Source: an uncultured Oscillospiraceae bacterium
GTDB lineage: Bacteria; Bacillota; Clostridia; Oscillospirales; Oscillospiraceae
DNA length: 64,000 nucleotides
Assembly: GCA_934572465.1 (NCBI GenBank)
Contig: CAKTLG010000002.1
Span: 43,119-107,118, forward strand
Direction: 5' to 3'
The notes under the pieces were generated by a model that was given only the letters and a program-made list of their open reading frames with translations, was not told the origin of the DNA and searched no databases. A program made the position numbers and the translations under genes. Positions 1 through 64,000 of the stretch are shown in pieces (positions within the stretch are counted from its first letter, which is position 1; each line of letters begins with the position of its first letter).

Positions 1-3000
1 TTATCATCGCTTGCCTTCGTGCCATACGCTGCAAACTCGTACTTGTACAGTCTGTAGCCATCACCGTCCTTGATGGGCAGATAACCGTTGTCTTTGGGCA
101 GCTGGGAGCCGGCCATGTCCGTAACGCTCAGCAGACCCTCACCTTCGGTAGAGTCAATGACCTTACCAAAGCTATAGAGCTTACCGGTAACTGTCAGCTT
201 ATTACCATTCAGGTCGATTGTCTTTCCGGGAGCAACCGCAAAATACCAGTTGTTCACCGTCGCATCGTTGACCAGCGCAACGGTCTGACCATTTGCGGAC
301 TGCGCCAGCATGTCAGTCAGCGTACCGAAGGTCTGCGTACCAACGATCTGCGCTTCCGCAGTGGACTTCTCTACGGTGTACACACTTTCATTCTTCTTGA
401 CCACATAGCCAACCTTGACGTAGGTCGTGCCTTCGCCCTCGGGTTTCGCGCTGGGATCGAAGCCGTAGAACGTGCCGCCGGTGACTTCCATCACCGCAGT
501 GCCAGCCTGGTAAGCGTCGTCAATGCAGTTGAGCAGATAGCGCTTGTTCGTGTCTTCGGTCTGGAACGTGCCGCCCTTGATGTAAGCAGTGCCGTTATCG
601 ACCTGAACAGCAGAGGTAAAGCATTTATAGTTGCCGCTCTCAATCGTCAGCTTCGAGCCAGTGATGACCTCAACACCATAAACGTTGGTTGTCGTAAGTC
701 CACCGTTGCCAACGGAATCCTTCAGGGTCAACTCGCCGCCCTTTTGGACAACAATTGCAGCTTCAAGGTTTGCATTACTGCTCGAAGCCTTAGTCACAGT
801 AAGGGTTTTGCCATTGAAATCAATGGTGAGCTTGCCATTGGGTGCTACAAGCTCCGCTGTGCTGGTGTCCTTGAGAAGCTTGATCGTCGCACCGGTTTCA
901 TTCCAAACAGATGCAAGCTTATCCCACGAGTCAAAGCTCTTGATCGTGCCATCCGCAAGCGTGGCCTCGACAACGTACTCGCCCTCTACGACAAAGAGGC
1001 CATCTTTTTCGTGGACTTCCTTGCCTTCGACAACCAATGCCTTATCAGGCTCCGTGGAATACTTACCGCCGGAGAGCTCGGTGACCATCGTGCCGGTGCT
1101 GCCATCGCCAGCCTGAACGACCAGCGCGTTGTTGCCGAGCAGCGTGGCAGTAGTACCGGAGATCTTGACAGTACCGTTCTTCTGGTAGACTGCCGCCGCG
1201 GTGCTGCCCTCAGCGGAACTTGCCTTGAACGTACCGCCAGTGATGGTCAGCGTGCCTTCGGATGCCCAGTAGATGACGCCAGCATCCCAAGCCGTGCCGT
1301 TAGAGGTCAGCGTACCCTTGCTAATGGTTACATTGGGCTTGCTGTTCACTGCAGTACCGATGCAGTTGCCGTTTTGGCTGGTGATATTGGCAGTTCCTAT
1401 GCTGCCAATAACGACCGAACCGGTCTTGCTGGCGCTGTCGTTTACAGCGATGGACCAGCCGTCCGTGGTAATGTTGGCGTAGCGGACATTCAGCAGACCG
1501 CCAACATTGTAAATACCATACTGACTTTCAAGCACTACCTTCTGTATAGCCTGAGTACCGCCCAGCAGCAAGGTGCTGCCGCTCATCACCTGAATGGCGA
1601 AGTTGCTGGCACTGCCGCTGGTAGGCTCGTCGATGCGCTTGATCGTACCGTTATTGATGGTAACATTCGCGCTGCCCTGCGTATAAATCTGCGCGCCGTC
1701 AAGTGTGAGAGTATACTTGTTAAGATTCAACGTTACAGTAGCAGTGCCACCGATGCCAAGGCTGCTCGTAACCGTGACGTTATCAAGCAGCTTGACTGTG
1801 CCGCCAGATTTGTTCGCGTCGAGAATCGCCTGTGCCAGACTGGTGTACTGCGTGCCGTTGTACTCAGCAACCGGCGTCTGCTCGACTGTGTACATACCAT
1901 CCTTGGCTGCCAGCGTGCAGCCTTCGGCAAGATATGCCTCGTTGAAGGTCTTGTTGTAGGTACCGCCGGAGACGTTGATGCAATCGCCAGCTTCCGCCCA
2001 CTCGGACTCTGTCTTCGTGGTGTTGTCCCAACTGAAGGCATGGATAACCTCGCCGTTTTCGCCGTCAACAGTGGTGATGGTAGGCGTGTCCTTGATGGTC
2101 ACAACAGGTGCGCCGCCGGGGTAGCTGCGGTTGGCCGCGGAGATCGCCGCAATGTCGTAGATCGGGCCAGCCGCGCCGGTCTCGTGATCCGCCTTGCCAA
2201 GCGTCTCGATTTTCGGGCTGCCGATGATCTTCAGCGTGCCGGAGCACATCTGGATGCCGCCCTTGCCGGAGATGGTAGCGTTACCCTGAATATTCAGCGT
2301 ACCGTTATCCGGATGATAGATGGCGTAGTTGTTCGTTGCGGAAACAACTGCGTTGCCTGTGATAGTGATCTGCGTACCCTTGCCGTCCACATGGAAGGCC
2401 TTATCGCCGTTTCCGCTGATGGCGGGGCTGGGACCGGTGGCCTCGATAGAGGCGTTACCGGCAACGGTGAGCTTCTCACTTACAGTCTTGCTGCCAAAGA
2501 TGGTCACGCCGTAGGAATCCGGAGCAAGCACCTTGGCGCTATTCCGCATGTACAGCATGGGGCTGATACCACTGTAGGCGTCCTCGTTGCTGCCGATGCG
2601 GATAACGGAGCTGCTGTTGACAATGCCCGTGCTGGTGACAGTACCGTTCTCCAGATAGAGGTTGCCCTTATTGATCTGGAGCGCGCGGCAGTTTTTGCCG
2701 GTGAGCGTGTAGCCGCCGAGGTTGAGAAGCACAGAACCGGCGCTGTACATCTTGGCAAAGACAACAGTCTCAGTGATCGTCACATCGGTCAGCAGCGTCA
2801 CTTCCGTCTGACCGCCGTTTCTCTGCGATGCCGCGTCAATGGCCGCCTGCAGAGATTCGTACTTGGTGCCATTGTACTCGGCAACGTAGGTTGCTTTCCT
2901 GACGCCATACGTGCCGTCCGTGTTCTCCATCGGGATATACCCCTCCGCGCACAGAGCATCCATGTTGGTGGGGATGCTGCTGAACGTACCGCCGGTGATG

Positions 3001-6000
3001 TTGACGTAGGTGCCAGCGGCAGTCCACTCGGCAACCGCGTTGTTGGTGTAGTCGTACGCCTTGACCGTCTGAGCGCCATTGCCGGTCGCCTTGATGGTGC
3101 CGCCGTTGATCTCAGCGGTGGGGACGCCGCCGGGGTAGTTGCGGTTGATGATGGAGATCGCCGCGCCGTCCAGAATGGCGTTCTGGCTGCCGGCGGTATC
3201 CCAGTTGTCGCCCGTGGAGGTAATGCTGCCGTCGTTCACGACCAGCTTGCCCGCGCACATCTCAATGCCCGTGTGGCCGCTGATCTCGCCGCCGTTGACG
3301 GTGACAGTGCCCAGCTGCGGGTGGTAGATGGCAAGGCCCTTCGGTGCGGAAACGACCGCGCCGTCGTTGATCGTCACATCGGTGCTGTCAATGTTACCGG
3401 CGGTCTCGCTGCCGTTGCCGGCGATAGCATAATTGCCATTTGCCTTGACCGTGCCGTTGACCGTCAGCTTGGAGGTACCGGACGTGAAGATGCCATATGC
3501 GTCGCCGCCATCAACGACAACGTCACTTTCGATGGTCAGATCGCCCTGACCCACAAGGTCAATTGCGCCGCGCTTGCTGCCGGTATACTTGACTGTGCCA
3601 TTCTTGATGGTGACCTTGGTATAGACATTCAGCGTAGCGTAATACGGATTTGCACCATCATAGCTCAAGGTATGTCCATTCAGATCGAGCGTGACTTCCG
3701 GGCCAACGCTGGAGTTATCAAGCGTCCAGCCGCCCTTTGTAACGTCACCCAAGAGCTTGATCTGCGTAACGTTGCCGCCCTTGATGTTAGCACTATCAGC
3801 CGTCTTCTTCACGCTGCCGTCGCTGAAGGTAATCTCGTAGACTGCATCCGACTCCGCAGTGGCGAAGAAGTTCTTGCCATTGTTGTCGAGGAAGCAGTCT
3901 TCCGGAACAGTTAGCGCGTTGCCGCTGAACGTACCATACAGCATGGCAAAGCCATTGGTTGTGTTCGAACCGCAAACAAGGATCGTGCCGTTGTTCACGA
4001 GTGTCGCACCAGTGCGCACGCCGAGACGCTTCGCGTCTGCCGCGACAGTCAGGGTCACACCATCGTTGACCGTCAGGGTTGCGCCGTTTGCAACGTCAAG
4101 GTATACACCCTCGGGAATCGTGAAGTTGTCGGTCAGGGTGTAATCCTTGGCAACAACGATCCATTTGTTCTCGCCGAGGTTTTCAACTGCCGCCGCGATG
4201 GTATCGTAGCTTGCAACCTTCGTGCCGGTGTAGCCGGTCCAGACTTCGATGGGCGTGTACGCTTCAACGCCATAGGTGCCGTCGCCGTTATCCTTGGGGA
4301 CGTAGCCGTCAGCGCAGTACTCAGGCATGACCTCGCTCGAGAACGTACCGCCGGAGACGGCGATGGTATCATCAGAGAAGTCATTATAGGTCTCCTTCAC
4401 GCTATTCAGCGCGCCGAGACCCACAAGGCCGGTATATTTGCCCGTGCTGCCAATGATCTTAATCGTACCCACAGGCTTGGGGGTCACATTCGCTTCCATT
4501 ACGTTGTCCGTGGAGACAACCGCGAAGCCCTTACCGGTGGGGCCGTTGTTGTTCTGCGTGTAGCTGGGTTCCTTAACTGTCGTGCTCACCTTGCAGTTCT
4601 CAAGCGTCAGGTCGGTGTACTTGACCTCAACGCCGTTGGTGCCGGAGATCGTGCAGTTCTTAAAGTACGCCTTCTGCAAGCCGCCGTCCTTAAAGGTCTG
4701 CGTCGAACCCGCGATATACACGCCGCACTCCACTGCATTATCGCCATTGATCGTGGTACCGGTAACCGTCAGGTCCAGGCCATGGTACGTACCATTGTGA
4801 TACAGGACATTGCCCGTGCCGACAAGCGTACTATTCTCAATTACGATCGTCGCATTATCAGCAAAGTTGCAGACCGCATAAGCGCCCTCGATCGTGGATC
4901 TCATGATCGTATAGGTCTTGTTTGCGCCCGCAAAGCCGATACATGCATTGCCGCCGGTCACCTCACTGATGACAGTTGCGTAATTGTAAATCGTCAGGTT
5001 TTCATGAGCATTGATCGCTCTTGCTTGCGTAGCCTTGATCGTACCGTTGCCACCATAAATCTTCACGGGAGCATTAGTCACAATCGCATAGCGGCTGTCG
5101 CCGGAGCTGCCCATTTTATAGGTGCTCGTCAGCGTCTTACCGCTCAGCATAATGGTGAGTTTTTTGTCGATCACGATCTGCTTGCTGACCGAGATATCAT
5201 CAAGCAGCATAATGGTATCGCCGTCAGCCGCTGCCGCAAGAGCGTCTTCCAACGAGGAAAACTCGCCCTTATGATGGTTGACTTTTGCAACGGCCGCAAT
5301 GGGAGTAAGGGTCAGGTTTCCATCCCCATTATCCTTCCACTCGTAACCGGTCGGAGTTCCTTTCTCAACTGTAAAAGCAGCACTCTTGGTCACAGTGAAC
5401 TGCTTCGCCGAGCTGTTCACGATCAGTTCTTTCACTGAACCGCTCTCGAGCTTCAAGCCAAGCTGAGGCGTACCCACAGCAGCCTCGTCGTAAATGAGCC
5501 TGACCTTGCCATTGACCTGGCTGTTGCCCGTGATCGTCACGTCCGTGCCAGCATAGCTTGCAAAGCCGCAAATGCCGATCGCATAGACCTGAGTTCTGTT
5601 GCCCGCTGTGGGCGTAAGCACCGAATCATCGATCACAACCGTTCCGTTGTTGCTCGACAGCGTGAACGTTTCGCCGGACAGACTGACCTCAGAGCCATCC
5701 AGATTCATGTTCTTCACAGTCAAATCGGCATAGTTCTGCACCAGCATCATAAGCTCGCTCCCAATGCTCTCGTCGGCACGGAACGTACCCTTGTTCTGAG
5801 CGCTGCTCATGAGGATGATCTTGTTGCCCTCCTCAATGTGCATCGCCTGCGTCTCCGTGCCGGTGCTGCCGACGGGCGTACCGTTCATCGTATAGGTATG
5901 ACCCGCGAAATCAACGGTCAGGCCATTCGGGAACGCATCCTTTTCGATCATGATGCCATTGCCGGAGCAGTCGTTCAGCAGCGTGACGGTACGCGCCTTG

Positions 6001-9000
6001 GTCGTGTCGACCTTTGCTGCCGCGATAGCCGCTTCCAGCGTCTCATAGCCAATGCCATTGAACGCCGCAGCGTAGGTGCACACAAGCGTGCCGTTGTCAT
6101 CCCACTCATAGCCATCGGGGGCGGCGAGCGTGACGTCGCTGGACTTGGTGACGGTGACCTTTTCAGCGCCGCTCGAAGCGACCAGCGAACCGGTCACCAT
6201 ACCGCTTTCAAGTGTGAACTTGAGATCTCTATTGCCAGCCTTGTCCGAGGAGATCTCAATGTCACCTTCGATCCGGCTGTTGCCAGTGACCGTCACATCG
6301 GCACCGGAATAATTCGCAAAGCCGCAAACGTCGAAAGCGAACGGGCCGCTCACATTATTAGTGTTCTTGCCGGCGATGATCGTGCTGTCCTTGATAAAGG
6401 TCTTGCCATTATTATTGGACATGGTATAGCAGGTTGCATTGCCGCCGGTAACAGTCATGCCATCAAGCGTCAGGTCGCAGTAGTTCTGGAGCAGAATCGC
6501 CGCAGCGCCGGTCCAGACCCTATTGCCGCTCATTTTACCCGTGCAGGTATCCGCCGATGTAATCGTACCATTCGTAAAGGTGATCTTGTTGCCCTTCTTC
6601 AGCTGGAAGCCGTTGGTCTCAGAATTGTTGGAGCCGACCAGCCTACCGCTGACCGTGTAAGTATAACCTGCGAAATCAACGGTCAGGCCGCTCGGGAACG
6701 CACTCTCTTCGACCACGATGCCATTGCCGGAGCAGTTGCTCAGCAGCGTGATGGTATCGCCGTCTACAGCCGCCGCAAAGGCCGCCTCGAGGGTTTCGTA
6801 CTGACCCTTGTCCGCGATCTTGGCCACGTAGGCGGTGGCCTTCGTCACGCCATAAGTAGCATCCTCGTTCTTAACCAGTTCTACCGTGCTCGGGAGGAAC
6901 TCCGATACAGAATCGTTTATGAAGGTGATCGTCGCGGTGGGGTCAACGGTAAAAACGATCGTACCGTTGGCAATCGAGTAGAACGAGCCGGTAATATTGC
7001 CGCTCACAAGGGTTACATTCGGGGCATCCAGATTGTAACCGTCGTCATCCATCTTGATACCCTGAATTTCGCCGCCGTTAATGGTAACGTCCGCTGTGCC
7101 GTTGATTCGCATACCATAGGCTTCTTTGATAAGACCGGTATCAATATAGCGTGCGGAGATCGTGCCGCCGGTGATGTTAACAGTCGAGCCGGAATAAGCA
7201 TCAACGCCGTGCAGACCGCCGATGATCGTACCGCCGGAGATATTCAGCGTCATCTGAGCACCGACACTAATAGCGCAATTCCTGCTGTTGGCGGGTACAC
7301 TTATATAACCACCCTCAATATTCACAGTACGCGCAGGTGCCTTGGTCTTACTTCCAATAACGAGCGGGCCGAAACCGTTTTTTGTGGAACAGGCTTCCAA
7401 TGTACCGCTCTTTAAAGTGAATTTTGCACCGCTACCGTTGCTGGAAAAATAAATCACAATCGGGTCAGCCGACGATGTGCCACTATAAGCGTTGGTAATC
7501 TTGCCGCTTTGTTCTTCACTGCTGTCTACTACAGTCAAGTCAGTTGCGCTATTTGACAACTTGATTGTCCAGAGAGCCGTGCTGCTGAGCGTCTTACCGT
7601 TCAGGTCGAGGGTCAACTGCTTGCTGATGCTCTGCGCGGAAGTCAGCGTAATGTCGTCCAGCAGCGTCACGGTGTCGCCCGTGTTCGCGGCTCTGATGGC
7701 TTCAGCGAGGGTTGCGTAGCCGGTGCCGCCAACCTCGGCGACGCCGGCAGGCTCGGTGGTGCTGGGAGTCACCTTACCGGTGGTGGCATTGTAGGTGTAA
7801 CCCTCAGCAACGTAAGCCGACACATCGGTGCTAAACGTACCGCCGGAGATGGTGATCGTGCCGTTGGTGCCGAGCATCTTCACCTCACCATTGAATATAC
7901 CGTCTTTGACGGTGATCTCGCTGGGACCGTTACAGGTCAAAGTTCCTTCAACTGTACCACCAGAAATCTCAAGCGTCGCTGGGTAAGTAGAGCTGAGGGA
8001 AATGATATTTACACTGCTTACAGTACCGCCGGTAATATTGGTTTTGACCGTTCCAGTTTTACCACCACCAGGGCTGTTGACCTTCACGCCATCACTTGTA
8101 CCGTTAATCGTGCCGCCGCTGATATTCAGCGTTACACTGGGGATCTTAGAAGGAGTTCCCGTCGGCGCATCAATAAGGACACCATATACTGCGTTTGTAG
8201 CAGTCTGTCCTCCGATATCGACAGTAACAGAAACTGCATTTGACAGCTGGCAAACATAGAGACCGCTCTTGTTGGAAACCAGCGTCACATTCTCAAGCGT
8301 AGTCGTACCGCCGCCGGTCACATAGATCGCAGAAGTCGCTTTTTTTGTTCCTGTTGAGGTGTTCTCGATCGTACCGTTCTTAATGACGAGTCCCGTCCTC
8401 GAGGCAATAACTGTACCATTGTTCTCAACTGCCGACGTAATCTTGTGGCCGCCTAAATCAAAGGTCAGATTTTCGACGCCGCTATTGTAAAACTTTATAC
8501 TGCTGGTACCCAAATCGACATTTTGCAGCAGAGTGACGGTATCTCCAGTCTTCGTTGCTTTGATGGCCGCTTCCAGCGTCTCATAGTAGGCATTGCCGAT
8601 TCTGGCGACGCCGGTGGGCTCGGTGGTGTCGGGCTTCACCGTGCCGGTCTCGGGGTCATAGGTGTAACCGTCAGCGACGTAAGCCGTCACATCGCTACCA
8701 GTAAACGTACCGCCGGAAATGGAAAGGGTATCCTCGTCTACTGCACTGACAGTACCAGTGTAGTTACCGTCCTTGATCTCAACACTAATGCCGTAGTAAG
8801 CGGTCTTTTCAACGGTCACATTCCCGACACTGCCGTTTTTGATGATAACGTTGGTGGAGTTATTCCAACTTGGCTGCTTAGCCGTGAAGTTCTCGCATGT
8901 AACGCTTTCTAGTTCCGTCGTACCATTTTGTACCGTAATGTTGCCGGAACAACTCAGGCTGCCGGTGAACTTGTTGGTAAGGAGGTTCAAAATAATGTCG

Positions 9001-9752
9001 CCGTTTTCCTTCGTGCAATCCTCCGTAACATCAGTGATGATATTCACGGTAGACTGGTTGCTATTAATCGCCTCTTGAAGAGTCTTGTAATATACCCTAC
9101 TGCTAAGATCAGTGCGAGCGACATAGCCTTGTTCAATCGCGTACACATCATCTGCAGCAACCTTGTAACTTCCATTGCTTTGCAGCGTGGCAATATAGCC
9201 AGCGCGAAGCCATGTGGTATCGGGTTCACCATTAAAATAACCACCAATGATCTCAATCACACCAGCCTCGCCATTGGTGATATTGCTGAGCGTGTACGTA
9301 GCACCACTGGTGATATTCAGCGTGCCGTTATTCTGCACGATAAAGCCAGTTGCACCGTCGCATCCCAGCTTCAACGTACCGTTGTTCGTAATAATGGCAT
9401 CACCGCCGCCGATATCAGGATGAGCAAAATACTGCTTGTACTGGTCGATCGTCAAGTTGCCATTATTTGTAACAATACCATGAAGTTGATGACCATACAG
9501 GCTCAAATTCACGGTTTTCCCCGCAGGAATCGTAAATTCTTCTGTAACATCTTTCTCCAGATAGATGTTGCCCGGTCCTTCGTTGATTGCCTCTTGCACA
9601 GTCGTCCAGTGCGTTGAGCCGGAAAACGCCGCATACTCTTCCGCACTTTCTTCCCCGCTCCCGTCATCCACCGCATACGCCGCGGGGACCATGCTCAGGA
9701 ACATGGCCAGCGTCAGCAGCAGTGACAAGAGCTTGCTTGTTATGTGCTTCAT
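1..9752 (-). CDS. Giant secreted beta-helix repeat surface protein (C-terminus beyond left edge)
   Basis: The reading frame is open from the ATG at 9750-9752 to the window edge, giving at least 3,250 residues with no stop. The N-terminus is a signal peptide of about 27 residues ending in AYA. The rest is Gly/Thr/Asn-rich, with short beta strands of the type 'G-x-L-T-I-x-G-G-T-[FI]', as in right-handed parallel beta-helices. About twelve modules start with a Y-x-[ST]-L-x-x-A-[IF]-x-A-A-x-x-G-x-T-[IV]-x-L-L motif near positions 9610, 9110, 8605, 7745, 6840, 6075, 5290, 4250, 2890, 1875, 950 and 365. An AGGAGG lies 9 bases before the start. The start overlaps the phosphatase stop as ATGA, so translation is probably coupled to the kinase operon. 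Anchor and C-terminal domains are not visible. Adhesin or matrix function is inference. Confidence 0.9.
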   Translation of the reverse strand, partial: MKHITSKLLSLLLTLAMFLSMVPAAYAVDDGSGEESAEEYAAFSGSTHWTTVQEAINEGPGNIYLEKDVTEEFTIPAGKTVNLSLYGHQLHGIVTNNGNLTIDQYKQYFAHPDIGGGDAIITNNGTLKLGCDGATGFIVQNNGTLNITSGATYTLSNITNGEAGVIEIIGGYFNGEPDTTWLRAGYIATLQSNGSYKVAADDVYAIEQGYVARTDLSSRVYYKTLQEAINSNQSTVNIITDVTEDCTKENGDIILNLLTNKFTGSLSCSGNITVQNGTTELESVTCENFTAKQPSWNNSTNVIIKNGSVGNVTVEKTAYYGISVEIKDGNYTGTVSAVDEDTLSISGGTFTGSDVTAYVADGYTYDPETGTVKPDTTEPTGVARIGNAYYETLEAAIKATKTGDTVTLLQNVDLGTSSIKFYNSGVENLTFDLGGHKITSAVENNGTVIASRTGLVIKNGTIENTSTGTKKATSAIYVTGGGTTTLENVTLVSNKSGLYVCQLSNAVSVTVDIGGQTATNAVYGVLIDAPTGTPSKIPSVTLNISGGTINGTSDGVKVNSPGGGKTGTVKTNITGGTVSSVNIISLSSTYPATLEISGGTVEGTLTCNGPSEITVKDGIFNGEVKMLGTNGTITISGGTFSTDVSAYVAEGYTYNATTGKVTPSTTEPAGVAEVGGTGYATLAEAIRAANTGDTVTLLDDITLTSAQSISKQLTLDLNGKTLSSTALWTIKLSNSATDLTVVDSSEEQSGKITNAYSGTSSADPIVIYFSSNGSGAKFTLKSGTLEACSTKNGFGPLVIGSKTKAPARTVNIEGGYISVPANSRNCAISVGAQMTLNISGGTIIGGLHGVDAYSGSTVNITGGTISARYIDTGLIKEAYGMRINGTADVTINGGEIQGIKMDDDGYNLDAPNVTLVSGNITGSFYSIANGTIVFTVDPTATITFINDSVSEFLPSTVELVKNEDATYGVTKATAYVAKIADKGQYETLEAAFAAAVDGDTITLLSNCSGNGIVVEESAFPSGLTVDFAGYTYTVSGRLVGSNNSETNGFQLKKGNKITFTNGTITSADTCTGKMSGNRVWTGAAAILLQNYCDLTLDGMTVTGGNATCYTMSNNNGKTFIKDSTIIAGKNTNNVSGPFAFDVCGFANYSGADVTVTGNSRIEGDIEISSDKAGNRDLKFTLESGMVTGSLVASSGAEKVTVTKSSDVTLAAPDGYEWDDNGTLVCTYAAAFNGIGYETLEAAIAAAKVDTTKARTVTLLNDCSGNGIMIEKDAFPNGLTVDFAGHTYTMNGTPVGSTGTETQAMHIEEGNKIILMSSAQNKGTFRADESIGSELMMLVQNYADLTVKNMNLDGSEVSLSGETFTLSSNNGTVVIDDSVLTPTAGNRTQVYAIGICGFASYAGTDVTITGNSQVNGKVRLIYDEAAVGTPQLGLKLESGSVKELIVNSSAKQFTVTKSAAFTVEKGTPTGYEWKDNGDGNLTLTPIAAVAKVNHHKGEFSSLEDALAAAADGDTIMLLDDISVSKQIVIDKKLTIMLSGKTLTSTYKMGSSGDSRYAIVTNAPVKIYGGNGTIKATQARAINAHENLTIYNYATVISEVTGGNACIGFAGANKTYTIMRSTIEGAYAVCNFADNATIVIENSTLVGTGNVLYHNGTYHGLDLTVTGTTINGDNAVECGVYIAGSTQTFKDGGLQKAYFKNCTISGTNGVEVKYTDLTLENCKVSTTVKEPSYTQNNNGPTGKGFAVVSTDNVMEANVTPKPVGTIKIIGSTGKYTGLVGLGALNSVKETYNDFSDDTIAVSGGTFSSEVMPEYCADGYVPKDNGDGTYGVEAYTPIEVWTGYTGTKVASYDTIAAAVENLGENKWIVVAKDYTLTDNFTIPEGVYLDVANGATLTVNDGVTLTVAADAKRLGVRTGATLVNNGTILVCGSNTTNGFAMLYGTFSGNALTVPEDCFLDNNGKNFFATAESDAVYEITFSDGSVKKTADSANIKGGNVTQIKLLGDVTKGGWTLDNSSVGPEVTLDLNGHTLSYDGANPYYATLNVYTKVTIKNGTVKYTGSKRGAIDLVGQGDLTIESDVVVDGGDAYGIFTSGTSKLTVNGTVKANGNYAIAGNGSETAGNIDSTDVTINDGAVVSAPKGLAIYHPQLGTVTVNGGEISGHTGIEMCAGKLVVNDGSITSTGDNWDTAGSQNAILDGAAISIINRNYPGGVPTAEINGGTIKATGNGAQTVKAYDYTNNAVAEWTAAGTYVNITGGTFSSIPTNMDALCAEGYIPMENTDGTYGVRKATYVAEYNGTKYESLQAAIDAASQRNGGQTEVTLLTDVTITETVVFAKMYSAGSVLLNLGGYTLTGKNCRALQINKGNLYLENGTVTSTGIVNSSSVIRIGSNEDAYSGISPMLYMRNSAKVLAPDSYGVTIFGSKTVSEKLTVAGNASIEATGPSPAISGNGDKAFHVDGKGTQITITGNAVVSATNNYAIYHPDNGTLNIQGNATISGKGGIQMCSGTLKIIGSPKIETLGKADHETGAAGPIYDIAAISAANRSYPGGAPVVTIKDTPTITTVDGENGEVIHAFSWDNTTKTESEWAEAGDCINVSGGTYNKTFNEAYLAEGCTLAAKDGMYTVEQTPVAEYNGTQYTSLAQAILDANKSGGTVKLLDNVTVTSSLGIGGTATVTLNLNKYTLTLDGAQIYTQGSANVTINNGTIKRIDEPTSGSASNFAIQVMSGSTLLLGGTQAIQKVVLESQYGIYNVGGLLNVRYANITTDGWSIAVNDSASKTGSVVIGSIGTANITSQNGNCIGTAVNSKPNVTISKGTLTSNGTAWDAGVIYWASEGTLTITGGTFKASSAEGSTAAAVYQKNGTVKISGTTATLLGNNALVVQAGDGSTGTMVTELSGGKYSTEPDKALVVEGKEVHEKDGLFVVEGEYVVEATLADGTIKSFDSWDKLASVWNETGATIKLLKDTSTAELVAPNGKLTIDFNGKTLTVTKASSSNANLEAAIVVQKGGELTLKDSVGNGGLTTTNVYGVEVITGSKLTIESGNYKCFTSAVQVDNGTAYIKGGTFQTEDTNKRYLLNCIDDAYQAGTAVMEVTGGTFYGFDPSAKPEGEGTTYVKVGYVVKKNESVYTVEKSTAEAQIVGTQTFGTLTDMLAQSANGQTVALVNDATVNNWYFAVAPGKTIDLNGNKLTVTGKLYSFGKVIDSTEGEGLLSVTDMAGSQLPKDNGYLPIKDGDGYRLYKYEFAAYGTKASDD
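5950..6840 (-). repeat. Tandem near-duplicate beta-helix modules in the giant protein
   Basis: Modules starting near 6840 and 6075 share the same opening: NCSGNGI, then a D/E-rich turn, then [AF]FP-GLTVDFAGYTYT-like residues, a VGS turn and a GNKI strand. The DNA agrees: ccattgccggagcag occurs at the matching place in both (near 6720 and 5950). This indicates recent duplication within the gene. Confidence 0.65.
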
Positions 9753-10534
9753 AATTTCCCTCCTGTTTCATTTTTGGGATCATGATCTATATGATCCGGA
9801 ACACGCGATAACGTTTCCGGTTGACAAGGGAAAAATGCGTCGCTCCGCGCGGCAAGGGAATCCGCTTTTCCGTTCCCGAGCCTGCGGCGCACGACCTCCA
9901 TCGCCGCGCCGAGGTTCGGCGGGCGGGTATCGGCGCCGTGCGCGTCGGAGGCGAGCAGCTGGGCGCTCCCCCCCCGCAGGAGGCGGAGCACGGGGCCGCG
10001 CCGCAGCGCGTGGAGCAGCGGCGCCGCGCTGACCTGCACGGGCACGCCGAGCGCGAGCACGGCCTCGATATGCTGGGATCGCTGGTGGTCAAGGTATCGC
10101 TCGATATGGGCGATGACGGGGGTGAGCCCCGTGCGCCCGGGCAGCTCATAGAGCTGGCGGATCATCTGGTCTGTCCACGGCTCGAACGGCAGCTCGAGCA
10201 GGAAGTGCTTCCCTTCGCCAAGGCACAGGCGCGGCAGCTCGTCCCACTCGGCAAGGTTCGGCCTCCACGCGATCTCCGCGCCGAGGGCGAGCTGCGGCAG
10301 CGCGCGGCGCTCGTCCTCCGGCAGCGCCGTGATGGCGGCGGCAAGGGTGCGCGCGGCCTTCGTGCGGCGGCGGAGAAAGTGCGGGATATCCTCGCGGTCG
10401 CGGTAGAAGTGCGGCGTGAGGATCACGGCGCCGACGCCCTGCTCGGCCTCCATGCGGAGCATGGCGAGCGAGGTGTCCACGTCACGTGCGCCGTCGTCCA
10501 TGCCGGGGAGAATGTGGGTGTGCAGATCGGTCAC
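9749..10534 (-). CDS. CpsB/YwqE-type PHP-domain protein-tyrosine phosphatase
   Basis: 261 aa, the usual length for the family. The N-terminus carries the PHP metal-binding motif D-x-H-x-H (DLHTH, residues 3-7), followed by PGMDDGA, typical of CpsB/CapC/YwqE phosphatases. Later metal ligands are visible in LTPHF (about residue 40) and HIERY (about residue 145). The known family role is to dephosphorylate the tyrosine-rich tail of the cognate BY-kinase and to modulate capsule or exopolysaccharide output. The start overlaps the kinase stop (ATGA) and the stop overlaps the start of the giant surface protein, so it sits inside a tightly coupled operon. The substrate is inferred to be the neighbouring kinase. 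Confidence 0.9.
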   Translation of the reverse strand: MTDLHTHILPGMDDGARDVDTSLAMLRMEAEQGVGAVILTPHFYRDREDIPHFLRRRTKAARTLAAAITALPEDERRALPQLALGAEIAWRPNLAEWDELPRLCLGEGKHFLLELPFEPWTDQMIRQLYELPGRTGLTPVIAHIERYLDHQRSQHIEAVLALGVPVQVSAAPLLHALRRGPVLRLLRGGSAQLLASDAHGADTRPPNLGAAMEVVRRRLGNGKADSLAARSDAFFPCQPETLSRVPDHIDHDPKNETGGKL

Positions 10535-11355
10535 GGCCTTGCGCTCCCTCCCTGCGCGTCCGCGCCTGACTGGTAGCCGTAGCCGTATCCGTAACCATAG
10601 CCACGGCCATAATAGCCGTAGCGGCCATAGCGGTAATACCTATTATAATGATACCGGCCGTATTTCCCGCCGGCGGCGGCAACGTCGTCGAGCACGAAGC
10701 CGAGGATCTTGGCCTGTGCGTAGCCGAGCTGCCCGACCGCGTGTGCGACCGGCCCGCGCTCGGACTGTCCCGCCCGCACGACGAACAGCACGCCGTCGCA
10801 CTTGGGCGCGAGCACTACCGCATCAGTGACCATGTTGACCGGCGGGGTATCGAGCAGGATGTAGTCGTATTTTTCGCGCAGCTGCGCGAGCAGCGCGCTC
10901 ATACGCGCCGAGCCGAGCAGCTCCGAGGGGTTCGGCGGGATGTCGCCGGAGAGGATGATGTCGAGCAGCGGCGTGCCGCTCGGCAGCGTCGCCTCGCCGA
11001 GCAGCGCGGGATCGAGCAGAAGATTGCTCAGCCCCACGCGCGCGCTTTTTTGCAGCAGGCGCGCGAGCTTCGGGCGGCGAAGGTCGCAATCGATCAGCAG
11101 CACGCGGTTCTCCGCCTCGGCGAACGAGGTGGCAAGGTTCAGCGCGGTGATGCTCTTGCCCTCGCTTTGCAGCGAGGAGGTCACGACCACGGTCTTGCAG
11201 CCGTCCGTCCCCGCGAGGGCGAACATCGTGTTCGTGCGCAGGGTCTTGTACGCCTCGCGGATGAAGAAGTTGCTCTCGGGCGAGAGGATGCTCTGCCGTT
11301 CCTCGGCGAGCTGTGCGGCGCTCAGCGCGCCGGTCTTTTTTTTGCCGTGCAGCAT
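10531..11355 (-). CDS. CpsD/CapB-family bacterial tyrosine kinase (BY-kinase) with tyrosine-rich tail
   Basis: 274 aa cytoplasmic P-loop kinase. Visible motifs are Walker A (SLQSEGKS, residues 61-68), Walker A' (LLIDCD, 86-91) and Walker B (ILLDTPP, about 165). The N-terminal EAYKTLRTN matches the oligomerisation helix of the family. The C-terminal tail is exceptional: residues 231-262 contain 14 tyrosines alternating with Gly and Arg, where homologues usually have a handful. The family autophosphorylates this cluster and acts with a Wzz-like membrane activator (the preceding gene) and a PHP phosphatase (the next gene). The start shares one base with the upstream stop (TGATG). Confidence 0.92.
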   Translation of the reverse strand: MLHGKKKTGALSAAQLAEERQSILSPESNFFIREAYKTLRTNTMFALAGTDGCKTVVVTSSLQSEGKSITALNLATSFAEAENRVLLIDCDLRRPKLARLLQKSARVGLSNLLLDPALLGEATLPSGTPLLDIILSGDIPPNPSELLGSARMSALLAQLREKYDYILLDTPPVNMVTDAVVLAPKCDGVLFVVRAGQSERGPVAHAVGQLGYAQAKILGFVLDDVAAAGGKYGRYHYNRYYRYGRYGYYGRGYGYGYGYGYQSGADAQGGSARP

Positions 11356-12134
11356 CAGCCGTTCCCTCCCTTCTGCGCGTTCGCCGACGCGTAGGGCGCG
11401 GCGTAGGCGCGCTTTTTCCCGTTCGCGGTCTGCGTAAAGCTCGGGATCTGTCCGAGCACGGGCAGATCAAAGAGCGCGGTGAGGTCTTCCTCCTCCTTGA
11501 TGCGCACATCGAGCAGGCTGCGCAGCGTCACATAGAGCACCGCGAGCGCCGCGCCCACGACCGCGCCGAGCATCGCGCTGCGGCTGTAGCTCGGCGAGCA
11601 GCGGCTCGTCGGCACCTTGGCATAGTCGATGATCTTGGCGGAGCTGCCTTCGACGATGCTCTCGATCTCGACGGGCGCGACATTGGCAACGGCATTGGCA
11701 AGGTGCGCGGCGGCCTCGGGATCGGGGTGGGTGATGTAGACGTTGAACATCTCCGTTTCGCCGACCTGACGGGTGCTCAGCAGGCCGCGCATGGTGTCGG
11801 GCGTGTAGTAGACGCCCGCCTCCTCGGCCACCTTGGTCAGCACCGCGTCGCTGCGGATGATGTTGGAATAGGTGTTGACGAGCTGCTGCGAGGCCTGCAG
11901 GTTGCCGCCGGAAATGTAGTCGATGCGTTCGCCGCTGCGGATGTTATTGACGTAGATGGTGACGCTCGCCTGATAGAGCGGCGTGACCATTTTCATCGTA
12001 TACAGCAGCGATGCGCCGCCGACGAGCAGCGCGCACAGCACGATCAGCCACCACTTATGCAGATACGACAGCAGCAGCTTGCGCAGGTCGATCTCGATGA
12101 TCTCCGGATTTTCATTCATTGCTTCTTTAATCAC
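11355..12134 (-). CDS. CpsC/CapA-family Wzz-like polysaccharide chain-length and kinase activator protein
   Basis: 259 aa with two membrane segments: residues about 28-48 (WWLIVLCALLVGGASLLY) and about 190-210 (SAMLGAVVGAALAVLYVTL). Between them is the extracellular Wzz-like domain. After the second TM, about 45 cytoplasmic residues would contact the BY-kinase. The frame opens at a GTG (12134). An internal ATG at 12117-12119 is an equally possible start. It is the first gene of the operon and lies about 135 bases downstream of a good sigma-A promoter. No glycosyltransferase or polymerase follows, so in this operon the module feeds the giant surface protein rather than a visible polysaccharide pathway (inference). 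Confidence 0.88.
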   Translation of the reverse strand: MIKEAMNENPEIIEIDLRKLLLSYLHKWWLIVLCALLVGGASLLYTMKMVTPLYQASVTIYVNNIRSGERIDYISGGNLQASQQLVNTYSNIIRSDAVLTKVAEEAGVYYTPDTMRGLLSTRQVGETEMFNVYITHPDPEAAAHLANAVANVAPVEIESIVEGSSAKIIDYAKVPTSRCSPSYSRSAMLGAVVGAALAVLYVTLRSLLDVRIKEEEDLTALFDLPVLGQIPSFTQTANGKKRAYAAPYASANAQKGGNG

Positions 12135-12270
12135 GTTCGCTCACTTTCCCGCGCTCTAAGCGGCTTTGGGGCATCCCCTCGCCGGGCGTGGTGATTTTTA
12201 CACATTGCGCCCTGAATTTTTGCTCATTTCCGAAAAATGGACAGAAGGGCACAATTTTCGAATTATGAAT

Positions 12271-12299
12271 TACTATATACCATTTCGCCGGAAAAAGCA
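12271..12299 (-). promoter_or_regulatory. Sigma-A promoter of the tyrosine-kinase/giant protein operon
   Basis: -35 TTGCTT (12294-12299), 17-base spacer, -10 TATAGT (12271-12276) on the minus strand. It implies a leader of about 130 bases before the Wzz-like gene. The gene-free stretch 12135-12686 otherwise holds only the terminator at 12631-12664. Confidence 0.7.
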
Positions 12300-12630
12300 A
12301 GCCGTATCCGGAAAAAACGCTGTATTTGCAATGTTCCCCGCGTCCTGTGAACGGTATCTTGACGCGTTGCTTTTCTCTGCGCCTGTCCCTCCGTTCCCTC
12401 ATCCCGCGGGGCGAGGCGCAGCAGGCCTGAAAAACCGCCGCGCGTCATAAAAAATCGACCGTCTGCGCCGAAAATGATGGTTTTACGCATTCGCGGCCTC
12501 TCCGCCGCATTATGCTGCAAGGATATGATACCGCCTTTCGGTCGGCGCGGCGCATTTTTGACGCGAAATGTATGATTTTGCGTTCCGAAATGCAGCGCGC
12601 GGCAGAGCGCGAAGTCCGGCAAAGCGCGGA

Positions 12631-12664
12631 AAAAGCTGTGAAGCATGAATGCTTCACAGCTTTT
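12631..12664 (-). terminator. Terminator of the MATE gene
   Basis: Perfect 16-base-pair stem AAAAGCTGTGAAGCAT with its complement around a 2-base centre, ending in TTTT. It lies directly downstream of the MATE stop at 12687. The A/T ends are symmetric, so it could work in both directions. Confidence 0.85.
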
Positions 12665-12686
12665 CGATCCTGCGGTCTTTCTAACG

Positions 12687-14072
12687 TCACTCGCCCTCAT
12701 GCCTTTGCAGTGCGGCAAAGCGGCGCGTCGGCCTGTAATAGAGCACCGCGCACAGCATCAGCAGCGCCGTCGTTACCAGACTGATGGGAAACGCCAGCAT
12801 GATGGTCCGGAACGTCGGGTCCTTGGGGAACACCCAGTAGATCCAGCTCAGTCGGATGCCGCACACGCCGAGCATCGTCAGTATCGCGGGCGGCAGCGAG
12901 ATGCTGAAGCCGCGCAGATAGCCGGAGAGCACCTCGTAGAAAAGGCTCGCAAAGTGCGCCAGCATGACGGTCATCAGCCGGATATAGCCGACCTCCACCA
13001 CCTGCGGATCGTCGTTGAAGACGGACAGCAGCGGCTTGCCGAAAAAGAGCACCGTTGAAATGGCGATGCCGAGCACCACGACGCCCTCGGCAAGACAGAG
13101 CAGCATCGTGCGCTTGCAGCGGTGCAGCTCGCCCGCGCCGAAGTTCTGCCCGACGAACGTGGTGCAGGCCTGGCTGAACGCGTTGAGAATGTCGTAGGTG
13201 ATGATCTCGATGTTGTACGCCGCGCTCGACGCCGCCATCACCACCGTGCCGAGGCTGTTGATGGCCGACTGGATAACGATGTTGGCAACGGCGAACACCG
13301 CGCTCTGCACGCCAGCCGGCAGGCCGATCTGCAGAATGCGCTTGAGGCTGCGCCCGTCGACGCGCAGCTCCTTCGGCTCCACATGGACGACCAGCGCCGT
13401 TCTGCGCAGCCGCCGGTAGAGCAGCAGCGCGCTGACGGCGTTGGAGATCACCGTGGCGATCGCCACGCCGTCCACCGTCATCTTCAGGGCAATGACGAAA
13501 AAGATATTCAGTATCACATTCAGCACGCCGGAGACCAACAGCGCGAGCAGCGGCACTCTCGTCTCGCCGACGCTGCGGAAAATGGCGGCCTCGAAGTTAT
13601 AGAGCAGAATGACCGGCAGCCCCGCAAAGTAGATGCGCAGATACATCAGCGCCAGCGGCATCACGTCCTCCGGCACGCGCAGCAGTCCCAGCAGCGGCTC
13701 GGCGACCAGCTCGCCGAACACGGCGACAGCCGCGCCGCCCACGACCGACACAACGATCGACGTGTGCACCGTTTTCCGCACGAAGGACTCGTCCCCCTCG
13801 CCGATGGCGTGAGCGATGATGACATTCGCGCCCAGCGCGATGCCGATGAACAGGTTGACGATCAGGCTGATGATCGGACTGTTCGCTCCCACGGCCGCGA
13901 CCGCCGCCGTGCTGAGCTCCCCCGTAAAGTTACCGACAATGACGATGTCGGCCGCGTTGAACAGCTGCCCGAGGATCGCCGTGGCCGCCACCGGCAGCGC
14001 AAACAGCGGGATCCTGCTCCAGATCGGCCCATGCAGCATATCGAGCCGCGGGGCCTTTGTCTGTGCGCCCAT
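12687..14072 (-). CDS. MATE family multidrug/metabolite exporter
   Basis: 461 aa, the normal MATE length, with about 12 membrane segments in two homologous halves. The N-terminal half has LFALPVAATAILGQLFNAAD followed by VGNFTG. The second half has the matching QIGLPAGVQSAVFAVANIV and VGQNFGAGE. MATE proteins export cationic or amphipathic compounds with Na+ or H+ antiport; the substrate cannot be told. The ATG has a GGAGGGGGAG ribosome-binding site. It has its own promoter (14112-14139) overlapped by a 10-bp inverted repeat, and its own terminator, so it is monocistronic. A second, only distantly similar MATE lies at 19338-20714. Confidence 0.92.
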   Translation of the reverse strand: MGAQTKAPRLDMLHGPIWSRIPLFALPVAATAILGQLFNAADIVIVGNFTGELSTAAVAAVGANSPIISLIVNLFIGIALGANVIIAHAIGEGDESFVRKTVHTSIVVSVVGGAAVAVFGELVAEPLLGLLRVPEDVMPLALMYLRIYFAGLPVILLYNFEAAIFRSVGETRVPLLALLVSGVLNVILNIFFVIALKMTVDGVAIATVISNAVSALLLYRRLRRTALVVHVEPKELRVDGRSLKRILQIGLPAGVQSAVFAVANIVIQSAINSLGTVVMAASSAAYNIEIITYDILNAFSQACTTFVGQNFGAGELHRCKRTMLLCLAEGVVVLGIAISTVLFFGKPLLSVFNDDPQVVEVGYIRLMTVMLAHFASLFYEVLSGYLRGFSISLPPAILTMLGVCGIRLSWIYWVFPKDPTFRTIMLAFPISLVTTALLMLCAVLYYRPTRRFAALQRHEGE

Positions 14073-14111
14073 ACTCCCCCTCCGTTCCTCTCATTCAAAA
14101 TGGCGGTGCAA

Positions 14112-14139
14112 AGTATATCACGCCCCGCGGAAAATGCAA
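14112..14139 (-). promoter_or_regulatory. MATE promoter inside an inverted repeat
   Basis: -35 TTGCAT (14134-14139), 16-base spacer, -10 TATACT (14112-14117). Perfect 10-bp arms ATATCACGCC (14115-14124) and GGCGTGATAT (14140-14149) bracket the -35 and spacer and overlap the -10. They could be a repressor operator or a weak terminator hairpin of the upstream gene. Confidence 0.65.
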
Positions 14140-14157
14140 GGCGTGATATGCACAAAT

Positions 14158-15756
14158 TTATCGCAGCATTTCCATGATCTCCCGGATGGTAAAGCGGCTT
14201 TTGTAGTAGTTCAGCTCGTCGGCGATCAGCTCATCGAGCACGCGCATCCCCAGCACCTCGACCGGTGCCTTGTCGTCGGTAAGAATGCACTCACCGCCCT
14301 CATACTCCGTAAGCGCCTCAGCGACGGTGTCCATCATGGCGGCATAGTTTCCGTCCGGCAGCGCCGCGCGGCTCGCGGCAAAGCGCTCCGGCAGACCGTC
14401 GGCATTCGTGCAGAATACCTCGGTATTCGTATTGCCGCGCACGTCGGCAAGATAGGTGTGGGCGAAGACGCTCGCCATCGTGTCGCAGAGGTACTCGTTG
14501 ATCGAACCGTTCTCGCGCGAGGTCATGTTCAGATTCACGACCATCACGCCCTCCGGCTTGAGATGCCGCGCGACCTCCGTAAAAAACTCCCTGCTCGAAA
14601 GCTGGAACGGGATGGTGATGTCCTGATAGGCGTCCACCATGATAACGTCGAACAGCTCGTCGGACGCGGCAAGGTAGGCGCGCCCGTCCTCGACGGCGAC
14701 CGTCACGCTCTCGGGCAGGCCGAAGTATTCCGTCGCGATCGCGGCGATCTTTTTGTCGATCTCCGCGCCCTGCACGCTCGCACCGGGGAAATAGCGCGTG
14801 CAGTAGCTCGCGTATGTCCCCGACCCCATGCCGAGGATCATGACGCTGCGGCTCTCGTTTTCCGTGCCGTCCATGCCCGCCATGCAGGGCGCGGCGAGCG
14901 CATAATCATAGTACATGCCGGTCAGCTCGCCTTCCTTGTTCTGCACCGACTGCACGCCAAAGAGCACGTTCGTCGACAGGATCGTCCGCCGCTCGTCCTC
15001 CTTGACCTGCAAATAGTTGTAGATCGACTCGTCCTCCAGCGTCAGATCGCTCTCCCAGAAGGCAAAGCTGTAGGATGGCAGCGCGAAGCACAGCGCGGCG
15101 ATGAGCAGCACCGAGACGATGCCCGGCACGCTCTTTTTCTTCTCAAAGATGAAATACGCAATGCCGATGGCCGCAAGCACACCGGAGAAAATGAGGAACG
15201 TCGCCGCCGTGCCGACGGCGGGGATGGTCACGAATGTCGGCACGAAGGTGCCGATGATGCTGCCGATGGTGTTGAGCGCGCCCAGCCGGCCCACGGTCTT
15301 TCCCGTGTCGTCGAGGTTAGCGACCGTAAAGCGCGTGAGCGACGGCGTGACCGTGCCGAGCAGGACACAGGGGAAGGCGAAAATGACGAGACAGGCGACC
15401 AGCGCCGCCCAGACGAGCAGATCCTTCGTGATGAACATCGCCATGAGGAGCGAGATGCCCGCGATGAGATATCGTCCCGCAAACGGGATGAGCGCGATCC
15501 AGACCGCCGCGATGATGAGCCTGCGGTAGAGCTTATCGGGCGTCGCGCTCTTATCGGCGAGCTTGCCGCCCCAGACGTTGCCGACGGCCATGGCGATCAT
15601 GATGACGCCGATGATGACCGTCCACACGATCTGCGACGAGCTGAAGTACGGCGCCATGAGACGGCTCGCGCCAAGCTCGACGGCCATAACGGACATACCG
15701 GCAAAAAACTCCGTCAGATACAAAAACCATTTTCGATGCGTCAATCCCCGCTGCAT
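14158..15756 (-). CDS. Fused MFS-like membrane / spermidine-synthase-like protein
   Basis: 532 aa. The first about 270 residues form about nine membrane segments. The C-terminal about 260 residues are a Rossmann-fold spermidine-synthase-like domain with MILGMGSGTYA (nucleotide-loop position), GAEIDKKI, VEDGRAYL and MVDAYQD. The first glycine loop reads GMGSG instead of the GGGDG of true spermidine synthases, so aminopropyl transfer is not assured. Fused MFS/SpeE-like proteins are common in Bacteria and mostly uncharacterised. I chose the ATG at 15756 because it has an AAAGGAG site and is followed directly by the first membrane segment; the frame extends 30 residues upstream without support. 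A weak promoter (TTGCTT, 17, TACCTT) lies upstream. Confidence 0.85.
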   Translation of the reverse strand: MQRGLTHRKWFLYLTEFFAGMSVMAVELGASRLMAPYFSSSQIVWTVIIGVIMIAMAVGNVWGGKLADKSATPDKLYRRLIIAAVWIALIPFAGRYLIAGISLLMAMFITKDLLVWAALVACLVIFAFPCVLLGTVTPSLTRFTVANLDDTGKTVGRLGALNTIGSIIGTFVPTFVTIPAVGTAATFLIFSGVLAAIGIAYFIFEKKKSVPGIVSVLLIAALCFALPSYSFAFWESDLTLEDESIYNYLQVKEDERRTILSTNVLFGVQSVQNKEGELTGMYYDYALAAPCMAGMDGTENESRSVMILGMGSGTYASYCTRYFPGASVQGAEIDKKIAAIATEYFGLPESVTVAVEDGRAYLAASDELFDVIMVDAYQDITIPFQLSSREFFTEVARHLKPEGVMVVNLNMTSRENGSINEYLCDTMASVFAHTYLADVRGNTNTEVFCTNADGLPERFAASRAALPDGNYAAMMDTVAEALTEYEGGECILTDDKAPVEVLGMRVLDELIADELNYYKSRFTIREIMEMLR

Positions 15757-15922
15757 GGTAAGGCTCCTTTGCGTTTGGAATCCCCGCCGCCGCGTCCCGC
15801 GGACACGCGCGCCGGTACTGCTCCAAGGTATCATACACAGGCGCAAAAAGCAAGGCCGTTGTGCGCCCGCGCGCTGTCCCCGTTTTCGATGAATACACCG
15901 TCCATGACGGTAGTCTTACCGC

Positions 15923-16225
15923 TTAAAAAATACCGTGATTGTATTTGATCTGCCCATATAGAATAAAGGCCAAGCCGACGGCCATTGCCGGAAGAACAAC
16001 ATAATCGATTGCCGCATCATTCCAAAACGCAACGAGATACGACAAAATCAGGGAAGCGCCAATAACAAGCGTTCCTGTGCCAACAGTCCTGCCATATCGG
16101 GGAATGTCTTCTTCTTTTACATTCCTGCGGTTGTAGGAATGTATCGTGCTGATATTTCCTTTTATATTTACGATGCCAAGGGTTGATAAAAATATGCCTA
16201 AAATCAGAAGCGGCAGGTAATCCAT
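15923..16225 (-). CDS. Small membrane protein of unknown function
   Basis: 100 aa with three probable membrane segments: residues 3-18, about 50-67 (TGTLVIGASLILSYLVAF) and 75-92. Between the first two is a polar loop with HSYNRRNVKEEDIPRYGR. The ATG is preceded by AGGAGGTCACA. It is the last gene of a three-gene operon with the XRE regulator (9 bases upstream) and another small membrane protein. It may belong to the small DUF3784/SdpI-like membrane families, but I cannot confirm this. Immunity or envelope-stress roles are only guesses. Confidence 0.75.
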   Translation of the reverse strand: MDYLPLLILGIFLSTLGIVNIKGNISTIHSYNRRNVKEEDIPRYGRTVGTGTLVIGASLILSYLVAFWNDAAIDYVVLPAMAVGLAFILYGQIKYNHGIF

Positions 16226-16234
16226 TGTGACCTC

Positions 16235-16441
16235 CTAAAAATAGAATAATTCTTCAAATTTTCTGTCTAAAGCAACGCAGAGAATCAGCGCCAATTTTGC
16301 GGTCGGGTTGAACTGCCCCGTTTCAATAGAGCTGATCGTGTTTCGTGAAACACCCACCATCTCCGCAAGCTGGGCCTGTGAGAGTCCCCTTTCGGCACGG
16401 GCTTCTTTCAGTCTGTTCCGCAGCTTCAGTTCATCGTTCAT
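16235..16441 (-). CDS. XRE family helix-turn-helix regulator (short)
   Basis: 68 aa, essentially only the Cro/C1 fold. The HTH is LSQAQLAEMVGVSRNTISSI (residues 20-39), followed by E-T-G-Q-F-N-P-T. Short regulators of this type normally repress their own operon. The start overlaps the stop of the preceding membrane-protein gene as ATGA. It probably binds the 18-bp direct repeats at 16781-16828 that bracket the operon's -10 box (inference from position). Confidence 0.92.
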   Translation of the reverse strand: MNDELKLRNRLKEARAERGLSQAQLAEMVGVSRNTISSIETGQFNPTAKLALILCVALDRKFEELFYF

Positions 16442-16767
16442 CCCTTCACCTCAACCAGCCGCAGCATAAAAAAGGTAAAGCAAAGAATGAGCATTGCAAA
16501 GTACAAAACGGTAATCGTTAAATCTGTTTTCCTTTTCACTTTAATAAATTTCACCAGATAATGCGTGCCGAGAATACTGAAATAAATGATCCAGGGACTG
16601 AAAAGCATTGCATTCGCAGCCCATGCAAATATAACGGAGACTAAGCAGCACACGCCGGCTCCGACACGACTGGCAATGCTGCCGGCCTGTAATGTCGTTT
16701 CCAGCTCCGCCAAATCCCTATTTGCGTTTTCTTTTCGGCTGATCGCCAAAATATGTTCCCTTTCCAT
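16438..16767 (-). CDS. Small membrane protein, DUF6442-like, first gene of XRE operon
   Basis: 109 aa. The N-terminal about 30 residues are polar (EREHILAISRKENANRDLAE). Three membrane segments follow, at about 33-52, 55-72 and 82-104. The 'ILAxSRKEN' opening resembles a small Clostridia family (DUF6442) that I recall being paired with short XRE regulators; this is recall, not a search. Two adjacent ATGs are possible. The second, at 16767, has better spacing from GAGGTGAT. It follows a perfect-consensus promoter. Confidence 0.75.
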   Translation of the reverse strand: MEREHILAISRKENANRDLAELETTLQAGSIASRVGAGVCCLVSVIFAWAANAMLFSPWIIYFSILGTHYLVKFIKVKRKTDLTITVLYFAMLILCFTFFMLRLVEVKG

Positions 16768-16780
16768 CATATCACCTCAA

Positions 16781-16829
16781 TGCCAAGTTTACTTGTCACC
16801 ATTATAGTTGTGCCAAGTTTTATTGTCAA
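16781..16829 (-). promoter_or_regulatory. Consensus promoter flanked by direct-repeat operator of the XRE operon
   Basis: -35 TTGACA (16824-16829), 17-base spacer, -10 TATAAT (16801-16806), a perfect sigma-A match. Direct repeats of the pattern TGACAA-NN-AAACTTGGCA lie at 16811-16828 (over the -35 and spacer) and 16781-16798 (just downstream of the -10). They are exactly 30 bp apart, about three helical turns, as expected for cooperative repressor binding. Confidence 0.85.
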
Positions 16830-16998
16830 TACATACTTGCAGAATTTCCGTTGCGCCTGATGGAAAAAATACTGCGGCGCAGGACTCCGGGCGTCCATGG
16901 CATGGAACGCATCCATGCCCGTTCAAATCTCGCGGTGCGATCACCTCTTTAGCGTGTCATTCCTCGCAGAAGTTGGAATATCCGGCACACGGAGCGCA

Positions 16999-17027
16999 TT
17001 GACTTTTGCGGGAAAATATGATGTAAT
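16999..17027 (+). promoter_or_regulatory. gltX promoter
   Basis: TTGACT (16999-17004), 17-base spacer, TGTAAT (17022-17027). It lies 43 bases before the gltX ATG. I see nothing else in the stretch between this and the XRE promoter. Confidence 0.7.
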
Positions 17028-17069
17028 ATTATGTCTATATCTTTTATATCCGCTTCAGGAGGTCATGCT

Positions 17070-18557
17070 ATGTCCATCGACATGAAGTATTTTGAAGACA
17101 TGGAGGCGAAGATCCCGCACGGCAGTGTCCGCACGCGCTTCGCTCCCTCTCCCACGGGCTATATGCACGTCGGCAACCTGCGCACCGCGCTCTACACCTA
17201 TCTCATCGCCCGCCACGCAGGCGGCACGTTCATCCTCCGCATCGAGGATACCGACCAAGGCCGTCTCATCGAGGGCGCAACGGACGTCATCTACCGCACG
17301 ATGGCGGAATGCGGCCTTGACCACGACGAAGGCCCCGACGTCGGCGGCCCCGTTGCCCCGTATATCCAGAGCGAGCGGCGCGACACCTACGGCAAGTACG
17401 CAGAGCTTCTGGTCGAGCGCGGCCACGCCTACTACTGCTTCTGCGAGAAGGCCGAGAGCGAGGAGGACAGCGGGGAGTTCGACCGCGCGGACGATCCCTG
17501 CCGCGATCTGCCGCTCGACGAGGCCAAGGCGCGCGTCGCCGCGGGCGAGCCTTACGTCATCCGCCAGCGCATCCCGAAGGAAGGCACCACGACCTTCCGC
17601 GACGCGAGCTTCGGCGACATCACGGTCGAGAACAAGACGCTCGACGATCAGGTGCTCCTAAAGCGCGACGGCCTGCCGACCTACAACTTCGCCAATGTCA
17701 TCGACGACCATCTCATGGGCATCACCCATGTCGTGCGCGGCAGCGAATACCTCTCCTCCGCGCCGAAGTACAACCTTCTCTACGAGGGCTTCGGCTGGGA
17801 GGTGCCGACCTATGTGCACTGCTCCCCCGTCATGCGCGACGCGCAGCACAAGATGTCGAAGCGCCATGGCGACCCGAGCTATGAGGACTTGAAGGCGCAG
17901 GGCTTCCTGACTGACGCCATCCTCAACTATGTGGCGCTGCTCGGCTGGTCGCCGCGCGGCGAGCGGAGCGAGCAGGAATTCTTCACGCTCGACGAGCTGG
18001 TAGAGGCATTCGACATCGGCGGCATCTCCAAATCCCCCGCCATCTTCGACATCGAAAAGCTCAAGTATTTCAACGCCACCTATCTCCGCAATCTCACGCC
18101 GGAAGCATTCTGTAAGGTCGCTGAGCCTTACATCCGCCAGAGCGTGAAGAACGAGGCATACTCCGTCAGCGAGATCGCAGCGCTGCTTCAGGCGCGCTGC
18201 GAGATGCTCACCGACATTCCCGAGAAGGTCGACTTCTTCGACGCCCTCCCCGACTACGACGCCGCGTTCTACACGAACAAGAAGTCCAAGACGAACGCCG
18301 AGATCTCGCTCGATATGCTCCAGAAAGTCCTGCCCAAGCTCGAAAGCCTTCCCGCATGGACGAACGAGGCTATCCATGACATGCTCGTCTCGTTTGCCGA
18401 GGAGCTCGGCGTGAAAAATGCGACGCTCATGTGGCCGCTGCGCATCGCTGCTGCCGGCAAGCTCGTCACGCCCGGCGGCGCGGTGGAGATCTGCCACATC
18501 CTTGGCCGCGAGGAGACGCTCGCACGCGTGAAGGCCGGCATCGCCAAGCTTTCATGA
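17070..18557 (+). CDS. gltX: Glutamyl-tRNA synthetase (glutamate-tRNA ligase)
   Basis: 495 aa, class I aminoacyl-tRNA synthetase that charges tRNA-Glu in the cytoplasm. The HIGH-type motif is in PSPTGYMHVGN (residues 26-36) and the KMSKR loop is at 261-265. The zinc/insert region and the helical anticodon-binding C-terminus are of normal length. I chose the ATG at 17070 because AGGAGG precedes it; the frame is open 13 codons further upstream without support. The stop overlaps the spoIIM start (ATGA), an unusual pairing of a translation enzyme with a sporulation-family membrane protein. Confidence 0.97.
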   Translation: MSIDMKYFEDMEAKIPHGSVRTRFAPSPTGYMHVGNLRTALYTYLIARHAGGTFILRIEDTDQGRLIEGATDVIYRTMAECGLDHDEGPDVGGPVAPYIQSERRDTYGKYAELLVERGHAYYCFCEKAESEEDSGEFDRADDPCRDLPLDEAKARVAAGEPYVIRQRIPKEGTTTFRDASFGDITVENKTLDDQVLLKRDGLPTYNFANVIDDHLMGITHVVRGSEYLSSAPKYNLLYEGFGWEVPTYVHCSPVMRDAQHKMSKRHGDPSYEDLKAQGFLTDAILNYVALLGWSPRGERSEQEFFTLDELVEAFDIGGISKSPAIFDIEKLKYFNATYLRNLTPEAFCKVAEPYIRQSVKNEAYSVSEIAALLQARCEMLTDIPEKVDFFDALPDYDAAFYTNKKSKTNAEISLDMLQKVLPKLESLPAWTNEAIHDMLVSFAEELGVKNATLMWPLRIAAAGKLVTPGGAVEICHILGREETLARVKAGIAKLS

Positions 18558-19165
18558 TCGAGCGTTACTGCCCCACGCTGGGCGGCGGCGTTCTGAAGCG
18601 GGAGTTTCTTCGCACTGCCGCCGCGTTCGGCGTGCTGGTGCTGCTTGGCTTTCTCGGCGCGCTGGTCTTCCCCGATATCGCGCGCGAAGCGTTCCTGCGC
18701 TTTACGGATCAGCTCAGCGAGCTGGGGCTGACGGATGATGTGCCGCAAAATGAGATGATGACAACGCTCTTTTTCAACAACGTCACCGCCTCGCTTCTCT
18801 CAATGCTCTACGGGCTCATCCCCTTTCTGCCGCTCAGCGCGCTTGCGCTCGGCACAAACGCACTGTTGCTCGGCGTGTTCGCCGCGATCTATCAGCAGCA
18901 GGGGCTCGGGCTCGGCGCGTACCTTGTCGGCATCCTGCCGCACGGCGTCTTCGAGCTGACGGCTCTCCTCCTCTCGTGCACGATGGGTCTGCTGCTCTGC
19001 CGCACGGGGAGCGACCGCATCCGCAAAAGGGACGGCGCCGCGCCGTTCTTCCCCCGCGTGCTGGATTGTCTGCGCGTGTTCCTTTTCATCGTCGTGCCGC
19101 TGCTTGCCGCGGCGGCGCTTGTGGAGGCCTATGTCACGCCCGCGCTGCTCGCGGCCGTGATGTAG
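18554..19165 (+). CDS. spoIIM: Stage II sporulation protein M (SpoIIM) family membrane protein
   Basis: 203 aa, close to the 214 aa of the B. subtilis protein, with five probable membrane segments. The family-typical segment F-F-N-N-V-x-A-S is present (TLFFNNVTASLLSMLYGLIP), as are LVGILPHGVFEL and a final membrane segment. In B. subtilis SpoIIM works with SpoIID and SpoIIP in septal peptidoglycan thinning and engulfment; many non-sporulators carry paralogues. The ATG overlaps the gltX stop, so the two are translationally coupled. The sporulation role here is inferred from the family only. Confidence 0.88.
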   Translation: MIERYCPTLGGGVLKREFLRTAAAFGVLVLLGFLGALVFPDIAREAFLRFTDQLSELGLTDDVPQNEMMTTLFFNNVTASLLSMLYGLIPFLPLSALALGTNALLLGVFAAIYQQQGLGLGAYLVGILPHGVFELTALLLSCTMGLLLCRTGSDRIRKRDGAAPFFPRVLDCLRVFLFIVVPLLAAAALVEAYVTPALLAAVM

Positions 19166-19194
19166 TTGACTTTCCGCCAAAAGCCCTATATAAT
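19166..19194 (+). promoter_or_regulatory. Strong promoter of the MATE-GNAT operon
   Basis: TTGACT (19166-19171), exact 17-base spacer, TATAAT (19189-19194). The -35 begins on the base after the spoIIM stop. It implies a leader of about 135 bases. Confidence 0.8.
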
Positions 19195-19200
19195 AGCTCC

Positions 19201-19284
19201 GTAACGATACGACAGTCTTTGACTGCATATCCGACCGGATATCACAGGAAAAGCACCGTTTTTTACGGCGCTTTTCCTTTTTCC
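19201..19284 (+). promoter_or_regulatory. Leader with terminator-like hairpin (candidate attenuator)
   Basis: Between promoter and ATG are three stem-loops: CAGTC/GACTG with a TTT loop (19213-19225), ATATCC/GGATAT with a GACC loop (19227-19242), and GGAAAAGC-A-CCG / CGG-C-GCTTTTCC (19247-19277) followed by a run of T. The third is a textbook intrinsic terminator placed inside the 5' leader. A later stretch (about 19300-19315, AAGGCGCACCGTTTT) repeats part of it and could pair with its 3' arm. It matches no riboswitch class I know. Confidence 0.55.
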
Positions 19285-19337
19285 GCCATTTGCCCCGTAA
19301 AGGCGCACCGTTTTGAAATGAGAAAGTGAGGAGATCC

Positions 19338-20714
19338 ATGCCGCAGTCAACCATCGCAAAGCCCGGGCAGACCGTGCGCAGCATGACCGAGGGCAATCCC
19401 GTCCCGCTCATACTGCGCTTCGCGTTGCCCATCTTCATCAGTCAGGTCTTCCAGCAGCTCTACAGCACGGCCGACGTGTTCATCGTCGGCAAGTTCCTCG
19501 GCACGAACGCCTTTGCCGCCGTCAGCTCGTCCGGCACGCTCATCATGCTGCTCACGAGCCTTTTCATCGGCACGTCGATGGGCGCGGGCGTCGCCATCTC
19601 CAAATACTTCGGCGCGGGCGACTATGAAAACGTCTCGCGCGCCATCCACACGAATCTTGCCTTCGGCATCGTCGCCGGCGCAGGGCTGACTCTCGTCGGC
19701 GTGCTCTTCACGCCAACGTTCCTCGTCTGGATGAACACGGACGCGCAGGTCATGCCGGAGGCGGTGGAATATTTCCGCTACTACTTCCTCGGCGTGCTTG
19801 CAACGGTGCTCTACAATATGTGCGCCGGCGCGCTCAACGCGCTCGGCGACAGCCGCCGTCCCCTGCACTACCTCATCATCTCATCGCTGACGAATATCGC
19901 GCTCGATCTGCTCTTTATCGGCGTGTTCCGCTGGGGCGTCTGGGCCGCCGCCGTCGCAACGGTCATTTCCCAGACGGTGAGCTTTCTGCTCTGCCTGCGG
20001 CACCTGCTGCGCAAGGACGAGGTCTACACCGTCACACCGCGCAACATCCGTCTGCACGGCGACATGCTGCGCGAGATCGTGCGCTACGGTCTGCCGTCCG
20101 GCATACAGAACTGCGTCATCGGTCTTGCCAACGTCATCGTCCAGTCGCAGATCAACTCGTTCGGTATGCTGGCCATGGCCGCCTACGGCGCGCACACCAA
20201 GGTCGAGGGCTTCGCCTTCCTTCCCATCACGAGCTTTACGATGGCCTGCACGACCTTTGTCGGGCAGAACCTTGGCGCAAAGCAATATGAGCGCGCCAAG
20301 AGCGGCGCGCGCTTCTGCATCCTCATCGCCGTCGTCATGGCGGAGCTGATTGGCCTTTGCTACTACCTTTTTGCCCCGCAGCTCATCGGCGTGTTCGACA
20401 AAACGCCCGGCGTCATCGCCCTTGGCGTACAGCAGGCGCGCACGGTCGCGCTCTTCTACTGCCTGCTGGCATTTTCGCACTCCATCGCGGCGGTCTGCCG
20501 CGGCGCGGGACGCGCGGTTGTGCCAATGATGATCATGCTCTCGGTGTGGTGCGTCCTCCGCATCATCTATATCATGCTCGTCGTTCATTTCATCGGCGAG
20601 ATCCGCTACATTTACTGGGCCTATCCCCTCACATGGGCGATCAGTTCCACCATTTATCTCATTTACTACCTGAAATCCGACTGGGTACACGGCTTTGAAA
20701 GGCATCGCAGATGA
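19338..20714 (+). CDS. MATE family efflux transporter
   Basis: 458 aa with about 12 membrane segments. It opens with a cytoplasmic tail and RFALPIFISQVFQQLYSTAD, then VGKFLGTNAF. The second half repeats this as YGLPSGIQNCVIGLANVIV, and VGQNLGAKQ follows. This is the DinF/NorM-like MATE pattern. The ATG at 19338 has a TGAGGAG site; an in-frame GTG lies 12 bases upstream. The stop overlaps the GNAT start (ATGA). The pairing with an acetyltransferase and the terminator-bearing leader suggest an inducible detoxification or export unit (inference). Confidence 0.92.
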   Translation: MPQSTIAKPGQTVRSMTEGNPVPLILRFALPIFISQVFQQLYSTADVFIVGKFLGTNAFAAVSSSGTLIMLLTSLFIGTSMGAGVAISKYFGAGDYENVSRAIHTNLAFGIVAGAGLTLVGVLFTPTFLVWMNTDAQVMPEAVEYFRYYFLGVLATVLYNMCAGALNALGDSRRPLHYLIISSLTNIALDLLFIGVFRWGVWAAAVATVISQTVSFLLCLRHLLRKDEVYTVTPRNIRLHGDMLREIVRYGLPSGIQNCVIGLANVIVQSQINSFGMLAMAAYGAHTKVEGFAFLPITSFTMACTTFVGQNLGAKQYERAKSGARFCILIAVVMAELIGLCYYLFAPQLIGVFDKTPGVIALGVQQARTVALFYCLLAFSHSIAAVCRGAGRAVVPMMIMLSVWCVLRIIYIMLVVHFIGEIRYIYWAYPLTWAISSTIYLIYYLKSDWVHGFERHRR

Positions 20715-21334
20715 ACACTGTCACCTACCGTCTCCGCACCGTCACGCCGGACGACGCGGAAGCGCTGCTCGCAATATACGCTCCCTATGTGGAGGAAACG
20801 GCGATCTCATTTGAATACGACGTTCCCTCCGCCGCGGAATTCCGCGCGCGCATCGAGGGCGTGCTGCAAAAGCATCCCTATCTCGCCGCCGAGGATGCGT
20901 CCGGACGGCTGCTCGGCTACGCCTACACGCACGCTTTCATTGCCCGCGAGGCCTATGACCGCTGCGCCGAAACAACGATCTATGTCGACAAGTCGCTGCG
21001 CCGCAGCGGACTCGGCAGGGCGCTCTACGGTGCGATAGAGGATCTCTCCCGCGCACAGGGCATCTGCAACCTCTACGCCTGCATCGGCGAGCCGCTGGGC
21101 GAGGAGGATGAATACCTCGGCTACAACAGCATCCGCTTCCACGAGCACCTTGGCTTTCGCCGCATCGGCGTGTTTGAGCGCTGCGGCTACAAGTTCGGCC
21201 GCTGGTACAACATGGTCTGGGCAGAAAAGCTGCTGGGCGCGCATCCCGCGCAGCCGCAGCCCGTTATTCCCTTCCCGCAGCTCGACCATGCGGCGGCCGC
21301 CGAAATTCTCGACCGTTACAGCACGTTGAAGTAA
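20711..21334 (+). CDS. GNAT N-acetyltransferase, phosphinothricin-acetyltransferase-like
   Basis: 207 aa. The GNAT fold is visible: an N-terminal RTVTPDDAEALLAIYAPYVE, then the acetyl-CoA pyrophosphate loop R-R-S-G-L-G-R-A-L (residues 97-105), then GFRRIGVFERCGYKFGRWYN, the C-terminal signature of the PAT/bar-like subgroup. Members acetylate small amino compounds such as phosphinothricin or methionine derivatives; the substrate here is unknown. A C-terminal extension of about 35 residues follows the fold. It is coupled to the MATE gene by ATGA overlap and ends near a shared hairpin terminator. Confidence 0.88.
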   Translation: MNTVTYRLRTVTPDDAEALLAIYAPYVEETAISFEYDVPSAAEFRARIEGVLQKHPYLAAEDASGRLLGYAYTHAFIAREAYDRCAETTIYVDKSLRRSGLGRALYGAIEDLSRAQGICNLYACIGEPLGEEDEYLGYNSIRFHEHLGFRRIGVFERCGYKFGRWYNMVWAEKLLGAHPAQPQPVIPFPQLDHAAAAEILDRYSTLK

Positions 21335-21352
21335 AACCGAAAAATCATAAAA

Positions 21353-21386
21353 AAAGCCGCCGCAGCGATGTCGCTGCGGCGGCTTT
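21353..21386 (-). terminator. Bidirectional hairpin terminator between GNAT and SLH operon
   Basis: 16-bp stem AAAGCCGCCGCAGCGA with its complement around a 2-base centre. On the minus strand it is followed by seven T, so it best serves the SLH operon ending at 21411; it may also stop the GNAT transcript. Confidence 0.85.
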
Positions 21387-21410
21387 CCCTATTGGCACTG
21401 GTTTTCCTGC

Positions 21411-22556
21411 TTACTTGGCAAGGCCCGTGTAGTAGCGCTGGAGCATCGTGCAGACCTCGGCGCGGTTGATCTGAGCGGCGGGGTTGACGGTCAGCGTGCT
21501 GCCGTCGGTGCCCTTGATAAGGCCGACAGAGACAGCCCACGCGATGGCGTCGACGTCAGCGGCGTTGATGGAGGCGTAGTCGGTCGCGGCTTCCACGGCC
21601 TTGCGCATCTCGTCAGTCACCTTGGTGTCGTACTTGCTGTCGAGCGCGAGGGTCTTGTAGAACATGGTGACGAAGGCGGCGCGATCGACGTTCGCGGCGG
21701 CGTCGAAGCTGTCGGCGGCGATGATCTCCTTCTCAGCCGTCCAGGCCTGGGGCTGGGAGTACCACTTCTCGCCGGAGCCGTCGGTGGTGTTGCCGGCAAC
21801 ACGGTAGAGGACGGTCGCAAGCTCAGCCATGGTCATCTGCTGCGCGGGCGCGAACTTGCCCTCGCCAACGCCCTTGAAAAGACCGTTGTCGGAGCAGTAG
21901 GTCACGGCGTCGTGATACCATGAACCATCAGCAACGTCCGTGTAGGAAACGGACTCGGTGGCAACGGAGATGGAGATCACGCCGGAGGGCATACGCTTAC
22001 CGGCGGCCTTCTCGCTGGTGTAGTCCGCCTCGGTCGTGCCGCAGACGAAGCGCAGGGAGCCGCTGTCCTTGCTGGTCTTGGCAAGGTCGGCGACGGTGCC
22101 GTCGGCCAGCGCGCCGTTCGTCCAGCTGATGGCGATGGCGGCGGGGACCTCCGTGGCGGTCTCACCGTCGAAGAAGTACTTGCCCTCGGCGATGTCCTTG
22201 TAGGAGGGGGCGAACTTCGTGTACTCGCCGTCGGTGCAGACGAAGTGTAGCGTGCTGCCCTCGGCGAAGGTCACGCCGGCATCCGCCAGCAGCGCGTCGA
22301 GCGTCACATACTCGGTGGCGACGACGGCCTGCCAGCCGCTCTTGCTGTACTGATAGCCATAGCCGTCTTCCTTGGTCTCAGCGAGCTTCTTGAGCTCTGC
22401 GGCGGTGTAGGACTTGGCAACGGTCTTCGCGCCGAACTCGCCGGACTGGGTGTAGATGGTGAGCGCCGCATCATCGTCGGCGGCCTGTACGCTCATGCCA
22501 GTCAGCAGCGTGCAGACCAGCGTCAGCGCCAGAAGCATGGATACGAACTTTTTCAT
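21411..22556 (-). CDS. SLH-domain surface protein with N-terminal unknown ectodomain
   Basis: 381 aa. Signal peptide (about 24 residues, ending SVQA). Residues about 28-215 form an ectodomain with YVTLDALLADAGVTF and CTDGEYTKFAPSY. Three SLH domains follow (residues about 222-275, 280-325 and 330-381), with AVTYCSDNGLFKGVGEGKF in the first. SLH domains bind pyruvylated secondary cell-wall polymer. The 'LLxxAGVxxxS' stretch resembles one in the membrane-anchored protein at 27715-28935 of the same operon, so the two may share a binding domain. I chose the ATG at 22556 (signal peptide, upstream AAGGAG). It is the last gene of the six-gene operon. Confidence 0.88.
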   Translation of the reverse strand: MKKFVSMLLALTLVCTLLTGMSVQAADDDAALTIYTQSGEFGAKTVAKSYTAAELKKLAETKEDGYGYQYSKSGWQAVVATEYVTLDALLADAGVTFAEGSTLHFVCTDGEYTKFAPSYKDIAEGKYFFDGETATEVPAAIAISWTNGALADGTVADLAKTSKDSGSLRFVCGTTEADYTSEKAAGKRMPSGVISISVATESVSYTDVADGSWYHDAVTYCSDNGLFKGVGEGKFAPAQQMTMAELATVLYRVAGNTTDGSGEKWYSQPQAWTAEKEIIAADSFDAAANVDRAAFVTMFYKTLALDSKYDTKVTDEMRKAVEAATDYASINAADVDAIAWAVSVGLIKGTDGSTLTVNPAAQINRAEVCTMLQRYYTGLAK

Positions 22557-22620
22557 GGTGTTTGGTTTCTCCTTTTCTTTCTTCTTGTTTTTTATCAAAA
22601 AGCATTGCGCTTATTGAACG

Positions 22621-25600
22621 TTATTCCGCGCCGCGGTACAGCAGCGCCGCCAGCAGCGCGCGGCTCGCCGCCGCGCCGGGGTCCGAAAGCTCGGAAGCCT
22701 TCAGGACTCCCGCGCCGCAGGCCCATATCACGCCGCTGCGCGCCCACTGGGACACCGCGCCGACGCCTGTCGGCAGACTTTCTTCGCCGCTCCCGGCATT
22801 GCCGCCTGTGCGCCAGCGCTGCATCAGCACCGCCGCCTGCTCCACGGTGACGGCCTCATCGGGCGAGAACGTCGCGGCCGTCGTGCCCTGCACGATGCCG
22901 TTTTCCACCGCCCACGCGACCGCCTTGCGGTACCAGTCGGACTTGAGATCAGTAAACGGCGTGCCGCCGCTGACGGCGGGGCTTCCCGCCGCGCGGTAGA
23001 GCGCGGTGACGAACATCGCGCGCGTCATATCGCCCTCCGGCGCGAAGCGGTCGGCGCTCACGCCCTTGAGCCAGCCTTGCGCCACGCAATAAGCCACGGC
23101 GTCATAGGCAAGCTCCTCCGCCGTCACATCGGCGAACGGCAGCAGCGTTTTCCATGTCACGCCCGTCTGCGTGACCGACGTGCCGAGCGCAGCGGCATTT
23201 TCATAGCCCGCGCTCACCTTTGCGCTGTTGCCCGTGTGAGAGCGCGCGGAGACCGTGCAGTTCTCAAGCGTCACCTTGCCTAAAAACGCGGCGGGCGACT
23301 TCTCGCTCTCCACGCGCACACTGGCGTTCGATAAGCGGATCGTATCCGCGCTCAAAACGGCAACGTTGTCGCTGTCTGTGCGTCCGGCGAAGGTGCCGCC
23401 GGTGATCTCAACCTGCGCGCCGTTTGCGCAGAACGCGCCGCCTGCAAAGCCGAGCTTATCGGTCTTGCACACGCTGAGCGTGCCGCCCTTCTGCGTGATC
23501 CTGATACCCTCGTCCGCCAGCACGCAGGCGTTGTTCACCTGCGCGGTAACGGACATACTGCCCGTGCCGTCGATCGTCACGTCGCCGAGGATGCGGAGGG
23601 TCGGATCCGGATCGCCCGGCGCGTCGCTGCGGCCGTCGAGCGTGTTTTCGCCCGCGAGCGTCAGCGTATTGCCGCCGCAGAGCGTCAGCAGCGTCGTCTC
23701 TCCGGCGAGGGACACTTCCGCAAGCGTCACCTCCGCGCCCTTGCCAACGGTGATGCGCAGACCGTCAAATGGGCCGTTCCCGCCGCGCAGCGTGACCGTC
23801 AGGCCGTCGCCGACGGTCAGCTCGCCGGTCGAGAACCATGGGATATCATATGTGCCCGAGGCGGTGACGGCGTTGTTCTCCACCATCACGCGGCGCTCCG
23901 GCCGCTTTGTCTCCTCCTGAGAGACGGCGGCGGGCGTATCCTCCGGCGCAGCCGCCGCTGTAAAGGAAGGAAGCTTTCCTTCCGCCGCAACCGTCTGCAC
24001 CGTGCCCTCTCTGCCAAGCTGCGGCAGCGCGCTCCCGGCGCTCTCGCAGCCGCCATAGCGGAGGTTCTGCGCATAGCCGACGAGGCTGCCCGTCGCGGCG
24101 CGCGCGTCGGTGTTCGTCGACTCTACCGTTCCCTCCGCGCGGCAAAGAGTGATGGTCGTCTTGTTGCGCGCCGTCGTATAACCGGCAAGTCCGCCGGTAT
24201 AGCGGTCGGCGCTCATGACCGCGCCGTAGAACGCCGAGCGCGTCATCGTACCGGCAAGGCGGCCCAGAAGCCCGCCCGTGCCGTATGTCGCGCTGCGCGT
24301 TGAAGTCACCGTGCCGAAGCTTGCGCAGTCCTCGATGCTGTCCTCGCCCGAATAGCTGATGCCAGCCAGCCCGCCGACGCCGCTCGCGGCGGCAACGTCG
24401 CCATAGTTCGCGCAGTCCTTCAGCCTTGTGCCGTTGCAGATGTAGGCGGCGATGCCGCCGGCATGCGTGCCGGACGCGGTAACATCCACATAGGACGCGC
24501 AGTTTTCGATCGTGCAGCCGTCGGCATAGGCAGCGATGCCCGCCGCATAGGACGCGGCGGCAGTGCCGCTCGACGTGCCGCAGACCGTAAGGTTTTTGAT
24601 CGCCGCACCGACCGTACAGCCGAACAGCGCGCAGTAGCTGCTCGCGCTCTCGGCGCGAAGCCCCGTCACGGCGTGGCCCTGCCCGTCAAACGTACCGCGG
24701 AACGCGCGGCTCATGCTCGTGCCGATGGCCGTCCAGACGCGCGATGCGCCGTCGGCGCTGCGCGTGAGCGAGATATCGCTGCCGAGCTTCACGGTCACGC
24801 CCTCAAAGCTCTCGCCGTTGCTCACCAGCGCGGAAAGGCCCGCGAGCTGCGCCGCCGTAGTCAGTGTATAGGTATTCTGCCTGCCGGTGAACCATGACGT
24901 ATCCGCCGCGGCGCTCCAGCTTTTTGCGCGCGTATTGCGCGTACCGGTGATCGTCACTGCGCCCTCGCCGGTCACGGTATAGGTGCCGTCGGCATTCTTT
25001 TCCGCGCACGTCACCGTATAAAGCACGCCGCTGCGATACTCAAGCACGCTGTCCGTCGGGACCGCGTCCTCGTATTCGTGCGTCAGCAGCGTGAGCACAT
25101 TGCCCTCGAGCAGCGTCTCGCTGCTGTGGACGGGCTCGTTCGTCACGAGCGTCATCGTGCCGTCGTCGTTCATGCGCCAGCCGGTGCGCCGCACCGCGAG
25201 ATAGTACGCATCGGACTCGCTCCACGAAAGCGCGGCCGTGCGCACCTTTTTGAACGCCGCGCCGACAGTACAGTCCTCCGTCGCGGCAAAGAAATCGCCC
25301 GCAATGGCCTTGCCGTTCACGGTGAAGTGGTCGAGAAGATACCCCGCCTCGTCCTCGGCGGTCATCGTGACCGTCGTACCGCGCGGCGTTTCGCCGGTGA
25401 CGGAAAGCGTCAGCGTGCCGTGCTGCGGCGTCTCCGCCGTCACGGCGCACGTTCCCTCTCCCCCGCCGTTTTCAAACCACAGCACGGGATAGCCGCCGTT
25501 GGTATTTTTCTCATCCGCAGCGAAAATCGCGCCGTTGGCGTTGATCTTTGCAAGAAACGACGCATTCGTGATCTCGCTCGCGGATAACGCATGGCAGGAA

Positions 25601-26703
25601 ACGTGGATCCTCTTGCTCACGCCCTTATAGTAGCCGTTCGCGCTGGGATCATCGTCGCAGCCTGAAAGATAGTAGCAGTTTTCCACGGTGTAGGAGCCGG
25701 AATCGTGCGAGCCGATGGCGCGCCCGTAGGAGACGCCGTTCGTGTCGATCGTGCCGACATTGTAGCAGTTATAAACGTCCATGCCCTCGTTCGTTCCGAG
25801 GATACCGCCTGCGGGGCAGGTGTAGATGGTGGAAATGTGACCGGTATTGTAGCAGTTCCGGATGCAGCCCTTGCCCCACGCGCTGCCGACGATGCCGCCG
25901 ACTCCTTTGGAGTCCGTCGAGCGGACGGCGGCACGGTTCGCGCAGTTTTCCACGATCACGCCGTTTGCCGTCTCGCCGATGCGCCCGACGATGCCGCCGA
26001 TCATGCGGCGGCCGAGGATCGAGCCGGAGGCGAGCACAAGGTTGCGCACGGCAGGCTGCCAGCCGTCTTCAAAATCGGCGGTGATGTTCGCGTTGTTGTC
26101 GCACGCGCCGCCAAGGAAGCCGACCACGCCCACCGCCATGCTGTAGGGAAAGCCCTTCTCGGCGTAGCGGTCGCAGTAGAGATTCGAGATCGTATGCCCC
26201 TGCCCGTCCAGCACGCCGTTGAAGCGCGTGTCAAGCGTCATGCAGTCGCCCGCGGCCTCCTTGGGCTTCATCGGGAATTTGCCGCCGATCGGCGTCCAGT
26301 TGGGTCCCGACCACGTGTCGGTATTCGCATCGTACACGCCGCCCATGTCAAGGTCGGCGGTGAGGTAAACGGTCTTTCCCGCAAAGTCGATGTTGCTCGT
26401 GTAGACGGTGTCGAACACGTTGCCGCCGCCCGCGCCCACGAGCATCACATTGTCGACGCGGATGCTCTTTAAATAGCTCCTGTCGCCCGTGATCTTCGTC
26501 GCGGCAGGGTCCGCCATGCCGTTGACGAGCGCGGCAAGCCCTGCCAGCTGCGCGGGCGTGGAGAGGTAGTATTCGTTCTTCGCGGGATCGTACCATGAGA
26601 TATCGACGCTGCCGTCCCACGCGCCGCTCACCGCGCCCGCCCGCATGGGCAGCAGCGTGAAAACGAGCGCAAGGCTCAGCATAAGAGACAGGATGCGCTT
26701 CAT
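22621..26703 (-). CDS. Large GLUG-repeat / SLH surface protein
   Basis: 1,360 aa. Signal peptide (about 24 residues). Two large blocks each open with a 'Y-x-L-[ST]-T-x-A-Q-L-A-G-L-x-A-L-V' motif and contain GLUG-type repeats (VGGIVGSAWGKGCIRNCYNT, AGGILGTNEGMDVYNCYNVG and similar); GLUG repeats form beta-helix-like stacks. A further Gly/Thr-rich beta-helix segment follows. Three C-terminal SLH domains (about 1180-1360) hold it in the S-layer. The last SLH is degenerate. The ATG at 26703 has GAGGAGA; the 57-codon upstream extension overlaps the DUF2149 gene and is not used. Its place in an ExbB/ABC uptake operon suggests a ligand-binding or scaffolding role (inference). Confidence 0.9.
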   Translation of the reverse strand: MKRILSLMLSLALVFTLLPMRAGAVSGAWDGSVDISWYDPAKNEYYLSTPAQLAGLAALVNGMADPAATKITGDRSYLKSIRVDNVMLVGAGGGNVFDTVYTSNIDFAGKTVYLTADLDMGGVYDANTDTWSGPNWTPIGGKFPMKPKEAAGDCMTLDTRFNGVLDGQGHTISNLYCDRYAEKGFPYSMAVGVVGFLGGACDNNANITADFEDGWQPAVRNLVLASGSILGRRMIGGIVGRIGETANGVIVENCANRAAVRSTDSKGVGGIVGSAWGKGCIRNCYNTGHISTIYTCPAGGILGTNEGMDVYNCYNVGTIDTNGVSYGRAIGSHDSGSYTVENCYYLSGCDDDPSANGYYKGVSKRIHVSCHALSASEITNASFLAKINANGAIFAADEKNTNGGYPVLWFENGGGEGTCAVTAETPQHGTLTLSVTGETPRGTTVTMTAEDEAGYLLDHFTVNGKAIAGDFFAATEDCTVGAAFKKVRTAALSWSESDAYYLAVRRTGWRMNDDGTMTLVTNEPVHSSETLLEGNVLTLLTHEYEDAVPTDSVLEYRSGVLYTVTCAEKNADGTYTVTGEGAVTITGTRNTRAKSWSAAADTSWFTGRQNTYTLTTAAQLAGLSALVSNGESFEGVTVKLGSDISLTRSADGASRVWTAIGTSMSRAFRGTFDGQGHAVTGLRAESASSYCALFGCTVGAAIKNLTVCGTSSGTAAASYAAGIAAYADGCTIENCASYVDVTASGTHAGGIAAYICNGTRLKDCANYGDVAAASGVGGLAGISYSGEDSIEDCASFGTVTSTRSATYGTGGLLGRLAGTMTRSAFYGAVMSADRYTGGLAGYTTARNKTTITLCRAEGTVESTNTDARAATGSLVGYAQNLRYGGCESAGSALPQLGREGTVQTVAAEGKLPSFTAAAAPEDTPAAVSQEETKRPERRVMVENNAVTASGTYDIPWFSTGELTVGDGLTVTLRGGNGPFDGLRITVGKGAEVTLAEVSLAGETTLLTLCGGNTLTLAGENTLDGRSDAPGDPDPTLRILGDVTIDGTGSMSVTAQVNNACVLADEGIRITQKGGTLSVCKTDKLGFAGGAFCANGAQVEITGGTFAGRTDSDNVAVLSADTIRLSNASVRVESEKSPAAFLGKVTLENCTVSARSHTGNSAKVSAGYENAAALGTSVTQTGVTWKTLLPFADVTAEELAYDAVAYCVAQGWLKGVSADRFAPEGDMTRAMFVTALYRAAGSPAVSGGTPFTDLKSDWYRKAVAWAVENGIVQGTTAATFSPDEAVTVEQAAVLMQRWRTGGNAGSGEESLPTGVGAVSQWARSGVIWACGAGVLKASELSDPGAAASRALLAALLYRGAE

Positions 26704-26713
26704 GCTCTTCTCC

Positions 26714-27040
26714 TCAGTTTCCGTCTTTGATGATGTAGTAATTTCCGCTCTCCGCATCGTAGTAGACCTTGCCCATCTCCTGAAGATCCCCGCCGTCGAG
26801 CACGGCGGAACCATCCGGTGCCTCGGTGAGATCCGTCTCCTCAAAGGGAATGGGATCTGTGGGCTGTTGTTCATTCTGCTGTGGGAGGGAAATATCCACG
26901 TTCCAGTTGACGATCAGCGCCAGCATGATGCCGACGGCCAGCACGAGCATCGCATCGGCAAGATTGCTGACGGAGTCCATCGGGTTGACGCTCTCCTCCG
27001 CGCCGCGGCGGAGGGCAGAGCGCTGGGAAAGCCTCGTCAT
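26714..27040 (-). CDS. DUF2149 family protein, ExbD-like single-span membrane protein
   Basis: 108 aa. Cytoplasmic N-terminus, then NPMDSVSNLADAMLVLAVGI (residues 19-38) leading into a single membrane helix, then an acidic extracellular part (about 65 residues). Asp29 at the helix entry occupies the place of the essential proton-carrying Asp of ExbD/TolR. DUF2149 proteins are known next to MotA/TolQ/ExbB channel proteins, mainly from methanogens and Clostridia. The start overlaps the ExbB-like stop (ATGA), giving the expected stator pair. Proton-driven force transfer is inferred. Confidence 0.85.
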   Translation of the reverse strand: MTRLSQRSALRRGAEESVNPMDSVSNLADAMLVLAVGIMLALIVNWNVDISLPQQNEQQPTDPIPFEETDLTEAPDGSAVLDGGDLQEMGKVYYDAESGNYYIIKDGN

Positions 27041-27693
27041 ACCGCCGCGCCTCCCCTGCTCTTTTCAAGCTCGAGTATCTCCTCTGCCAGCGCCTCAAGG
27101 ATGGAACCGTATTCGCGGTACCAGCCGCGCCGGACAGCGGAGATGACCGTGGCGAACGCCGCGGCGACAAGTCCCGCGACGGTCGTGTCGAAGGCCGTGA
27201 GCAGCGAGGTCGAGAGCGTGTAGGTATCGCCCTGGCCGAGCGCGATGATGCCCGGGCCGAGCGGGATGAGCGTGCCGAGCAGGCCGAACATCGGCGCGAG
27301 CTTCGCCAGCATCTCGCTGAGCTTGACGATCTTATCATAGCGATCCTGCTCGGCGTCAAGCAGGCGCAGCGCCAGCGCCTCGCGCATGGCGGGGGTAAAG
27401 TCGGGGTGGCGCGTCAGCTCGGTCAGCGCGGCCTTCTGGCGGCGCAGCAGCCCGCTCTCCGCGATCGTCGCGGCAAGGTCGTCCGATGCGCGCAGACGCT
27501 CCATCAGCTCCGGCAGCGCGGCCTTGAGGCAGCGGCGCTCGGTGCAGTATTCGGCGATGATCCAGCCGGTCAGCGCCGCTGCAAGCAGCAAAAACAGGAT
27601 CAGCACCACGATGACGGGCACCTCCAGCGCGGACGATACCGCGCGGAGCACGTCATGGATGCGGAAGGTGGTCTCAGTCGTTGTGGAAGGCAT
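27037..27693 (-). CDS. MotA/TolQ/ExbB proton-channel family protein
   Basis: 218 aa, three membrane segments: about 27-48 and, in the family core, about 130-150 (LAPMFGLLGTLIPLGPGIIAL) and 165-190 (AFDTTVAGLVAAAFATVISA). The G-L-L-G-T-L and F-D-T-T-V-A-G-L-V motifs are the ExbB/TolQ/MotA pore signatures. The cytoplasmic loop between TM1 and TM2 has about 80 residues. In Gram-negative cells ExbB powers TonB transport across the outer membrane; here the cell is apparently single-membraned. It sits directly between the anchored ectodomain protein and the DUF2149 partner. Confidence 0.88.
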   Translation of the reverse strand: MPSTTTETTFRIHDVLRAVSSALEVPVIVVLILFLLLAAALTGWIIAEYCTERRCLKAALPELMERLRASDDLAATIAESGLLRRQKAALTELTRHPDFTPAMREALALRLLDAEQDRYDKIVKLSEMLAKLAPMFGLLGTLIPLGPGIIALGQGDTYTLSTSLLTAFDTTVAGLVAAAFATVISAVRRGWYREYGSILEALAEEILELEKSRGGAAV

Positions 27694-27714
27694 GGTTTTT
27701 CTCTCCCTGATGCT

Positions 27715-28935
27715 CTATCGTAGTTTTCTGTAGCGCCGCAGCCCGTAGGCAAAGCCCAGCGCGGCGCACAGCCCCAGCGCGGCAAACGTCAGCGCGAGCG
27801 GTGTCTTCCTCGGCGCCTGCAGCACGAGCTGGCTGCTGCCCTCGCCCATCGGCGCGCCGGCGGCCGTGCCGGTATCCTCCGGCGTCTGCCGCTCCAGCAG
27901 CGACGCGGGGATGATGTAAACGCCCTGTGCGCGCTCCGCGCCGCCGCTGTCGGGCGCGGTCCCTTCGCCGAGGCTCTCTCCCCCGCCGCCGGAGCCGCCG
28001 CCCACGCGCACGAGCGTCGTCACGCTCGACGAGCCGAACGTTGCCGTCACCTCCGCCGTGCCGTCGCCGACCGGCGTCAGATTTCCGTTTTCGTCCACGC
28101 GCACCACGCGCTCGTCGCTCGACGACCAGACGATATGCCCTGCTACATAATCGTTGAGCAGCTCGTCCTCCGCCGAAACGCCGACGTGCAGCGCATGGTC
28201 GCTGCCGACCTTGAGTGCAAGCTCCGTCTCCTCGTTCGTCAGCACCGGCGTGCCGGAAAAGGTAACGAGGATCTTATAAACGTATTTCGCCGCCGAGCTC
28301 GTGCCCTTTTCCTCAGGGCTTGCCTGCCCGTAGAACAGGTGGAAGCGGCTGCCGGTCGAGTACAGGCTCGCATCGGCCAGCGCTTCAAACTCCACGCCCA
28401 CGGCGTCCCACTGGGTATAATCCTCCAGCGCGAGCATCGCCTCGACCTGCTGCGCGCCGATCCAGAGATCGTCGCCGCCGTCGGCGGCGTAAAGCGCGCC
28501 GGTCTCCTCGTTCGCGGCAAGGTAGGGGAAATAATAGCGCGGCGTATCGAAAAGCGAACGCTTCGTAAACGAGCGGTACGCGCCGTTTTTGTGATCCTTT
28601 GTAAAAAAGTCGATCGACGCGATGGAGTTGAGGTCGACGCCCGCGTGTTCCAAAAGGTCGCGGATGCAGAACCCGCGCCCCAGCGCCAGATACGTGCGCG
28701 AGCCGTTGTAGTACGAATAAACGACCTCGTGCGTATCGAGCGCGCCGCCGTACCAGTCGTCCAGCTCCGTCCAGTGATACGACGCCTTTTCGACGTACTG
28801 CTCCTCGCTCCAGCCGAAATAGCCGATGTAAACGCCGATCGTGTCCGTCACAGCGTCGGCCTGCGCGCCGACCGTCAGCATCGCGCACAGCGCCGCCAGC
28901 AGCAGCGCGCGCCGGATCATCCGTTTCAAGCGCAT
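27715..28935 (-). CDS. Membrane-anchored surface protein with Ig-like domain, uptake-operon component
   Basis: 406 aa. Signal peptide (about 26 residues), then an ectodomain of about 220 residues (YFGWSEEQYVEKASY, FCIRDLLEHAGVDLNSIASI, RYYFPYL). Next is a BIG2-type Ig-like domain (IVWSSSDERVVRVDENGNLT, about residues 245-320), a Gly/Ser linker, and a C-terminal membrane helix with a basic tail (FAALGLCAALGFAYGLRRYR). That topology places the ectodomain outside with the tail next to the ExbB/DUF2149 pair. The ATG at 28935 lies one base after the lipoprotein stop. The start fits the signal peptide; the frame's upstream 21 codons overlap the neighbour. The ligand is unknown. Confidence 0.82.
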   Translation of the reverse strand: MRLKRMIRRALLLAALCAMLTVGAQADAVTDTIGVYIGYFGWSEEQYVEKASYHWTELDDWYGGALDTHEVVYSYYNGSRTYLALGRGFCIRDLLEHAGVDLNSIASIDFFTKDHKNGAYRSFTKRSLFDTPRYYFPYLAANEETGALYAADGGDDLWIGAQQVEAMLALEDYTQWDAVGVEFEALADASLYSTGSRFHLFYGQASPEEKGTSSAAKYVYKILVTFSGTPVLTNEETELALKVGSDHALHVGVSAEDELLNDYVAGHIVWSSSDERVVRVDENGNLTPVGDGTAEVTATFGSSSVTTLVRVGGGSGGGGESLGEGTAPDSGGAERAQGVYIIPASLLERQTPEDTGTAAGAPMGEGSSQLVLQAPRKTPLALTFAALGLCAALGFAYGLRRYRKLR

Positions 28936-28936
28936 A

Positions 28937-30016
28937 TCACCGATCCCTGAGCGTGGAGTTTGCCAGCATTCCGGCCGCCTCCTCATCGGAAAGCTCATAG
29001 CCCCACAAGAGCCGGAAGCCCTCCTGCGCCTTTTCCGTCATGTCATAGTCGTAATACTGCGGATAGAGAAGGTCCCCGAGCCACCAGACGCCCAGCAGCA
29101 CATTGATCGACGGCGGATTCGACAGCCAGTTGTACGGCATACCGGGGATCTCGTAATAGCGCCCGCTCCCAATGGCGGAAAGCTGCGCCCACGCGGGATC
29201 GTCCGCCGCCTGCGCATAGATGCTGCCGGTCGTGAAGAGGATCACATCGGGATCAAAATTGTAAAGCTGCTCCAGATTGATGGTATTGCCGCCGCCGCGG
29301 TTCGACACCTCCGGCACGATGACGGCATTGTCCGCGCCGACAAGGGAAAGCACCTGCGCCTGCGTGGAGCCCTCGGCGTTCGTATCGAGACCCGAGACGC
29401 CGGAGGTGTACATCACGCGCACGCGTTCTTCAGCTGTGACCCTCGCGCTGTTTTCCGCCGCCATGGCGACGGTCTCCGCAGCGAAATCCGCCAGCTCGTT
29501 CCCGCGCGCCTCCTTGCCCGAGAGGATCGAGCCGAGCGTGCGGTACATCTGCTCCATGTGCACAACGTCCGCCTCAAGGAAGATGACAGGAATGCCGATC
29601 TGTCTTTGCAGCGCGTCAAGATCTGCGGCCATGTTCTCCTTCCGGTCGCCAAGGTCGATCACGGCCTGCGCGCCGCAGGAGAGCAGCGTTTCAAGGTTCA
29701 GCGTGCTCTTAGAGCCGTACATCTGCCCGGTCGTCGGGAGCTTCAGCAGATTTTCCGGCAGGTATTTGTACTGCGCGCTCGAGGGCGTCGCGTTGACCGA
29801 TACCATGTATTCCGGCGCGATCGTCGCAAGGATCATCGTCGCCACCGCGCCGCTGGGCGCGACGCGCGTCAGATCCTTCGGCAGCTGCACCGTGCGGCCG
29901 AGCGAATCGGTGAAGGCCACCGTCTCCTCCGCGCTCTGCGCGGCGTCTCCGCCGCAGCCAGCAAGCAGGCCCAGCAGCAGCGCGCAGACAAGAAGGAGGG
30001 AGAAAAAGCGTTTCAT
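28937..30016 (-). CDS. ABC transporter substrate-binding lipoprotein (BtuF/FepB-like)
   Basis: 359 aa. Lipoprotein signal with lipobox LLAGC (Cys about residue 22). It is a class III periplasmic-binding-protein fold as used for siderophores, heme or corrinoids: FTDSLGRTVQLPKDLTRVAP near the N-terminus, NLETLLSCGAQAVIDLG, and YNFDPDVILFTTG in the second lobe. The partners are the divergent FecCD permease and ATPase. It is the first gene of the six-gene uptake operon behind a TTGACA/TACACT promoter with an 18-bp palindromic operator. No cobalamin riboswitch fits in the 36-base leader. Metal chelate, heme or corrinoid cannot be decided. Confidence 0.9.
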   Translation of the reverse strand: MKRFFSLLLVCALLLGLLAGCGGDAAQSAEETVAFTDSLGRTVQLPKDLTRVAPSGAVATMILATIAPEYMVSVNATPSSAQYKYLPENLLKLPTTGQMYGSKSTLNLETLLSCGAQAVIDLGDRKENMAADLDALQRQIGIPVIFLEADVVHMEQMYRTLGSILSGKEARGNELADFAAETVAMAAENSARVTAEERVRVMYTSGVSGLDTNAEGSTQAQVLSLVGADNAVIVPEVSNRGGGNTINLEQLYNFDPDVILFTTGSIYAQAADDPAWAQLSAIGSGRYYEIPGMPYNWLSNPPSINVLLGVWWLGDLLYPQYYDYDMTEKAQEGFRLLWGYELSDEEAAGMLANSTLRDR

Positions 30017-30034
30017 GTCGTCCTCTCTTTTCGT

Positions 30035-30052
30035 TATTCTGAATTGAGAATA
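30035..30052. promoter_or_regulatory. Palindromic operator of the uptake operon
   Basis: TATTCT-GAATTG-AGAATA: perfect 6-bp arms with a near-symmetric centre. It starts at the downstream edge of the minus-strand -10 (30052-30057), where a bound repressor would block transcription. Metal-dependent repressors (Fur or DtxR types) are candidates by context only. Confidence 0.6.
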
Positions 30053-30080
30053 GTGTACCGCAGCGCCCACGCGATGTCAA
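30052..30080 (-). promoter_or_regulatory. Promoter of the lipoprotein-ExbB-SLH operon
   Basis: TTGACA (30075-30080), 17-base spacer, TACACT (30052-30057) on the minus strand. Confidence 0.8.
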
Positions 30081-30121
30081 GCGGACGGCGCGGCGATTTT
30101 CCCCGCTTTCCTGCTTTTTTC

Positions 30122-30150
30122 TTGACGCGGCGCGCATGGCGTGATACGCT
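30122..30150 (+). promoter_or_regulatory. Promoter of the FecCD-ATPase operon
   Basis: TTGACG (30122-30127), 17-base spacer, TACGCT (30145-30150). It is back-to-back with the minus promoter, with about 40 bp between the two -35 boxes. Confidence 0.7.
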
Positions 30151-30204
30151 TTTCTATCATCGTTATCCGCGCGGAAAGGAAACGCGCGGGGAAAGGAGCG
30201 GCTC

Positions 30205-31284
30205 ATGAACGGACAGACGCCCGCATCGCGCGGACGGCGGCGTCTTGCGCTGCTCGCCGCGGCGTTTATACTGGTCTTCCTCCTCTCCTTCGTCTTAGGG
30301 CGCTACTCCGTGAGCGTGGGGAAGACTGTATGCATCCTGCTGGACGGTCTTCTGCGCGGCATGGCGGCGTTTGTAAACCATTTTCCCTTTATAGAGGTTC
30401 ACTGGGGGCTGACGCCCTTCTGGACGGGCGCGGAGGCGGCGGTCGTGCTCAATGTGCGCCTGCCGCGCATCCTTGCCGCCGCGCTCATCGGCGCGGCGCT
30501 CAGCGTCGCGGGCGTTTCGTATCAGGGCATGTTCCGCAACCCCATGGTCTCGCCGGATCTTCTCGGCGCGTCCACGGGCGCAGGCTTCGGCGCGGCGCTG
30601 GCGCTGCTGCTGTCGATGAATTACTTTGCCGTAACGTGCAGCGCCTTTTTCTTCGGCCTTGCGGCGGTGCTGCTGGCCTATCTTATCAGCCGCCGCAGCC
30701 GCATGGACACAACGCTTTCGATGGTGCTCGCGGGCATGATGATCTCCTCGCTCTTTACCTCCGGCACGTCGCTCATCAAGCTTCTGGCCGATACCGAGAG
30801 CCAGCTCCCCGCCATCACCTACTGGCTGATGGGCTCGCTGACGAGCGTGCGCGGGCGCGACGTGCGCTTCGCCGCGCTGCCGATCCTGCTGGGGCTCATC
30901 CCGCTGCTGCTGCTCCGCTGGCGCATCAACCTGCTCACGCTCAGCGAGGCCGAGGCGCGCAGCATGGGCGTCGACACGCGGCGGCTGCGCCGCGTCGTCA
31001 TCCTCTGCGCCACGCTGATGACGGCGGCGAGCGTCTCCATCAGCGGCATGATCGGCTGGGTGGGGCTTGTGATCCCGCACTTCTGCCGCATCCTTTTCGG
31101 CTATGACTATCGCCGGCTCCTGCCCGCCTCGGCGCTGCTCGGCGGCGCGTTTCTGATGCTGGTGGACGATCTGGCGCGCACGATGGCAACGAGCGAGATC
31201 CCGCTCGGCATCCTCACGAGCTTTGTCGGCGCGCCGGTATTTCTGTATCTTATTCTGTCTGGAGGGGACGACCATGGCGATTGA
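30205..31284 (+). CDS. FecCD-family ABC transporter permease
   Basis: 359 aa, about nine to ten membrane segments. Family motifs are VRLPRILAAALIGAALSVAG near residue 90, YQGMFRNPMVSPDLLGASTG, and the ATPase-contact region GWVGLVIPHFCRILFG near residue 285. Homologues import iron-siderophore, heme or cobalamin complexes. The start has GAAAGGAG at the right distance. It overlaps the downstream ATPase gene by 11 bases and is divergent from its binding protein. Confidence 0.93.
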   Translation: MNGQTPASRGRRRLALLAAAFILVFLLSFVLGRYSVSVGKTVCILLDGLLRGMAAFVNHFPFIEVHWGLTPFWTGAEAAVVLNVRLPRILAAALIGAALSVAGVSYQGMFRNPMVSPDLLGASTGAGFGAALALLLSMNYFAVTCSAFFFGLAAVLLAYLISRRSRMDTTLSMVLAGMMISSLFTSGTSLIKLLADTESQLPAITYWLMGSLTSVRGRDVRFAALPILLGLIPLLLLRWRINLLTLSEAEARSMGVDTRRLRRVVILCATLMTAASVSISGMIGWVGLVIPHFCRILFGYDYRRLLPASALLGGAFLMLVDDLARTMATSEIPLGILTSFVGAPVFLYLILSGGDDHGD

Positions 31285-32068
31285 AGCGCGCGGACTTTCC
31301 TTCTCCTATGGCGGCGCGCCGGTGCTGCGAAGCGTCAGCTTTGCCGCGCGGGACGGCGAGGTGATCGCGCTGCTGGGGCCGAACGGCGTCGGGAAATCGA
31401 CGCTGCTGCGCTGCCTTCTGGGCTTTCTGCGGCCGTCGGAGGGCGAGGTGCTGGTCAACGGCCGCAGCATTAGCGCCTATTCCCGCCGCGCGCTCGCGCG
31501 CGAGATCGCCTATATCCCGCAATCCTACTCCCCCACCTTCAACTACACCGTGCGCGACAGCGTGCTCATGGGCGTGACGGCCAAGCTCGGCATGCTCAAC
31601 TCTCCCGGAGAGGCCGAGCACGCGCAGGTGACGCGCACGCTCGAGGAACTCGGCATCGCACATCTTGCCGACCGCGGCAGCCGTCAGATCAGCGGCGGCG
31701 AGCGGCAGCTGATGCTGCTTGCCCGCGCGCTCGTGCAGGACGCGCGCGTGCTCATCATGGACGAGCCGACGGCGAATCTGGACTATGGCAACAGCTTCCG
31801 CGTGATGGAGCGCATCGAGCAGCTCGGCAAAAGCGGCTACACGGTCATCTTCTCCACGCACGAGCCGAACCACGCCTTCCGCTACGCGACGCGCGCGCTT
31901 GCGATGAAGGATGGCGCGCTGCTCGGCGACGGAGCGCCGTCCGATGTGCTGCGCGAGGAGCTGCTCTCCGCGCTCTACGGCGTGGAGGTCGCCGTCCGGC
32001 ACGTGTCAGTCGGCGCGCAGGATTTTGCCGTCTCCGTTCCCTGCCGCAGCATTTCCCCGGAAATATGA
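31274..32068 (+). CDS. ABC transporter ATP-binding protein (FecE/BtuD-like)
   Basis: 264 aa. Walker A GPNGVGKST (residues 36-44), Q-loop IPQSYSP, signature SGGERQLMLLARAL, Walker B VLIMDEPTANLD, and H-loop STHEPNH. It provides energy for the FecCD permease. The ATG at 31274 is led by GGAGGGG; the frame's 17 extra upstream codons lie inside the permease gene. The transcript ends at a strong hairpin. Confidence 0.94.
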   Translation: MAIEARGLSFSYGGAPVLRSVSFAARDGEVIALLGPNGVGKSTLLRCLLGFLRPSEGEVLVNGRSISAYSRRALAREIAYIPQSYSPTFNYTVRDSVLMGVTAKLGMLNSPGEAEHAQVTRTLEELGIAHLADRGSRQISGGERQLMLLARALVQDARVLIMDEPTANLDYGNSFRVMERIEQLGKSGYTVIFSTHEPNHAFRYATRALAMKDGALLGDGAPSDVLREELLSALYGVEVAVRHVSVGAQDFAVSVPCRSISPEI

Positions 32069-32104
32069 AAAGGCTTCCCCGCACCGGCGGGGAAGCCTTT
32101 TTTC
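32068..32104 (+). terminator. Bidirectional terminator
   Basis: Stem AGGCTTCCCCGC with its complement, followed by six T. It ends the FecCD-ATPase operon. Its A-rich 5' side gives a T tail on the minus strand too, so it also serves the SLH gene ending at 32126. Confidence 0.88.
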
Positions 32105-32125
32105 AACATCTGCCGCGCTGCGGCG

Positions 32126-33052
32126 TCACTTGCCGAGATAGCGGAACAGGAACGTTACGATCTGGCCGCGCGTGCAAGGCGCGTCGGGCGCAAAGCTCGT
32201 CTCGCTCACGCCGGTGGTGATGCCGTTTTCCACGGCCCAGCGCACCGCGGCTTCATAGTAGCTGCCTGCCGGAACATCCGTAAACGGCATCGCGCCCGCC
32301 TTCGGCGTGGGACTGCCTGCCGCACGGTAGAGCATCGTCACGAACTGCGCGCGGGTACAGGCGGCATCGGGGCCAAAGCGATCCGCCGTCAGGCCGCTCG
32401 TGACGCCATGCTCCACAGCCCAGCGCACCGCGTCCGCATAGTAGGCGCCTGCCGGAACGTCCGTAAAGCGCACAACATCGCCGTCCGGCAAGGGGCTTCC
32501 CATCGCCCGATGCAGGAATGTGATGAGCTGACCGCGCGTACAGGGCGCGTCAGGCGCGAAGCTCGTCTCGCTCACGCCGCTCGTGATCTCCTTCTCCACC
32601 GCCCAGCGCACGGCGTCGTAGTAATACTGGCCCTTTGCAACGTCCGTAAAGGGGAGCTTTTCGGTCTCCGGCTCCTGTTCCCCCTGCTTTTGCGCCGGCA
32701 CAGCCGGCTCCGCGGGGATAACCGGAGACGAGCCGGTATTCCTGATGATATAGACGCCGCTCATGGTCACCGTGAAGCGGATCTCGCCGTTCTCGATCGT
32801 GCAGGGAATCTGCTTCCCGTCGGGGTCCGTCACCGCGGCGCTGGCATAGCTGCACGGAATGGCGAGCGTCGGCTTTTTTTCAGCAAGGATACGGTCGTTC
32901 GCGTCGGTCCTGTACAGCTCGACGGTGATGGTGCCGCCGCGCTCCGTAACGGTGAGGCGCGGGTCAAACGCATCGTCCCCGTCGGCCAGCGCCGCTGTGC
33001 TCAGGCCGAGCATCAGCGCAAGCGCAAGGATAATGGATAGTAATTTCTTCAT
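32126..33052 (-). CDS. SLH-domain protein (small surface anchor)
   Basis: 308 aa. Signal peptide (about 23 residues), a compact N-terminal beta domain of about 80 residues, a Pro/Glu-rich linker, then three very similar SLH domains (about 137-190, 195-248 and 253-308), each with 'F-T-D-V-x-x-G-x-Y-Y-x-A-V-R-W-A-V-E'. The SLH copies are almost identical to each other, suggesting recent duplication. It lies 12 bases after the 1,245-aa secreted protein, with AAGGAG. It may tether that partner, which has no anchor of its own (inference). Confidence 0.9.
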   Translation of the reverse strand: MKKLLSIILALALMLGLSTAALADGDDAFDPRLTVTERGGTITVELYRTDANDRILAEKKPTLAIPCSYASAAVTDPDGKQIPCTIENGEIRFTVTMSGVYIIRNTGSSPVIPAEPAVPAQKQGEQEPETEKLPFTDVAKGQYYYDAVRWAVEKEITSGVSETSFAPDAPCTRGQLITFLHRAMGSPLPDGDVVRFTDVPAGAYYADAVRWAVEHGVTSGLTADRFGPDAACTRAQFVTMLYRAAGSPTPKAGAMPFTDVPAGSYYEAAVRWAVENGITTGVSETSFAPDAPCTRGQIVTFLFRYLGK

Positions 33053-33064
33053 CTGCCGTCTCCT

Positions 33065-36000
33065 TTAGTTGTCCTCGTCAACGTTGAAGTAGAAGGTCCC
33101 CTCGCTCTCTCCCGTATCGCCGTCGTAGGAGCTGAAGCGCAGACCGTCCAACTCGTCCTCGCCGATCGTCTTTCCGCGCAGCACATTGGAGGGATACCAT
33201 TTCCGGTCGTGCCACCACGGCGGGCAATATCCGCCGTTCCGGTTGGGATAGAAGAACGTATCGCAGTCCTGCGTTCTGGCAAGCGGATATGCCTGCGTCT
33301 GCGACCACCCGTCGAACCACGGCAGGAACGCGGCGTATTTGGGCTGCCCGCCGCGATCGACACTGTTGTAGTTCCCCCTGTTGCGGAATTCGGGGGCGTT
33401 GTTCCGTGCACGGATCAGCCCGTCGTCATCGCTGTAGTTGAGGCGCAGGACGCTGCCGTCCCGCTCTTCGCTGATATCCTCCCACAGCACCGGCTCCCAG
33501 TCCCCGTGATAGAAGAAGTTCTGCGACAGCCACAGCACCTTGCCGGAGTTATTCACCACGTCGCGGCCGTTATTGACAAAGCGGATGCGGCTCGTTTCCA
33601 GCACATAGGCGCCGGGCGCGCGGTCGATCTGAATGGCGGTGCCGTTGCCGACGAACCAGTTGTTGTCCATCCCGAGATTTCCGCCCATCGTGGTGTCGAG
33701 ATGCAGGGCAATGTTGTTGTTCCGGAACACCGAGCACCAGCCGCCCCACGCGGGCCAGCCTTTCTCCTCGCTGTGCAGCGCGCAGAAATAGTCTTCAAAG
33801 ATGCAGCCGTTGTAAATGCCCTGTCCGCGTCCGTAGACCGCGTAGTTGGGCACACGGCCCGCAAGATACTCTGTCTCGCGGCCGCCGCCGATGAAGTGGA
33901 GGCTCTCCAGATTGCAGGTGGAGTTGTCATTTTCGATGCCGCCGCGGATCGTAGTGGCGATCACGGGGATCCCGTTTTCCTGGCTGTGGCGCGCACCGCG
34001 CAGCATCACGCCGCACGGCGACTGCGGGATCCGGAGCTGGCCCTCGATCTCGCCCTCGGGAAGCTGGAGGACGATGAACTCAAGATAAAGCTCCTCCTCG
34101 ACCAGTCTGCTGAGCTCAGGGCTTTCCAGCTTCTTTTCGCCGGCACTGATCGCACTTGCGATCTCGCGGTTGATCGTATCCACGTTGAGGCTGCTCAGCG
34201 GCACGTAGGTATAGTGCGTGGCCTCATACGCCGCCGCGCTCCGGTTCACAGTCACTTTACCGTTGTTCGGCGCGGTCATGCGCGCCTCGTAGATCCAGCT
34301 GCCGACGGAGTTCTCCGTGACAATATGCTTCTCCCACTCTGCAGTTACCATTTTTTCCGTTCTGGGATCAAGACTGCTCAGCTTCACAGGGATCCTTGCC
34401 GGATAGCAGAAACAGCCGCGATCCGTCGGGCAGATGGCCAGCTCGAACGTATAGCCCTCGTTCTCCATGGCTACACGGACATCGTCGCGCAGCTGATAGC
34501 TCGCATTGTCCGAGTTGGGTCTGCCGCTGATGAGCTGGAACACGCGCGCGCCGAAGAACATGTCGTGGTAGGAGCCGTCCTCCTCTATCACGCCCCTGCT
34601 GCACCGTCCATAGGGGATGACCTTGCCGAGATCGCTGTTGTATTCGGCGGCGGCAAGATAATAGGTCTCGCCGTGCCAGACGATGGGCGTCACGACATTC
34701 CGACTGATTGCGTCGTACTGCTCCGTGTTGAGTCCGACGCGCGCCGGATCATTGTCCGCGATCCTGTCTCCGTGCAGCGGGACGCAGTGGAGCCGCACAT
34801 AGCTCCTGCCCTCATAGGCGATCCATCCCTCGCCGCCGTCCGGATCGATCGTCAGCGTCCAGAACAAGTCGCCGCTGTACGCTATCTCCTTCACAACCTC
34901 ACCGTCGCAGGTCAGCTTTTCGCCATCCTCTCCGCTGAGCCAGCGATTGCCGAAGCGAAGCTCCGCATAGCGCACCGTGCCGCTCGCGACCGTTTGCTCC
35001 GCGGCAAAGGGCATACGGTCGCAGCGCAGTAAAAGCGCCGCCCCCGTAAGGCGCAGCCCCACGCGCTGGGAGATCGCCCCGCCGCCGTTTTTCGGCTCGG
35101 CCTTCGCCAGAAGATCCCAATCGCCGAAATTCTCGGCGGTAAAGCGGTAGTGCGTCCTGCCCGTGTATTCGTCCCGTTCCACGAGCGGATAGTACGTGCA
35201 GTTCGCCGTGGGACGCAGCGCAAGCGAGAAGTCGTACTCCTTCTCCATCTCCGCAAGAACTTCCTTACTCACAGGCTCATAGCTGCGCACATCCTGATCG
35301 TCCCCGCCGGTAAGCGTAAAGACCTGCGCGCTGAGCAGACAGCCCATATCCTCCCCTTCGTCAAGGCAGCATTCCCACGCGGGGGCAATCAGCTCCTCCT
35401 GCCAGCCTTCATCGTCTTGCCAGAGACTGCTGACGCCGAGGTAATACTCCCCGCCGCGCCACGTAAACTTCTGCGCGAGCGGCAGCTTTTCATAATCGAT
35501 CGTTTCGACTCTGTCCCCGTCCTCTACGCGCGTGGAGACAAACCCAATGGCGATGCGGCTCTCATCGGCTCCTTCGCCGTAAGCGATCCAGCCCTCGGTC
35601 GTTCCGTCCTCCGGCTCAGCGACCGTGATGCGCCAGAGCGTGATGGTATTGCCCTGATAGTCCTTCCTTGAAAACAGCGTCAGGCCGGTAATGATCGTTC
35701 CATCCCAGCGCAGCCTGCCCGCATCGCTCTCGCCGATCAGGGGCCAGCCATCATTCGTCGCCAGCATCAATGCTGCCTCATAGACGCCCTTTGCAAAGCG
35801 CGGCGCGTCCGTCTCATCGCCCGCAAAGAAGTTCCTACCATTGTATTGCAGGATCAGCGTACCCGTCTGCGGATGCGGCCGGCCGCCGCCGTCGTTGTAG
35901 TCAAGGCGGCAGTACTGCTCACAGATCACGTTTCCATTCTCATCCCTGAGCGCCGCCTTCACGATCCACAGTCCAAGCGTCTGTCTGGTAAAGAGATAGC

Positions 36001-36802
36001 CCTTCCAGGCATCCTTGTACGCCTCGTCGACGTCCTGATCGACCGGATCGTACTGACAATTCTTCGTCGGGAGCAGCTCAAGCGCAAAGGTGCAGCCCGC
36101 TTCGACCAGCCTGGCGCGGATGTCTCTGTTGACCGTGCAGCTGCCGTCCGTCTTGTCAAAGACCTGCGCGCTCAGCACGCTCGCCGACCGATCCCCCCAC
36201 ATCTCGCGGCCGCAGTTCCCCACCGGGGCGATCTCTGGATCGCTCCACGGGCCGTTCATCTCGGCCACGCCGAAATAGTATTCGGCCCCATCCCAAGTGA
36301 ACGGAACGACCGCCGCGTTTTTGCCCTCGCCGGTCGCCGGATAATCGTTCGCAGCAACGCGATCGGAATCGGACACCGCCGCGCCGTGGGAGGGGATGTA
36401 TCTGACGCGGATCGTATTGTTATCGCCGCTGCCGTACCGGATGGTCCCCTCCGCCGATCCGTTTTCCTCCGGTTCGGCGACCGTGACCGTCCAGCAGTCG
36501 GCCTCCGCGTCATACGCGCCCGAGACCACGCCGGCGAAGGCAGGCACATCTGTACCGGTAAGCTGTCTGACAGCCTTGTGATCGCTGCCACACAGCGCCA
36601 GATCGACCCTGTAGGTACCGGCAAAAAGCTCAAACCAGTTAGAATACACATCGTCCGCGTCGTTTTCAACGTGGTAGCGCATCCCCAGCTCCAGCTGGCT
36701 CTCGTCGACCGGCTCCGTGCCGTTCTCATTTGCCAGCACCGCAGTCGGCAGCAGGCTCAGCAGCAGGACAGCGCTCAGAAGCGCGGAAAAGCATCGTTTC
36801 AT
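33065..36802 (-). CDS. Large secreted protein: three tandem modules plus C-terminal beta-helix
   Basis: 1,245 aa with signal peptide (about 24 residues). Three modules of about 280 residues follow (about 30-325, 325-620 and 620-890). Each contains 'W-x-[IV]-T-[IV]-x-x-P-[ED]', an 'E-G-x-I-x-Y-x-G' strand, 'F-T/V-W-x-G-x-x-Y-Y-x-[GA]-[VA]' and 'LSAQVF-x-L/K-x-x-G', with several conserved cysteines. Residues about 950-1160 are a right-handed beta-helix (RFVNNGRDVVNNSGKVLWLS, FVGNGTAIQIDRAPGAYVLE). There is no SLH domain, sortase motif or membrane anchor. No known enzyme signature was recognised. The start has GGGAGGAT; a promoter lies 71 bases upstream. Confidence 0.88.
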   Translation of the reverse strand: MKRCFSALLSAVLLLSLLPTAVLANENGTEPVDESQLELGMRYHVENDADDVYSNWFELFAGTYRVDLALCGSDHKAVRQLTGTDVPAFAGVVSGAYDAEADCWTVTVAEPEENGSAEGTIRYGSGDNNTIRVRYIPSHGAAVSDSDRVAANDYPATGEGKNAAVVPFTWDGAEYYFGVAEMNGPWSDPEIAPVGNCGREMWGDRSASVLSAQVFDKTDGSCTVNRDIRARLVEAGCTFALELLPTKNCQYDPVDQDVDEAYKDAWKGYLFTRQTLGLWIVKAALRDENGNVICEQYCRLDYNDGGGRPHPQTGTLILQYNGRNFFAGDETDAPRFAKGVYEAALMLATNDGWPLIGESDAGRLRWDGTIITGLTLFSRKDYQGNTITLWRITVAEPEDGTTEGWIAYGEGADESRIAIGFVSTRVEDGDRVETIDYEKLPLAQKFTWRGGEYYLGVSSLWQDDEGWQEELIAPAWECCLDEGEDMGCLLSAQVFTLTGGDDQDVRSYEPVSKEVLAEMEKEYDFSLALRPTANCTYYPLVERDEYTGRTHYRFTAENFGDWDLLAKAEPKNGGGAISQRVGLRLTGAALLLRCDRMPFAAEQTVASGTVRYAELRFGNRWLSGEDGEKLTCDGEVVKEIAYSGDLFWTLTIDPDGGEGWIAYEGRSYVRLHCVPLHGDRIADNDPARVGLNTEQYDAISRNVVTPIVWHGETYYLAAAEYNSDLGKVIPYGRCSRGVIEEDGSYHDMFFGARVFQLISGRPNSDNASYQLRDDVRVAMENEGYTFELAICPTDRGCFCYPARIPVKLSSLDPRTEKMVTAEWEKHIVTENSVGSWIYEARMTAPNNGKVTVNRSAAAYEATHYTYVPLSSLNVDTINREIASAISAGEKKLESPELSRLVEEELYLEFIVLQLPEGEIEGQLRIPQSPCGVMLRGARHSQENGIPVIATTIRGGIENDNSTCNLESLHFIGGGRETEYLAGRVPNYAVYGRGQGIYNGCIFEDYFCALHSEEKGWPAWGGWCSVFRNNNIALHLDTTMGGNLGMDNNWFVGNGTAIQIDRAPGAYVLETSRIRFVNNGRDVVNNSGKVLWLSQNFFYHGDWEPVLWEDISEERDGSVLRLNYSDDDGLIRARNNAPEFRNRGNYNSVDRGGQPKYAAFLPWFDGWSQTQAYPLARTQDCDTFFYPNRNGGYCPPWWHDRKWYPSNVLRGKTIGEDELDGLRFSSYDGDTGESEGTFYFNVDEDN

Positions 36803-36872
36803 GCCATATCCTCCCTCTCACTCTCTCCGGCGCGGCGAGCCGCAGCCGCCGTCCGGATCATATTCGGCATTT

Positions 36873-36901
36873 ATTGTAGCAAACCAGTCAGCCGGAAACA
36901 A
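36873..36901 (-). promoter_or_regulatory. Promoter of the triple-module protein operon
   Basis: TTGTTT (36896-36901), 17-base spacer, TACAAT (36873-36878). Confidence 0.65.
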
Positions 36902-36922
36902 TATGCCGCGAGCATAGCCCGC

Positions 36923-36951
36923 AAAAAAGCGGCCCTTTCGACCGCTTTTTT
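36923..36951 (-). terminator. Terminator of the kinase operon
   Basis: AAAAAAGCGG / CCGCTTTTTT around a 9-base loop, 28 bases past the stop of the zinc-ribbon beta-helix gene. Confidence 0.8.
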
Positions 36952-36978
36952 ATGCCTCCTGACCGGCTGCGGCCTTTT

Positions 36979-38268
36979 TCAGCCCGCAGCCTCAAATACC
37001 GCGCGGGAAAGGTCGATGGGATAGCGTGCGGCGTTATCGACATCCGTATCGTTGCCGCGGAAAACGCATCCGCTGAAGCTCAGCCTGCCGGCATTCGGCA
37101 TCGCGTCGATGCGCAGCGCGGTGCCGTTGCTTTCGTACAGACTGTCGCCGTAATAGCTTGCCGAGCAGGTCGTGCCCCTGTGGTTGTCGAGCCACAGGCC
37201 GACGCCGTTGCCGCGGAAGGTGCAGCCCGACGCGTTGACCCAGCTGCCGTCGCCGCCGTAGGCGCCGACCTCCCAGTTTTCAAACGTGCAGCTGTGCAGG
37301 CAGACGCTCTCCGTCGCTGAAAGGCCAAAACCCGCGCCGTCTCCCTCGAACCGGACGTCGGCGATATTCGACGGGTGGACGCCGCGCCGGTTGATATAAA
37401 GCGTATCGGCGAAGACCGTGCCGCCGCCCTCGCCGCTGCCGACAAGGTCGCAGCAGAAGTCCTCCATGTACACCTCGCCCTGATAGGTCACGGCGGGCAG
37501 CTCGAGCACGTAGACCGCGGTCTCGTCGTTCCCCTCCTGCGCCAGCGTGCGGAAGAGCGCGTTCAGCTCCTCCGCCGTTTCCATCGGATGATCTTCCGGC
37601 GTATATGTCACGACCGGCAGACGCAGCAGGCGCATTCTGTGCCGCAGGTGCAGCTCGTCGCCGTTTTTCATATAGATCGTCCAGAGGATGTCGCTCTCGC
37701 CGTTTTTGAGCACGGCCGTCTCGTAGCGCGGGACGGCCTCGAGCGTTGCGCCTGTGTTATCCGGAATGAACGTCTCCTCGATCTGCAAAAGCTCCAGCCC
37801 GCTGCAGAGCGTCGTTTCGACCGTAAAGCGGTCCATGAGCGCGAGGAACGCCTCCTTCTCATTGCTCCTCCCGCCGTTGTCCACGAACAGGCGCGAGTCA
37901 ATGGTCTGTCCGCTCGTCCAGTCCTCGCAGATATACTCGGCGAAGTCCGCCTCGCTCTCAAAGGGCGCGTCCTCCTGCGTGCCGAAGCGCAGCGCCAGAT
38001 GGAACGATCTCCCCTCCGTCTCGTAGATCAGCTCCGCGCCCTGCGCGTCGATGACCCGTCCCCGCGGCAAAAGGCCGCGCGCCAGCGCCGCGATGAGCAG
38101 CAACACCGCCAGCGCCGCAAGGAAAAGGCCTTTCCTCCGGCGCTCGGGTCTCGGCATGGACGCCGGACGCTTTTCGATCAGCACGCGCTCGCAATGCGGG
38201 CAAAACGAGGCTTCGTGCGCCAGCGCCGCGCCGCAGTGCGGGCAGCGCATCGGTTTTCTCTCCTCCAT
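36979..38268 (-). CDS. Zinc-ribbon / single-TM / beta-helix membrane protein
   Basis: 429 aa. The cytoplasmic N-terminus carries a four-cysteine zinc ribbon (C9-P-H-C12 and C23-P-H-C26), then a basic stretch, then one membrane helix (about 47-66). An extracellular region follows that ends in a right-handed beta-helix (VGAYGGDGSWVNASGCTFRG, LSFSGCVFRGNDTDVDNAAR). The stop-start overlap with the kinase (TGATG) makes this its partner. It may be a receptor whose inside part is read or phosphorylated by the kinase, or a kinase substrate (inference). The first 21 codons of the open frame overlap the kinase gene and are excluded; the ATG at 38268 has GGAGG nearby. Confidence 0.85.
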   Translation of the reverse strand: MEERKPMRCPHCGAALAHEASFCPHCERVLIEKRPASMPRPERRRKGLFLAALAVLLLIAALARGLLPRGRVIDAQGAELIYETEGRSFHLALRFGTQEDAPFESEADFAEYICEDWTSGQTIDSRLFVDNGGRSNEKEAFLALMDRFTVETTLCSGLELLQIEETFIPDNTGATLEAVPRYETAVLKNGESDILWTIYMKNGDELHLRHRMRLLRLPVVTYTPEDHPMETAEELNALFRTLAQEGNDETAVYVLELPAVTYQGEVYMEDFCCDLVGSGEGGGTVFADTLYINRRGVHPSNIADVRFEGDGAGFGLSATESVCLHSCTFENWEVGAYGGDGSWVNASGCTFRGNGVGLWLDNHRGTTCSASYYGDSLYESNGTALRIDAMPNAGRLSFSGCVFRGNDTDVDNAARYPIDLSRAVFEAAG

Positions 38269-38975
38269 CACAGCGCCTCCAGCAGCGCCTTCGCGCTTTG
38301 GTACCGCTTTTCCGGCGCGGTCATCGTGCATTTCTGCACGATGCGCCCCATGCGCCCATCGGCCAGACCGCGCGAGGGGTGCTTTCCCGTCAGCATGATG
38401 TTGAGCAGCACGCCAAGCGAATAGATGTCCGCCCGCTCATCCGACTGGGAGATGCCGTACTGCTCCGGCGCGGCGAAGCCCGTCGTGCCGAGGATCTGCG
38501 TGTCGCCCTCGCTCTCATCCTTGTAGATGCGCGCGGCGTCAAAGTCGATCAGCACAGCCTCGCTGCCGCGCAGGATCACATTTTCCGGCTTGACGTCGCG
38601 GTGCACCGCCCCTATGGAATGCAGCACATACAGCGCCGCACACAGCTGCGCGGTCACGCTGCGCGCCTGCGGAACGCTCAGCGTTCCGGCGGTCAGCAGC
38701 TCGGCCAGCGTGTCGCCCTGTACATACTCCTCCAGCACGGCGGTCTCCCCGTCCTCCCGCACCGCCGCCTCCATGATCTGCGGCAGATGCGGACACAGCA
38801 CCGGCAGCAGCCGGCGGTAGACCTCGCCGCCGCTCGTGCAGCGGCGAAAGACATAGCGCGTGCCGCTCCTCTTATGCCGCACGACGGCGACGCTGCCGCG
38901 CACGCTCTGCTTGAGCGGGCGGACGACGTCGTATTCCTCCTCCACCGCGCGGCACAGTTCTTCATAAAGCTCCAT
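38268..38975 (-). CDS. Hanks-type serine/threonine protein kinase (soluble)
   Basis: 235 aa, kinase domain only, with no membrane or PASTA segments. Catalytic loop HRDVKPEN (residues 125-132), metal loop IDFDAAR (DFD in place of DFG, 143-149), APE (169-171), and helix F DIYSLGVLL. The glycine loop is not canonical, and the VAIK lysine position reads Y-V-F-R-R (41-45), so an arginine replaces the lysine. I recall similar 'YVFRR' sequences in related Clostridia, so this may be normal for the subfamily rather than loss of activity. It is first in its operon and divergent from an XRE regulator. Confidence 0.88.
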   Translation of the reverse strand: MELYEELCRAVEEEYDVVRPLKQSVRGSVAVVRHKRSGTRYVFRRCTSGGEVYRRLLPVLCPHLPQIMEAAVREDGETAVLEEYVQGDTLAELLTAGTLSVPQARSVTAQLCAALYVLHSIGAVHRDVKPENVILRGSEAVLIDFDAARIYKDESEGDTQILGTTGFAAPEQYGISQSDERADIYSLGVLLNIMLTGKHPSRGLADGRMGRIVQKCTMTAPEKRYQSAKALLEAL

Positions 38976-39004
38976 GATCCTTCTCACCCTATGCAGCGAG
39001 CATA

Positions 39005-39033
39005 TTGTTTTTCCCGCCCGCACCATGTAAAAT
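39005..39033 (+). promoter_or_regulatory. Promoter of the XRE regulator opposite the kinase
   Basis: TTGTTT (39005-39010), 17-base spacer, TAAAAT (39028-39033). Confidence 0.6.
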
Positions 39034-39042
39034 AATAAATAT

Positions 39043-39071
39043 AGTATACTGTCAGATCAGACTTTTGTAAA
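39043..39071 (-). promoter_or_regulatory. Kinase-operon promoter
   Basis: TTTACA (39066-39071), 17-base spacer, TATACT (39043-39048), with an AGTATACT palindrome over the -10. It is interleaved with the divergent XRE promoter, so one bound protein could control both. Confidence 0.7.
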
Positions 39072-39085
39072 GGCGGCGAAACGAC

Positions 39086-39511
39086 ATGGACCGGAAAACC
39101 ACCGACGGACTGCGCAGCGAGCTGATGGACGCGCCGGATCTCAAGGCATTCCTTGCGGCAAACGAAGCGCAGTTTGCGACCGAGAGCGCGGTATCGCTGC
39201 TCAACGGTATGCTGGAAAAGCGCGGGATGTCCAAGGCGTCGCTGGCCAAGCGCTCCGGCATGAGCGAGATCTACCTCCACCAGATCTTTGCCGGACGGCG
39301 CAATCCCTCGCGCAGCAGGCTGCTGTGTCTGTGCTTCGGGCTGGGCGCGTCTCTGGAGGAAACGCAGGAGCTGCTGCGTCTGTGCGGCGCAGCAGAGCTT
39401 TATCCCCGTCTCCGGCGCGACGCCGTCATCATCTACGGTCTGCTGCACGGTCTGGATCTCTTCGCGGTCAACGACCGGCTGTTCTCCGCCGACGAGGAAA
39501 CGCTGTGCTGA
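39086..39511 (+). CDS. XRE family regulator divergent from the kinase
   Basis: 141 aa. The HTH is at about 47-72 (MSKASLAKRSGMSEIYLHQI, then FAGRRNPSR). A helical C-terminus of about 60 residues follows (LLRLCGAAELYPRLRRDAVI), which may bind a ligand or oligomerise. The gene is head-to-head with the kinase, with overlapping promoters. Regulation of the kinase-beta-helix unit, or control by phosphorylation, is inferred. It ends at a strong hairpin. Confidence 0.88.
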   Translation: MDRKTTDGLRSELMDAPDLKAFLAANEAQFATESAVSLLNGMLEKRGMSKASLAKRSGMSEIYLHQIFAGRRNPSRSRLLCLCFGLGASLEETQELLRLCGAAELYPRLRRDAVIIYGLLHGLDLFAVNDRLFSADEETLC

Positions 39512-39532
39512 ACCCTTTCCGTGCGAAATAAA

Positions 39533-39568
39533 GCCGCGGACTTCCTTCTGGAAGTCCGCGGCCTTTTT
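39533..39568 (+). terminator. Terminator of the XRE gene
   Basis: 13-bp stem GCCGCGGACTTCC with its complement around TTCT, then a C and five T. Confidence 0.88.
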
Positions 39569-39587
39569 GATGTCAGCTTTGCCGTTC

Positions 39588-40859
39588 TTATTTCAGCACA
39601 GCGGTAAATGTGAGCCGTCCGTCCGCATAGCGGGCGGCGATGCTGCCGTGATGCGCTTCAGCAATGCCGCGCGCGATGGAAAGCCCCACGCCGAAGCCGC
39701 CCGTCGCGCTTGTGCGCGACTTGTCGGGGCGGTAGAAGCGGTCGAACAGCCGCTTTGTCTCTTCCTCGCTGAGCGGAGCGGCGGGATTGCTGCTGCGCAG
39801 CACCGCCGCGCGGTGCTCGCGCTTCAGGCTCAGCTCAATGTCTCCGCCGCTTGAAGCGTACTTCACCGCGTTGTCGAGCAGGATGGACACAAGCTGGCGC
39901 AGCGCCGCCTCGTCGCCGTGACAGGCGACAGCCGGCTCGATATCGAGCGTAAGCGCGTGCCCTGCCGCCACGGCGGCGTCGCGGAACGACTCCGCCGTGT
40001 CCTCCACGGCGGCGCTGAGGTCAAAGTCGCTCAGCGTCAGCGGCGGCTCCTCCTCGTCCATGCGCGAGAGCGTGACGAGCGCGTTGACCAGTCCGCTCAT
40101 CTTCTTCACCTGCGCGAGCGCCTTGTCGATCCACTTCTGCTGACCGACCTCCATCTCCAGCACCTTGAGGTCGGTGGTGATGACGGTCAGCGGCGTCTTG
40201 AGCTCGTGGCTCGCGTCGGTGATGAACTGCTTCTGCTGCTCGGCGCTGCGCACCACCGGATCGATGGCGCGGCGCGAGAGCAGCACCACCAGCAGATACA
40301 CCAGCGCAATGCAGCCCGCGTCGGCGATCAGCGACCAGACCGCAACGCTCCTGACGGCGCGCAGCTGCTGGAAGCAGTCGAGGAAGATCGCCATGTTCCG
40401 ATCCTCTCCCGTGCGGACGACGTAAAACTTGTAGCCCGCATAGTATCCGTACCCCTCGCCGTGCGCTATGGCTTTTTCAAGGAAAGCGGGCGTATCGTCC
40501 TCCGTCACGGCGGCGATATTGCCAAGCTCCGCCTGCGTCAAAACGCCGGCATCCGTATAGCGCAGGACAAAAAAGCGCGTGGAAAACGGCGTTTCCGATG
40601 TAAAGGTCCCCCCCCTTTCACCCCATGGCTTTTCCGGCCTTTCCGGAGCTTCACCCGTCCCGTCGTCCGCCGGCGAGGGCATTTGCGGATGCAGGGGGAT
40701 CGTGCCCTGATTGTCGCAGATCAGCTCAAGCGTCTGCGTCAGATCCGTGTCTGTTGAAATATAATTTGCCACATTGAGGATCACCGTCAGCAGCACCAGC
40801 ACGAGCGCGACGGAGATCATGGCAATGCGGATGAAGCGCCGCCGGAGCCGTTTGATCAT
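39588..40859 (-). CDS. Sensor histidine kinase
   Basis: 423 aa membrane kinase. TM1 about 11-32, an extracellular sensor of about 135 residues, TM2 about 172-195. The H-box is FITDASHELKTPLTVITTDL with phospho-acceptor His218. The N-box is LLDNAVKYAS, followed by G boxes GGFGVGLSIARGI. Its start overlaps the response-regulator stop (ATGA), so the two are made together. The signal is unknown; the extracellular part has a Pro/Glu-rich loop (about 58-85). Confidence 0.94.
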   Translation of the reverse strand: MIKRLRRRFIRIAMISVALVLVLLTVILNVANYISTDTDLTQTLELICDNQGTIPLHPQMPSPADDGTGEAPERPEKPWGERGGTFTSETPFSTRFFVLRYTDAGVLTQAELGNIAAVTEDDTPAFLEKAIAHGEGYGYYAGYKFYVVRTGEDRNMAIFLDCFQQLRAVRSVAVWSLIADAGCIALVYLLVVLLSRRAIDPVVRSAEQQKQFITDASHELKTPLTVITTDLKVLEMEVGQQKWIDKALAQVKKMSGLVNALVTLSRMDEEEPPLTLSDFDLSAAVEDTAESFRDAAVAAGHALTLDIEPAVACHGDEAALRQLVSILLDNAVKYASSGGDIELSLKREHRAAVLRSSNPAAPLSEEETKRLFDRFYRPDKSRTSATGGFGVGLSIARGIAEAHHGSIAARYADGRLTFTAVLK

Positions 40860-41539
40860 ATGTGATCCTCCGAGCCCTCAAGCAGATATCCCATGCCGCG
40901 GATGGCGTGGATGGACACCGTGGAGCCGATGGCCTTGAGCTTTTTGCGCAGGTTCGAGATGTGCACCCACACAACGCTGATCTCCGCGTCGCTGTCCCAG
41001 CCCCAGACCTGCTCCATGATGCGGTCGGCCGTGAGCAGCATGCGCGGCGTGCGCATGAAAAGCTCCATCACCTGGAATTCCCGCCCGCTCAGGCGCACCA
41101 GCTCGCGCCCGCAGGTGAGCGTGCCGGCCGCGCAGTCGAGCGCAAGATCTCCAAACGTCAGCACCGTCGGCTTATAGTCGCCCGCGCGGCGCAGCAGCGC
41201 ACGCACGCGGGACAAAAGCTCATCGGGCGCAAAGGGCTTTGGCAGATAGTCGTCCGCGCCGGCGTCAAAGCCAAGCACGCGGTCGTCCTTTTCTCCCTTG
41301 GCCGTCAGCAGCATCACGGGGGCGGAAAATCCGTCCGCACGCAGACGGCGCAGCACCTCGATGCCATCCATCTTCGGCATCATCACATCGAGGATGACGG
41401 CGTCGTAGCCGCCGCTCGAGGCATAGTCGTAGGCCTCCTGCCCGTCATGCACCGCATCCACGGTAAATTGATTTTTTTCAAAAAATACGGTGAGCGCCTC
41501 AGCGAGATCAAGCTCATCCTCTGCGATCAGCAGCTTCAT
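40856..41539 (-). CDS. OmpR/PhoB-family response regulator
   Basis: 227 aa. Receiver domain with acidic pocket E8/D9 region, phospho-acceptor Asp51 (VILDVMMPKMDG), switch residues LLTAKG and KPF. The C-terminal winged helix is about 130-227 (LSGREFQVMELFM, VVWVHISNLRKKL). The start at ATG 41539 fits the usual 'MKLLIAEDE' opening; a GTGAT motif precedes it. It has its own promoter at 41557-41585. Confidence 0.94.
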   Translation of the reverse strand: MKLLIAEDELDLAEALTVFFEKNQFTVDAVHDGQEAYDYASSGGYDAVILDVMMPKMDGIEVLRRLRADGFSAPVMLLTAKGEKDDRVLGFDAGADDYLPKPFAPDELLSRVRALLRRAGDYKPTVLTFGDLALDCAAGTLTCGRELVRLSGREFQVMELFMRTPRMLLTADRIMEQVWGWDSDAEISVVWVHISNLRKKLKAIGSTVSIHAIRGMGYLLEGSEDHI

Positions 41540-41556
41540 AAATATCACCCGCCCAT

Positions 41557-41585
41557 GTTATACCGCATTTGCTCCAAAATGGCAA
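41557..41585 (-). promoter_or_regulatory. Promoter of the two-component operon
   Basis: TTGCCA (41580-41585), 17-base spacer, TATAAC (41557-41562), squeezed between the DUF4956 stop and the regulator start. Confidence 0.6.
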
Positions 41586-41593
41586 GAAAAACC

Positions 41594-42256
41594 TTACAGG
41601 CTTTCCCTTTCCGCCACTTTTCCGCACACGATGCTCAAATTGCCATTGCGGCAGCGCAGCTCGTCAAGAAATGCCTTCGGCATCTGCGCGCCCTTGATGC
41701 GGATGCGGTAGCGCAGCTCGTAGAGCGTGCCCATGCCGCTGGTCTTGACGCGCTCGAGCGTAAACGAATCGGTGTAGCGCGCGAAAATATCGTCAAAGAG
41801 GCCGTCGTAATCGAGGTCCTCTGGGATCGTGATGCGCAGCTCGCGCTCCTGCCCGTCTGCGCCGCCGAAATCCAGCGCGCGCAGACAGAGCATAAAGAGC
41901 GCTATGAGAAGGAAGAAAAGAAGCGCAAGAAAGAGGTATCCCATACCGGTGGCGAGTCCCAGCGCCATCGCAAGAAAGATCGCCGCGATCTCCCGCGCGC
42001 TGCCGGGCGCGGAGCGGAAGCGCACCAGGCTGAACGCCCCCGCGACCGCAACGCCCGCGCCGAGATCGCCGTTGACGAGCATAATGACGATCTGCACGAT
42101 GGCGGGCAGCACCGCGATCGTGATCGCAAAGCTCTGGGTGGTATGGTTTTTATAGCGCACCAGCAGCGCCGTGCCGAGTCCCAGCACGAGCGAGGCCGCG
42201 GTGCAGAGAAGAAAGCTCTCCACCGTGAGAGAGGCATTCAGAATGGAATCAAGCAC
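41594..42256 (-). CDS. DUF4956 domain membrane protein
   Basis: 220 aa, four membrane segments in the first about 125 residues (SFLLCTAASLVLGLGTALLV, SFAITIAVLPAIVQIVIMLV). The family-typical loop is FSLVRFRSAPGSAREIAAIF. A soluble C-terminus of about 90 residues is cytoplasmic. DUF4956 proteins are regularly encoded next to VTC polyphosphate-polymerase-like proteins, as here. The likely start is a GTG at 42256 with AAGGAGG ten bases upstream; it overlaps the preceding gene by eight bases. Confidence 0.88.
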   Translation of the reverse strand: MLDSILNASLTVESFLLCTAASLVLGLGTALLVRYKNHTTQSFAITIAVLPAIVQIVIMLVNGDLGAGVAVAGAFSLVRFRSAPGSAREIAAIFLAMALGLATGMGYLFLALLFFLLIALFMLCLRALDFGGADGQERELRITIPEDLDYDGLFDDIFARYTDSFTLERVKTSGMGTLYELRYRIRIKGAQMPKAFLDELRCRNGNLSIVCGKVAERESL

Positions 42257-42983
42257 TGTACAGCGCCTCCTTTTCAAAGCCGTCCGCCTGCGCGGGCGCG
42301 ATATGCTCGCGGTAGCACAGGCCGTATTTGGAAAACGACACGGGATACGCCCCCGCCTCGGAAAGCAGTCTTCCCAGCCACAGCGGGGCTGCGTCGGGGA
42401 TCTTGATCTCCATCAATATCCGCTCCGGCGGGAGCAGCAGCTCTCCTCCTCCGCCCGCGTGCAGGTCGAGCGCGGTATCGCGCCAGCGCAGGTTCGTATC
42501 AAAGGTCATGCGCAGCTCGCTCTGCTCAGTTCCCGCAAGCGCCATGCGGTCATAGCCGATGAACACGCGCGGCTGCGTGCGGTGAAAGCGCTGGAACCAC
42601 TCGATCTCGCGGCTGATCTGTCCGCCCGGCGAAAGCGCGAGGTCGCCGGCAAGATAGCGCGGCGCCAGTCCCGCGGCCAGCTTCACGCGCCGCTTGTAGA
42701 CGATGCCGTCCACCTTTTTCTTGATCTCGACGAACACATCCTCCTGCGGCTGCGGCGTGCCGTAGCTGCGCACGCGGAGCTTTTCCTTATAAACGGGCTT
42801 GTCGAGCGAGGAGCGGATGAGGGAATAGTCCTCCGTATCGTAATAGATGTTGCAGATGGTATAGCGCCCGTAGGCGTCCTCCTTCATATATCCGCGCGCA
42901 CCGTGCAGGATGAACTCCTGCTGCGCGGGCGTGAGCAGGTACTTCTTTTCGTACCGGCGGAAGCAGGTCTGTATCGCTGCCAT
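42249..42983 (-). CDS. VTC-domain (polyphosphate polymerase-like) protein
   Basis: 244 aa. It matches the VTC/CYTH-like tunnel fold: basic entry RRYEKKYLLTPAQ, YYDTEDYSLIRSSLDKPVYK, KLRVRSYG, FVEIKKKVDGIVYKRRVKL, and the late ILMEIKIP acidic strand. In yeast the VTC domain makes polyphosphate from ATP. The bacterial proteins are often paired with DUF4956 and CotH, and their product is mostly untested. The ATG at 42983 has AAGGAGG. Confidence 0.86.
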   Translation of the reverse strand: MAAIQTCFRRYEKKYLLTPAQQEFILHGARGYMKEDAYGRYTICNIYYDTEDYSLIRSSLDKPVYKEKLRVRSYGTPQPQEDVFVEIKKKVDGIVYKRRVKLAAGLAPRYLAGDLALSPGGQISREIEWFQRFHRTQPRVFIGYDRMALAGTEQSELRMTFDTNLRWRDTALDLHAGGGGELLLPPERILMEIKIPDAAPLWLGRLLSEAGAYPVSFSKYGLCYREHIAPAQADGFEKEALYSA

Positions 42984-43093
42984 GTTCAACACCTCCTTGA
43001 TCTGCACCCAGCATAGCAGCCGAGCCTAAAGGCAGGCTAAAGGAGGGAAAAATCTTCTCAACCGCCGCGCGGGCGCGGTAAACCGCGCCGCCA

Positions 43094-43122
43094 TTGCGCG
43101 TCGGCGCGGCCTGCGCTATACT
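43094..43122 (+). promoter_or_regulatory. Promoter of the XRE-TPR gene
   Basis: TTGCGC (43094-43099), 17-base spacer, TATACT (43117-43122). Confidence 0.6.
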
Positions 43123-43168
43123 GAGTGCATACAGGACGTCCGCACTCTACAGAAACGGAGAACACACC

Positions 43169-44206
43169 ATGGAACTTGAGATCGGAAGCAGGATCAAAAC
43201 GCTGCGGCTTTCCAAAAGCATGACGCAGGAGCAGCTTGCGCAGACGCTGCACGTCAGCGCGCAGGCCGTGAGCAAATGGGAAAACGGCAGCTCCATGCCG
43301 GACATCCAGCTGCTGCCGCTGCTGTCCGTCACGCTCGGCACAAGCATCGACGCGCTCTTTTCCCTCACGGACGAGAGCCGCATGGAGCGCATCGACAACA
43401 TGCTGGACGATAAGCGCTTCCTCACGCAGCGGGAATTCGAGACCGAGGAGCGCTTCCTGCAGGATAAATGCCTCGACAGCGATGCGCCGCGCGCGACGCT
43501 CCTGCTCGCCAAGCTCTACTGCAAGCGCGCACGGGAATACAACGACCTCGCCTCTCCCCTCGCCCGCCGCGCGCTGGAGCTATCGCCCGAAAGCAAGGAG
43601 GCGCACAACGCCATCTTTGACGCCGAGGGCGGCGCGTATCTCGACTGGAATGCAACGAACCGCTACCGCACCATCGCCTTTTATCAGGACTTCATCGCCC
43701 GTCACCCGAACGAGCGCAGCGCGTATCTCTGGCTGCTCGACCTGCTGATCGCCGATGGGCGCTGCGCCGAGGCGCGGGAATATGCGGAAAAAATGCACCG
43801 CCTTGCCCCCACGTACAACGACGAGCTGTATCGCGGCCTCATCTGCAAGGCGGAGGGGAAATTCGACGAAGCACTCGCGCACTGGGCGGCGATGTGCGAG
43901 GCCTATGGGGATCGGTGGGAGCCATGGGTCACGCGCGCCAGCGAGCTTGCCAAGCTCTGCCGCTACGACGAGGCCATCGCGGACTACGAGCGCGCCATGG
44001 CGCTCATGCCGCACCCGCAGTTCGTCGATCCCGCCGAGGCCATCGCGCAGATCTGCGAGATCCGCGGCGACTGTGCGCGGGCCATCGCGTATTACGGAAA
44101 GATCATCGAGCTTCTGCGCACGGACTGGCACATCACACAGGGCGAAAGCATCGACGCACCGCAGCGCGCCATCGCGCGTCTGCGTGAACAAATGGCGGCG
44201 GGCTGA
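43169..44206 (+). CDS. XRE regulator with C-terminal TPR-like repeats
   Basis: 345 aa. Classical N-terminal HTH (residues 7-60, MTQEQLAQTLHVSAQAVSKW, then ENGSSMPDIQLLPLLSVTLG). From about residue 110 to the end are helical tetratricopeptide-like pairs (ARRALELSPESKEAHNAIFD, YDEAIADYERAMALMPHPQF). This resembles regulators that sense peptides or partner proteins through TPRs. No peptide-pheromone gene was seen nearby. The ATG has CGGAGAA upstream. Confidence 0.9.
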   Translation: MELEIGSRIKTLRLSKSMTQEQLAQTLHVSAQAVSKWENGSSMPDIQLLPLLSVTLGTSIDALFSLTDESRMERIDNMLDDKRFLTQREFETEERFLQDKCLDSDAPRATLLLAKLYCKRAREYNDLASPLARRALELSPESKEAHNAIFDAEGGAYLDWNATNRYRTIAFYQDFIARHPNERSAYLWLLDLLIADGRCAEAREYAEKMHRLAPTYNDELYRGLICKAEGKFDEALAHWAAMCEAYGDRWEPWVTRASELAKLCRYDEAIADYERAMALMPHPQFVDPAEAIAQICEIRGDCARAIAYYGKIIELLRTDWHITQGESIDAPQRAIARLREQMAAG

Positions 44207-44215
44207 ACTGCATAA

Positions 44216-44260
44216 GGCGCGCGGCGCGCGGGATGCTCTCCCGCGCGCCGCGCCGTCTTT
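44216..44260 (+). terminator. GC-rich terminator
   Basis: Long G+C stem GGCGCGCGGCGCGCGGG with its complement, ending GTCTTTT. Confidence 0.7.
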
Positions 44261-44305
44261 TCGCGCGTGGAAACGATCCTTCCCTTCGCACGTTGTTATG
44301 CTTTT

Positions 44306-45658
44306 TTACAGCTCCTCGCGCCGCAGCGCGCGCAGCAGCCGTTCGATCTGCCGCGCTTCCTCCTCCGAAAGCCGCCGCTTCCGCTCTTGCAGCGCGGCAA
44401 ACAGAAGACGCTCCCACTCCCGATCCAGAAACGCGTCGTCCGGATACTGCGCCAGCAACATCGAGAACGCCGGCAGGGGCAGCAGGGCGACCAGACGGTC
44501 AAGCTCGCACGCGCAAAGCTCCGCATCCGACAGAACATCCAGCAGGTCGGCAAGGGAATGCACCTTATGCAGAATAAGCGTTGCCTTTTCCTCGCTGTCA
44601 TCCGTCCGCAGGAGCTGTTCCACCAGCCCCCGGTATTCCCCGTCGTTCATCCTGTCGCCGTAGGAGAGGAGGATATGAGGCTCCTCCTCCGGATAGGCCG
44701 GTACCAGAAATACCTTGTCGAGCGTTTTCTGCTTCACCGCGTTCAGGAGCACGGGCACAAGCTTCGGGATGCACCGGAACGCGTACCGCACAGAGAGCTG
44801 CGGAAGATCCATTTTCTCCTCCAGCGCAAGCAGCGCCGCGCTCAGGCGCTCCTGCGTCCCATCCGCGGACAGGCCGTCAAACAGCCGGTACAGCGCGCAG
44901 ACATCATCATCCGTCAGGTTGAGCCGTTCCGGATTGCGCCCACACAGCGTAAGCCCAAGGGCGGAGAGCAGCACAGGCTCGAATATATTCATCGGCACGC
45001 TGCGGTGATCCGGCGTGAGCCCGCACAGCAAATGGTCGATATCCTGCGGCGCAAAGCGCACGCAGAACGCGTTTTCCGCCTGAAGGCGGCGCAGGTACTC
45101 CTCGATGAACTCGATCCCCTCCGCCTCCGGCCGCCCGAGCAAAACGGGATAGTCCGCCGTAATATGTATCTCATGGGCGGAAAACTGCGGGCGGTACAGC
45201 TTGAAAAAGCCGCTGATGCCGCCCTCTATGGTCGCGCGGTAATAGACGTTCGGCGTAGCGAGAAGCTCCGCCAGTATCCTCTTTTGCAGATGGCGGGAGA
45301 GCACCGTTTTCCGCTGCACACGCTTCATGCCGCTTTCAAAAAGCGCTTGCAGCGGCTCCGCGCGCAGCGCCTCAGCCGCCCGCTCCGGCGTCTGGTACGA
45401 CTTCAGCTGCACGCCGAGCACGAACAGGATCGAGGCGGTCAGCTCCTGCGCCTTCTCCACGGGAATGGAGCTGCTTTTGCCCCCGCTCCACCGCTCCGCC
45501 TGCTCTGCGAGGATCGCAAGCAGCGCCGTGCGTATCGCGGCCAGTTCCCTGTCCGACAAAAGACCGCACCGGCAGGCCTGCTCGATAAGGGACTGTGCAT
45601 AATGCCTCGGATCCAGCAGTTCCGGCTCGATCCGGCGGCGTATGTCAGGCATTTCCAT
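44306..45658 (-). CDS. DUF6179-like protein of unknown function
   Basis: 450 aa, soluble, largely helical, with no signal or membrane segment. Features include SGGKSSSIPVEKAQELTASI near residue 60 and LTDDDVCALYRLFDGL near 245. From memory it fits the DUF6179 group, which occurs with a DUF6323-type protein and a regulator; I could not check this. The start overlaps the upstream DUF6323-like gene by 14 bases. Role unknown. Confidence 0.72.
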   Translation of the reverse strand: MEMPDIRRRIEPELLDPRHYAQSLIEQACRCGLLSDRELAAIRTALLAILAEQAERWSGGKSSSIPVEKAQELTASILFVLGVQLKSYQTPERAAEALRAEPLQALFESGMKRVQRKTVLSRHLQKRILAELLATPNVYYRATIEGGISGFFKLYRPQFSAHEIHITADYPVLLGRPEAEGIEFIEEYLRRLQAENAFCVRFAPQDIDHLLCGLTPDHRSVPMNIFEPVLLSALGLTLCGRNPERLNLTDDDVCALYRLFDGLSADGTQERLSAALLALEEKMDLPQLSVRYAFRCIPKLVPVLLNAVKQKTLDKVFLVPAYPEEEPHILLSYGDRMNDGEYRGLVEQLLRTDDSEEKATLILHKVHSLADLLDVLSDAELCACELDRLVALLPLPAFSMLLAQYPDDAFLDREWERLLFAALQERKRRLSEEEARQIERLLRALRREEL

Positions 45659-46118
45659 CCTGTCCCTCCTTATAGCTCTCTATCGTTCTGCCGCGGCGAA
45701 TATGCTCCGACAAGCGGAACGCTTCGTCGTTGAGCAGCTCCAGCGAGCCGCGGCAGCGGCCGTTGAAGGCATTTTTCATAAATGCGATAACGTCGTCATC
45801 CGATATCTTGTCCCACGTACCGTTTTTCAGCTCGTAGAATAAGCCGATCAGCTCGCGCAGCGTGTCCTCGCAGCTGTCCCCGTCCATATAGGGCGAGCTG
45901 CAAAAGGCCAGGAGCAGCCGGTCGACCGCGCTCCCGTTCCATTCAATGCGCCCGCACTCCTTCAGCGCGCTCGTGCGCGCCCGCGCCAGCGCCGCAGCCT
46001 GACGCTCGGTCAGCCGCAGGCCGTATTTTTCGAGTTCTTCGTTGCAGGCAAGGAGGCTCTCCGCCGTCCGCCGCTCCATAAGCGGGTCGTCGATCACGAC
46101 CAGCGCGCCGGTTTCCAT
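45645..46118 (-). CDS. DUF6323-like protein of unknown function
   Basis: 157 aa, soluble. NEELEKYGLRLTERQAAALA near residue 27 and AFCSSPYMDGDSCEDTLREL near 72. I recall this pattern from DUF6323 proteins linked with DUF6179. The start overlaps the TetR stop (TGATG). Function unknown. Confidence 0.72.
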   Translation of the reverse strand: METGALVVIDDPLMERRTAESLLACNEELEKYGLRLTERQAAALARARTSALKECGRIEWNGSAVDRLLLAFCSSPYMDGDSCEDTLRELIGLFYELKNGTWDKISDDDVIAFMKNAFNGRCRGSLELLNDEAFRLSEHIRRGRTIESYKEGQDGNA

Positions 46119-46762
46119 CAGATACGCACCTCCAGAATGGCGTTGATGAGCTGCCTGAAGCCGTAGTCCAGCAGCTCATGCTCAGAGAGCGAGAGCTGCT
46201 TTGTGAAAAACTGGCCCTTGGTCTGCACAAGCGTCAAAAACGACGTGATGCCCGACCACAGGACATAAACGCTCAGCGTCGGGATGACGTCCTGCCGCAC
46301 AAGACCCTGTTCCTTCCCGCTTTCGATGAGCGCGGCGAGCATGTCGTTGATCTCCGTTCCCAGCAGCAGGATGCGTCTGAGCGTGTCGGAGCTGTCCTCG
46401 CGGGCAAGCGCCGCCGCGCTTGCCTGCGCGACATGGTCGGCCGAGCTGCGATACCTGCGCTGATAGTCTCCCATCGCCGCGCAGACCGCCCGATAGGCGG
46501 CGATAAAATCCCCGCTGCCGCCGATCGCGCTTTCAACGCCCTCCTTCAAAGCGATGAGGCCCTGCTCAACGATATAGTGCAGGATATTCTCCTTGCTCTC
46601 AAAATAGGCGTAGATCGTGCGGCGGCTGTATGCGGACGCTGCCGAAATGTCCTCTATCGTCGTCTGCTCATAGCCCTTTTCCGCAAAAAGCCGCTCGGCG
46701 GCGTTCATGATCCGCTCCCTGTGCAGGGCGGCGACCGCTTCCTTTCTGTTTTCTCTTCCCAT
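46118..46762 (-). CDS. TetR/AcrR family regulator
   Basis: 214 aa. N-terminal HTH: RIMNAAERLFAEKGYEQTTI, then DISAASAYSRRTIYAYFESK (residues about 15-60), the standard TetR pattern. The C-terminal ligand domain is helical. It heads its operon with the two DUF proteins and lies behind a promoter whose downstream edge carries a palindrome, so autoregulation is likely. Confidence 0.92.
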   Translation of the reverse strand: MGRENRKEAVAALHRERIMNAAERLFAEKGYEQTTIEDISAASAYSRRTIYAYFESKENILHYIVEQGLIALKEGVESAIGGSGDFIAAYRAVCAAMGDYQRRYRSSADHVAQASAAALAREDSSDTLRRILLLGTEINDMLAALIESGKEQGLVRQDVIPTLSVYVLWSGITSFLTLVQTKGQFFTKQLSLSEHELLDYGFRQLINAILEVRI

Positions 46763-46782
46763 AAATGCACTCTCATTCTATT

Positions 46783-46823
46783 TAGTATACTATTAATATA
46801 CCACATTTTGAGACACTTTGCAA
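46783..46823 (-). promoter_or_regulatory. TetR-operon promoter and palindromic operator
   Basis: TTGCAA (46818-46823), 17-base spacer, TATATT (46795-46800). A TAGTATACTA palindrome lies at 46783-46792 just downstream of the -10, a natural TetR site. Confidence 0.75.
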
Positions 46824-46876
46824 GCGTCACCCGCGGAAAGGCCGGCAGATCTCCTCACGCAGCCGGGCAAAAGCGC

Positions 46877-46910
46877 AAAAAGGCTGTGACCGCAAGGGTC
46901 ACAGCCTTTT
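46877..46910. terminator. Hairpin in gene-free stretch
   Basis: Stem AAAAGGCTGTGACC with its complement around GCAA, ending TTTT. Symmetric, so direction is uncertain. The rest of 46763-47414 holds only the TetR and nitrilase promoters; no supported gene was seen. Confidence 0.65.
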
Positions 46911-47237
46911 CCGCCTGATGACGAGGACTGTCAAAAGCGCCGCCGTAACTCCCGCCGGCGGCATTTGATCGCACGAGCCGAGTATCGGGATGGAGCGGCG
47001 CACAACCAGCCCGCCCGCGAGCAGGACGTCTCCCCGTGCAGCGCCGAGGGCGTTTTCCGGTCATGAAGCCCGAGCAGGAGCCGTGCGGCCTGTCCGACAG
47101 TCTTCGCAGCGACGACAAGATGTCCGACTTCTCCCCTACCGTCAACAGTGCGCTCAAAATGAGCGGCGGCGCGGACTCCGTCCGGATCGACCGCAGCAGC
47201 ACGCAGAAGTATTCGCTTTTTTACAGGGCAGTTTCTC

Positions 47238-47266
47238 TTGCACAATAAGCTTTGATCATATACAGT
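47238..47266 (+). promoter_or_regulatory. Possible promoter of the nitrilase-family gene
   Basis: TTGCAC (47238-47243), 17-base spacer, TACAGT (47261-47266), followed by a leader of about 140 bases. Confidence 0.4.
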
Positions 47267-47414
47267 ATAAGGGCAGAAAGAAAACCAGCCCTATGAAAAA
47301 GGCGATTTCTCCGATCCCGTCGCTCCTCATTGCGGCGCTTGTCCCGACCGCTCAGCCTGTGGCCGCTCTACGTTCTTGGATCGCACTGTGAATTATAAAA
47401 TGGAGGATCAGCAT

Positions 47415-48242
47415 ATGAGTAAGAAAATCAAGGTCGCGATATGTCAGCGCGGCGCTGCCGCCGCCACCCCTCAGGAAAATCTCAGGGAATCCATCGCCCT
47501 GATCGAACGCGCTGCTGCGGAGAACCCCGGCGTCGACATCGTCCTTCTGCCGGAGTACAACAACGGCATGGCCATAACGCCCGAGGAGGCGCAGGCGTGG
47601 GCCGAGACCATCCCCGGCCCGTATACCGACGCGATGTGCGCGCTGGCGAAAAAGCTGCATGTCAACCTTCTGCCGGGCAGCATCACCGAACAGGGCGACG
47701 ACGGCCGCACCTGCAATACGGCGGTGTTCATCGACCGCGAGGGGAACATCGTCGGGAAGTATCGCAAGATCCACCTGTTCGACGCGCTGGGCTTCAAGGA
47801 GTCCGACCATGTGCAGGCCGGCGACAGTCCCTGTGTGCTCGATACGGACATCGGCCGCATCGGCATCCAGCTGTGCTATGACTGCCGCTTCCCCGAGCTG
47901 GCCCGCACGGAGGTCCTTGACGGTGCGGAGATCCTGTTCATCATGGCCTGCTTCCCCAGCGGAAATCCGCTGCCCCCGCGCACGGATCACTGGGATACCC
48001 TGATCAACGCCATGGCGCTGCAGAATCTCACGTGGGTCTGCGCGGCAAATCAGTACGGCGCGGTGCGCACGGAGCATCCCTTTGGACGCAGCCGCATCGT
48101 CGATCCGTGGGGCACCCCCGTTGCGGTCGCGGGCAGCCACGAGGACATCATCTGCGCGGCTATCGATCTGGACTATCAAAAGACGGTCCGCGCCAATGTC
48201 GGCGGCTTAAGCAACAGGCGGCCCGATATCTATAAGCTGTAA
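47415..48242 (+). CDS. Carbon-nitrogen hydrolase (nitrilase superfamily amidase)
   Basis: 275 aa. The Glu-Lys-Cys triad is visible: Glu47 in LLPEYNN, Lys118 in KYRKIHLFD and Cys154 in QLCYDCRFPE. The spacing and the HLFD-x-x-G-F pattern fit the Nit2/omega-amidase and carbamoylputrescine-amidase side of the family, which hydrolyse small amides. The substrate cannot be assigned. The ATG is led by GGAGGATC. It is a single gene ending before a structured region and a strong terminator. Confidence 0.92.
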   Translation: MSKKIKVAICQRGAAAATPQENLRESIALIERAAAENPGVDIVLLPEYNNGMAITPEEAQAWAETIPGPYTDAMCALAKKLHVNLLPGSITEQGDDGRTCNTAVFIDREGNIVGKYRKIHLFDALGFKESDHVQAGDSPCVLDTDIGRIGIQLCYDCRFPELARTEVLDGAEILFIMACFPSGNPLPPRTDHWDTLINAMALQNLTWVCAANQYGAVRTEHPFGRSRIVDPWGTPVAVAGSHEDIICAAIDLDYQKTVRANVGGLSNRRPDIYKL

Positions 48243-48245
48243 GAT

Positions 48246-48375
48246 CCCTGAACGCCGCTGAAGACAGCGGCTGAGACTGGCGAAAAAACTCTAGCGGGCT
48301 TTTCCGACAGGAAACGATCTAACTCTATTTGCCGGCTTCCGCCGGCAAACTCTGCGAGGCCTTTTTGACACGCGG
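48246..48375. repeat. Structured non-coding element (REP-like candidate)
   Basis: Stem-loops GCCGCTG/CAGCGGC (near 48253-48272) and TTGCCGGC/GCCGGCAA with a four-base loop (near 48330-48350). Two imperfect direct repeats of the pattern AAACTCT-[A/G]-C-G-x-G-G-C-x-T-T-T-x-x-GACA occur near 48287 and 48349. There is no reading frame. It may be a chromosomal interspersed repeat or a small RNA. Confidence 0.45.
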
Positions 48376-48411
48376 AAGCCGCAGACGGCCCATACCGTCT
48401 GCGGCTTTTTT
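48376..48411 (+). terminator. Terminator after the nitrilase gene
   Basis: Stem GCCGCAGACGG with its complement around CCCATA, then six T. Confidence 0.88.
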
Positions 48412-48463
48412 CCATATCATGCGAAGGGCTGTCCCGTCAGCAAATGCTGGGGCGGCGCGCGCC

Positions 48464-48494
48464 AAAAACGGGGCCGGACTGAGCTGTCCGGCCC
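48464..48494 (-). terminator. Terminator of the SLH/TasA/SipW operon
   Basis: Stem GGGGCCGGAC with its complement around a six-base loop; on the minus strand it ends GTTTTT. It lies 65 bases beyond the last operon gene. Confidence 0.85.
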
Positions 48495-48558
48495 CGCTCT
48501 GCCGCCAAAGAACGGCTCGTATCTTCTTGCTCGTGCGCGGCAGGTCTCCTTCCTCCGT

Positions 48559-49497
48559 TCACGGGAGGAAATAGAACGCCCCCGCGTCCTCCTGCGGCCA
48601 ACTGTCCTCCGTACCCTGCTGCGCGGCGGCTTCCTCGGCGAGACGGGCTTCCTCGGCCGCTTGCCGCGTCTCCTCCGCGCGGCCGATCTTCTCCGCGACG
48701 AGCGCGCTGTACCGCATTTGCAGCGCCGTTAAGTACTGCTCATACCGCGGCGCGAGATAGAAGTCGTCAAAATCCTGCGCGCACACCGTTTCAAGGTTGG
48801 CAAGCGTCGGCACATTCGCGGGCCGCGCGCCCCAGCAGGCTTCCACGGCGAAATCGCCGCGCTGATATCCCGCGTCGTACAGCTCGCGGCCGACGGTGAA
48901 GCTCACCTGATCGCCAGGCTTTACGGCATGGCTGTAGTAGCGTGTCCCGTTGTACGTGACGGCAAAATAGCCCTTGCTGACGGTGCCCTCCGCCGTGAGC
49001 GTGACCGTGAGCAGGTCATACGCCGGCGCGGCGTTTTCGGCGCGCGCCTGCGCCAGCAGTGCAAGATCGGTCTGCGCGGCGTCATACGGCGCGATGTCCA
49101 GCTTCATGTCCGCGGCGTAGGCCGCGAACGTCTGCTCCTTGGGGGGGACGACAAGCGCCAGCAGCTCTTCATCGCTGAGCTTGTCCAGACCGGCGAGCGT
49201 CTGCGTCTGCGATGTCGTGGTCTTCTCTGGGAATATTTCTGCGCTCCGCACCGCGCTCACATCGGAGCGGGCGGCGGCGCTGAACCACGCCCACGTGCTG
49301 CCGAGGAGCAGCAGCGAGCAGACGCACACGCCCAGCACGGACGGCAGCAGCAGCTGGAACAGGCTCGGCGCGCCCCTCCGCGCGAGGCGGCTGGGGTGGT
49401 ATGGAATCAGTCGGCGCGCGTTTCGCGCGGTAAAAATATTGGTTTCCGTAGGACAGCGCTCCTTTCGGTGGGGTTTGCGCGGGCGATCAAAAGGCAC
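48559..49497 (-). CDS. SipW-dependent-type secreted protein, last gene of the operon
   Basis: 312 aa as called from a GTG. Around residue 45-72 is a hydrophobic segment ending L-L-L-G-S-T-W-A-W-F-S, the SipW-type signal motif seen in TasA-like proteins. An extracellular part follows with a beta domain and a C-terminal Ala/Glu-rich coiled coil (about 265-300). The start is doubtful. The GTG lies in a hairpin without a ribosome-binding site, while a perfect AAAGGAG sits nine bases before an in-frame ACG (49447-49449) that would give a natural N-terminus; a mutated ATG is possible. Likely a fibre-associated or cap protein (inference). Confidence 0.75.
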   Translation of the reverse strand: MPFDRPRKPHRKERCPTETNIFTARNARRLIPYHPSRLARRGAPSLFQLLLPSVLGVCVCSLLLLGSTWAWFSAAARSDVSAVRSAEIFPEKTTTSQTQTLAGLDKLSDEELLALVVPPKEQTFAAYAADMKLDIAPYDAAQTDLALLAQARAENAAPAYDLLTVTLTAEGTVSKGYFAVTYNGTRYYSHAVKPGDQVSFTVGRELYDAGYQRGDFAVEACWGARPANVPTLANLETVCAQDFDDFYLAPRYEQYLTALQMRYSALVAEKIGRAEETRQAAEEARLAEEAAAQQGTEDSWPQEDAGAFYFLP

Positions 49498-49547
49498 AAG
49501 GCGTCGCTCATGCCCTTTGATCGCCCCTCCCCCCGCAGGGGGAGGGG
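49481..49547. repeat. Two inverted repeats between operon genes
   Basis: GGGCGATCAAAAGGC (49481-49495) with its near-complement (49512-49526), then a CCTCCCCC/GGGGGAGG hairpin (about 49527-49547). Neither has a T run, so an RNA-processing or stabilising role is more likely than termination. Confidence 0.5.
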
Positions 49548-49556
49548 ATGGAAGTG

Positions 49557-51023
49557 TTACTTAACGGTAACAATCAACTGCTCAGAAGTGAGAATCTTGT
49601 GATAGTTCCCGCCCTCTTCGCCAGTCTGATAGGAAAACACATACTGATTTCCGGACATGACGAAGCTGCTTTCAACGATCACTCTAGTCGCCCATTTGTT
49701 GTAGTTCGGCATCGGAGCCGCGGTGAAACCATCAAACGAACAGCTATCAACCGTGATGTTGTAAGTAATGCCATCGATAATATGATCGAGGAAAATAGCG
49801 GACTTGGCTGTGTTGCCGGTATTCTTAAACTTGGAGTTTTTCACAGTCATATTGACAGGGGTGCTTCCCTCACTGTAAATCTTGATGCCATAACCGTCCG
49901 TGTTGAACTCACAGCCATCAAAGATAACATCCTTGCAGCCGTAGCCGACCTGAGAAACAGGCTCGGTAAAGGTGCAGCCGGAGAATACGAACTTGCTTGC
50001 GATGGTCTGCTTCAGCTCGCCTTTGAATGCACAGTCAATAAAGGTCACCACGCCGCCACGGGCGCAGATACCCTTAATTGCGCTGGAGTCAATGGTAATG
50101 CCCTGGAAAGTCAAGTTTGCGTTATCCTGGTAGCAGAGCGACCCCTCAGAGCCGGAGTTGACGTTCTGGAATTTGACCGTTGTGGTCTTGTCGCCGGTGA
50201 TCTTGATGTCAGAGGTCTGTCCCTGAGCCGGAGTGGCTACACCGCTGTCAAGGGCAACAGTGGTATTGGCAGGCAGCACGATCTGGGTGGGCGTGGTCTT
50301 GCCGGTATTAGCGTCAACAGTCTTCGCCGCAGTAATCGCGTCCTTCACAGCAGCGTTCACAGTATCCTCGTCGCCAGCGGAAATAGTAGTGGTGGCGACA
50401 TTCGGATACTCAGCAAACTTATCATACGTATTACCATTGCTGTCGCTCTCATAGCTGGCCTGCGTCGCAAGGACGGTGATGCCAAAGTCATCGATCTTCA
50501 GACCCTGATAGTCATTGCCCGCCGAAGACTGCATGTGACCTTTCACAGAGATGGTGGCAGTTTTGTCTGCGTGCAGTATTTCATCGGAGATGATCGTAAC
50601 GCCGTTGGCGAGACTGGCCTTGATGTCAGCGGGTTCGCCGTTGATCGTCCAGTCGATCACATCGAGCAGTGTCTTGCCATCGGCGGTTTTGTCGATGCTC
50701 CCCGCCTTTAAAACGACGCTGTACTTGAGTGCGAGATTACCGGCATTCTTGATCTGGAAGCTGTCCAGATCATAGGTGCAGTTCGGTTCCCAAAGGACGG
50801 TGGTGTCCGTGGTTTTCCAGTTCAGCGCCTGGGTATCGGAAAGCGGATTGCCAGACTCGTCCAGCAATTCTACCTTGAGCGTACCGGCCTCGATCTTGTT
50901 GACCTTGGTGCTTGCGGTGTCGGTGAACCATGCGAAGGTGGACCCGATCAGCATGGCAACGCAGAGAAACAGGGACATGACGCTGGAAAACAGTGCGTGC
51001 TTGGTCGTAATTTTGCTTTTCAT
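49557..51023 (-). CDS. TasA/CalY-like SipW-dependent protein fused to a beta-helix
   Basis: 488 aa. The N-terminus has the SipW-type signal (SLFLCVAMLIGSTFAWFTDT). The TasA/camelysin-like beta-sandwich (residues about 30-195) includes AGTLKVELLDESGN and FQIKNAGNLALKYSVVLKAG. The C-terminal about 250 residues are a right-handed beta-helix (FQGITIDSSAIKG, VIFDGCEFNTDGYGI). TasA-type proteins form biofilm fibres after SipW cleavage; the beta-helix fusion is unusual. It is preceded by a 131-base spacer with an 11-bp imperfect hairpin (51082-51121) and AAGGAG, so it may be produced at a different level from the upstream genes. Confidence 0.88.
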   Translation of the reverse strand: MKSKITTKHALFSSVMSLFLCVAMLIGSTFAWFTDTASTKVNKIEAGTLKVELLDESGNPLSDTQALNWKTTDTTVLWEPNCTYDLDSFQIKNAGNLALKYSVVLKAGSIDKTADGKTLLDVIDWTINGEPADIKASLANGVTIISDEILHADKTATISVKGHMQSSAGNDYQGLKIDDFGITVLATQASYESDSNGNTYDKFAEYPNVATTTISAGDEDTVNAAVKDAITAAKTVDANTGKTTPTQIVLPANTTVALDSGVATPAQGQTSDIKITGDKTTTVKFQNVNSGSEGSLCYQDNANLTFQGITIDSSAIKGICARGGVVTFIDCAFKGELKQTIASKFVFSGCTFTEPVSQVGYGCKDVIFDGCEFNTDGYGIKIYSEGSTPVNMTVKNSKFKNTGNTAKSAIFLDHIIDGITYNITVDSCSFDGFTAAPMPNYNKWATRVIVESSFVMSGNQYVFSYQTGEEGGNYHKILTSEQLIVTVK

Positions 51024-51081
51024 TGTGATTAACTCCTTCTTTCGAATTTTTGTTTGCCCTTTTCGGGCAGTTTGATTTTCC

Positions 51082-51121
51082 GGAGACAGCGCATCACGGG
51101 TCCACGCGCTGCGCTCTCTCC
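51082..51121 (-). promoter_or_regulatory. Intergenic hairpin before the TasA-like gene
   Basis: GGAGA-g-AGCGCA pairs with TGCGCT-g-TCTCC in the spacer between sipW and the TasA-like gene. No T run; possibly an mRNA processing or stability element. Confidence 0.45.
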
Positions 51122-51154
51122 GCTATGTAAACGGGCACTGCCCGCTGACATACG

Positions 51155-51862
51155 TTAGCTTACGGGCGCTTCGTCCTTCCCGTCCGCTTTCTCCGGCGGC
51201 TGGTCCTTGGCGAGCTGGGCCTTCAGCTCCAGCAGCTCCGCCATCATCCGCTGCGACTCCGCGCGCTCTGCCTCGATGCGCTCGCGCTCGCGCGTCAGCT
51301 CCGCCATCTGCTCGCTGCGGTACTGCTTGAAAACGCGCACGGTGTTGTACCCCTGCGTCCCGATCAGCAGCAAAAACGGCAGCAGGATGCAGCAGATGTA
51401 CCCGGGCGTCGTCTTGAGGAACGTGAAGAACGCGCCCACCTTCGGGATCGCGCGCTGGTACTTGCCGAGAATGTATGCGTCCGACGTCGGCACGGGGTCG
51501 TCCGCGTCCGTCGTCGTGCCGTAGGTCACGTAGCTCCGTGCGCCGGTGTCGTCCACGATGATCCGGCGGATCTTGTGTGTGAACGTCTCGCCGAAGCTGT
51601 TCGGGTCCTGCGACGTGAACGCGATGATATCGCCCTCCCGCAGCGTCGCGGGGTCGACGTCTTTCACGAGCACGAGGTCGCCGGACTGGAAATCCGTCGC
51701 GCTCATCGAGTCCGAGCGCACGATGTACGCCTTGTAGCCGAACAGCGCGCGGTCGTTGCGGTCGAACGTCCGCACGGCGATGATCGTGAAGATCATCATC
51801 GCAATAGCCGCGACCGCCAGCAGAACGGTCAGCACACGGCCGAGTATCTTCAATGCTTTCAT
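51155..51862 (-). CDS. sipW: Signal peptidase I, SipW (ER) type
   Basis: 235 aa. N-terminal TM (about 8-30). The catalytic Ser lies in VRSDSMSAT (about residue 50), followed by GDLVLVKDVD and LREGDIIAFTSQD. The general-base position reads F-T-H-K-I (His, not Lys), which marks the ER/SipW class. A second TM lies at about 155-175, followed by a charged coiled-coil tail of about 55 residues (RERERIEAERAESQRMMAEL). It should cleave the SipW-type signals of the two downstream gene products. RBS AAGGAG. Confidence 0.92.
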   Translation of the reverse strand: MKALKILGRVLTVLLAVAAIAMMIFTIIAVRTFDRNDRALFGYKAYIVRSDSMSATDFQSGDLVLVKDVDPATLREGDIIAFTSQDPNSFGETFTHKIRRIIVDDTGARSYVTYGTTTDADDPVPTSDAYILGKYQRAIPKVGAFFTFLKTTPGYICCILLPFLLLIGTQGYNTVRVFKQYRSEQMAELTRERERIEAERAESQRMMAELLELKAQLAKDQPPEKADGKDEAPVS

Positions 51863-51871
51863 GGTATCTCC

Positions 51872-52450
51872 TTATGGCAGGTCGAAGACCATGCCGTCGT
51901 TGTTGCGCACCTGCGTCATGTCGGCGGTCAGGCGGCAGGACAGGGTCTTGCCCTGTGCGTCGTTGCCCGCCCTGCCCGGAAATTCGAGCTTCAGCTTGAG
52001 CGCAAGGTGCTGCCCCGCGCCGAGCTGCTTCGGCGAAAACCGGCTGGCGTCCGTCAGCTCCGCGACCGTGCACGGCCCGCAGAGGACGGTCTGCCCGTCC
52101 TCGGTCGTGATGGTCGCCAGCAGCACATCGGCAAGCTCGCCCGCGGTGTCCGTGAAGCGGAGGCGGTAGTAGACGTCGAAGGTGCTGTCGTTTTTCACCG
52201 TGAAGCCGCCGATGAGCGTCATCCCCGGCTCGACGAGCGAGATGGGCTTGCCGTTTTTGTCGTAGAATTGCAGCGCCGCGCCGTTTTCAACGTTGCCGTC
52301 GATGCCGATCTCCATGTATTCCGTGGCAAAAATGTGGTTCCCCAGCGAGACCGTGACGTTGGCGGCGGCCATGTAGAACGAGGTCAGGAAGAAGGCGGAT
52401 ATCAGCAGCCCGAGCGTCAAAACTGCGCGCTGCATGCGTTTTTTCGTCAT
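51872..52450 (-). CDS. TasA-like secreted beta-sandwich protein
   Basis: 192 aa. An N-terminal membrane or signal segment (TLGLLISAFFLTSFYMAAAN) lacks the AWF/AYF SipW motif. The remainder is a beta-sandwich like the TasA/CalY fold (TLIGGFTVKNDSTFDVYYRL, followed by FTDTAGELADVLLATI). It could be an assembly partner such as TapA, or a second fibre subunit (inference). The start overlaps the upstream stop (ATGA) and has GGAGGCGG. Nine bases separate it from sipW. Confidence 0.82.
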   Translation of the reverse strand: MTKKRMQRAVLTLGLLISAFFLTSFYMAAANVTVSLGNHIFATEYMEIGIDGNVENGAALQFYDKNGKPISLVEPGMTLIGGFTVKNDSTFDVYYRLRFTDTAGELADVLLATITTEDGQTVLCGPCTVAELTDASRFSPKQLGAGQHLALKLKLEFPGRAGNDAQGKTLSCRLTADMTQVRNNDGMVFDLP

Positions 52451-53865
52451 CGTACCGCCTCCAGTTCCCATTGGAAATCCGTCGCAAAGGCGCGTCCGGC
52501 GAAGTCCTTCTTCGCGTCGGTCGGCAGCGTCACCGTGACGGTGTAGATCAGCTCGCGCGCGTCGGGGCTGCCCGCAAGCTGGACGGCGAAGTCGTCCCAG
52601 TCGGCGAGCGTGCCGCTGTAGCTCGCCGTCGTGCCGCCGCAGTAGACGGTCACGTCGCACCGGAGCTTGCGCGCAAGCGCCATGTCCGTTCCGGCGGCGG
52701 GCGTCTGCGTGAAGACGACCCGCGAGTTCTTCGTCGCCTTGACCTCGAGCCGGTAGGTGCGCGAGTAGCTGTCGCCTGGCAGGAAGCGCTGGACGCTGCC
52801 GTTTTCATCTGTGCCGAACGGCAGGCCCTCGACCTTGTTCCACCACGAAAGGCTCATCGTGTCCTCCGGCTTCGGGGGCTTCGGGGGGTAGTCCCCGCCG
52901 CCGGTGCCGCCGCCCGTGCCGTCCGGCCACGGGACGATGTAGGTCGTGTCGGGCGGGACCTCCACGCCGTTGACGAGCGTCGTTCCGGCGTCAGGCCCCG
53001 TGCGGATGACGGTACCCGGCCTTGCGTTGATGATCTCGGTATCCTCGCCCCAGACGTCAGCCCCGCCGTTCACGCCGGAGCCGTTGAAGTTGAACCTGCC
53101 GCCGCCCGCGCCGGGCAGGATGAGGAGCGGCGCGTCGGTCTCGCCGGTGAGCGTGATGTCGCCGGTGACGAAGGCGATGAAGCGCCCGTCCTTGATCCAG
53201 CCGAGGTCGTAGAGCCCGGGCATGTCGTAATACGCGCTGACGAAGCAGCGCAGCATTTCAACGAACTCCGCGCGGGTGCAGATGTCGGCGTCCCGCAGCT
53301 TTTCGCTCCAGCCGTGCACGATGTCCGCTTCGACCATCGCGGCGATATAGCCGCGCGCCCATGGCGCGGCCTTGTCCCCGTCGCGGAAGACCGACAGCGC
53401 GGAGAGGTCTTCGCGCGGCGTGAAGTGGTAGACGCGCGCGAGCAGCACCATCGCGGCATTGCGCACGATGCCGTCCTCCGGACCGTACAGGCCGTTCGGG
53501 TAGCCGAAGACGAGCCCCGCCCGCTTGCACGCGGCGATGGCCGGCGCATAGGGCGAGCTTGCGGGCACGTCGGGGAACGGGTCCTCCGTCACGGGCGTCT
53601 GCGCAAGGCCGAGGAAGCGGCAGATGACCACCGCCGCCGTCTGGCGCGTGATGGGGCTGTCCGGCAGAAACAGATCGCCGCCGATGCCCTCTACCACCCT
53701 GCGCTCCGACCAGAAGCGGATCGGCTCGCGGCACCAGTGGACGGCGGTGTCGAGATACACCCCGTCCGTCGCAGCGGCATAGACCGACAGCGCCGACACG
53801 GACAGCGCGGCGCAGAGCGCCAGCGCGAGGAGACGGCGTCCCCACGGCTTTTTCTTCAGATCCAT
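52447..53865 (-). CDS. SLH-domain protein with TasA-like C-terminus
   Basis: 472 aa. Signal peptide, then three N-terminal SLH domains (residues about 35-205; YAPAIAACKRAGLVFGYPNG). Then a segment of about 100 residues, a Gly/Pro/Lys linker (GGGTGGGDYPPKPPKPEDT), and a C-terminal beta domain of about 130 residues ending FATDFQWELEAVR. The layout suggests it roots a TasA-type fibre in the S-layer polymer (inference). The ATG at 53865 has GGAGGAAGGA; the long upstream extension of the frame is excluded. Confidence 0.85.
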   Translation of the reverse strand: MDLKKKPWGRRLLALALCAALSVSALSVYAAATDGVYLDTAVHWCREPIRFWSERRVVEGIGGDLFLPDSPITRQTAAVVICRFLGLAQTPVTEDPFPDVPASSPYAPAIAACKRAGLVFGYPNGLYGPEDGIVRNAAMVLLARVYHFTPREDLSALSVFRDGDKAAPWARGYIAAMVEADIVHGWSEKLRDADICTRAEFVEMLRCFVSAYYDMPGLYDLGWIKDGRFIAFVTGDITLTGETDAPLLILPGAGGGRFNFNGSGVNGGADVWGEDTEIINARPGTVIRTGPDAGTTLVNGVEVPPDTTYIVPWPDGTGGGTGGGDYPPKPPKPEDTMSLSWWNKVEGLPFGTDENGSVQRFLPGDSYSRTYRLEVKATKNSRVVFTQTPAAGTDMALARKLRCDVTVYCGGTTASYSGTLADWDDFAVQLAGSPDARELIYTVTVTLPTDAKKDFAGRAFATDFQWELEAVR

Positions 53866-53903
53866 AGTGTCCTTCCTCCGACTTCCCGGCAGCGTGCCGG
53901 AGA

Positions 53904-54383
53904 TCAATGCATGACCTTTTCGGTTTGCCCGTAATGCGCGCGTCTGCGGCAGTTCCCCGCGCAGACGGGGCAGCCGCTGTGCTGCACGCCGGCGCGCGTA
54001 TCGACGCGCGTGCGCCAGACGTGTCCCTGCGGACACTGCCACCACACGAGCTTACTGCTGCCCGCCGTGACCATCTCCGGCGTCAGCGCGCCGTTGAGCG
54101 TCGGGTGCCATTCGGCAGCCACGTCAGGCGCGAGCGTCGCAAGGTCGTTGTAGCCTGCGAGCACCTTGCGGCCCGCGCAGTAGGGGCAGCTCTGCTCGCG
54201 CGCCGTGCGGAACGCGATGCGCATGGGAAAGGAATGGCCTCTGTCGCAGCGCCACCACGCCATCGCGGAGCTGCCGGAGGAAACGTCGTCCGGCGTTTTG
54301 CCGCCGTTTTTCTCCGCGTCCCACTGGCGCAGCAGCTCATCGCGTCCGTTTTCCGCGCAGAACTCGCGCAGGCTCTTTCCCAT
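53904..54383 (-). CDS. Zinc-ribbon protein (DUF4379-type), first gene of the phase-variable operon
   Basis: 159 aa. Two zinc-ribbon repeats of the 'C-P-Y-C-A-G-x-x-V-L-x-G-Y-N-D-L' type: WWRCDRGHSF/CPYCAGRKVLAGYNDL and WWQCPQGHVW/CPVCAG, joined by AAEWHPTLNGALTPEMVTAG. Such proteins are often found with mobile or recombining DNA, and a DNA-binding role is plausible but unproven. The ATG at 54383 (GGGAAGTGAAAG before it) is only 20 bases from the recombination-like repeat at 54404-54420. There is no promoter between them in the present DNA orientation. Confidence 0.82.
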   Translation of the reverse strand: MGKSLREFCAENGRDELLRQWDAEKNGGKTPDDVSSGSSAMAWWRCDRGHSFPMRIAFRTAREQSCPYCAGRKVLAGYNDLATLAPDVAAEWHPTLNGALTPEMVTAGSSKLVWWQCPQGHVWRTRVDTRAGVQHSGCPVCAGNCRRRAHYGQTEKVMH

Positions 54384-54403
54384 GCTTTCACTTCCCATAT
54401 AGG

Positions 54404-54420
54404 ACGGAATCCATATTCCG
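54404..54420 (+). repeat. Inverton left repeat (site 1)
   Basis: ACGGAATCCATATTCCG, identical over 17 bp to the reverse complement of 54689-54705. Palindromic arms CGGAAT/ATTCCG flank an asymmetric CCAT centre, the layout of a tyrosine-recombinase crossover site. Confidence 0.82.
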
Positions 54421-54436
54421 CTCTACACGAAAAAGA

Positions 54437-54453
54437 CGGAATCCATAATTCCG
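54437..54453 (+). repeat. Variant recombination-like site (site 2)
   Basis: CGGAATCCATAATTCCG: same arms, but a five-base CCATA centre. It lies inside the invertible segment. Confidence 0.65.
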
Positions 54454-54610
54454 CGCCGCGTTCCGGCCGGCAGCATAAAAAAAGAAACGCGCATTCTCCA
54501 AAGTCCGACCAGAAAGACAGGTGCAGACCTTGGAAAATGCGCGCAGGAACACGGTCTCAAAGGCGAAAGCGGTTGAGACTGAACTTTTTGTGCTCAAAAA
54601 TGGTTTGCTA

Positions 54611-54639
54611 TTGATTTCCGCCGCGTTCTGTGTTATATT
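54611..54639 (+). promoter_or_regulatory. Promoter A, facing away from the operon (OFF)
   Basis: TTGATT (54611-54616), 17-base spacer, TATATT (54634-54639). It reads through site 3 into the 3' end of the recombinase gene on the antisense strand. Confidence 0.82.
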
Positions 54640-54688
54640 TTCAGCAGAAAATGGCGCAGAGCGCTATGTACGATGAATAAAATGCCGA

Positions 54689-54705
54689 CGGAATATGGAT
54701 TCCGT
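54689..54705 (-). repeat. Inverton right repeat (site 3)
   Basis: Exact inverted copy of 54404-54420. It lies 49 bases after the promoter A -10 and directly next to the recombinase stop. Confidence 0.82.
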
Positions 54706-54706
54706 T

Positions 54707-55552
54707 CTAACTGACCAGTCCCAGCCGTTCCAGCTGCCGCTGGTGCTCCGCGCCGCTTTCAATGAGATAGATGCGCGTCGTCTCGATGGAGCTGTGGCCG
54801 AGCATATCCGCGAGCTTCACGATATCGCGGTACACGCGATAGTACGCCGTTGCGAACAGGTGCCGCAGATTGTGCGGAAACACCTTCGACGGCGCGACGC
54901 CCGCCTTGCGGCAAAGGCGCTTCATCGCGCTCCATATCTGCCGCCGGTCCATACTCCTCCCGCCCGTGGTGAGAAAGATCTCGCCGTGGGCGATTTTTTG
55001 TTTCCTGGCGTATTTCAGTAGCTTGCGGCAGAGCTTCGCGGGCAGCAGGATCGTCCGGATCTTGCCCTTGAGCGCCACTTCGGCGCGCCCTTGGCTCGCG
55101 GCCTCGACGGTGAGGTACTTGACCTCGCCCACGCGGATGCCCGTCGCACAGATGCTCTCCATCAGCAGCGCAAGACGAGCATCGCCGGTGCTCTCCGCGG
55201 CGGCGAGCAGACGGTCATACTCCGTGCGCGTCAGCTCGCGCTCGGGCGCGCGGAAGATGCGGCGCTGGACCTTGAGGAACCTCGCACGGCAATCCTCCCA
55301 GCCGAGAAAACGGAACAGGCCGTTCAGCGCGGCAAGCGCGGTGTTGACGGTGGACGGGGCCTGCCGCCGCTCGATTAGACGTGCCTTCCATTCGGTCACA
55401 GCCTCCTTTGTGACGCTTCCATCCCCCAGCCATGCGGCAAAGGCGCGGATGCTGCGTAGGTATTTCTCCCGCGTCGCCGCGGCGCGCTCGTCCTCCTTCA
55501 GCTTGCGGTCGTAGCTTTCGAGCATTGATTCGGTGAGCTTTCGTTCGTTCAT
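54707..55552 (-). CDS. Tyrosine recombinase (predicted promoter invertase)
   Basis: 281 aa, a compact XerC/D-like integrase. N-terminal SAM-like core-binding domain (about 10-95). Catalytic residues are all present: Arg140 (CATGIRVGEV), Lys164 region (LKGKIR), His227 and Arg230 (HNLRHLFATA), His253 (LGHSSIETT), Tyr262 (RIYL). It stands alone, without excisionase or phage genes, between a repeat-bounded promoter segment and an SLH gene, as phase-variation recombinases do. The ATG has AGGAGG; a TATAAT-like -10 at 55597-55602 lies upstream with a poor -35. It is likely to act on the CGGAAT-type sites. Confidence 0.92.
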   Translation of the reverse strand: MNERKLTESMLESYDRKLKEDERAAATREKYLRSIRAFAAWLGDGSVTKEAVTEWKARLIERRQAPSTVNTALAALNGLFRFLGWEDCRARFLKVQRRIFRAPERELTRTEYDRLLAAAESTGDARLALLMESICATGIRVGEVKYLTVEAASQGRAEVALKGKIRTILLPAKLCRKLLKYARKQKIAHGEIFLTTGGRSMDRRQIWSAMKRLCRKAGVAPSKVFPHNLRHLFATAYYRVYRDIVKLADMLGHSSIETTRIYLIESGAEHQRQLERLGLVS

Positions 55553-55680
55553 GACAATACCTCCTGTTACGGATAGCTTTTTCTCGTTGGGAGGTCATTA
55601 TACCGTGCCTGTCCGCGAAATACGAAAAGCGCCCGCTCTATCTGCACCGCACACACCTGAAACGCTGTGATAACGAAAAA

Positions 55681-55707
55681 AGGCGAGCCGGATGGCTCGC
55701 CTTTTTT
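55681..55707 (-). terminator. Terminator of the SLH beta-helix gene
   Basis: Stem AGGCGAGCC with its complement around GGAT and T runs on either strand. It separates the surface gene from the recombinase. Confidence 0.85.
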
Positions 55708-55718
55708 GGAAACGCTGT

Positions 55719-58700
55719 TTACTTGCCCTGATAGGCGCGGTAGAGGAACGTCACGATCTGACCGCGCGTGCAGAAGTCGTCCGGAGCGAACTTGCCGCCG
55801 CCGACGCCCGTGGTCACGCCGTTTGCGACCGCCCATGCCACGGAACCGGCGCAGTACATCTCGCCCGTCACGTCGCTGAATGCGCCGTCATACGCGCCCT
55901 GCGCGCCGACGGCACGGCAGAGGAACGTCACAGCCTGGCCGCGCGTGCAGGTGTCGTTCGGGGAGAACGTCGTCGCGCTCGTGCCGGTGGTGATGCCGTT
56001 TTCAACCGCCCATGCAACGGCCTTCGCATAGTACTCGTTTGCGGGGACGTCGGTGAAGCTGCTCAGAGCCTTCGGCTCGGGAGAGCCCGCCGCACGCCAC
56101 AGGAACGTCACGATCTGGCCGCGCGTGCAAGGCTGGTTCGGACCGAACAGGCCGTTGCCGATGCCGTCGGTGATGCCCTTTTCGACCGCCCACGTCACGG
56201 CGCCCGCGAAGTAGTCGTTCGCGGAAACGTCGCTGAAGCTCACGGTGCGCTTGACGAAGGTCGCCTTGACGACCACGCTGCCCGCGGGCATGGTGAAGGT
56301 GAAGCTGCTGCCGCTGCCGCTGAGCGCAAGCTCGTCGCCCTTGCTGTCGGTGACCGTCAGGGAGCCGAGCTCATAGCCCGCGTCAGGCGTGACGTTGATG
56401 GTCACGGTCGTGCCCTTGGCGGCGTTCTTCGGGCTGACGGTCACGGTGCCGTTGGGAGTCGAGGGAACGGAAACATAGGAGCCGGACCAGTCGGTGCCGC
56501 CAGCGGAGGAGACAGGGATATCCTTGAGCTGGTCGTTGGCGACCTTCGTGCCGAAGCCCCAGCTGTTGTCGTAAATGGTGGTGATCACACCCTCGGCAAT
56601 GCCGGTCGCCTTGATGACCTCGCCATTGCTGTCGCCGCTATTAGTGGCCGTGTTCCCGACGATGGTGATTTTGGTTCCATTTGCAACCTCACCAAAGCGA
56701 ATGATGCGGTCGCCGATGTTCTTGAAGATGTTGTTGGTGATAATAACGCTGCCGTGGTCACATGCGCCCTTGAAGTCCTGAATGGCAATAGCGTTGTGAC
56801 CAGTCGTATCAAATTCGTTATTTGTCACAGTAATGTTCTTGATATGATTCGTGTAAACGCCCTGGAAGCAGTTGTAGAACTTGCAGTGATCGACGACGAG
56901 ATTGCGGACATTTCCATTGTCGTTCTCATTGTAATAGCGGATCGCCTGATTGCCGGACACCGTGCTGCCAATGTCGAACGTGCAGTTCCTGAAAGCGACG
57001 CCGTTGATGACGCTCTGCTCCAGAGAAGTGTTGATGTCGCTCTTTGCCGTGAAGGTCAGTCCTTCAAAGTTGATGTTGGCAAAATCGAACACAAGGTAAT
57101 AAGAATTTCCGTTCGCCACATCGCGATCCAGCACATAGTCGTAAGCGTTCTCGTACTTATGGCCGGACGAAGCAAAAATACCCGCAACGTTGACCGTCGC
57201 ACCGTCGGCCGCTTTGAGGGTGACATTGCTCATAGAGCGAATGTACAGAGGAACACCCGACCAAGTGGAGGTGTCGTTCTTGATGCGGCAGAAGTCCTCA
57301 TAGGAATACTCCTTCTGCTGGTCAAACTTGTTGCCCTCCAGAATAAAGTACTTCGTATTGCTGGTCTCATACTTCGTGGCGCGGCCCAGCTCAAGCTGGC
57401 CGTAGTTGCCGGTGGGAAGGATGATCGTCATACCGTCGATGCTGCCGTACTTACCGTCAAGAATGTCCTGAAGATTGTCCGTCGTGACATTGGTGATGGT
57501 CTTGTCCGTCGTATTGAAGGCCGGCGCGACCGGAACATTGCTGCCGGTGTAGGGAAGCGTGCTGGTGCCGTCCAGCGTGGTGGTCACCTTTGTGGCGGTC
57601 TCATCCTGCTTGTGGACGTCCATAGTGCCGGAGGTATTAGTAATGGTGTAGGAAACAATACCGAGATTATCGGCAGCCTTCACATTGCCGATCGTAATGT
57701 CGCTCGGGTCAGCGTGAGTGCCGGTAAATTCGACCTCATCGATCGTCAGCGTGATGCTGCATGCCTGCTGACCAGTCACGCGGAGCGCGCCCTTGTTACC
57801 ATCCTGACCGGTCACATTGTTGAACGTGCTGTTCTTTACCGCAACATCCATCGTGCCGTTTTCAGAGGGCTGCTTGACATTCACCACAACACCGGTGGTC
57901 ACACCGTCAAAGGTACAGCCGTCCACCAGAAGGGAACCGAGACAGTTGATGGAGATGGGCCAGCCGTGGGAAGCGCCACCATTTTTAAGGAAAGTACAGT
58001 TCTTGACAGTGATATCGACCTTGCCGTTTCCGGAACCGTAATTAAACAGGACCTCATGGGCATCTTTGCAGTTTTCCATGTTGACGGTCACGGTATAGTC
58101 GGACCTTCTCGTGCCCCACACGGAAGCGCCGCCGTTCAGATCGTAAATGTTGATAGAGATATTCTTCGTCAGGGTGTAGTAATTCTCAACATCCCACTCG
58201 GTAGCGCCGCTCAAAGTCGCACCGTTGCCGAAAATGGTCGTGGAAGTCACAAAGCTGGGGTGGGATGCCGTTCCGGCGGGGATCAACGTATTGGGGCGGC
58301 AGTAGATCACGGCAGTTTCAATGTCGGGAGAACTGATTACGCCTCTTTTCTGCTGGGCGTCATATAAAAGCTCGCCGATCGTTGCATAGGGATTGCCATT
58401 GTAGTACACTGGGGTGGCAGCGGGCCACGCAGTATCGCTGACCCAGGTCAGCGGATTCGCGGCGGAAACGGCCGTGAGGGCCTCCGCCAACGTGTTGTAC
58501 GTTGTGCCGTCCTTCGTCTCAGCGGCGTAGGGACGCTTAGAATCGGTCGTGTAGAGCGCGCTGCTGCCGGAGGCGATCGTCTGAAGCGCGTCCGCCTGAG
58601 CAGCGATACCGGCCGTCGCTTTTTCATTCAGCTGGCGCAGAACGGGGCCGCAGCCAGCAGCAGAGTTGCCGCTTAGGTCAAAGTTCGTACCGGTGTAGTC

Positions 58701-59459
58701 ACCGGTCTTGGCGACCTGAAGGATCGCGCGGGTGCCGACCTTTTCGCTGGGCGCAGTGCCAGCCACGTCAACATCTTTGAACGTGTTGCCGGTGAGGGTC
58801 ACAGCCGTGACATTCGTATTGGCCGTTTGGCTGACCATGATGCCGCCGCCGCAGTTTTCAATGGTCGTGCCGGTAACGGAGACATTCGCGCCGCGAATAT
58901 CCTTGATGGCATAGTTGTTGTAGACGTTCTTGAAACTGCAATCCTTGACCGTGCTGGTGCCGGTGGTATTGAACATGGTCAGCACGACCTTATCAAATTC
59001 GCAGTTTTCAAAGGTCACGTTGCCGGAGGTCATGAAGTAGAGCTGACCGGCAGGCGCATCATTGGCCGTGAAGCTGCCTTTCCAACCGCTGTTCTCGCAG
59101 ACCGTGAACGCGGCCGGTTCGTAAATGAACTTGACGTTCTTCACGGTGACGGCATCGCTCTGCCCCTCAAAAAGCTGGAACTGCGTCAGGCTGCTGTTCA
59201 CGCGCTTGGGCGTGTTGCCGGTGGCGATGACATTTTCCACCGTGCAGGTATGACCCGCGCGGGTGTCATAGCAGCCGCTCTCAGGGCTCCACTTGACTGT
59301 GACGCCCTGACCGTCGTAATTGTACCCCGCATCCACGACGTTCTTGATAAACGTGTCGAGGTCGATGGCCGCCGCATCCTCCGCCAGCGCCGCCGTTGGC
59401 AGCAGGCTCAGCGTCAGGCACAGCGCCAATAAGATGGATAGGAACTTGCTTTTCTTCAT
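55719..59459 (-). CDS. Large SLH beta-helix surface protein under promoter cassette B
   Basis: 1,246 aa. Signal peptide (about 26 residues, ending ALA). Residues about 40-330 and 400-1000 are Asn/Thr/Gly-rich beta-helix repeats (FENCEFDKVVLTMFNTTGT, NGVAFRNCTFDIGSTVSGN). Then an InlB-like B-repeat (about 1000-1065, VTPDAGYELGSLTVTDSKG), then three SLH domains (about 1065-1246). It is expressed from promoter B through a leader of about 190 bases containing site 4. The ATG at 59459 has AAGGAGGATC; the 99-codon upstream open frame is leader. Likely an exposed adhesin-type protein (inference). Confidence 0.92.
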   Translation of the reverse strand: MKKSKFLSILLALCLTLSLLPTAALAEDAAAIDLDTFIKNVVDAGYNYDGQGVTVKWSPESGCYDTRAGHTCTVENVIATGNTPKRVNSSLTQFQLFEGQSDAVTVKNVKFIYEPAAFTVCENSGWKGSFTANDAPAGQLYFMTSGNVTFENCEFDKVVLTMFNTTGTSTVKDCSFKNVYNNYAIKDIRGANVSVTGTTIENCGGGIMVSQTANTNVTAVTLTGNTFKDVDVAGTAPSEKVGTRAILQVAKTGDYTGTNFDLSGNSAAGCGPVLRQLNEKATAGIAAQADALQTIASGSSALYTTDSKRPYAAETKDGTTYNTLAEALTAVSAANPLTWVSDTAWPAATPVYYNGNPYATIGELLYDAQQKRGVISSPDIETAVIYCRPNTLIPAGTASHPSFVTSTTIFGNGATLSGATEWDVENYYTLTKNISINIYDLNGGASVWGTRRSDYTVTVNMENCKDAHEVLFNYGSGNGKVDITVKNCTFLKNGGASHGWPISINCLGSLLVDGCTFDGVTTGVVVNVKQPSENGTMDVAVKNSTFNNVTGQDGNKGALRVTGQQACSITLTIDEVEFTGTHADPSDITIGNVKAADNLGIVSYTITNTSGTMDVHKQDETATKVTTTLDGTSTLPYTGSNVPVAPAFNTTDKTITNVTTDNLQDILDGKYGSIDGMTIILPTGNYGQLELGRATKYETSNTKYFILEGNKFDQQKEYSYEDFCRIKNDTSTWSGVPLYIRSMSNVTLKAADGATVNVAGIFASSGHKYENAYDYVLDRDVANGNSYYLVFDFANINFEGLTFTAKSDINTSLEQSVINGVAFRNCTFDIGSTVSGNQAIRYYNENDNGNVRNLVVDHCKFYNCFQGVYTNHIKNITVTNNEFDTTGHNAIAIQDFKGACDHGSVIITNNIFKNIGDRIIRFGEVANGTKITIVGNTATNSGDSNGEVIKATGIAEGVITTIYDNSWGFGTKVANDQLKDIPVSSAGGTDWSGSYVSVPSTPNGTVTVSPKNAAKGTTVTINVTPDAGYELGSLTVTDSKGDELALSGSGSSFTFTMPAGSVVVKATFVKRTVSFSDVSANDYFAGAVTWAVEKGITDGIGNGLFGPNQPCTRGQIVTFLWRAAGSPEPKALSSFTDVPANEYYAKAVAWAVENGITTGTSATTFSPNDTCTRGQAVTFLCRAVGAQGAYDGAFSDVTGEMYCAGSVAWAVANGVTTGVGGGKFAPDDFCTRGQIVTFLYRAYQGK

Positions 59460-59593
59460 AATGATCCTCCTTATGTCTGCTTTCCGCAGCTTCCTGCGGT
59501 CGGACGTTTGGTCGGGGCTGTGCCGCTGTTTGCCGCGCCGCCCGCTGCGAAACGTCCGCAGGCTCTTTCCGCCGCCCGCTCCTCCGTACCGGA

Positions 59594-59609
59594 CGGAATC
59601 TGCATTCCG
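59594..59609 (+). repeat. Recombination-like site 4 in leader of the SLH gene
   Basis: CGGAATCTGCATTCCG: same arms as sites 1-3 but a CTGC centre, and 49 bases downstream of promoter B's -10, exactly as site 3 is for promoter A. Confidence 0.75.
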
Positions 59610-59658
59610 TTCGCTATAAATGAATCGAGCATAGCATTCCGAGCCATTTTCTGCCGAA

Positions 59659-59687
59659 AATATAACACAGGACGCGCAAATAATCAA
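59659..59687 (-). promoter_or_regulatory. Promoter B of the SLH beta-helix gene
   Basis: TTGATT (59682-59687), 17-base spacer, TATATT (59659-59664) on the minus strand. The surrounding about 110 bp aligns with promoter A region (54601-54705) in inverse orientation, including CTGTGTTATATTTTC-GCAGAAAATGGC. Confidence 0.85.
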
Positions 59688-59875
59688 TAGTAAACCGCTC
59701 TTTCGCGCAAAAATACGAAGCCGCAAAAATCGGCATTTTGAGATCGCGAGCCTCACGATACCGCGGTAAGCGCGATAATACGCTGTAAAACGATCTCAGA
59801 GCAAAGGCCGTCAAATGAAAATGCGCGCTTTCTGCCGCCATAAGCACAAAAAGGAAGGATCTGACAGGCCGTTTG

Positions 59876-59911
59876 AACGGCGGCTTTGAGAAATCAGAGC
59901 CGCCGTTTTTT
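59876..59911 (+). terminator. Plus-strand terminator with no obvious gene before it
   Basis: AACGGCGGCT/AGCCGCCGTT stem with a 12-base loop, then six T. It may insulate the AbrB operon from antisense transcription. The stretch 59688-60053 holds nothing else I can support except an inverted repeat GAGATCG/CGATCTC (about 59741-59803). Confidence 0.7.
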
Positions 59912-60053
59912 ATACGTCGAACGGTAAGTGCCCCGTCCTGGAAATATCCTAATACCGTATCGCCCCTGCTCCCCGTCAGTCCGGCATCGCCGCTTTTTTG
60001 CCGCATGGCGCTTCGCTCGGAAGCTCATGCGGCATAGCCGAGCGCTTTTGCTC

Positions 60054-60082
60054 TTGACATCTGCCGTCTTGTGTGCTAAATT
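60054..60082 (+). promoter_or_regulatory. Promoter of the AbrB-ABC operon
   Basis: TTGACA (60054-60059), 17-base spacer, TAAATT (60077-60082). Confidence 0.75.
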
Positions 60083-60132
60083 ACGAAAAAGTAAGAAAAG
60101 TTATACCAATCCAACCAGAGAGGAGCGATCAC

Positions 60133-60360
60133 ATGAGCAAGGACGAACGGTATTTTATGAGCAGCGTGAAGATCGGCCCCAAGGGGCAGATCGTCATTCC
60201 CAAGGAGGCGCGGGATATGTTCGGCCTCCAGCCCGGGGACACGCTGGTGCTGATGGCGGACAAGAAAAAGGGCATAGCGCTGCAAACCGTGGACAAGCTG
60301 AATCCGCTGATGAAGACCGTATTCAACAGTCTGCCCAGCGCGAGCGAGGAGGAAGAATGA
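60133..60360 (+). CDS. AbrB/MazE/SpoVT-type DNA-binding regulator
   Basis: 75 aa. The swapped-hairpin fold is clear: SSVKIGPKGQIVIPKEARDM, then FGLQPGDTLVLMADKKKGIAL. It likely regulates its own operon. The ATG at 60133 has AGAGGAG. The stop overlaps the ATPase start (ATGA). Confidence 0.92.
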   Translation: MSKDERYFMSSVKIGPKGQIVIPKEARDMFGLQPGDTLVLMADKKKGIALQTVDKLNPLMKTVFNSLPSASEEEE

Positions 60361-61094
60361 ACGTATTGGAAGTACAGGGGCTGACGAAGCGTTACCCTGT
60401 GTTTACGCTGAACGGCGTGTCCTTCGCCGTGCCGGAGGGCGCGGTGATGGGCTTTATCGGGCGCAACGGCGCGGGCAAATCCACCACGCTCAAATCCATT
60501 CTGGGCATGGTGCATCCGGACGCAGGCGAGGTCAAAGTGTTCGGCATGGACTACGCCGCCAACGAGCGCGCCATCCGGCGCGAGCTGGGCGTGGTGCTGG
60601 GCGGCATCGACTTCTACCCCAAAAAGAAGATCCGCGTCATCACCGACGTCACCCGCCGTTTCTACGACAACTGGGATGAGGACAAATACCGCCACTATCT
60701 GCGCCTGTTTGCCATCGACGAGGAAAAGCGCGTGGATCAGCTGTCCAGCGGCATGAAGGTCAAGTACATGATCGCCCTGGCGCTGAGCCACAACGCCCGC
60801 CTGCTGATTCTGGACGAGCCGACCAGCGGCCTTGATCCGGTAAGCCGCGACGAGCTGACGGAGCTGCTGCGCCGTCTGGTGGCGGACGGTACGCGCAGCG
60901 TGCTGTTTTCCACCCACATCACCTCCGATCTGGAGAAGTGCGCCACCCACATTGCCTTTATCAAGGACGGCGAGCTGCAATACACCGGTTCTCTGGACGA
61001 TTTCCGCGCCCACTACAAGGACGTGGGCGCCACGCTGGAGGACATCATCGTACACGTGGAAAGGAGGCCTCTGGATGAAGACGCTATTATATAA
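60357..61094 (+). CDS. ABC transporter ATP-binding protein (YtrB/EcsA-like)
   Basis: 245 aa. Walker A GRNGAGKST (residues 35-43), LSSGMKVKYMIALALSHNAR (signature), LLILDEPTSGLD (Walker B), and STHITSDLE (H-loop). This is the small-ATPase type used with ABC-2 exporters. It overlaps the permease start by 20 bases. Confidence 0.93.
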   Translation: MNVLEVQGLTKRYPVFTLNGVSFAVPEGAVMGFIGRNGAGKSTTLKSILGMVHPDAGEVKVFGMDYAANERAIRRELGVVLGGIDFYPKKKIRVITDVTRRFYDNWDEDKYRHYLRLFAIDEEKRVDQLSSGMKVKYMIALALSHNARLLILDEPTSGLDPVSRDELTELLRRLVADGTRSVLFSTHITSDLEKCATHIAFIKDGELQYTGSLDDFRAHYKDVGATLEDIIVHVERRPLDEDAII

Positions 61095-61719
61095 GCATCT
61101 GCGGCTGGTGTGCCATCCCATGACGCCGGTCTTCTGCCTGTTCGGCATCATGGTCATTATCCCCAACTACCCCTACACCGTTATTTTTTTCTACGTCACG
61201 CTGGGGCTTTTCTTCAGCTTCCTGAATATGCGCGAGCAGAAGGATCTCTACTACACGGCGCTGCTGCCTGTTCCAAAGCGGGACGCGGTGAAGGCCGGCT
61301 GCCTGTTTACGGCGCTGATCGAACTGGCGTCGCTGGTGCTGCTGGCCCCCTGCTGCCTGCTGGCGGCGCATCTGCAGCCGGACAAGGACAATCTGGTGGG
61401 ACTTGACCCCAATCTGGCGCTGCTGGCGGCGGGCTTTCTGCTGTATGCGCTGTTCAACGCCGTATTCCTGCCCGCCTTCTACAAAAACGGCTATAAGGTG
61501 GGCGTGGCCTTTGTCAAGGCCATCCTCCCAATGGCGCTGCTCATGCTGGTGCTGGAAGCTCTGCCCCACCTCCCGACGCTTGGCTGGCTGGACGACATGG
61601 ACGCGGCCACCCAGCTGCGGCTGCTGCCGGTGCTGGCGGTGAGCATCGCTGTCTATGCGGGCTGTACGCTGCTTACCTTCCGGACGTCGGCGCAGGCTTA
61701 TGAAAAGGTGGATCTGTGA
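61075..61719 (+). CDS. ABC-2-type transporter permease
   Basis: 214 aa with six membrane segments (VFCLFGIMVIIPNYPYTVIF first; AVSIAVYAGCTLLTF last) and MREQKDLYYTALLPVPKRDA after the second, typical of ABC-2 exporters in AbrB/GntR-regulated operons. The start at ATG 61075 has AAGGAGG. The substrate is unknown; such units are often peptide-antibiotic or stress related. Confidence 0.88.
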   Translation: MKTLLYKHLRLVCHPMTPVFCLFGIMVIIPNYPYTVIFFYVTLGLFFSFLNMREQKDLYYTALLPVPKRDAVKAGCLFTALIELASLVLLAPCCLLAAHLQPDKDNLVGLDPNLALLAAGFLLYALFNAVFLPAFYKNGYKVGVAFVKAILPMALLMLVLEALPHLPTLGWLDDMDAATQLRLLPVLAVSIAVYAGCTLLTFRTSAQAYEKVDL

Positions 61720-61735
61720 TCTCACACTATGGAGG

Positions 61736-61785
61736 CAGAGGTGACCGAAAGCCGCAAAACGCGGCGGATCGCGCTCACCTCTGCC
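61736..61785 (+). repeat. Long inverted repeat after the ABC operon
   Basis: GCAGAGGTGA pairs with TCACCTCTGC, and an inner GCCGC/GCGGC stem-loop adds to it. There is no T run, so termination is uncertain. Confidence 0.5.
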
Positions 61786-61876
61786 CCAATGGATTTATGA
61801 TGCAGAAATGATAGAGATATCTCTGAGCGGAACCGGAAATACCGAGCACTTTGCTGGAAGATCAGGTACAGGAACA

Positions 61877-62497
61877 ATGCAGATACGAAAAATATGTCTG
61901 ACCGCCGCAAGCGTCGCGATCGTCCTGTCCATCGCTGCGGCGATCAGCTTTCTTGTATCCATAAGCCCGCCGAGGGACGAGATCGAATCCTTTGATCATC
62001 CGCCGGAGTTCTTCTGTGCAGGTGCGGAAAATCGCATCGACTACCAGACGGATGGGAAATGCGCGGCCTATGCCGCCGCCTATCTCCTGCGGCACTTCGG
62101 GGAAGATGCGGACGGAGAAGCGCTGTTCCCTGAATTGAAACGACCGCTTGGCTTCGTTTCTGCGAACAGCATCGCGGATGTTTTTGCGCAGCACGGGTAT
62201 CAGGCAAAGGCTTATCACGGGAGCATTGATACATTGAAGCAGCGATTGTCCGAAGGCAATCCGATCATCGTTTTTATCCGGATCCCGGGAGATACGCACT
62301 ACGCTGTCGTTGTCGGCTATGACGAGCAGCACATTTATCTGGCGGATTCTCTTGCGGAAAATGCCAACGCATCGGATGCGCGATACAACCGTGTGCTGAA
62401 GGCGGAGGATTTTGAAGCGGTGTGGAAAACAGGAACGCCGCTTCCTGACAATATTTATATTTTCATAGAAATGAAAACGCAGGAGGAACGATCATGA
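61877..62497 (+). CDS. C39-like papain-fold cysteine peptidase, membrane-anchored
   Basis: 206 aa. An N-terminal membrane anchor (about 8-29), then a C39-type domain with Gln57, Cys62 (DGKCAAYAAAYLLRHFG), His141 (DTHYAVVVGYDE) and Asp157 (YLADSL). Family members cleave double-glycine leaders or other peptides. With an extracellular catalytic domain it is more like the cell-surface C39-like proteins than a bacteriocin exporter. The start at 61877 (AGGAACA before it) is a choice; the frame is open 23 codons upstream. It is coupled to the next gene by ATGA. Confidence 0.8.
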   Translation: MQIRKICLTAASVAIVLSIAAAISFLVSISPPRDEIESFDHPPEFFCAGAENRIDYQTDGKCAAYAAAYLLRHFGEDADGEALFPELKRPLGFVSANSIADVFAQHGYQAKAYHGSIDTLKQRLSEGNPIIVFIRIPGDTHYAVVVGYDEQHIYLADSLAENANASDARYNRVLKAEDFEAVWKTGTPLPDNIYIFIEMKTQEERS

Positions 62498-62808
62498 ACA
62501 CGATTTTGAACGATATCCACGTTGCAGGGAATGTACTTTTGCACTCTCTTCGCACCGCCGCATTCTGCTGGGTGGCAGCAGCTTTGGTCGTGGCGGTTCT
62601 GGTCATTCGCGGCGTAACAAGGAAAAAGAGCGGCAAAAAGCAGGAGAACAATTACTGTTTGGAAGGAATGAGCCTTGGCATGTGCCTCGGTCTGCTGGTC
62701 GGAACAATGCTGGAAAACTATATCGGCGTCACGCTTTCCATCGGTATGATCGTCGGTCTTGTCATCGGGATGATCATTCCGAGGAAAGCAGAGGACGAAG
62801 ATAAGTGA
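62494..62808 (+). CDS. Small membrane protein coupled to the C39-like peptidase
   Basis: 104 aa. TM about 22-40, then a basic loop, then two more TM segments (about 56-72 and 76-94) rich in Gly and Met (LGMCLGLLVGTMLENYIGVT). It overlaps the peptidase stop. It could be a partner or immunity protein; no family recognised. Confidence 0.75.
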   Translation: MNTILNDIHVAGNVLLHSLRTAAFCWVAAALVVAVLVIRGVTRKKSGKKQENNYCLEGMSLGMCLGLLVGTMLENYIGVTLSIGMIVGLVIGMIIPRKAEDEDK

Positions 62809-62835
62809 AGCGGGAAGCATCTGCTTCCCGCTTTT
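62809..62835 (+). terminator. Terminator after the small membrane protein
   Basis: AGCGGGAAGCA / TGCTTCCCGCT with a two-base loop, then TTT. Confidence 0.8.
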
Positions 62836-63061
62836 CCTGCTTCGCATGATGCGATCGTTGCGGTATATAGGAAAAAGAAATAAAATATATGATTATCGCT
62901 TCTGTTGGGACAAAGATAATTCAAGGAGAAATCGTCACCGCTTATCATTATTACCGTCCGGTCAGCAGCCATCCCATTAACGCCATACCGCAAGCCGCTC
63001 CGGCTTGCGCTCGATAAGGTCGCGCCGCGCCATATTGCTCATGCAGGATTCCTCCAGGCAT

Positions 63062-63098
63062 AAAAAATCCCGATAGCAGCAGCTGCGCCACGATCGGG
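63062..63098 (-). terminator. Possible terminator of the phage-remnant gene
   Basis: CCCGAT/ATCGGG stem followed by ATTTTTT on the minus strand. The stretch 62836-63195 otherwise shows only decayed, start-less open frame. Confidence 0.45.
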
Positions 63099-63195
63099 TC
63101 AAAGAAACGATATATCAGCAGAAAAATGAAAACTACGCTGTTTTGCGCCGTCGTCGGTGCACCGACGGCAAAAGCAGTATCAATAGAAAAGCCTG

Positions 63196-63516
63196 TTAGA
63201 AAAATGAAAAAAATAACACTGTCCTTTGACCTTTAACAGCCAAAAAACAGTGTATGATGTCCTTGCCCCATTGCACAGCCTGTGCGGGCAGAGCCTTGAT
63301 CCAGTCGATTGCGGCGGTGAAGCCGGTCACGATGCTGTCCTTGATGTTGCCAATCGTTCCGGTGATGCCCGACAGGATATTCGTAAACGCCGTCGTGATG
63401 GACGTCCAGATGTTCGTGGCGACGCCAGAGATGAACTCCCAGATCGCCGAGAACACCGTGGAGATGGTCTCCCAGACGGCGGAGACCGCACCGGACACCG
63501 TCTCTTTGAACCCCAT
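63196..63516 (-). CDS. Truncated phage tail tape-measure-like protein
   Basis: 106 aa. The sequence is the amphipathic, Trp/Phe/Gly-rich repeat type of tape-measure C-termini (VWETISTVFSAIWEFISGVA, FTNILSGITGTIGNIKDSIV). It stops soon after WGKDII, where tape-measure proteins normally go on, and ends in an unrelated tail (CFLAVKGQRTVLFFSFF). A good GAGGAGA site and a promoter precede it, so it may still be expressed. No other phage gene is nearby, so I read it as a prophage fossil. Confidence 0.65.
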   Translation of the reverse strand: MGFKETVSGAVSAVWETISTVFSAIWEFISGVATNIWTSITTAFTNILSGITGTIGNIKDSIVTGFTAAIDWIKALPAQAVQWGKDIIHCFLAVKGQRTVLFFSFF

Positions 63517-63601
63517 TCTTTCTCCTCGATTATTCGTTGGGGAAAATAAGGAAATCATGCAATTATTCAGAGCTTTTGCAATTTCTAGAATTGTATGATA
63601 A

Positions 63602-63630
63602 ATTGTACCACATATTTTTGACGCCCGCAA
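63602..63630 (-). promoter_or_regulatory. Promoter before the phage-remnant gene
   Basis: TTGCGG (63625-63630), 17-base spacer, TACAAT (63602-63607). A CAATT-TCTAG-AATTG inverted repeat (63580-63594) lies in the leader. The rest of 63517-63895 shows no gene. Confidence 0.55.
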
Positions 63631-63767
63631 GTTGCCCTGTCGATTGCACCGGAGTCGCCCAGTGACTCCAGCTTCGACTCTAACGCCGTGTATCCAGGTT
63701 TCGTGCTGCCATATAGTCGGCTTTGTATTTGACAAGATCGCTTTTGCCCAGATCACGAAAAATTCGA

Positions 63768-63805
63768 AGGGCTTGCTGCCTATAATTTACAGACAGCAAG
63801 CCCTT
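63768..63805. terminator. Hairpin near the right edge
   Basis: 12-bp stem AAGGGCTTGCTG with its complement around a 14-base loop. It is probably the terminator of msrB (minus), though the T tract is interrupted. Confidence 0.5.
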
Positions 63806-63895
63806 TCGGCGGCTTGAGTAATTCTCTTTTGAATATTGACCGACTTTTTGAGGTCACTTCAGACGAGATGTCTTTTTTTGTTCCTGTTCCAAAAC

Positions 63896-64000
63896 TCACT
63901 CCCTAAACAGAGAGAGCAGATAGCCGTAGCCCTCGGCCTCCATTTTTTCATAGGGGACGAAGCGCAGGGCCGCGCTGTTGATGCAGTAGCGCACGCCGTT
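63896..64000 (-). CDS. msrB: Peptide-methionine (R)-S-oxide reductase, C-terminus only
   Basis: The last 34 residues are in the window: [20 protein letters not shown] and then [14 protein letters not shown]. The R-Y-C-I-N-S-A-x-L-x-F motif holds the catalytic residue (Cys) of MsrB. The gene enters from the right edge; whether it is MsrB alone or an MsrA-MsrB fusion cannot be seen. It repairs oxidised methionine. Confidence 0.9.

Follow-up and report, generated by a model that had tools for sequence, protein, structure and literature searches.

In E. coli, the invertible promoter fimS lies beside its own tyrosine recombinases, FimB and FimE, and controls a fibre operon, and the TasA/SipW fibre operons of Bacillus combine a SipW-type signal peptidase with a SipW-dependent substrate. 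Both arrangements have counterparts at one locus in the stretch of DNA analysed here (64,000 nucleotides from a Clostridia bacterium, hereafter the window). As at fimS, a promoter inversion is predicted next to the switch's own tyrosine recombinase and before a putative fibre operon; unlike fimS, the locus has a single recombinase that appears active by its residues, and where some relatives have a second, orientation-dependent gene of this type, it is a catalytically dead recombinase paralogue. As in Bacillus, the operon encodes a SipW-type signal peptidase and a SipW-dependent-type neighbour, but it also encodes an SLH anchoring protein and a DUF4379 protein, and its substrate is only possibly TasA-like.

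The cwpV switch of C. difficile works through an invertible terminator; its promoter lies outside the segment, and its recombinase gene, recV, is unlinked (PMC2784873). It shares with the window inverted repeats, a predicted intrinsic terminator in the OFF state and a tyrosine recombinase, and it sits before a cell-wall protein gene as the window's switch sits before a surface operon; the window differs from the system described there in that the promoter (54611–54639) lies inside the segment and the recombinase adjoins a repeat. RecV is needed for some, not all, of seven C. difficile switches (PMC5903667). Recombinase-linked invertons of Clostridia are already published, in a survey that counts few invertons in all, a median of 3 per Firmicutes_A genome (PMC11892184). 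Its 33 hCom2 'group 139' invertons (32 in Clostridia) were linked to tyrosine-type invertase group 35, and one of them, from Clostridium sp. D5, covers 257 bp, has 26-bp repeats (from the printed coordinates) and changes orientation over passages. Like the window's cassette, group 139 belongs to Clostridia and has a nearby tyrosine recombinase, and in both cases the recombinase falls in the class that the inverton promoter could not regulate. The accessible text of that paper makes no mention, for group 139, of a crossover address, an internal terminator or a dead paralogue, and the two families, compared by description, are likely identical. The original prediction had singled out an inverton before a SipW/TasA-type operon as a notable phenomenon, and it proves less exceptional than suggested, given those published invertons and the fact that, of 300 family genomes, 50 contain a close relative of the recombinase (E <= 1e-90). 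A search of the literature other than subscription journals and preprints found no TasA/SipW inverton, no N4 rule in the cassette family and no dead paralogues; the crossover-address pattern, and a dead recombinase paralogue as the first switched gene in some relatives, are seemingly unreported.

It is highly probable, judging from the layout and from related loci, that the locus is a self-contained phase-variation switch whose recombinase would flip a promoter segment of about 300 bp, now OFF, and it offers a concrete candidate for ON/OFF control of a surface operon with SLH and SipW genes. Along the minus strand come, in order, a promoter with a single site (59687–59593), an SLH/beta-helix gene (59459–55719), a hairpin (55707–55676), the recombinase, the inverton and the operon (54398–48559). 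The elements of the switch are as follows.

54404–54421, plus strand: operon-side outer site ACGGAAT-CCAT-ATTCCGC, of which 54404–54420 is the 17-bp repeat (sequence, and site model from relatives)
54436–54453, plus strand: inner tandem site ACGGAAT-CCATA-ATTCCG, with a 5-nt centre (sequence; absent from the original prediction)
54488–54544, minus strand: predicted intrinsic terminator hairpin, then TTTCTTTTTTT on the minus strand (folding; absent from the original prediction)
54611–54639, plus strand: predicted invertible promoter, TTGATT (54611–54616), 17 nt, TATATT (54634–54639), with an extended -10 (TG)
54688–54705, minus strand: recombinase-side site ACGGAAT-CCAT-ATTCCGT, in minus-strand reading
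54707–55552, minus strand: tyrosine recombinase, 281 aa (ORF, domains and structural alignment)
55676–55707, no strand: symmetrical hairpin resembling a terminator, in the gap between the recombinase and the SLH gene upstream of it (inverted-repeat scan)

The left repeat reads ACGGAATCCATATTCCG, and its exact reverse complement stands at 54689–54705, so that the repeats span 302 bp with 268 bp in between; the match is exact over 17 bases and extends to 21 at one mismatch. The coordinates and identity originally given for these repeats are right, and no other perfect inverted repeat with arms at most 1 kb apart is as long as these 17 bases anywhere in the window, nor did 30 dinucleotide shuffles yield one (maximum 16). 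Both outer sites share the CCAT centre, also as predicted. The inner site, because its centre is 5 nt, has probably decayed or slipped out of register. Oscillibacter sp. MSJ-31 (locus L044) likewise has two sites at the operon end; it is the only close relative, in which the last 95 recombinase residues are 98% identical and a shared kilobase of DNA is 81% identical, and it suggests that the window comes from an Oscillibacter-like bacterium. Another locus (L040:8905-9365) carries three tandem sites on either side of the inverton, where L044 and the window carry two, on the operon side only.

The promoter in its present orientation is predicted to point toward the recombinase and away from the operon, as had been claimed, and a scan of 53800–55800 gave three promoter-like matches, all on the plus strand, which bears out the further claim that no other promoter precedes the operon: none of the matches in that interval is directed toward it. 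After inversion the 3' end of the -10 would sit at 54470, 87 nt from the ATG at 54383, in agreement with the distance of about 90 bases first proposed. That ATG lies 20 nt past the left repeat, as predicted, with an alternative at 54398, and the genes behind it are these.

53904–54398, minus strand: first operon gene, a DUF4379 treble-clef zinc-finger protein; ATG 54383 or 54398 (ORF, family match)
52447–53865, minus strand: SLH-domain secreted protein, 472 aa (ORF, family match)
51872–52450, minus strand: secreted pilin-like beta-sandwich protein, possibly TasA-like, with an ATG that overlaps the SLH stop (low-confidence model)
51155–51862, minus strand: SipW-type signal peptidase (TIGR02228, 59.3 bits, cut-off 51.85)
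49557–51023, minus strand: protein with a SipW-dependent-type signal peptide and a beta-helix (TIGR04088, 26.3 bits, cut-off 19)
48559–49497, minus strand: last putative operon gene, with a SipW-like signal LLLGSTWAWF recognised by eye and an unsure start codon (ORF)

The label of SLH/TasA/SipW operon given to these genes stands for SLH and for SipW; the first gene is a DUF4379 gene, and the 'TasA' is only pilin-like. The protein in question (51872–52450) has no family match and 17 homologues in a large protein set, and its model (pLDDT 64) has pilins and an archaeal filament as nearest solved structures, with TasA (5of2) at rank 4 and a TM score of 0.42. With a model of such low confidence, pilins for neighbours and TasA only fourth, a fibre operon is likely, not established. 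The peptidase scores 67.4 bits against the Bacillus SipW model NF046067, under its cut-off of 190; the 49557–51023 protein scores just under the cut-off for M73, and the 48559–49497 protein has no family match. The genes may form a single transcript by their arrangement, with a gap of 131 nt preceding 51023.

The recombinase stop is one base from the right repeat. Its product carries a Phage_integrase domain and an N-terminal SAM-like domain, aligns near full length to XerC-like and XerD structures, and has R140, K164, H227, R230, H253 and Y262, which we take to be the six catalytic residues of a tyrosine recombinase; the complete recombinase that was said to adjoin the right repeat is thus present, and its residues mark it as intact, with action on these repeats as the presumed role. 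Of the cassette recombinases, 51 can be aligned at all six positions, and every one of the 51 keeps the six residues. Among viral contigs, 14 stretches showed the pattern and none was a relative, and so there is no sign there of a phage carrier.

A scan of public genomes for relatives gave 49 loci and whole-genome searches added more; the 54 loci counted here, the window included, are what remains of 71 matches reaching residue 270 after removal of 8 duplicates, 7 with short downstream DNA and 2 below 40% identity. Loci of the 49-locus scan without a match reaching that residue (L034, L039, L041, L043, L045, L046, L048 and L049) are uncounted. The near-identical L068/L073 and L070/L071 are all kept in the 54, one of each being omitted from the promoter control and the terminator tests and L071 from the first-gene scan. 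An inverted pair scoring at least 13 was found within 900 nt downstream of the recombinase in 48 of the 54 loci, and with four more of lower score, judged by eye to fit the site model (L010, L021, L028 and L035), the common site ACnnAAT-N4-ATTnnGT is present downstream of the recombinase in 52. The other two (L024 and L037) fail the site model and were treated as pairless and excluded from later counts. Upstream of the recombinase the best pair score was at most 11 wherever there was enough sequence. The cassette is mostly recognisable by a rule (recombinase stop, ACnnAAT-N4-ATTnnGT site, about 270 bp, matching inverted site), which would allow phase-variable surface genes to be found in Clostridia genomes.

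Tyrosine recombinases require matching crossover sequences. The N4 centre was the same within the pair in 52 of 52 loci and of 31 kinds between loci, where shuffled pairings matched in 2.2 on average and 9 at most; this agreement is in part a product of the finder, which requires an exact 8-base seed. A seed-free test on the arms that ignored the centre gave matching inverted centres in 50 of the 54 top pairs, with 3 of the 50 self-complementary. A held-out set was drawn from a family-genome search that took the best 8 candidates per genome: of at least 78 places, 29 newly given a locus were used, and 3 proved too short, leaving 26. There the repeat score found a pair downstream in 20 of 26 loci against 1 of 24 upstream, with 6 of 26 failing, and the arm-only test in 17 of 26 against 1 of 24, with 9 of 26 failing. 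Within one genome the centres had been expected all to differ. They did so in two genomes (4 of 4 readable in G002, 4 of 4 in G003), but were of 3 kinds in 6 within G022 and of 1 kind in 2 within G013, and for this reason the idea of an address holds only partly. Two loci in G022 (L068 and L073) carry the identical inverton with the centre ACAC and agree at 92.6% over 1659 bp; one switch may have been duplicated, or the two may have exchanged sequence. Ten of the 49 scanned loci (L001, L004, L022, L034, L039, L041, L043, L045, L046 and L048) lie on contigs that end inside the recombinase or at most 75 nt after it, the kind of break that an assembly might suffer from paralogous copies or from mixed orientations.

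The locus is best read, as originally proposed, as a promoter inverton captured OFF: homologous segments are found in both orientations, the recombinase has the six catalytic residues, and the site centres match in the way that a crossover region would need. On this reading the recombinase (54707–55552) would bind the ACGGAAT/ATTCCGT arms of both inverted sites and flip the segment of about 300 bp, and the covariation of the centres suggests that the 4-nt CCAT would serve as a crossover address, with only matching sites recombining. In the OFF state the promoter, by its layout, would direct transcription away from the operon, antisense to the recombinase gene. Read-through from the recombinase would be stopped by the hairpin, given its position. 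In the ON state the promoter, about 87 nt upstream, would drive the DUF4379-SLH-pilin-like-SipW-SipW-dependent operon, with the terminator turned the other way. The state would then be set twice, by the direction of the promoter and by removal of the terminator, and the outcome may be a subpopulation with an alternative surface or fibre layer.

The hairpin itself gives reason to consider that the terminator is the main switch, as in cwpV, with transcription coming from or before the recombinase, the hairpin setting OFF and the internal promoter minor, a reading we regard as distinctly improbable. The 96-nt hairpin stretch has a folding energy of -41.8 kcal/mol, compared with -24.0 for shuffled sequence (z -5.8), and 1 of 200 shuffles did as well; the predicted score of hairpin plus T-run is 19 on the minus strand and 9 on the other, and no Rfam match was obtained in the window at gathering thresholds. 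This very stable hairpin carries its T-run on the strand along which transcription from the recombinase would run, and it now faces transcription coming out of that gene; on inversion the T-run swaps sides, and so OFF should be insulated from recombinase read-through and ON should not. Across the family, terminators against the promoter direction exceed mononucleotide shuffles (p 3e-8, n 44), and cwpV provides a precedent (PMC2784873). However, terminators along the promoter direction also exceed shuffles (p 2e-5), which means that the family's hairpins are not strictly one-way; those against the promoter are somewhat stronger (p 0.018, n 44), and with so modest a bias and many two-way hairpins we claim for the cassette family a terminator, not a one-way design. 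The accessible text on cwpV, moreover, describes a segment itself without a promoter (PMC2784873), whereas in most invertons of the family a promoter with an extended -10 stands in a constant position inside the segment. Of 50 segments, 76% had a promoter scoring at least 10.5, compared with 4% of mononucleotide shuffles, and the -10 lay 39–87 nt from the segment end it faces in 49 of 50. Called by the promoter at that place, 33 segments are OFF, 12 ON and 7 unclear (n=52), with some calls made on weak promoters such as that of L076; an unrestricted promoter scan gives 33 OFF, 9 ON and 10 unclear.

The original prediction had proposed looking for the flipped form in related genomes. Five homologous segment pairs align in opposite orientation, with the recombinase and downstream flanks collinear.

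L005/L020: 88% over 467 bp
L011/L026: 81%, within about 13 kb of collinear DNA
L067/L072: 81%, paralogues within one genome
L075/L076: 82%, paralogues within one genome
L007/L008: 69% over 174 bp only

For the window's own locus no flipped copy was seen, its only close relative, L044, being in the same orientation. This is what would be expected had the segment formerly been invertible and then become frozen OFF in the lineage, for example through the difference at position 18 or the extra tandem site, with the operon silent or on a distant promoter. The left site does end in ATTCCGC instead of ATTCCGT, a one-base difference at position 18, and a promoter with a site further along the window suggests that such switches can become fixed.

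59593–59610, minus strand: single site homologous to the inverton sites, with centre GCAG on the minus strand (sequence; absent from the original prediction)
59659–59687, minus strand: paralogous promoter TTGATT-17-TATATT, directed into the SLH/beta-helix gene (sequence)
55719–59459, minus strand: SLH protein; the listed ORF runs from 59756, and ATG 59459 lies downstream of the sibling promoter (ORF, family match)

This sibling is a copy of the promoter half of the segment, with 74% identity over 121 bp, standing in the ON orientation before the SLH/beta-helix gene. A 20-base block of it occurs at two places only in the window (at most 3 mismatches) and once, at the L044 switch, among 12 genus genomes (at most 1 mismatch). 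The site at 59593–59610 (centre CTGC/GCAG) has no partner found within the window, and it was rejected as an inversion partner of the window's other sites because its centre differs from CCAT. The simplest reading is that 59593–59687 would be an older cassette fixed ON, which would make two serial surface cassettes. Against a frozen switch at 54404–54705, however, stand the perfect 17-bp core and the intact recombinase; position 18 matches within only 75% of pairs among the relatives, and both site centres differ together between the window (CCAT) and L044 (CGGT at both ends), which fits continued matching. We give freezing a slighter chance than a terminator switch. That the repeats are operator or hairpin elements, or the ends of a small non-autonomous element, with the recombinase serving another purpose, is scarcely credible: each site is near-palindromic and folds as an RNA hairpin (stretch 54395–54465), but homologous segments are inverted between collinear flanks, centres covary within loci, and the exact palindrome CGGAATNNNNATTCCG occurs in the L044 genome only at its two inverton sites. 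The exact-palindrome and 20-base-block searches covered 12 of 18 genus genomes; 4 of 12 exact palindromes (G013:C13, G019:C30, G019:C74 and G022:C51) were set aside, having no second exact copy in their 3-kb loci.

What the promoter inverton switches varies between relatives. The 51 first genes scanned after the segment include tyrosine-recombinase-like genes, 7 of these with the SAM-like domain, and DUF4379 (4), SLH (2), GGDEF (1) and HU/IHF-like (1) genes, and many of the others look secreted by eye. The regulator-like ones are a diguanylate cyclase (L006:9108-10100) and the HU/IHF-like protein (L003:9263-9541), and at L033:9127-9684 a LoaP-like antiterminator scores just below the cut-off. 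A second SipW, at L019 (TIGR02228, 96.8 bits), provides at least one further case of a SipW gene placed behind such a switch; a SipW search in the genomes of six relatives, run without a positive control, gave no match. Judged by eye, the L044 switch is followed by two DUF4379 ORFs and then by a serine recombinase and an ORF resembling DnaX, and operon content there differs accordingly from that of the window. Contig 43 of MSJ-31 (L110) has DUF4379 and then a 1542-aa SLH-like protein, the contig ending inside DUF4379.

Among the recombinase-like first genes, six are full-length but lack the arginine of box I, the histidine of HxxR, the GH box and the tyrosine.

L008:2298-3161: dead recombinase paralogue as first gene
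L014:7916-8779: the same
L021:9135-10073: the same
L027:9089-9961: the same
L028:9103-9984: the same
L042:9109-9969: the same

A search with one dead paralogue gave 38 places in 20 of 300 family genomes, of which 4 are live-type, leaving 34 places in 17 genomes. Twelve of the 34 share a strand with a live recombinase and follow it at a distance of 324–482 nt, and most of the other dead-type places have no live copy nearby among the matches listed. By their position, the dead paralogues of the switches would be made only in the ON state. The window has no dead paralogue, and DUF4379 holds that place; in L028 and L042, DUF4379-like ORFs lie downstream of the dead copy.

A wider scheme can be drawn for gut Clostridia, in which the cassette would be a modular, self-regulating switch: the N4 address would separate one switch from another, antisense transcription in the OFF state would damp the recombinase, and a small DNA-binding accessory made first in the ON state (in some genomes a dead recombinase copy, in the window perhaps DUF4379) would bias or lock the switch. 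Taken whole, this is speculative and rather unlikely. Matched yet variable N4 centres and dead paralogues do raise the questions of how crosstalk is avoided among switches in one cell and how switching bias is set. Small zinc-type first genes (DUF4379 by Pfam, or CxCxCG-type by eye) are frequent, being seen, besides the window (53904–54398), at L010, L018, L038, L044, L057, L067, L068 and L072–L074.
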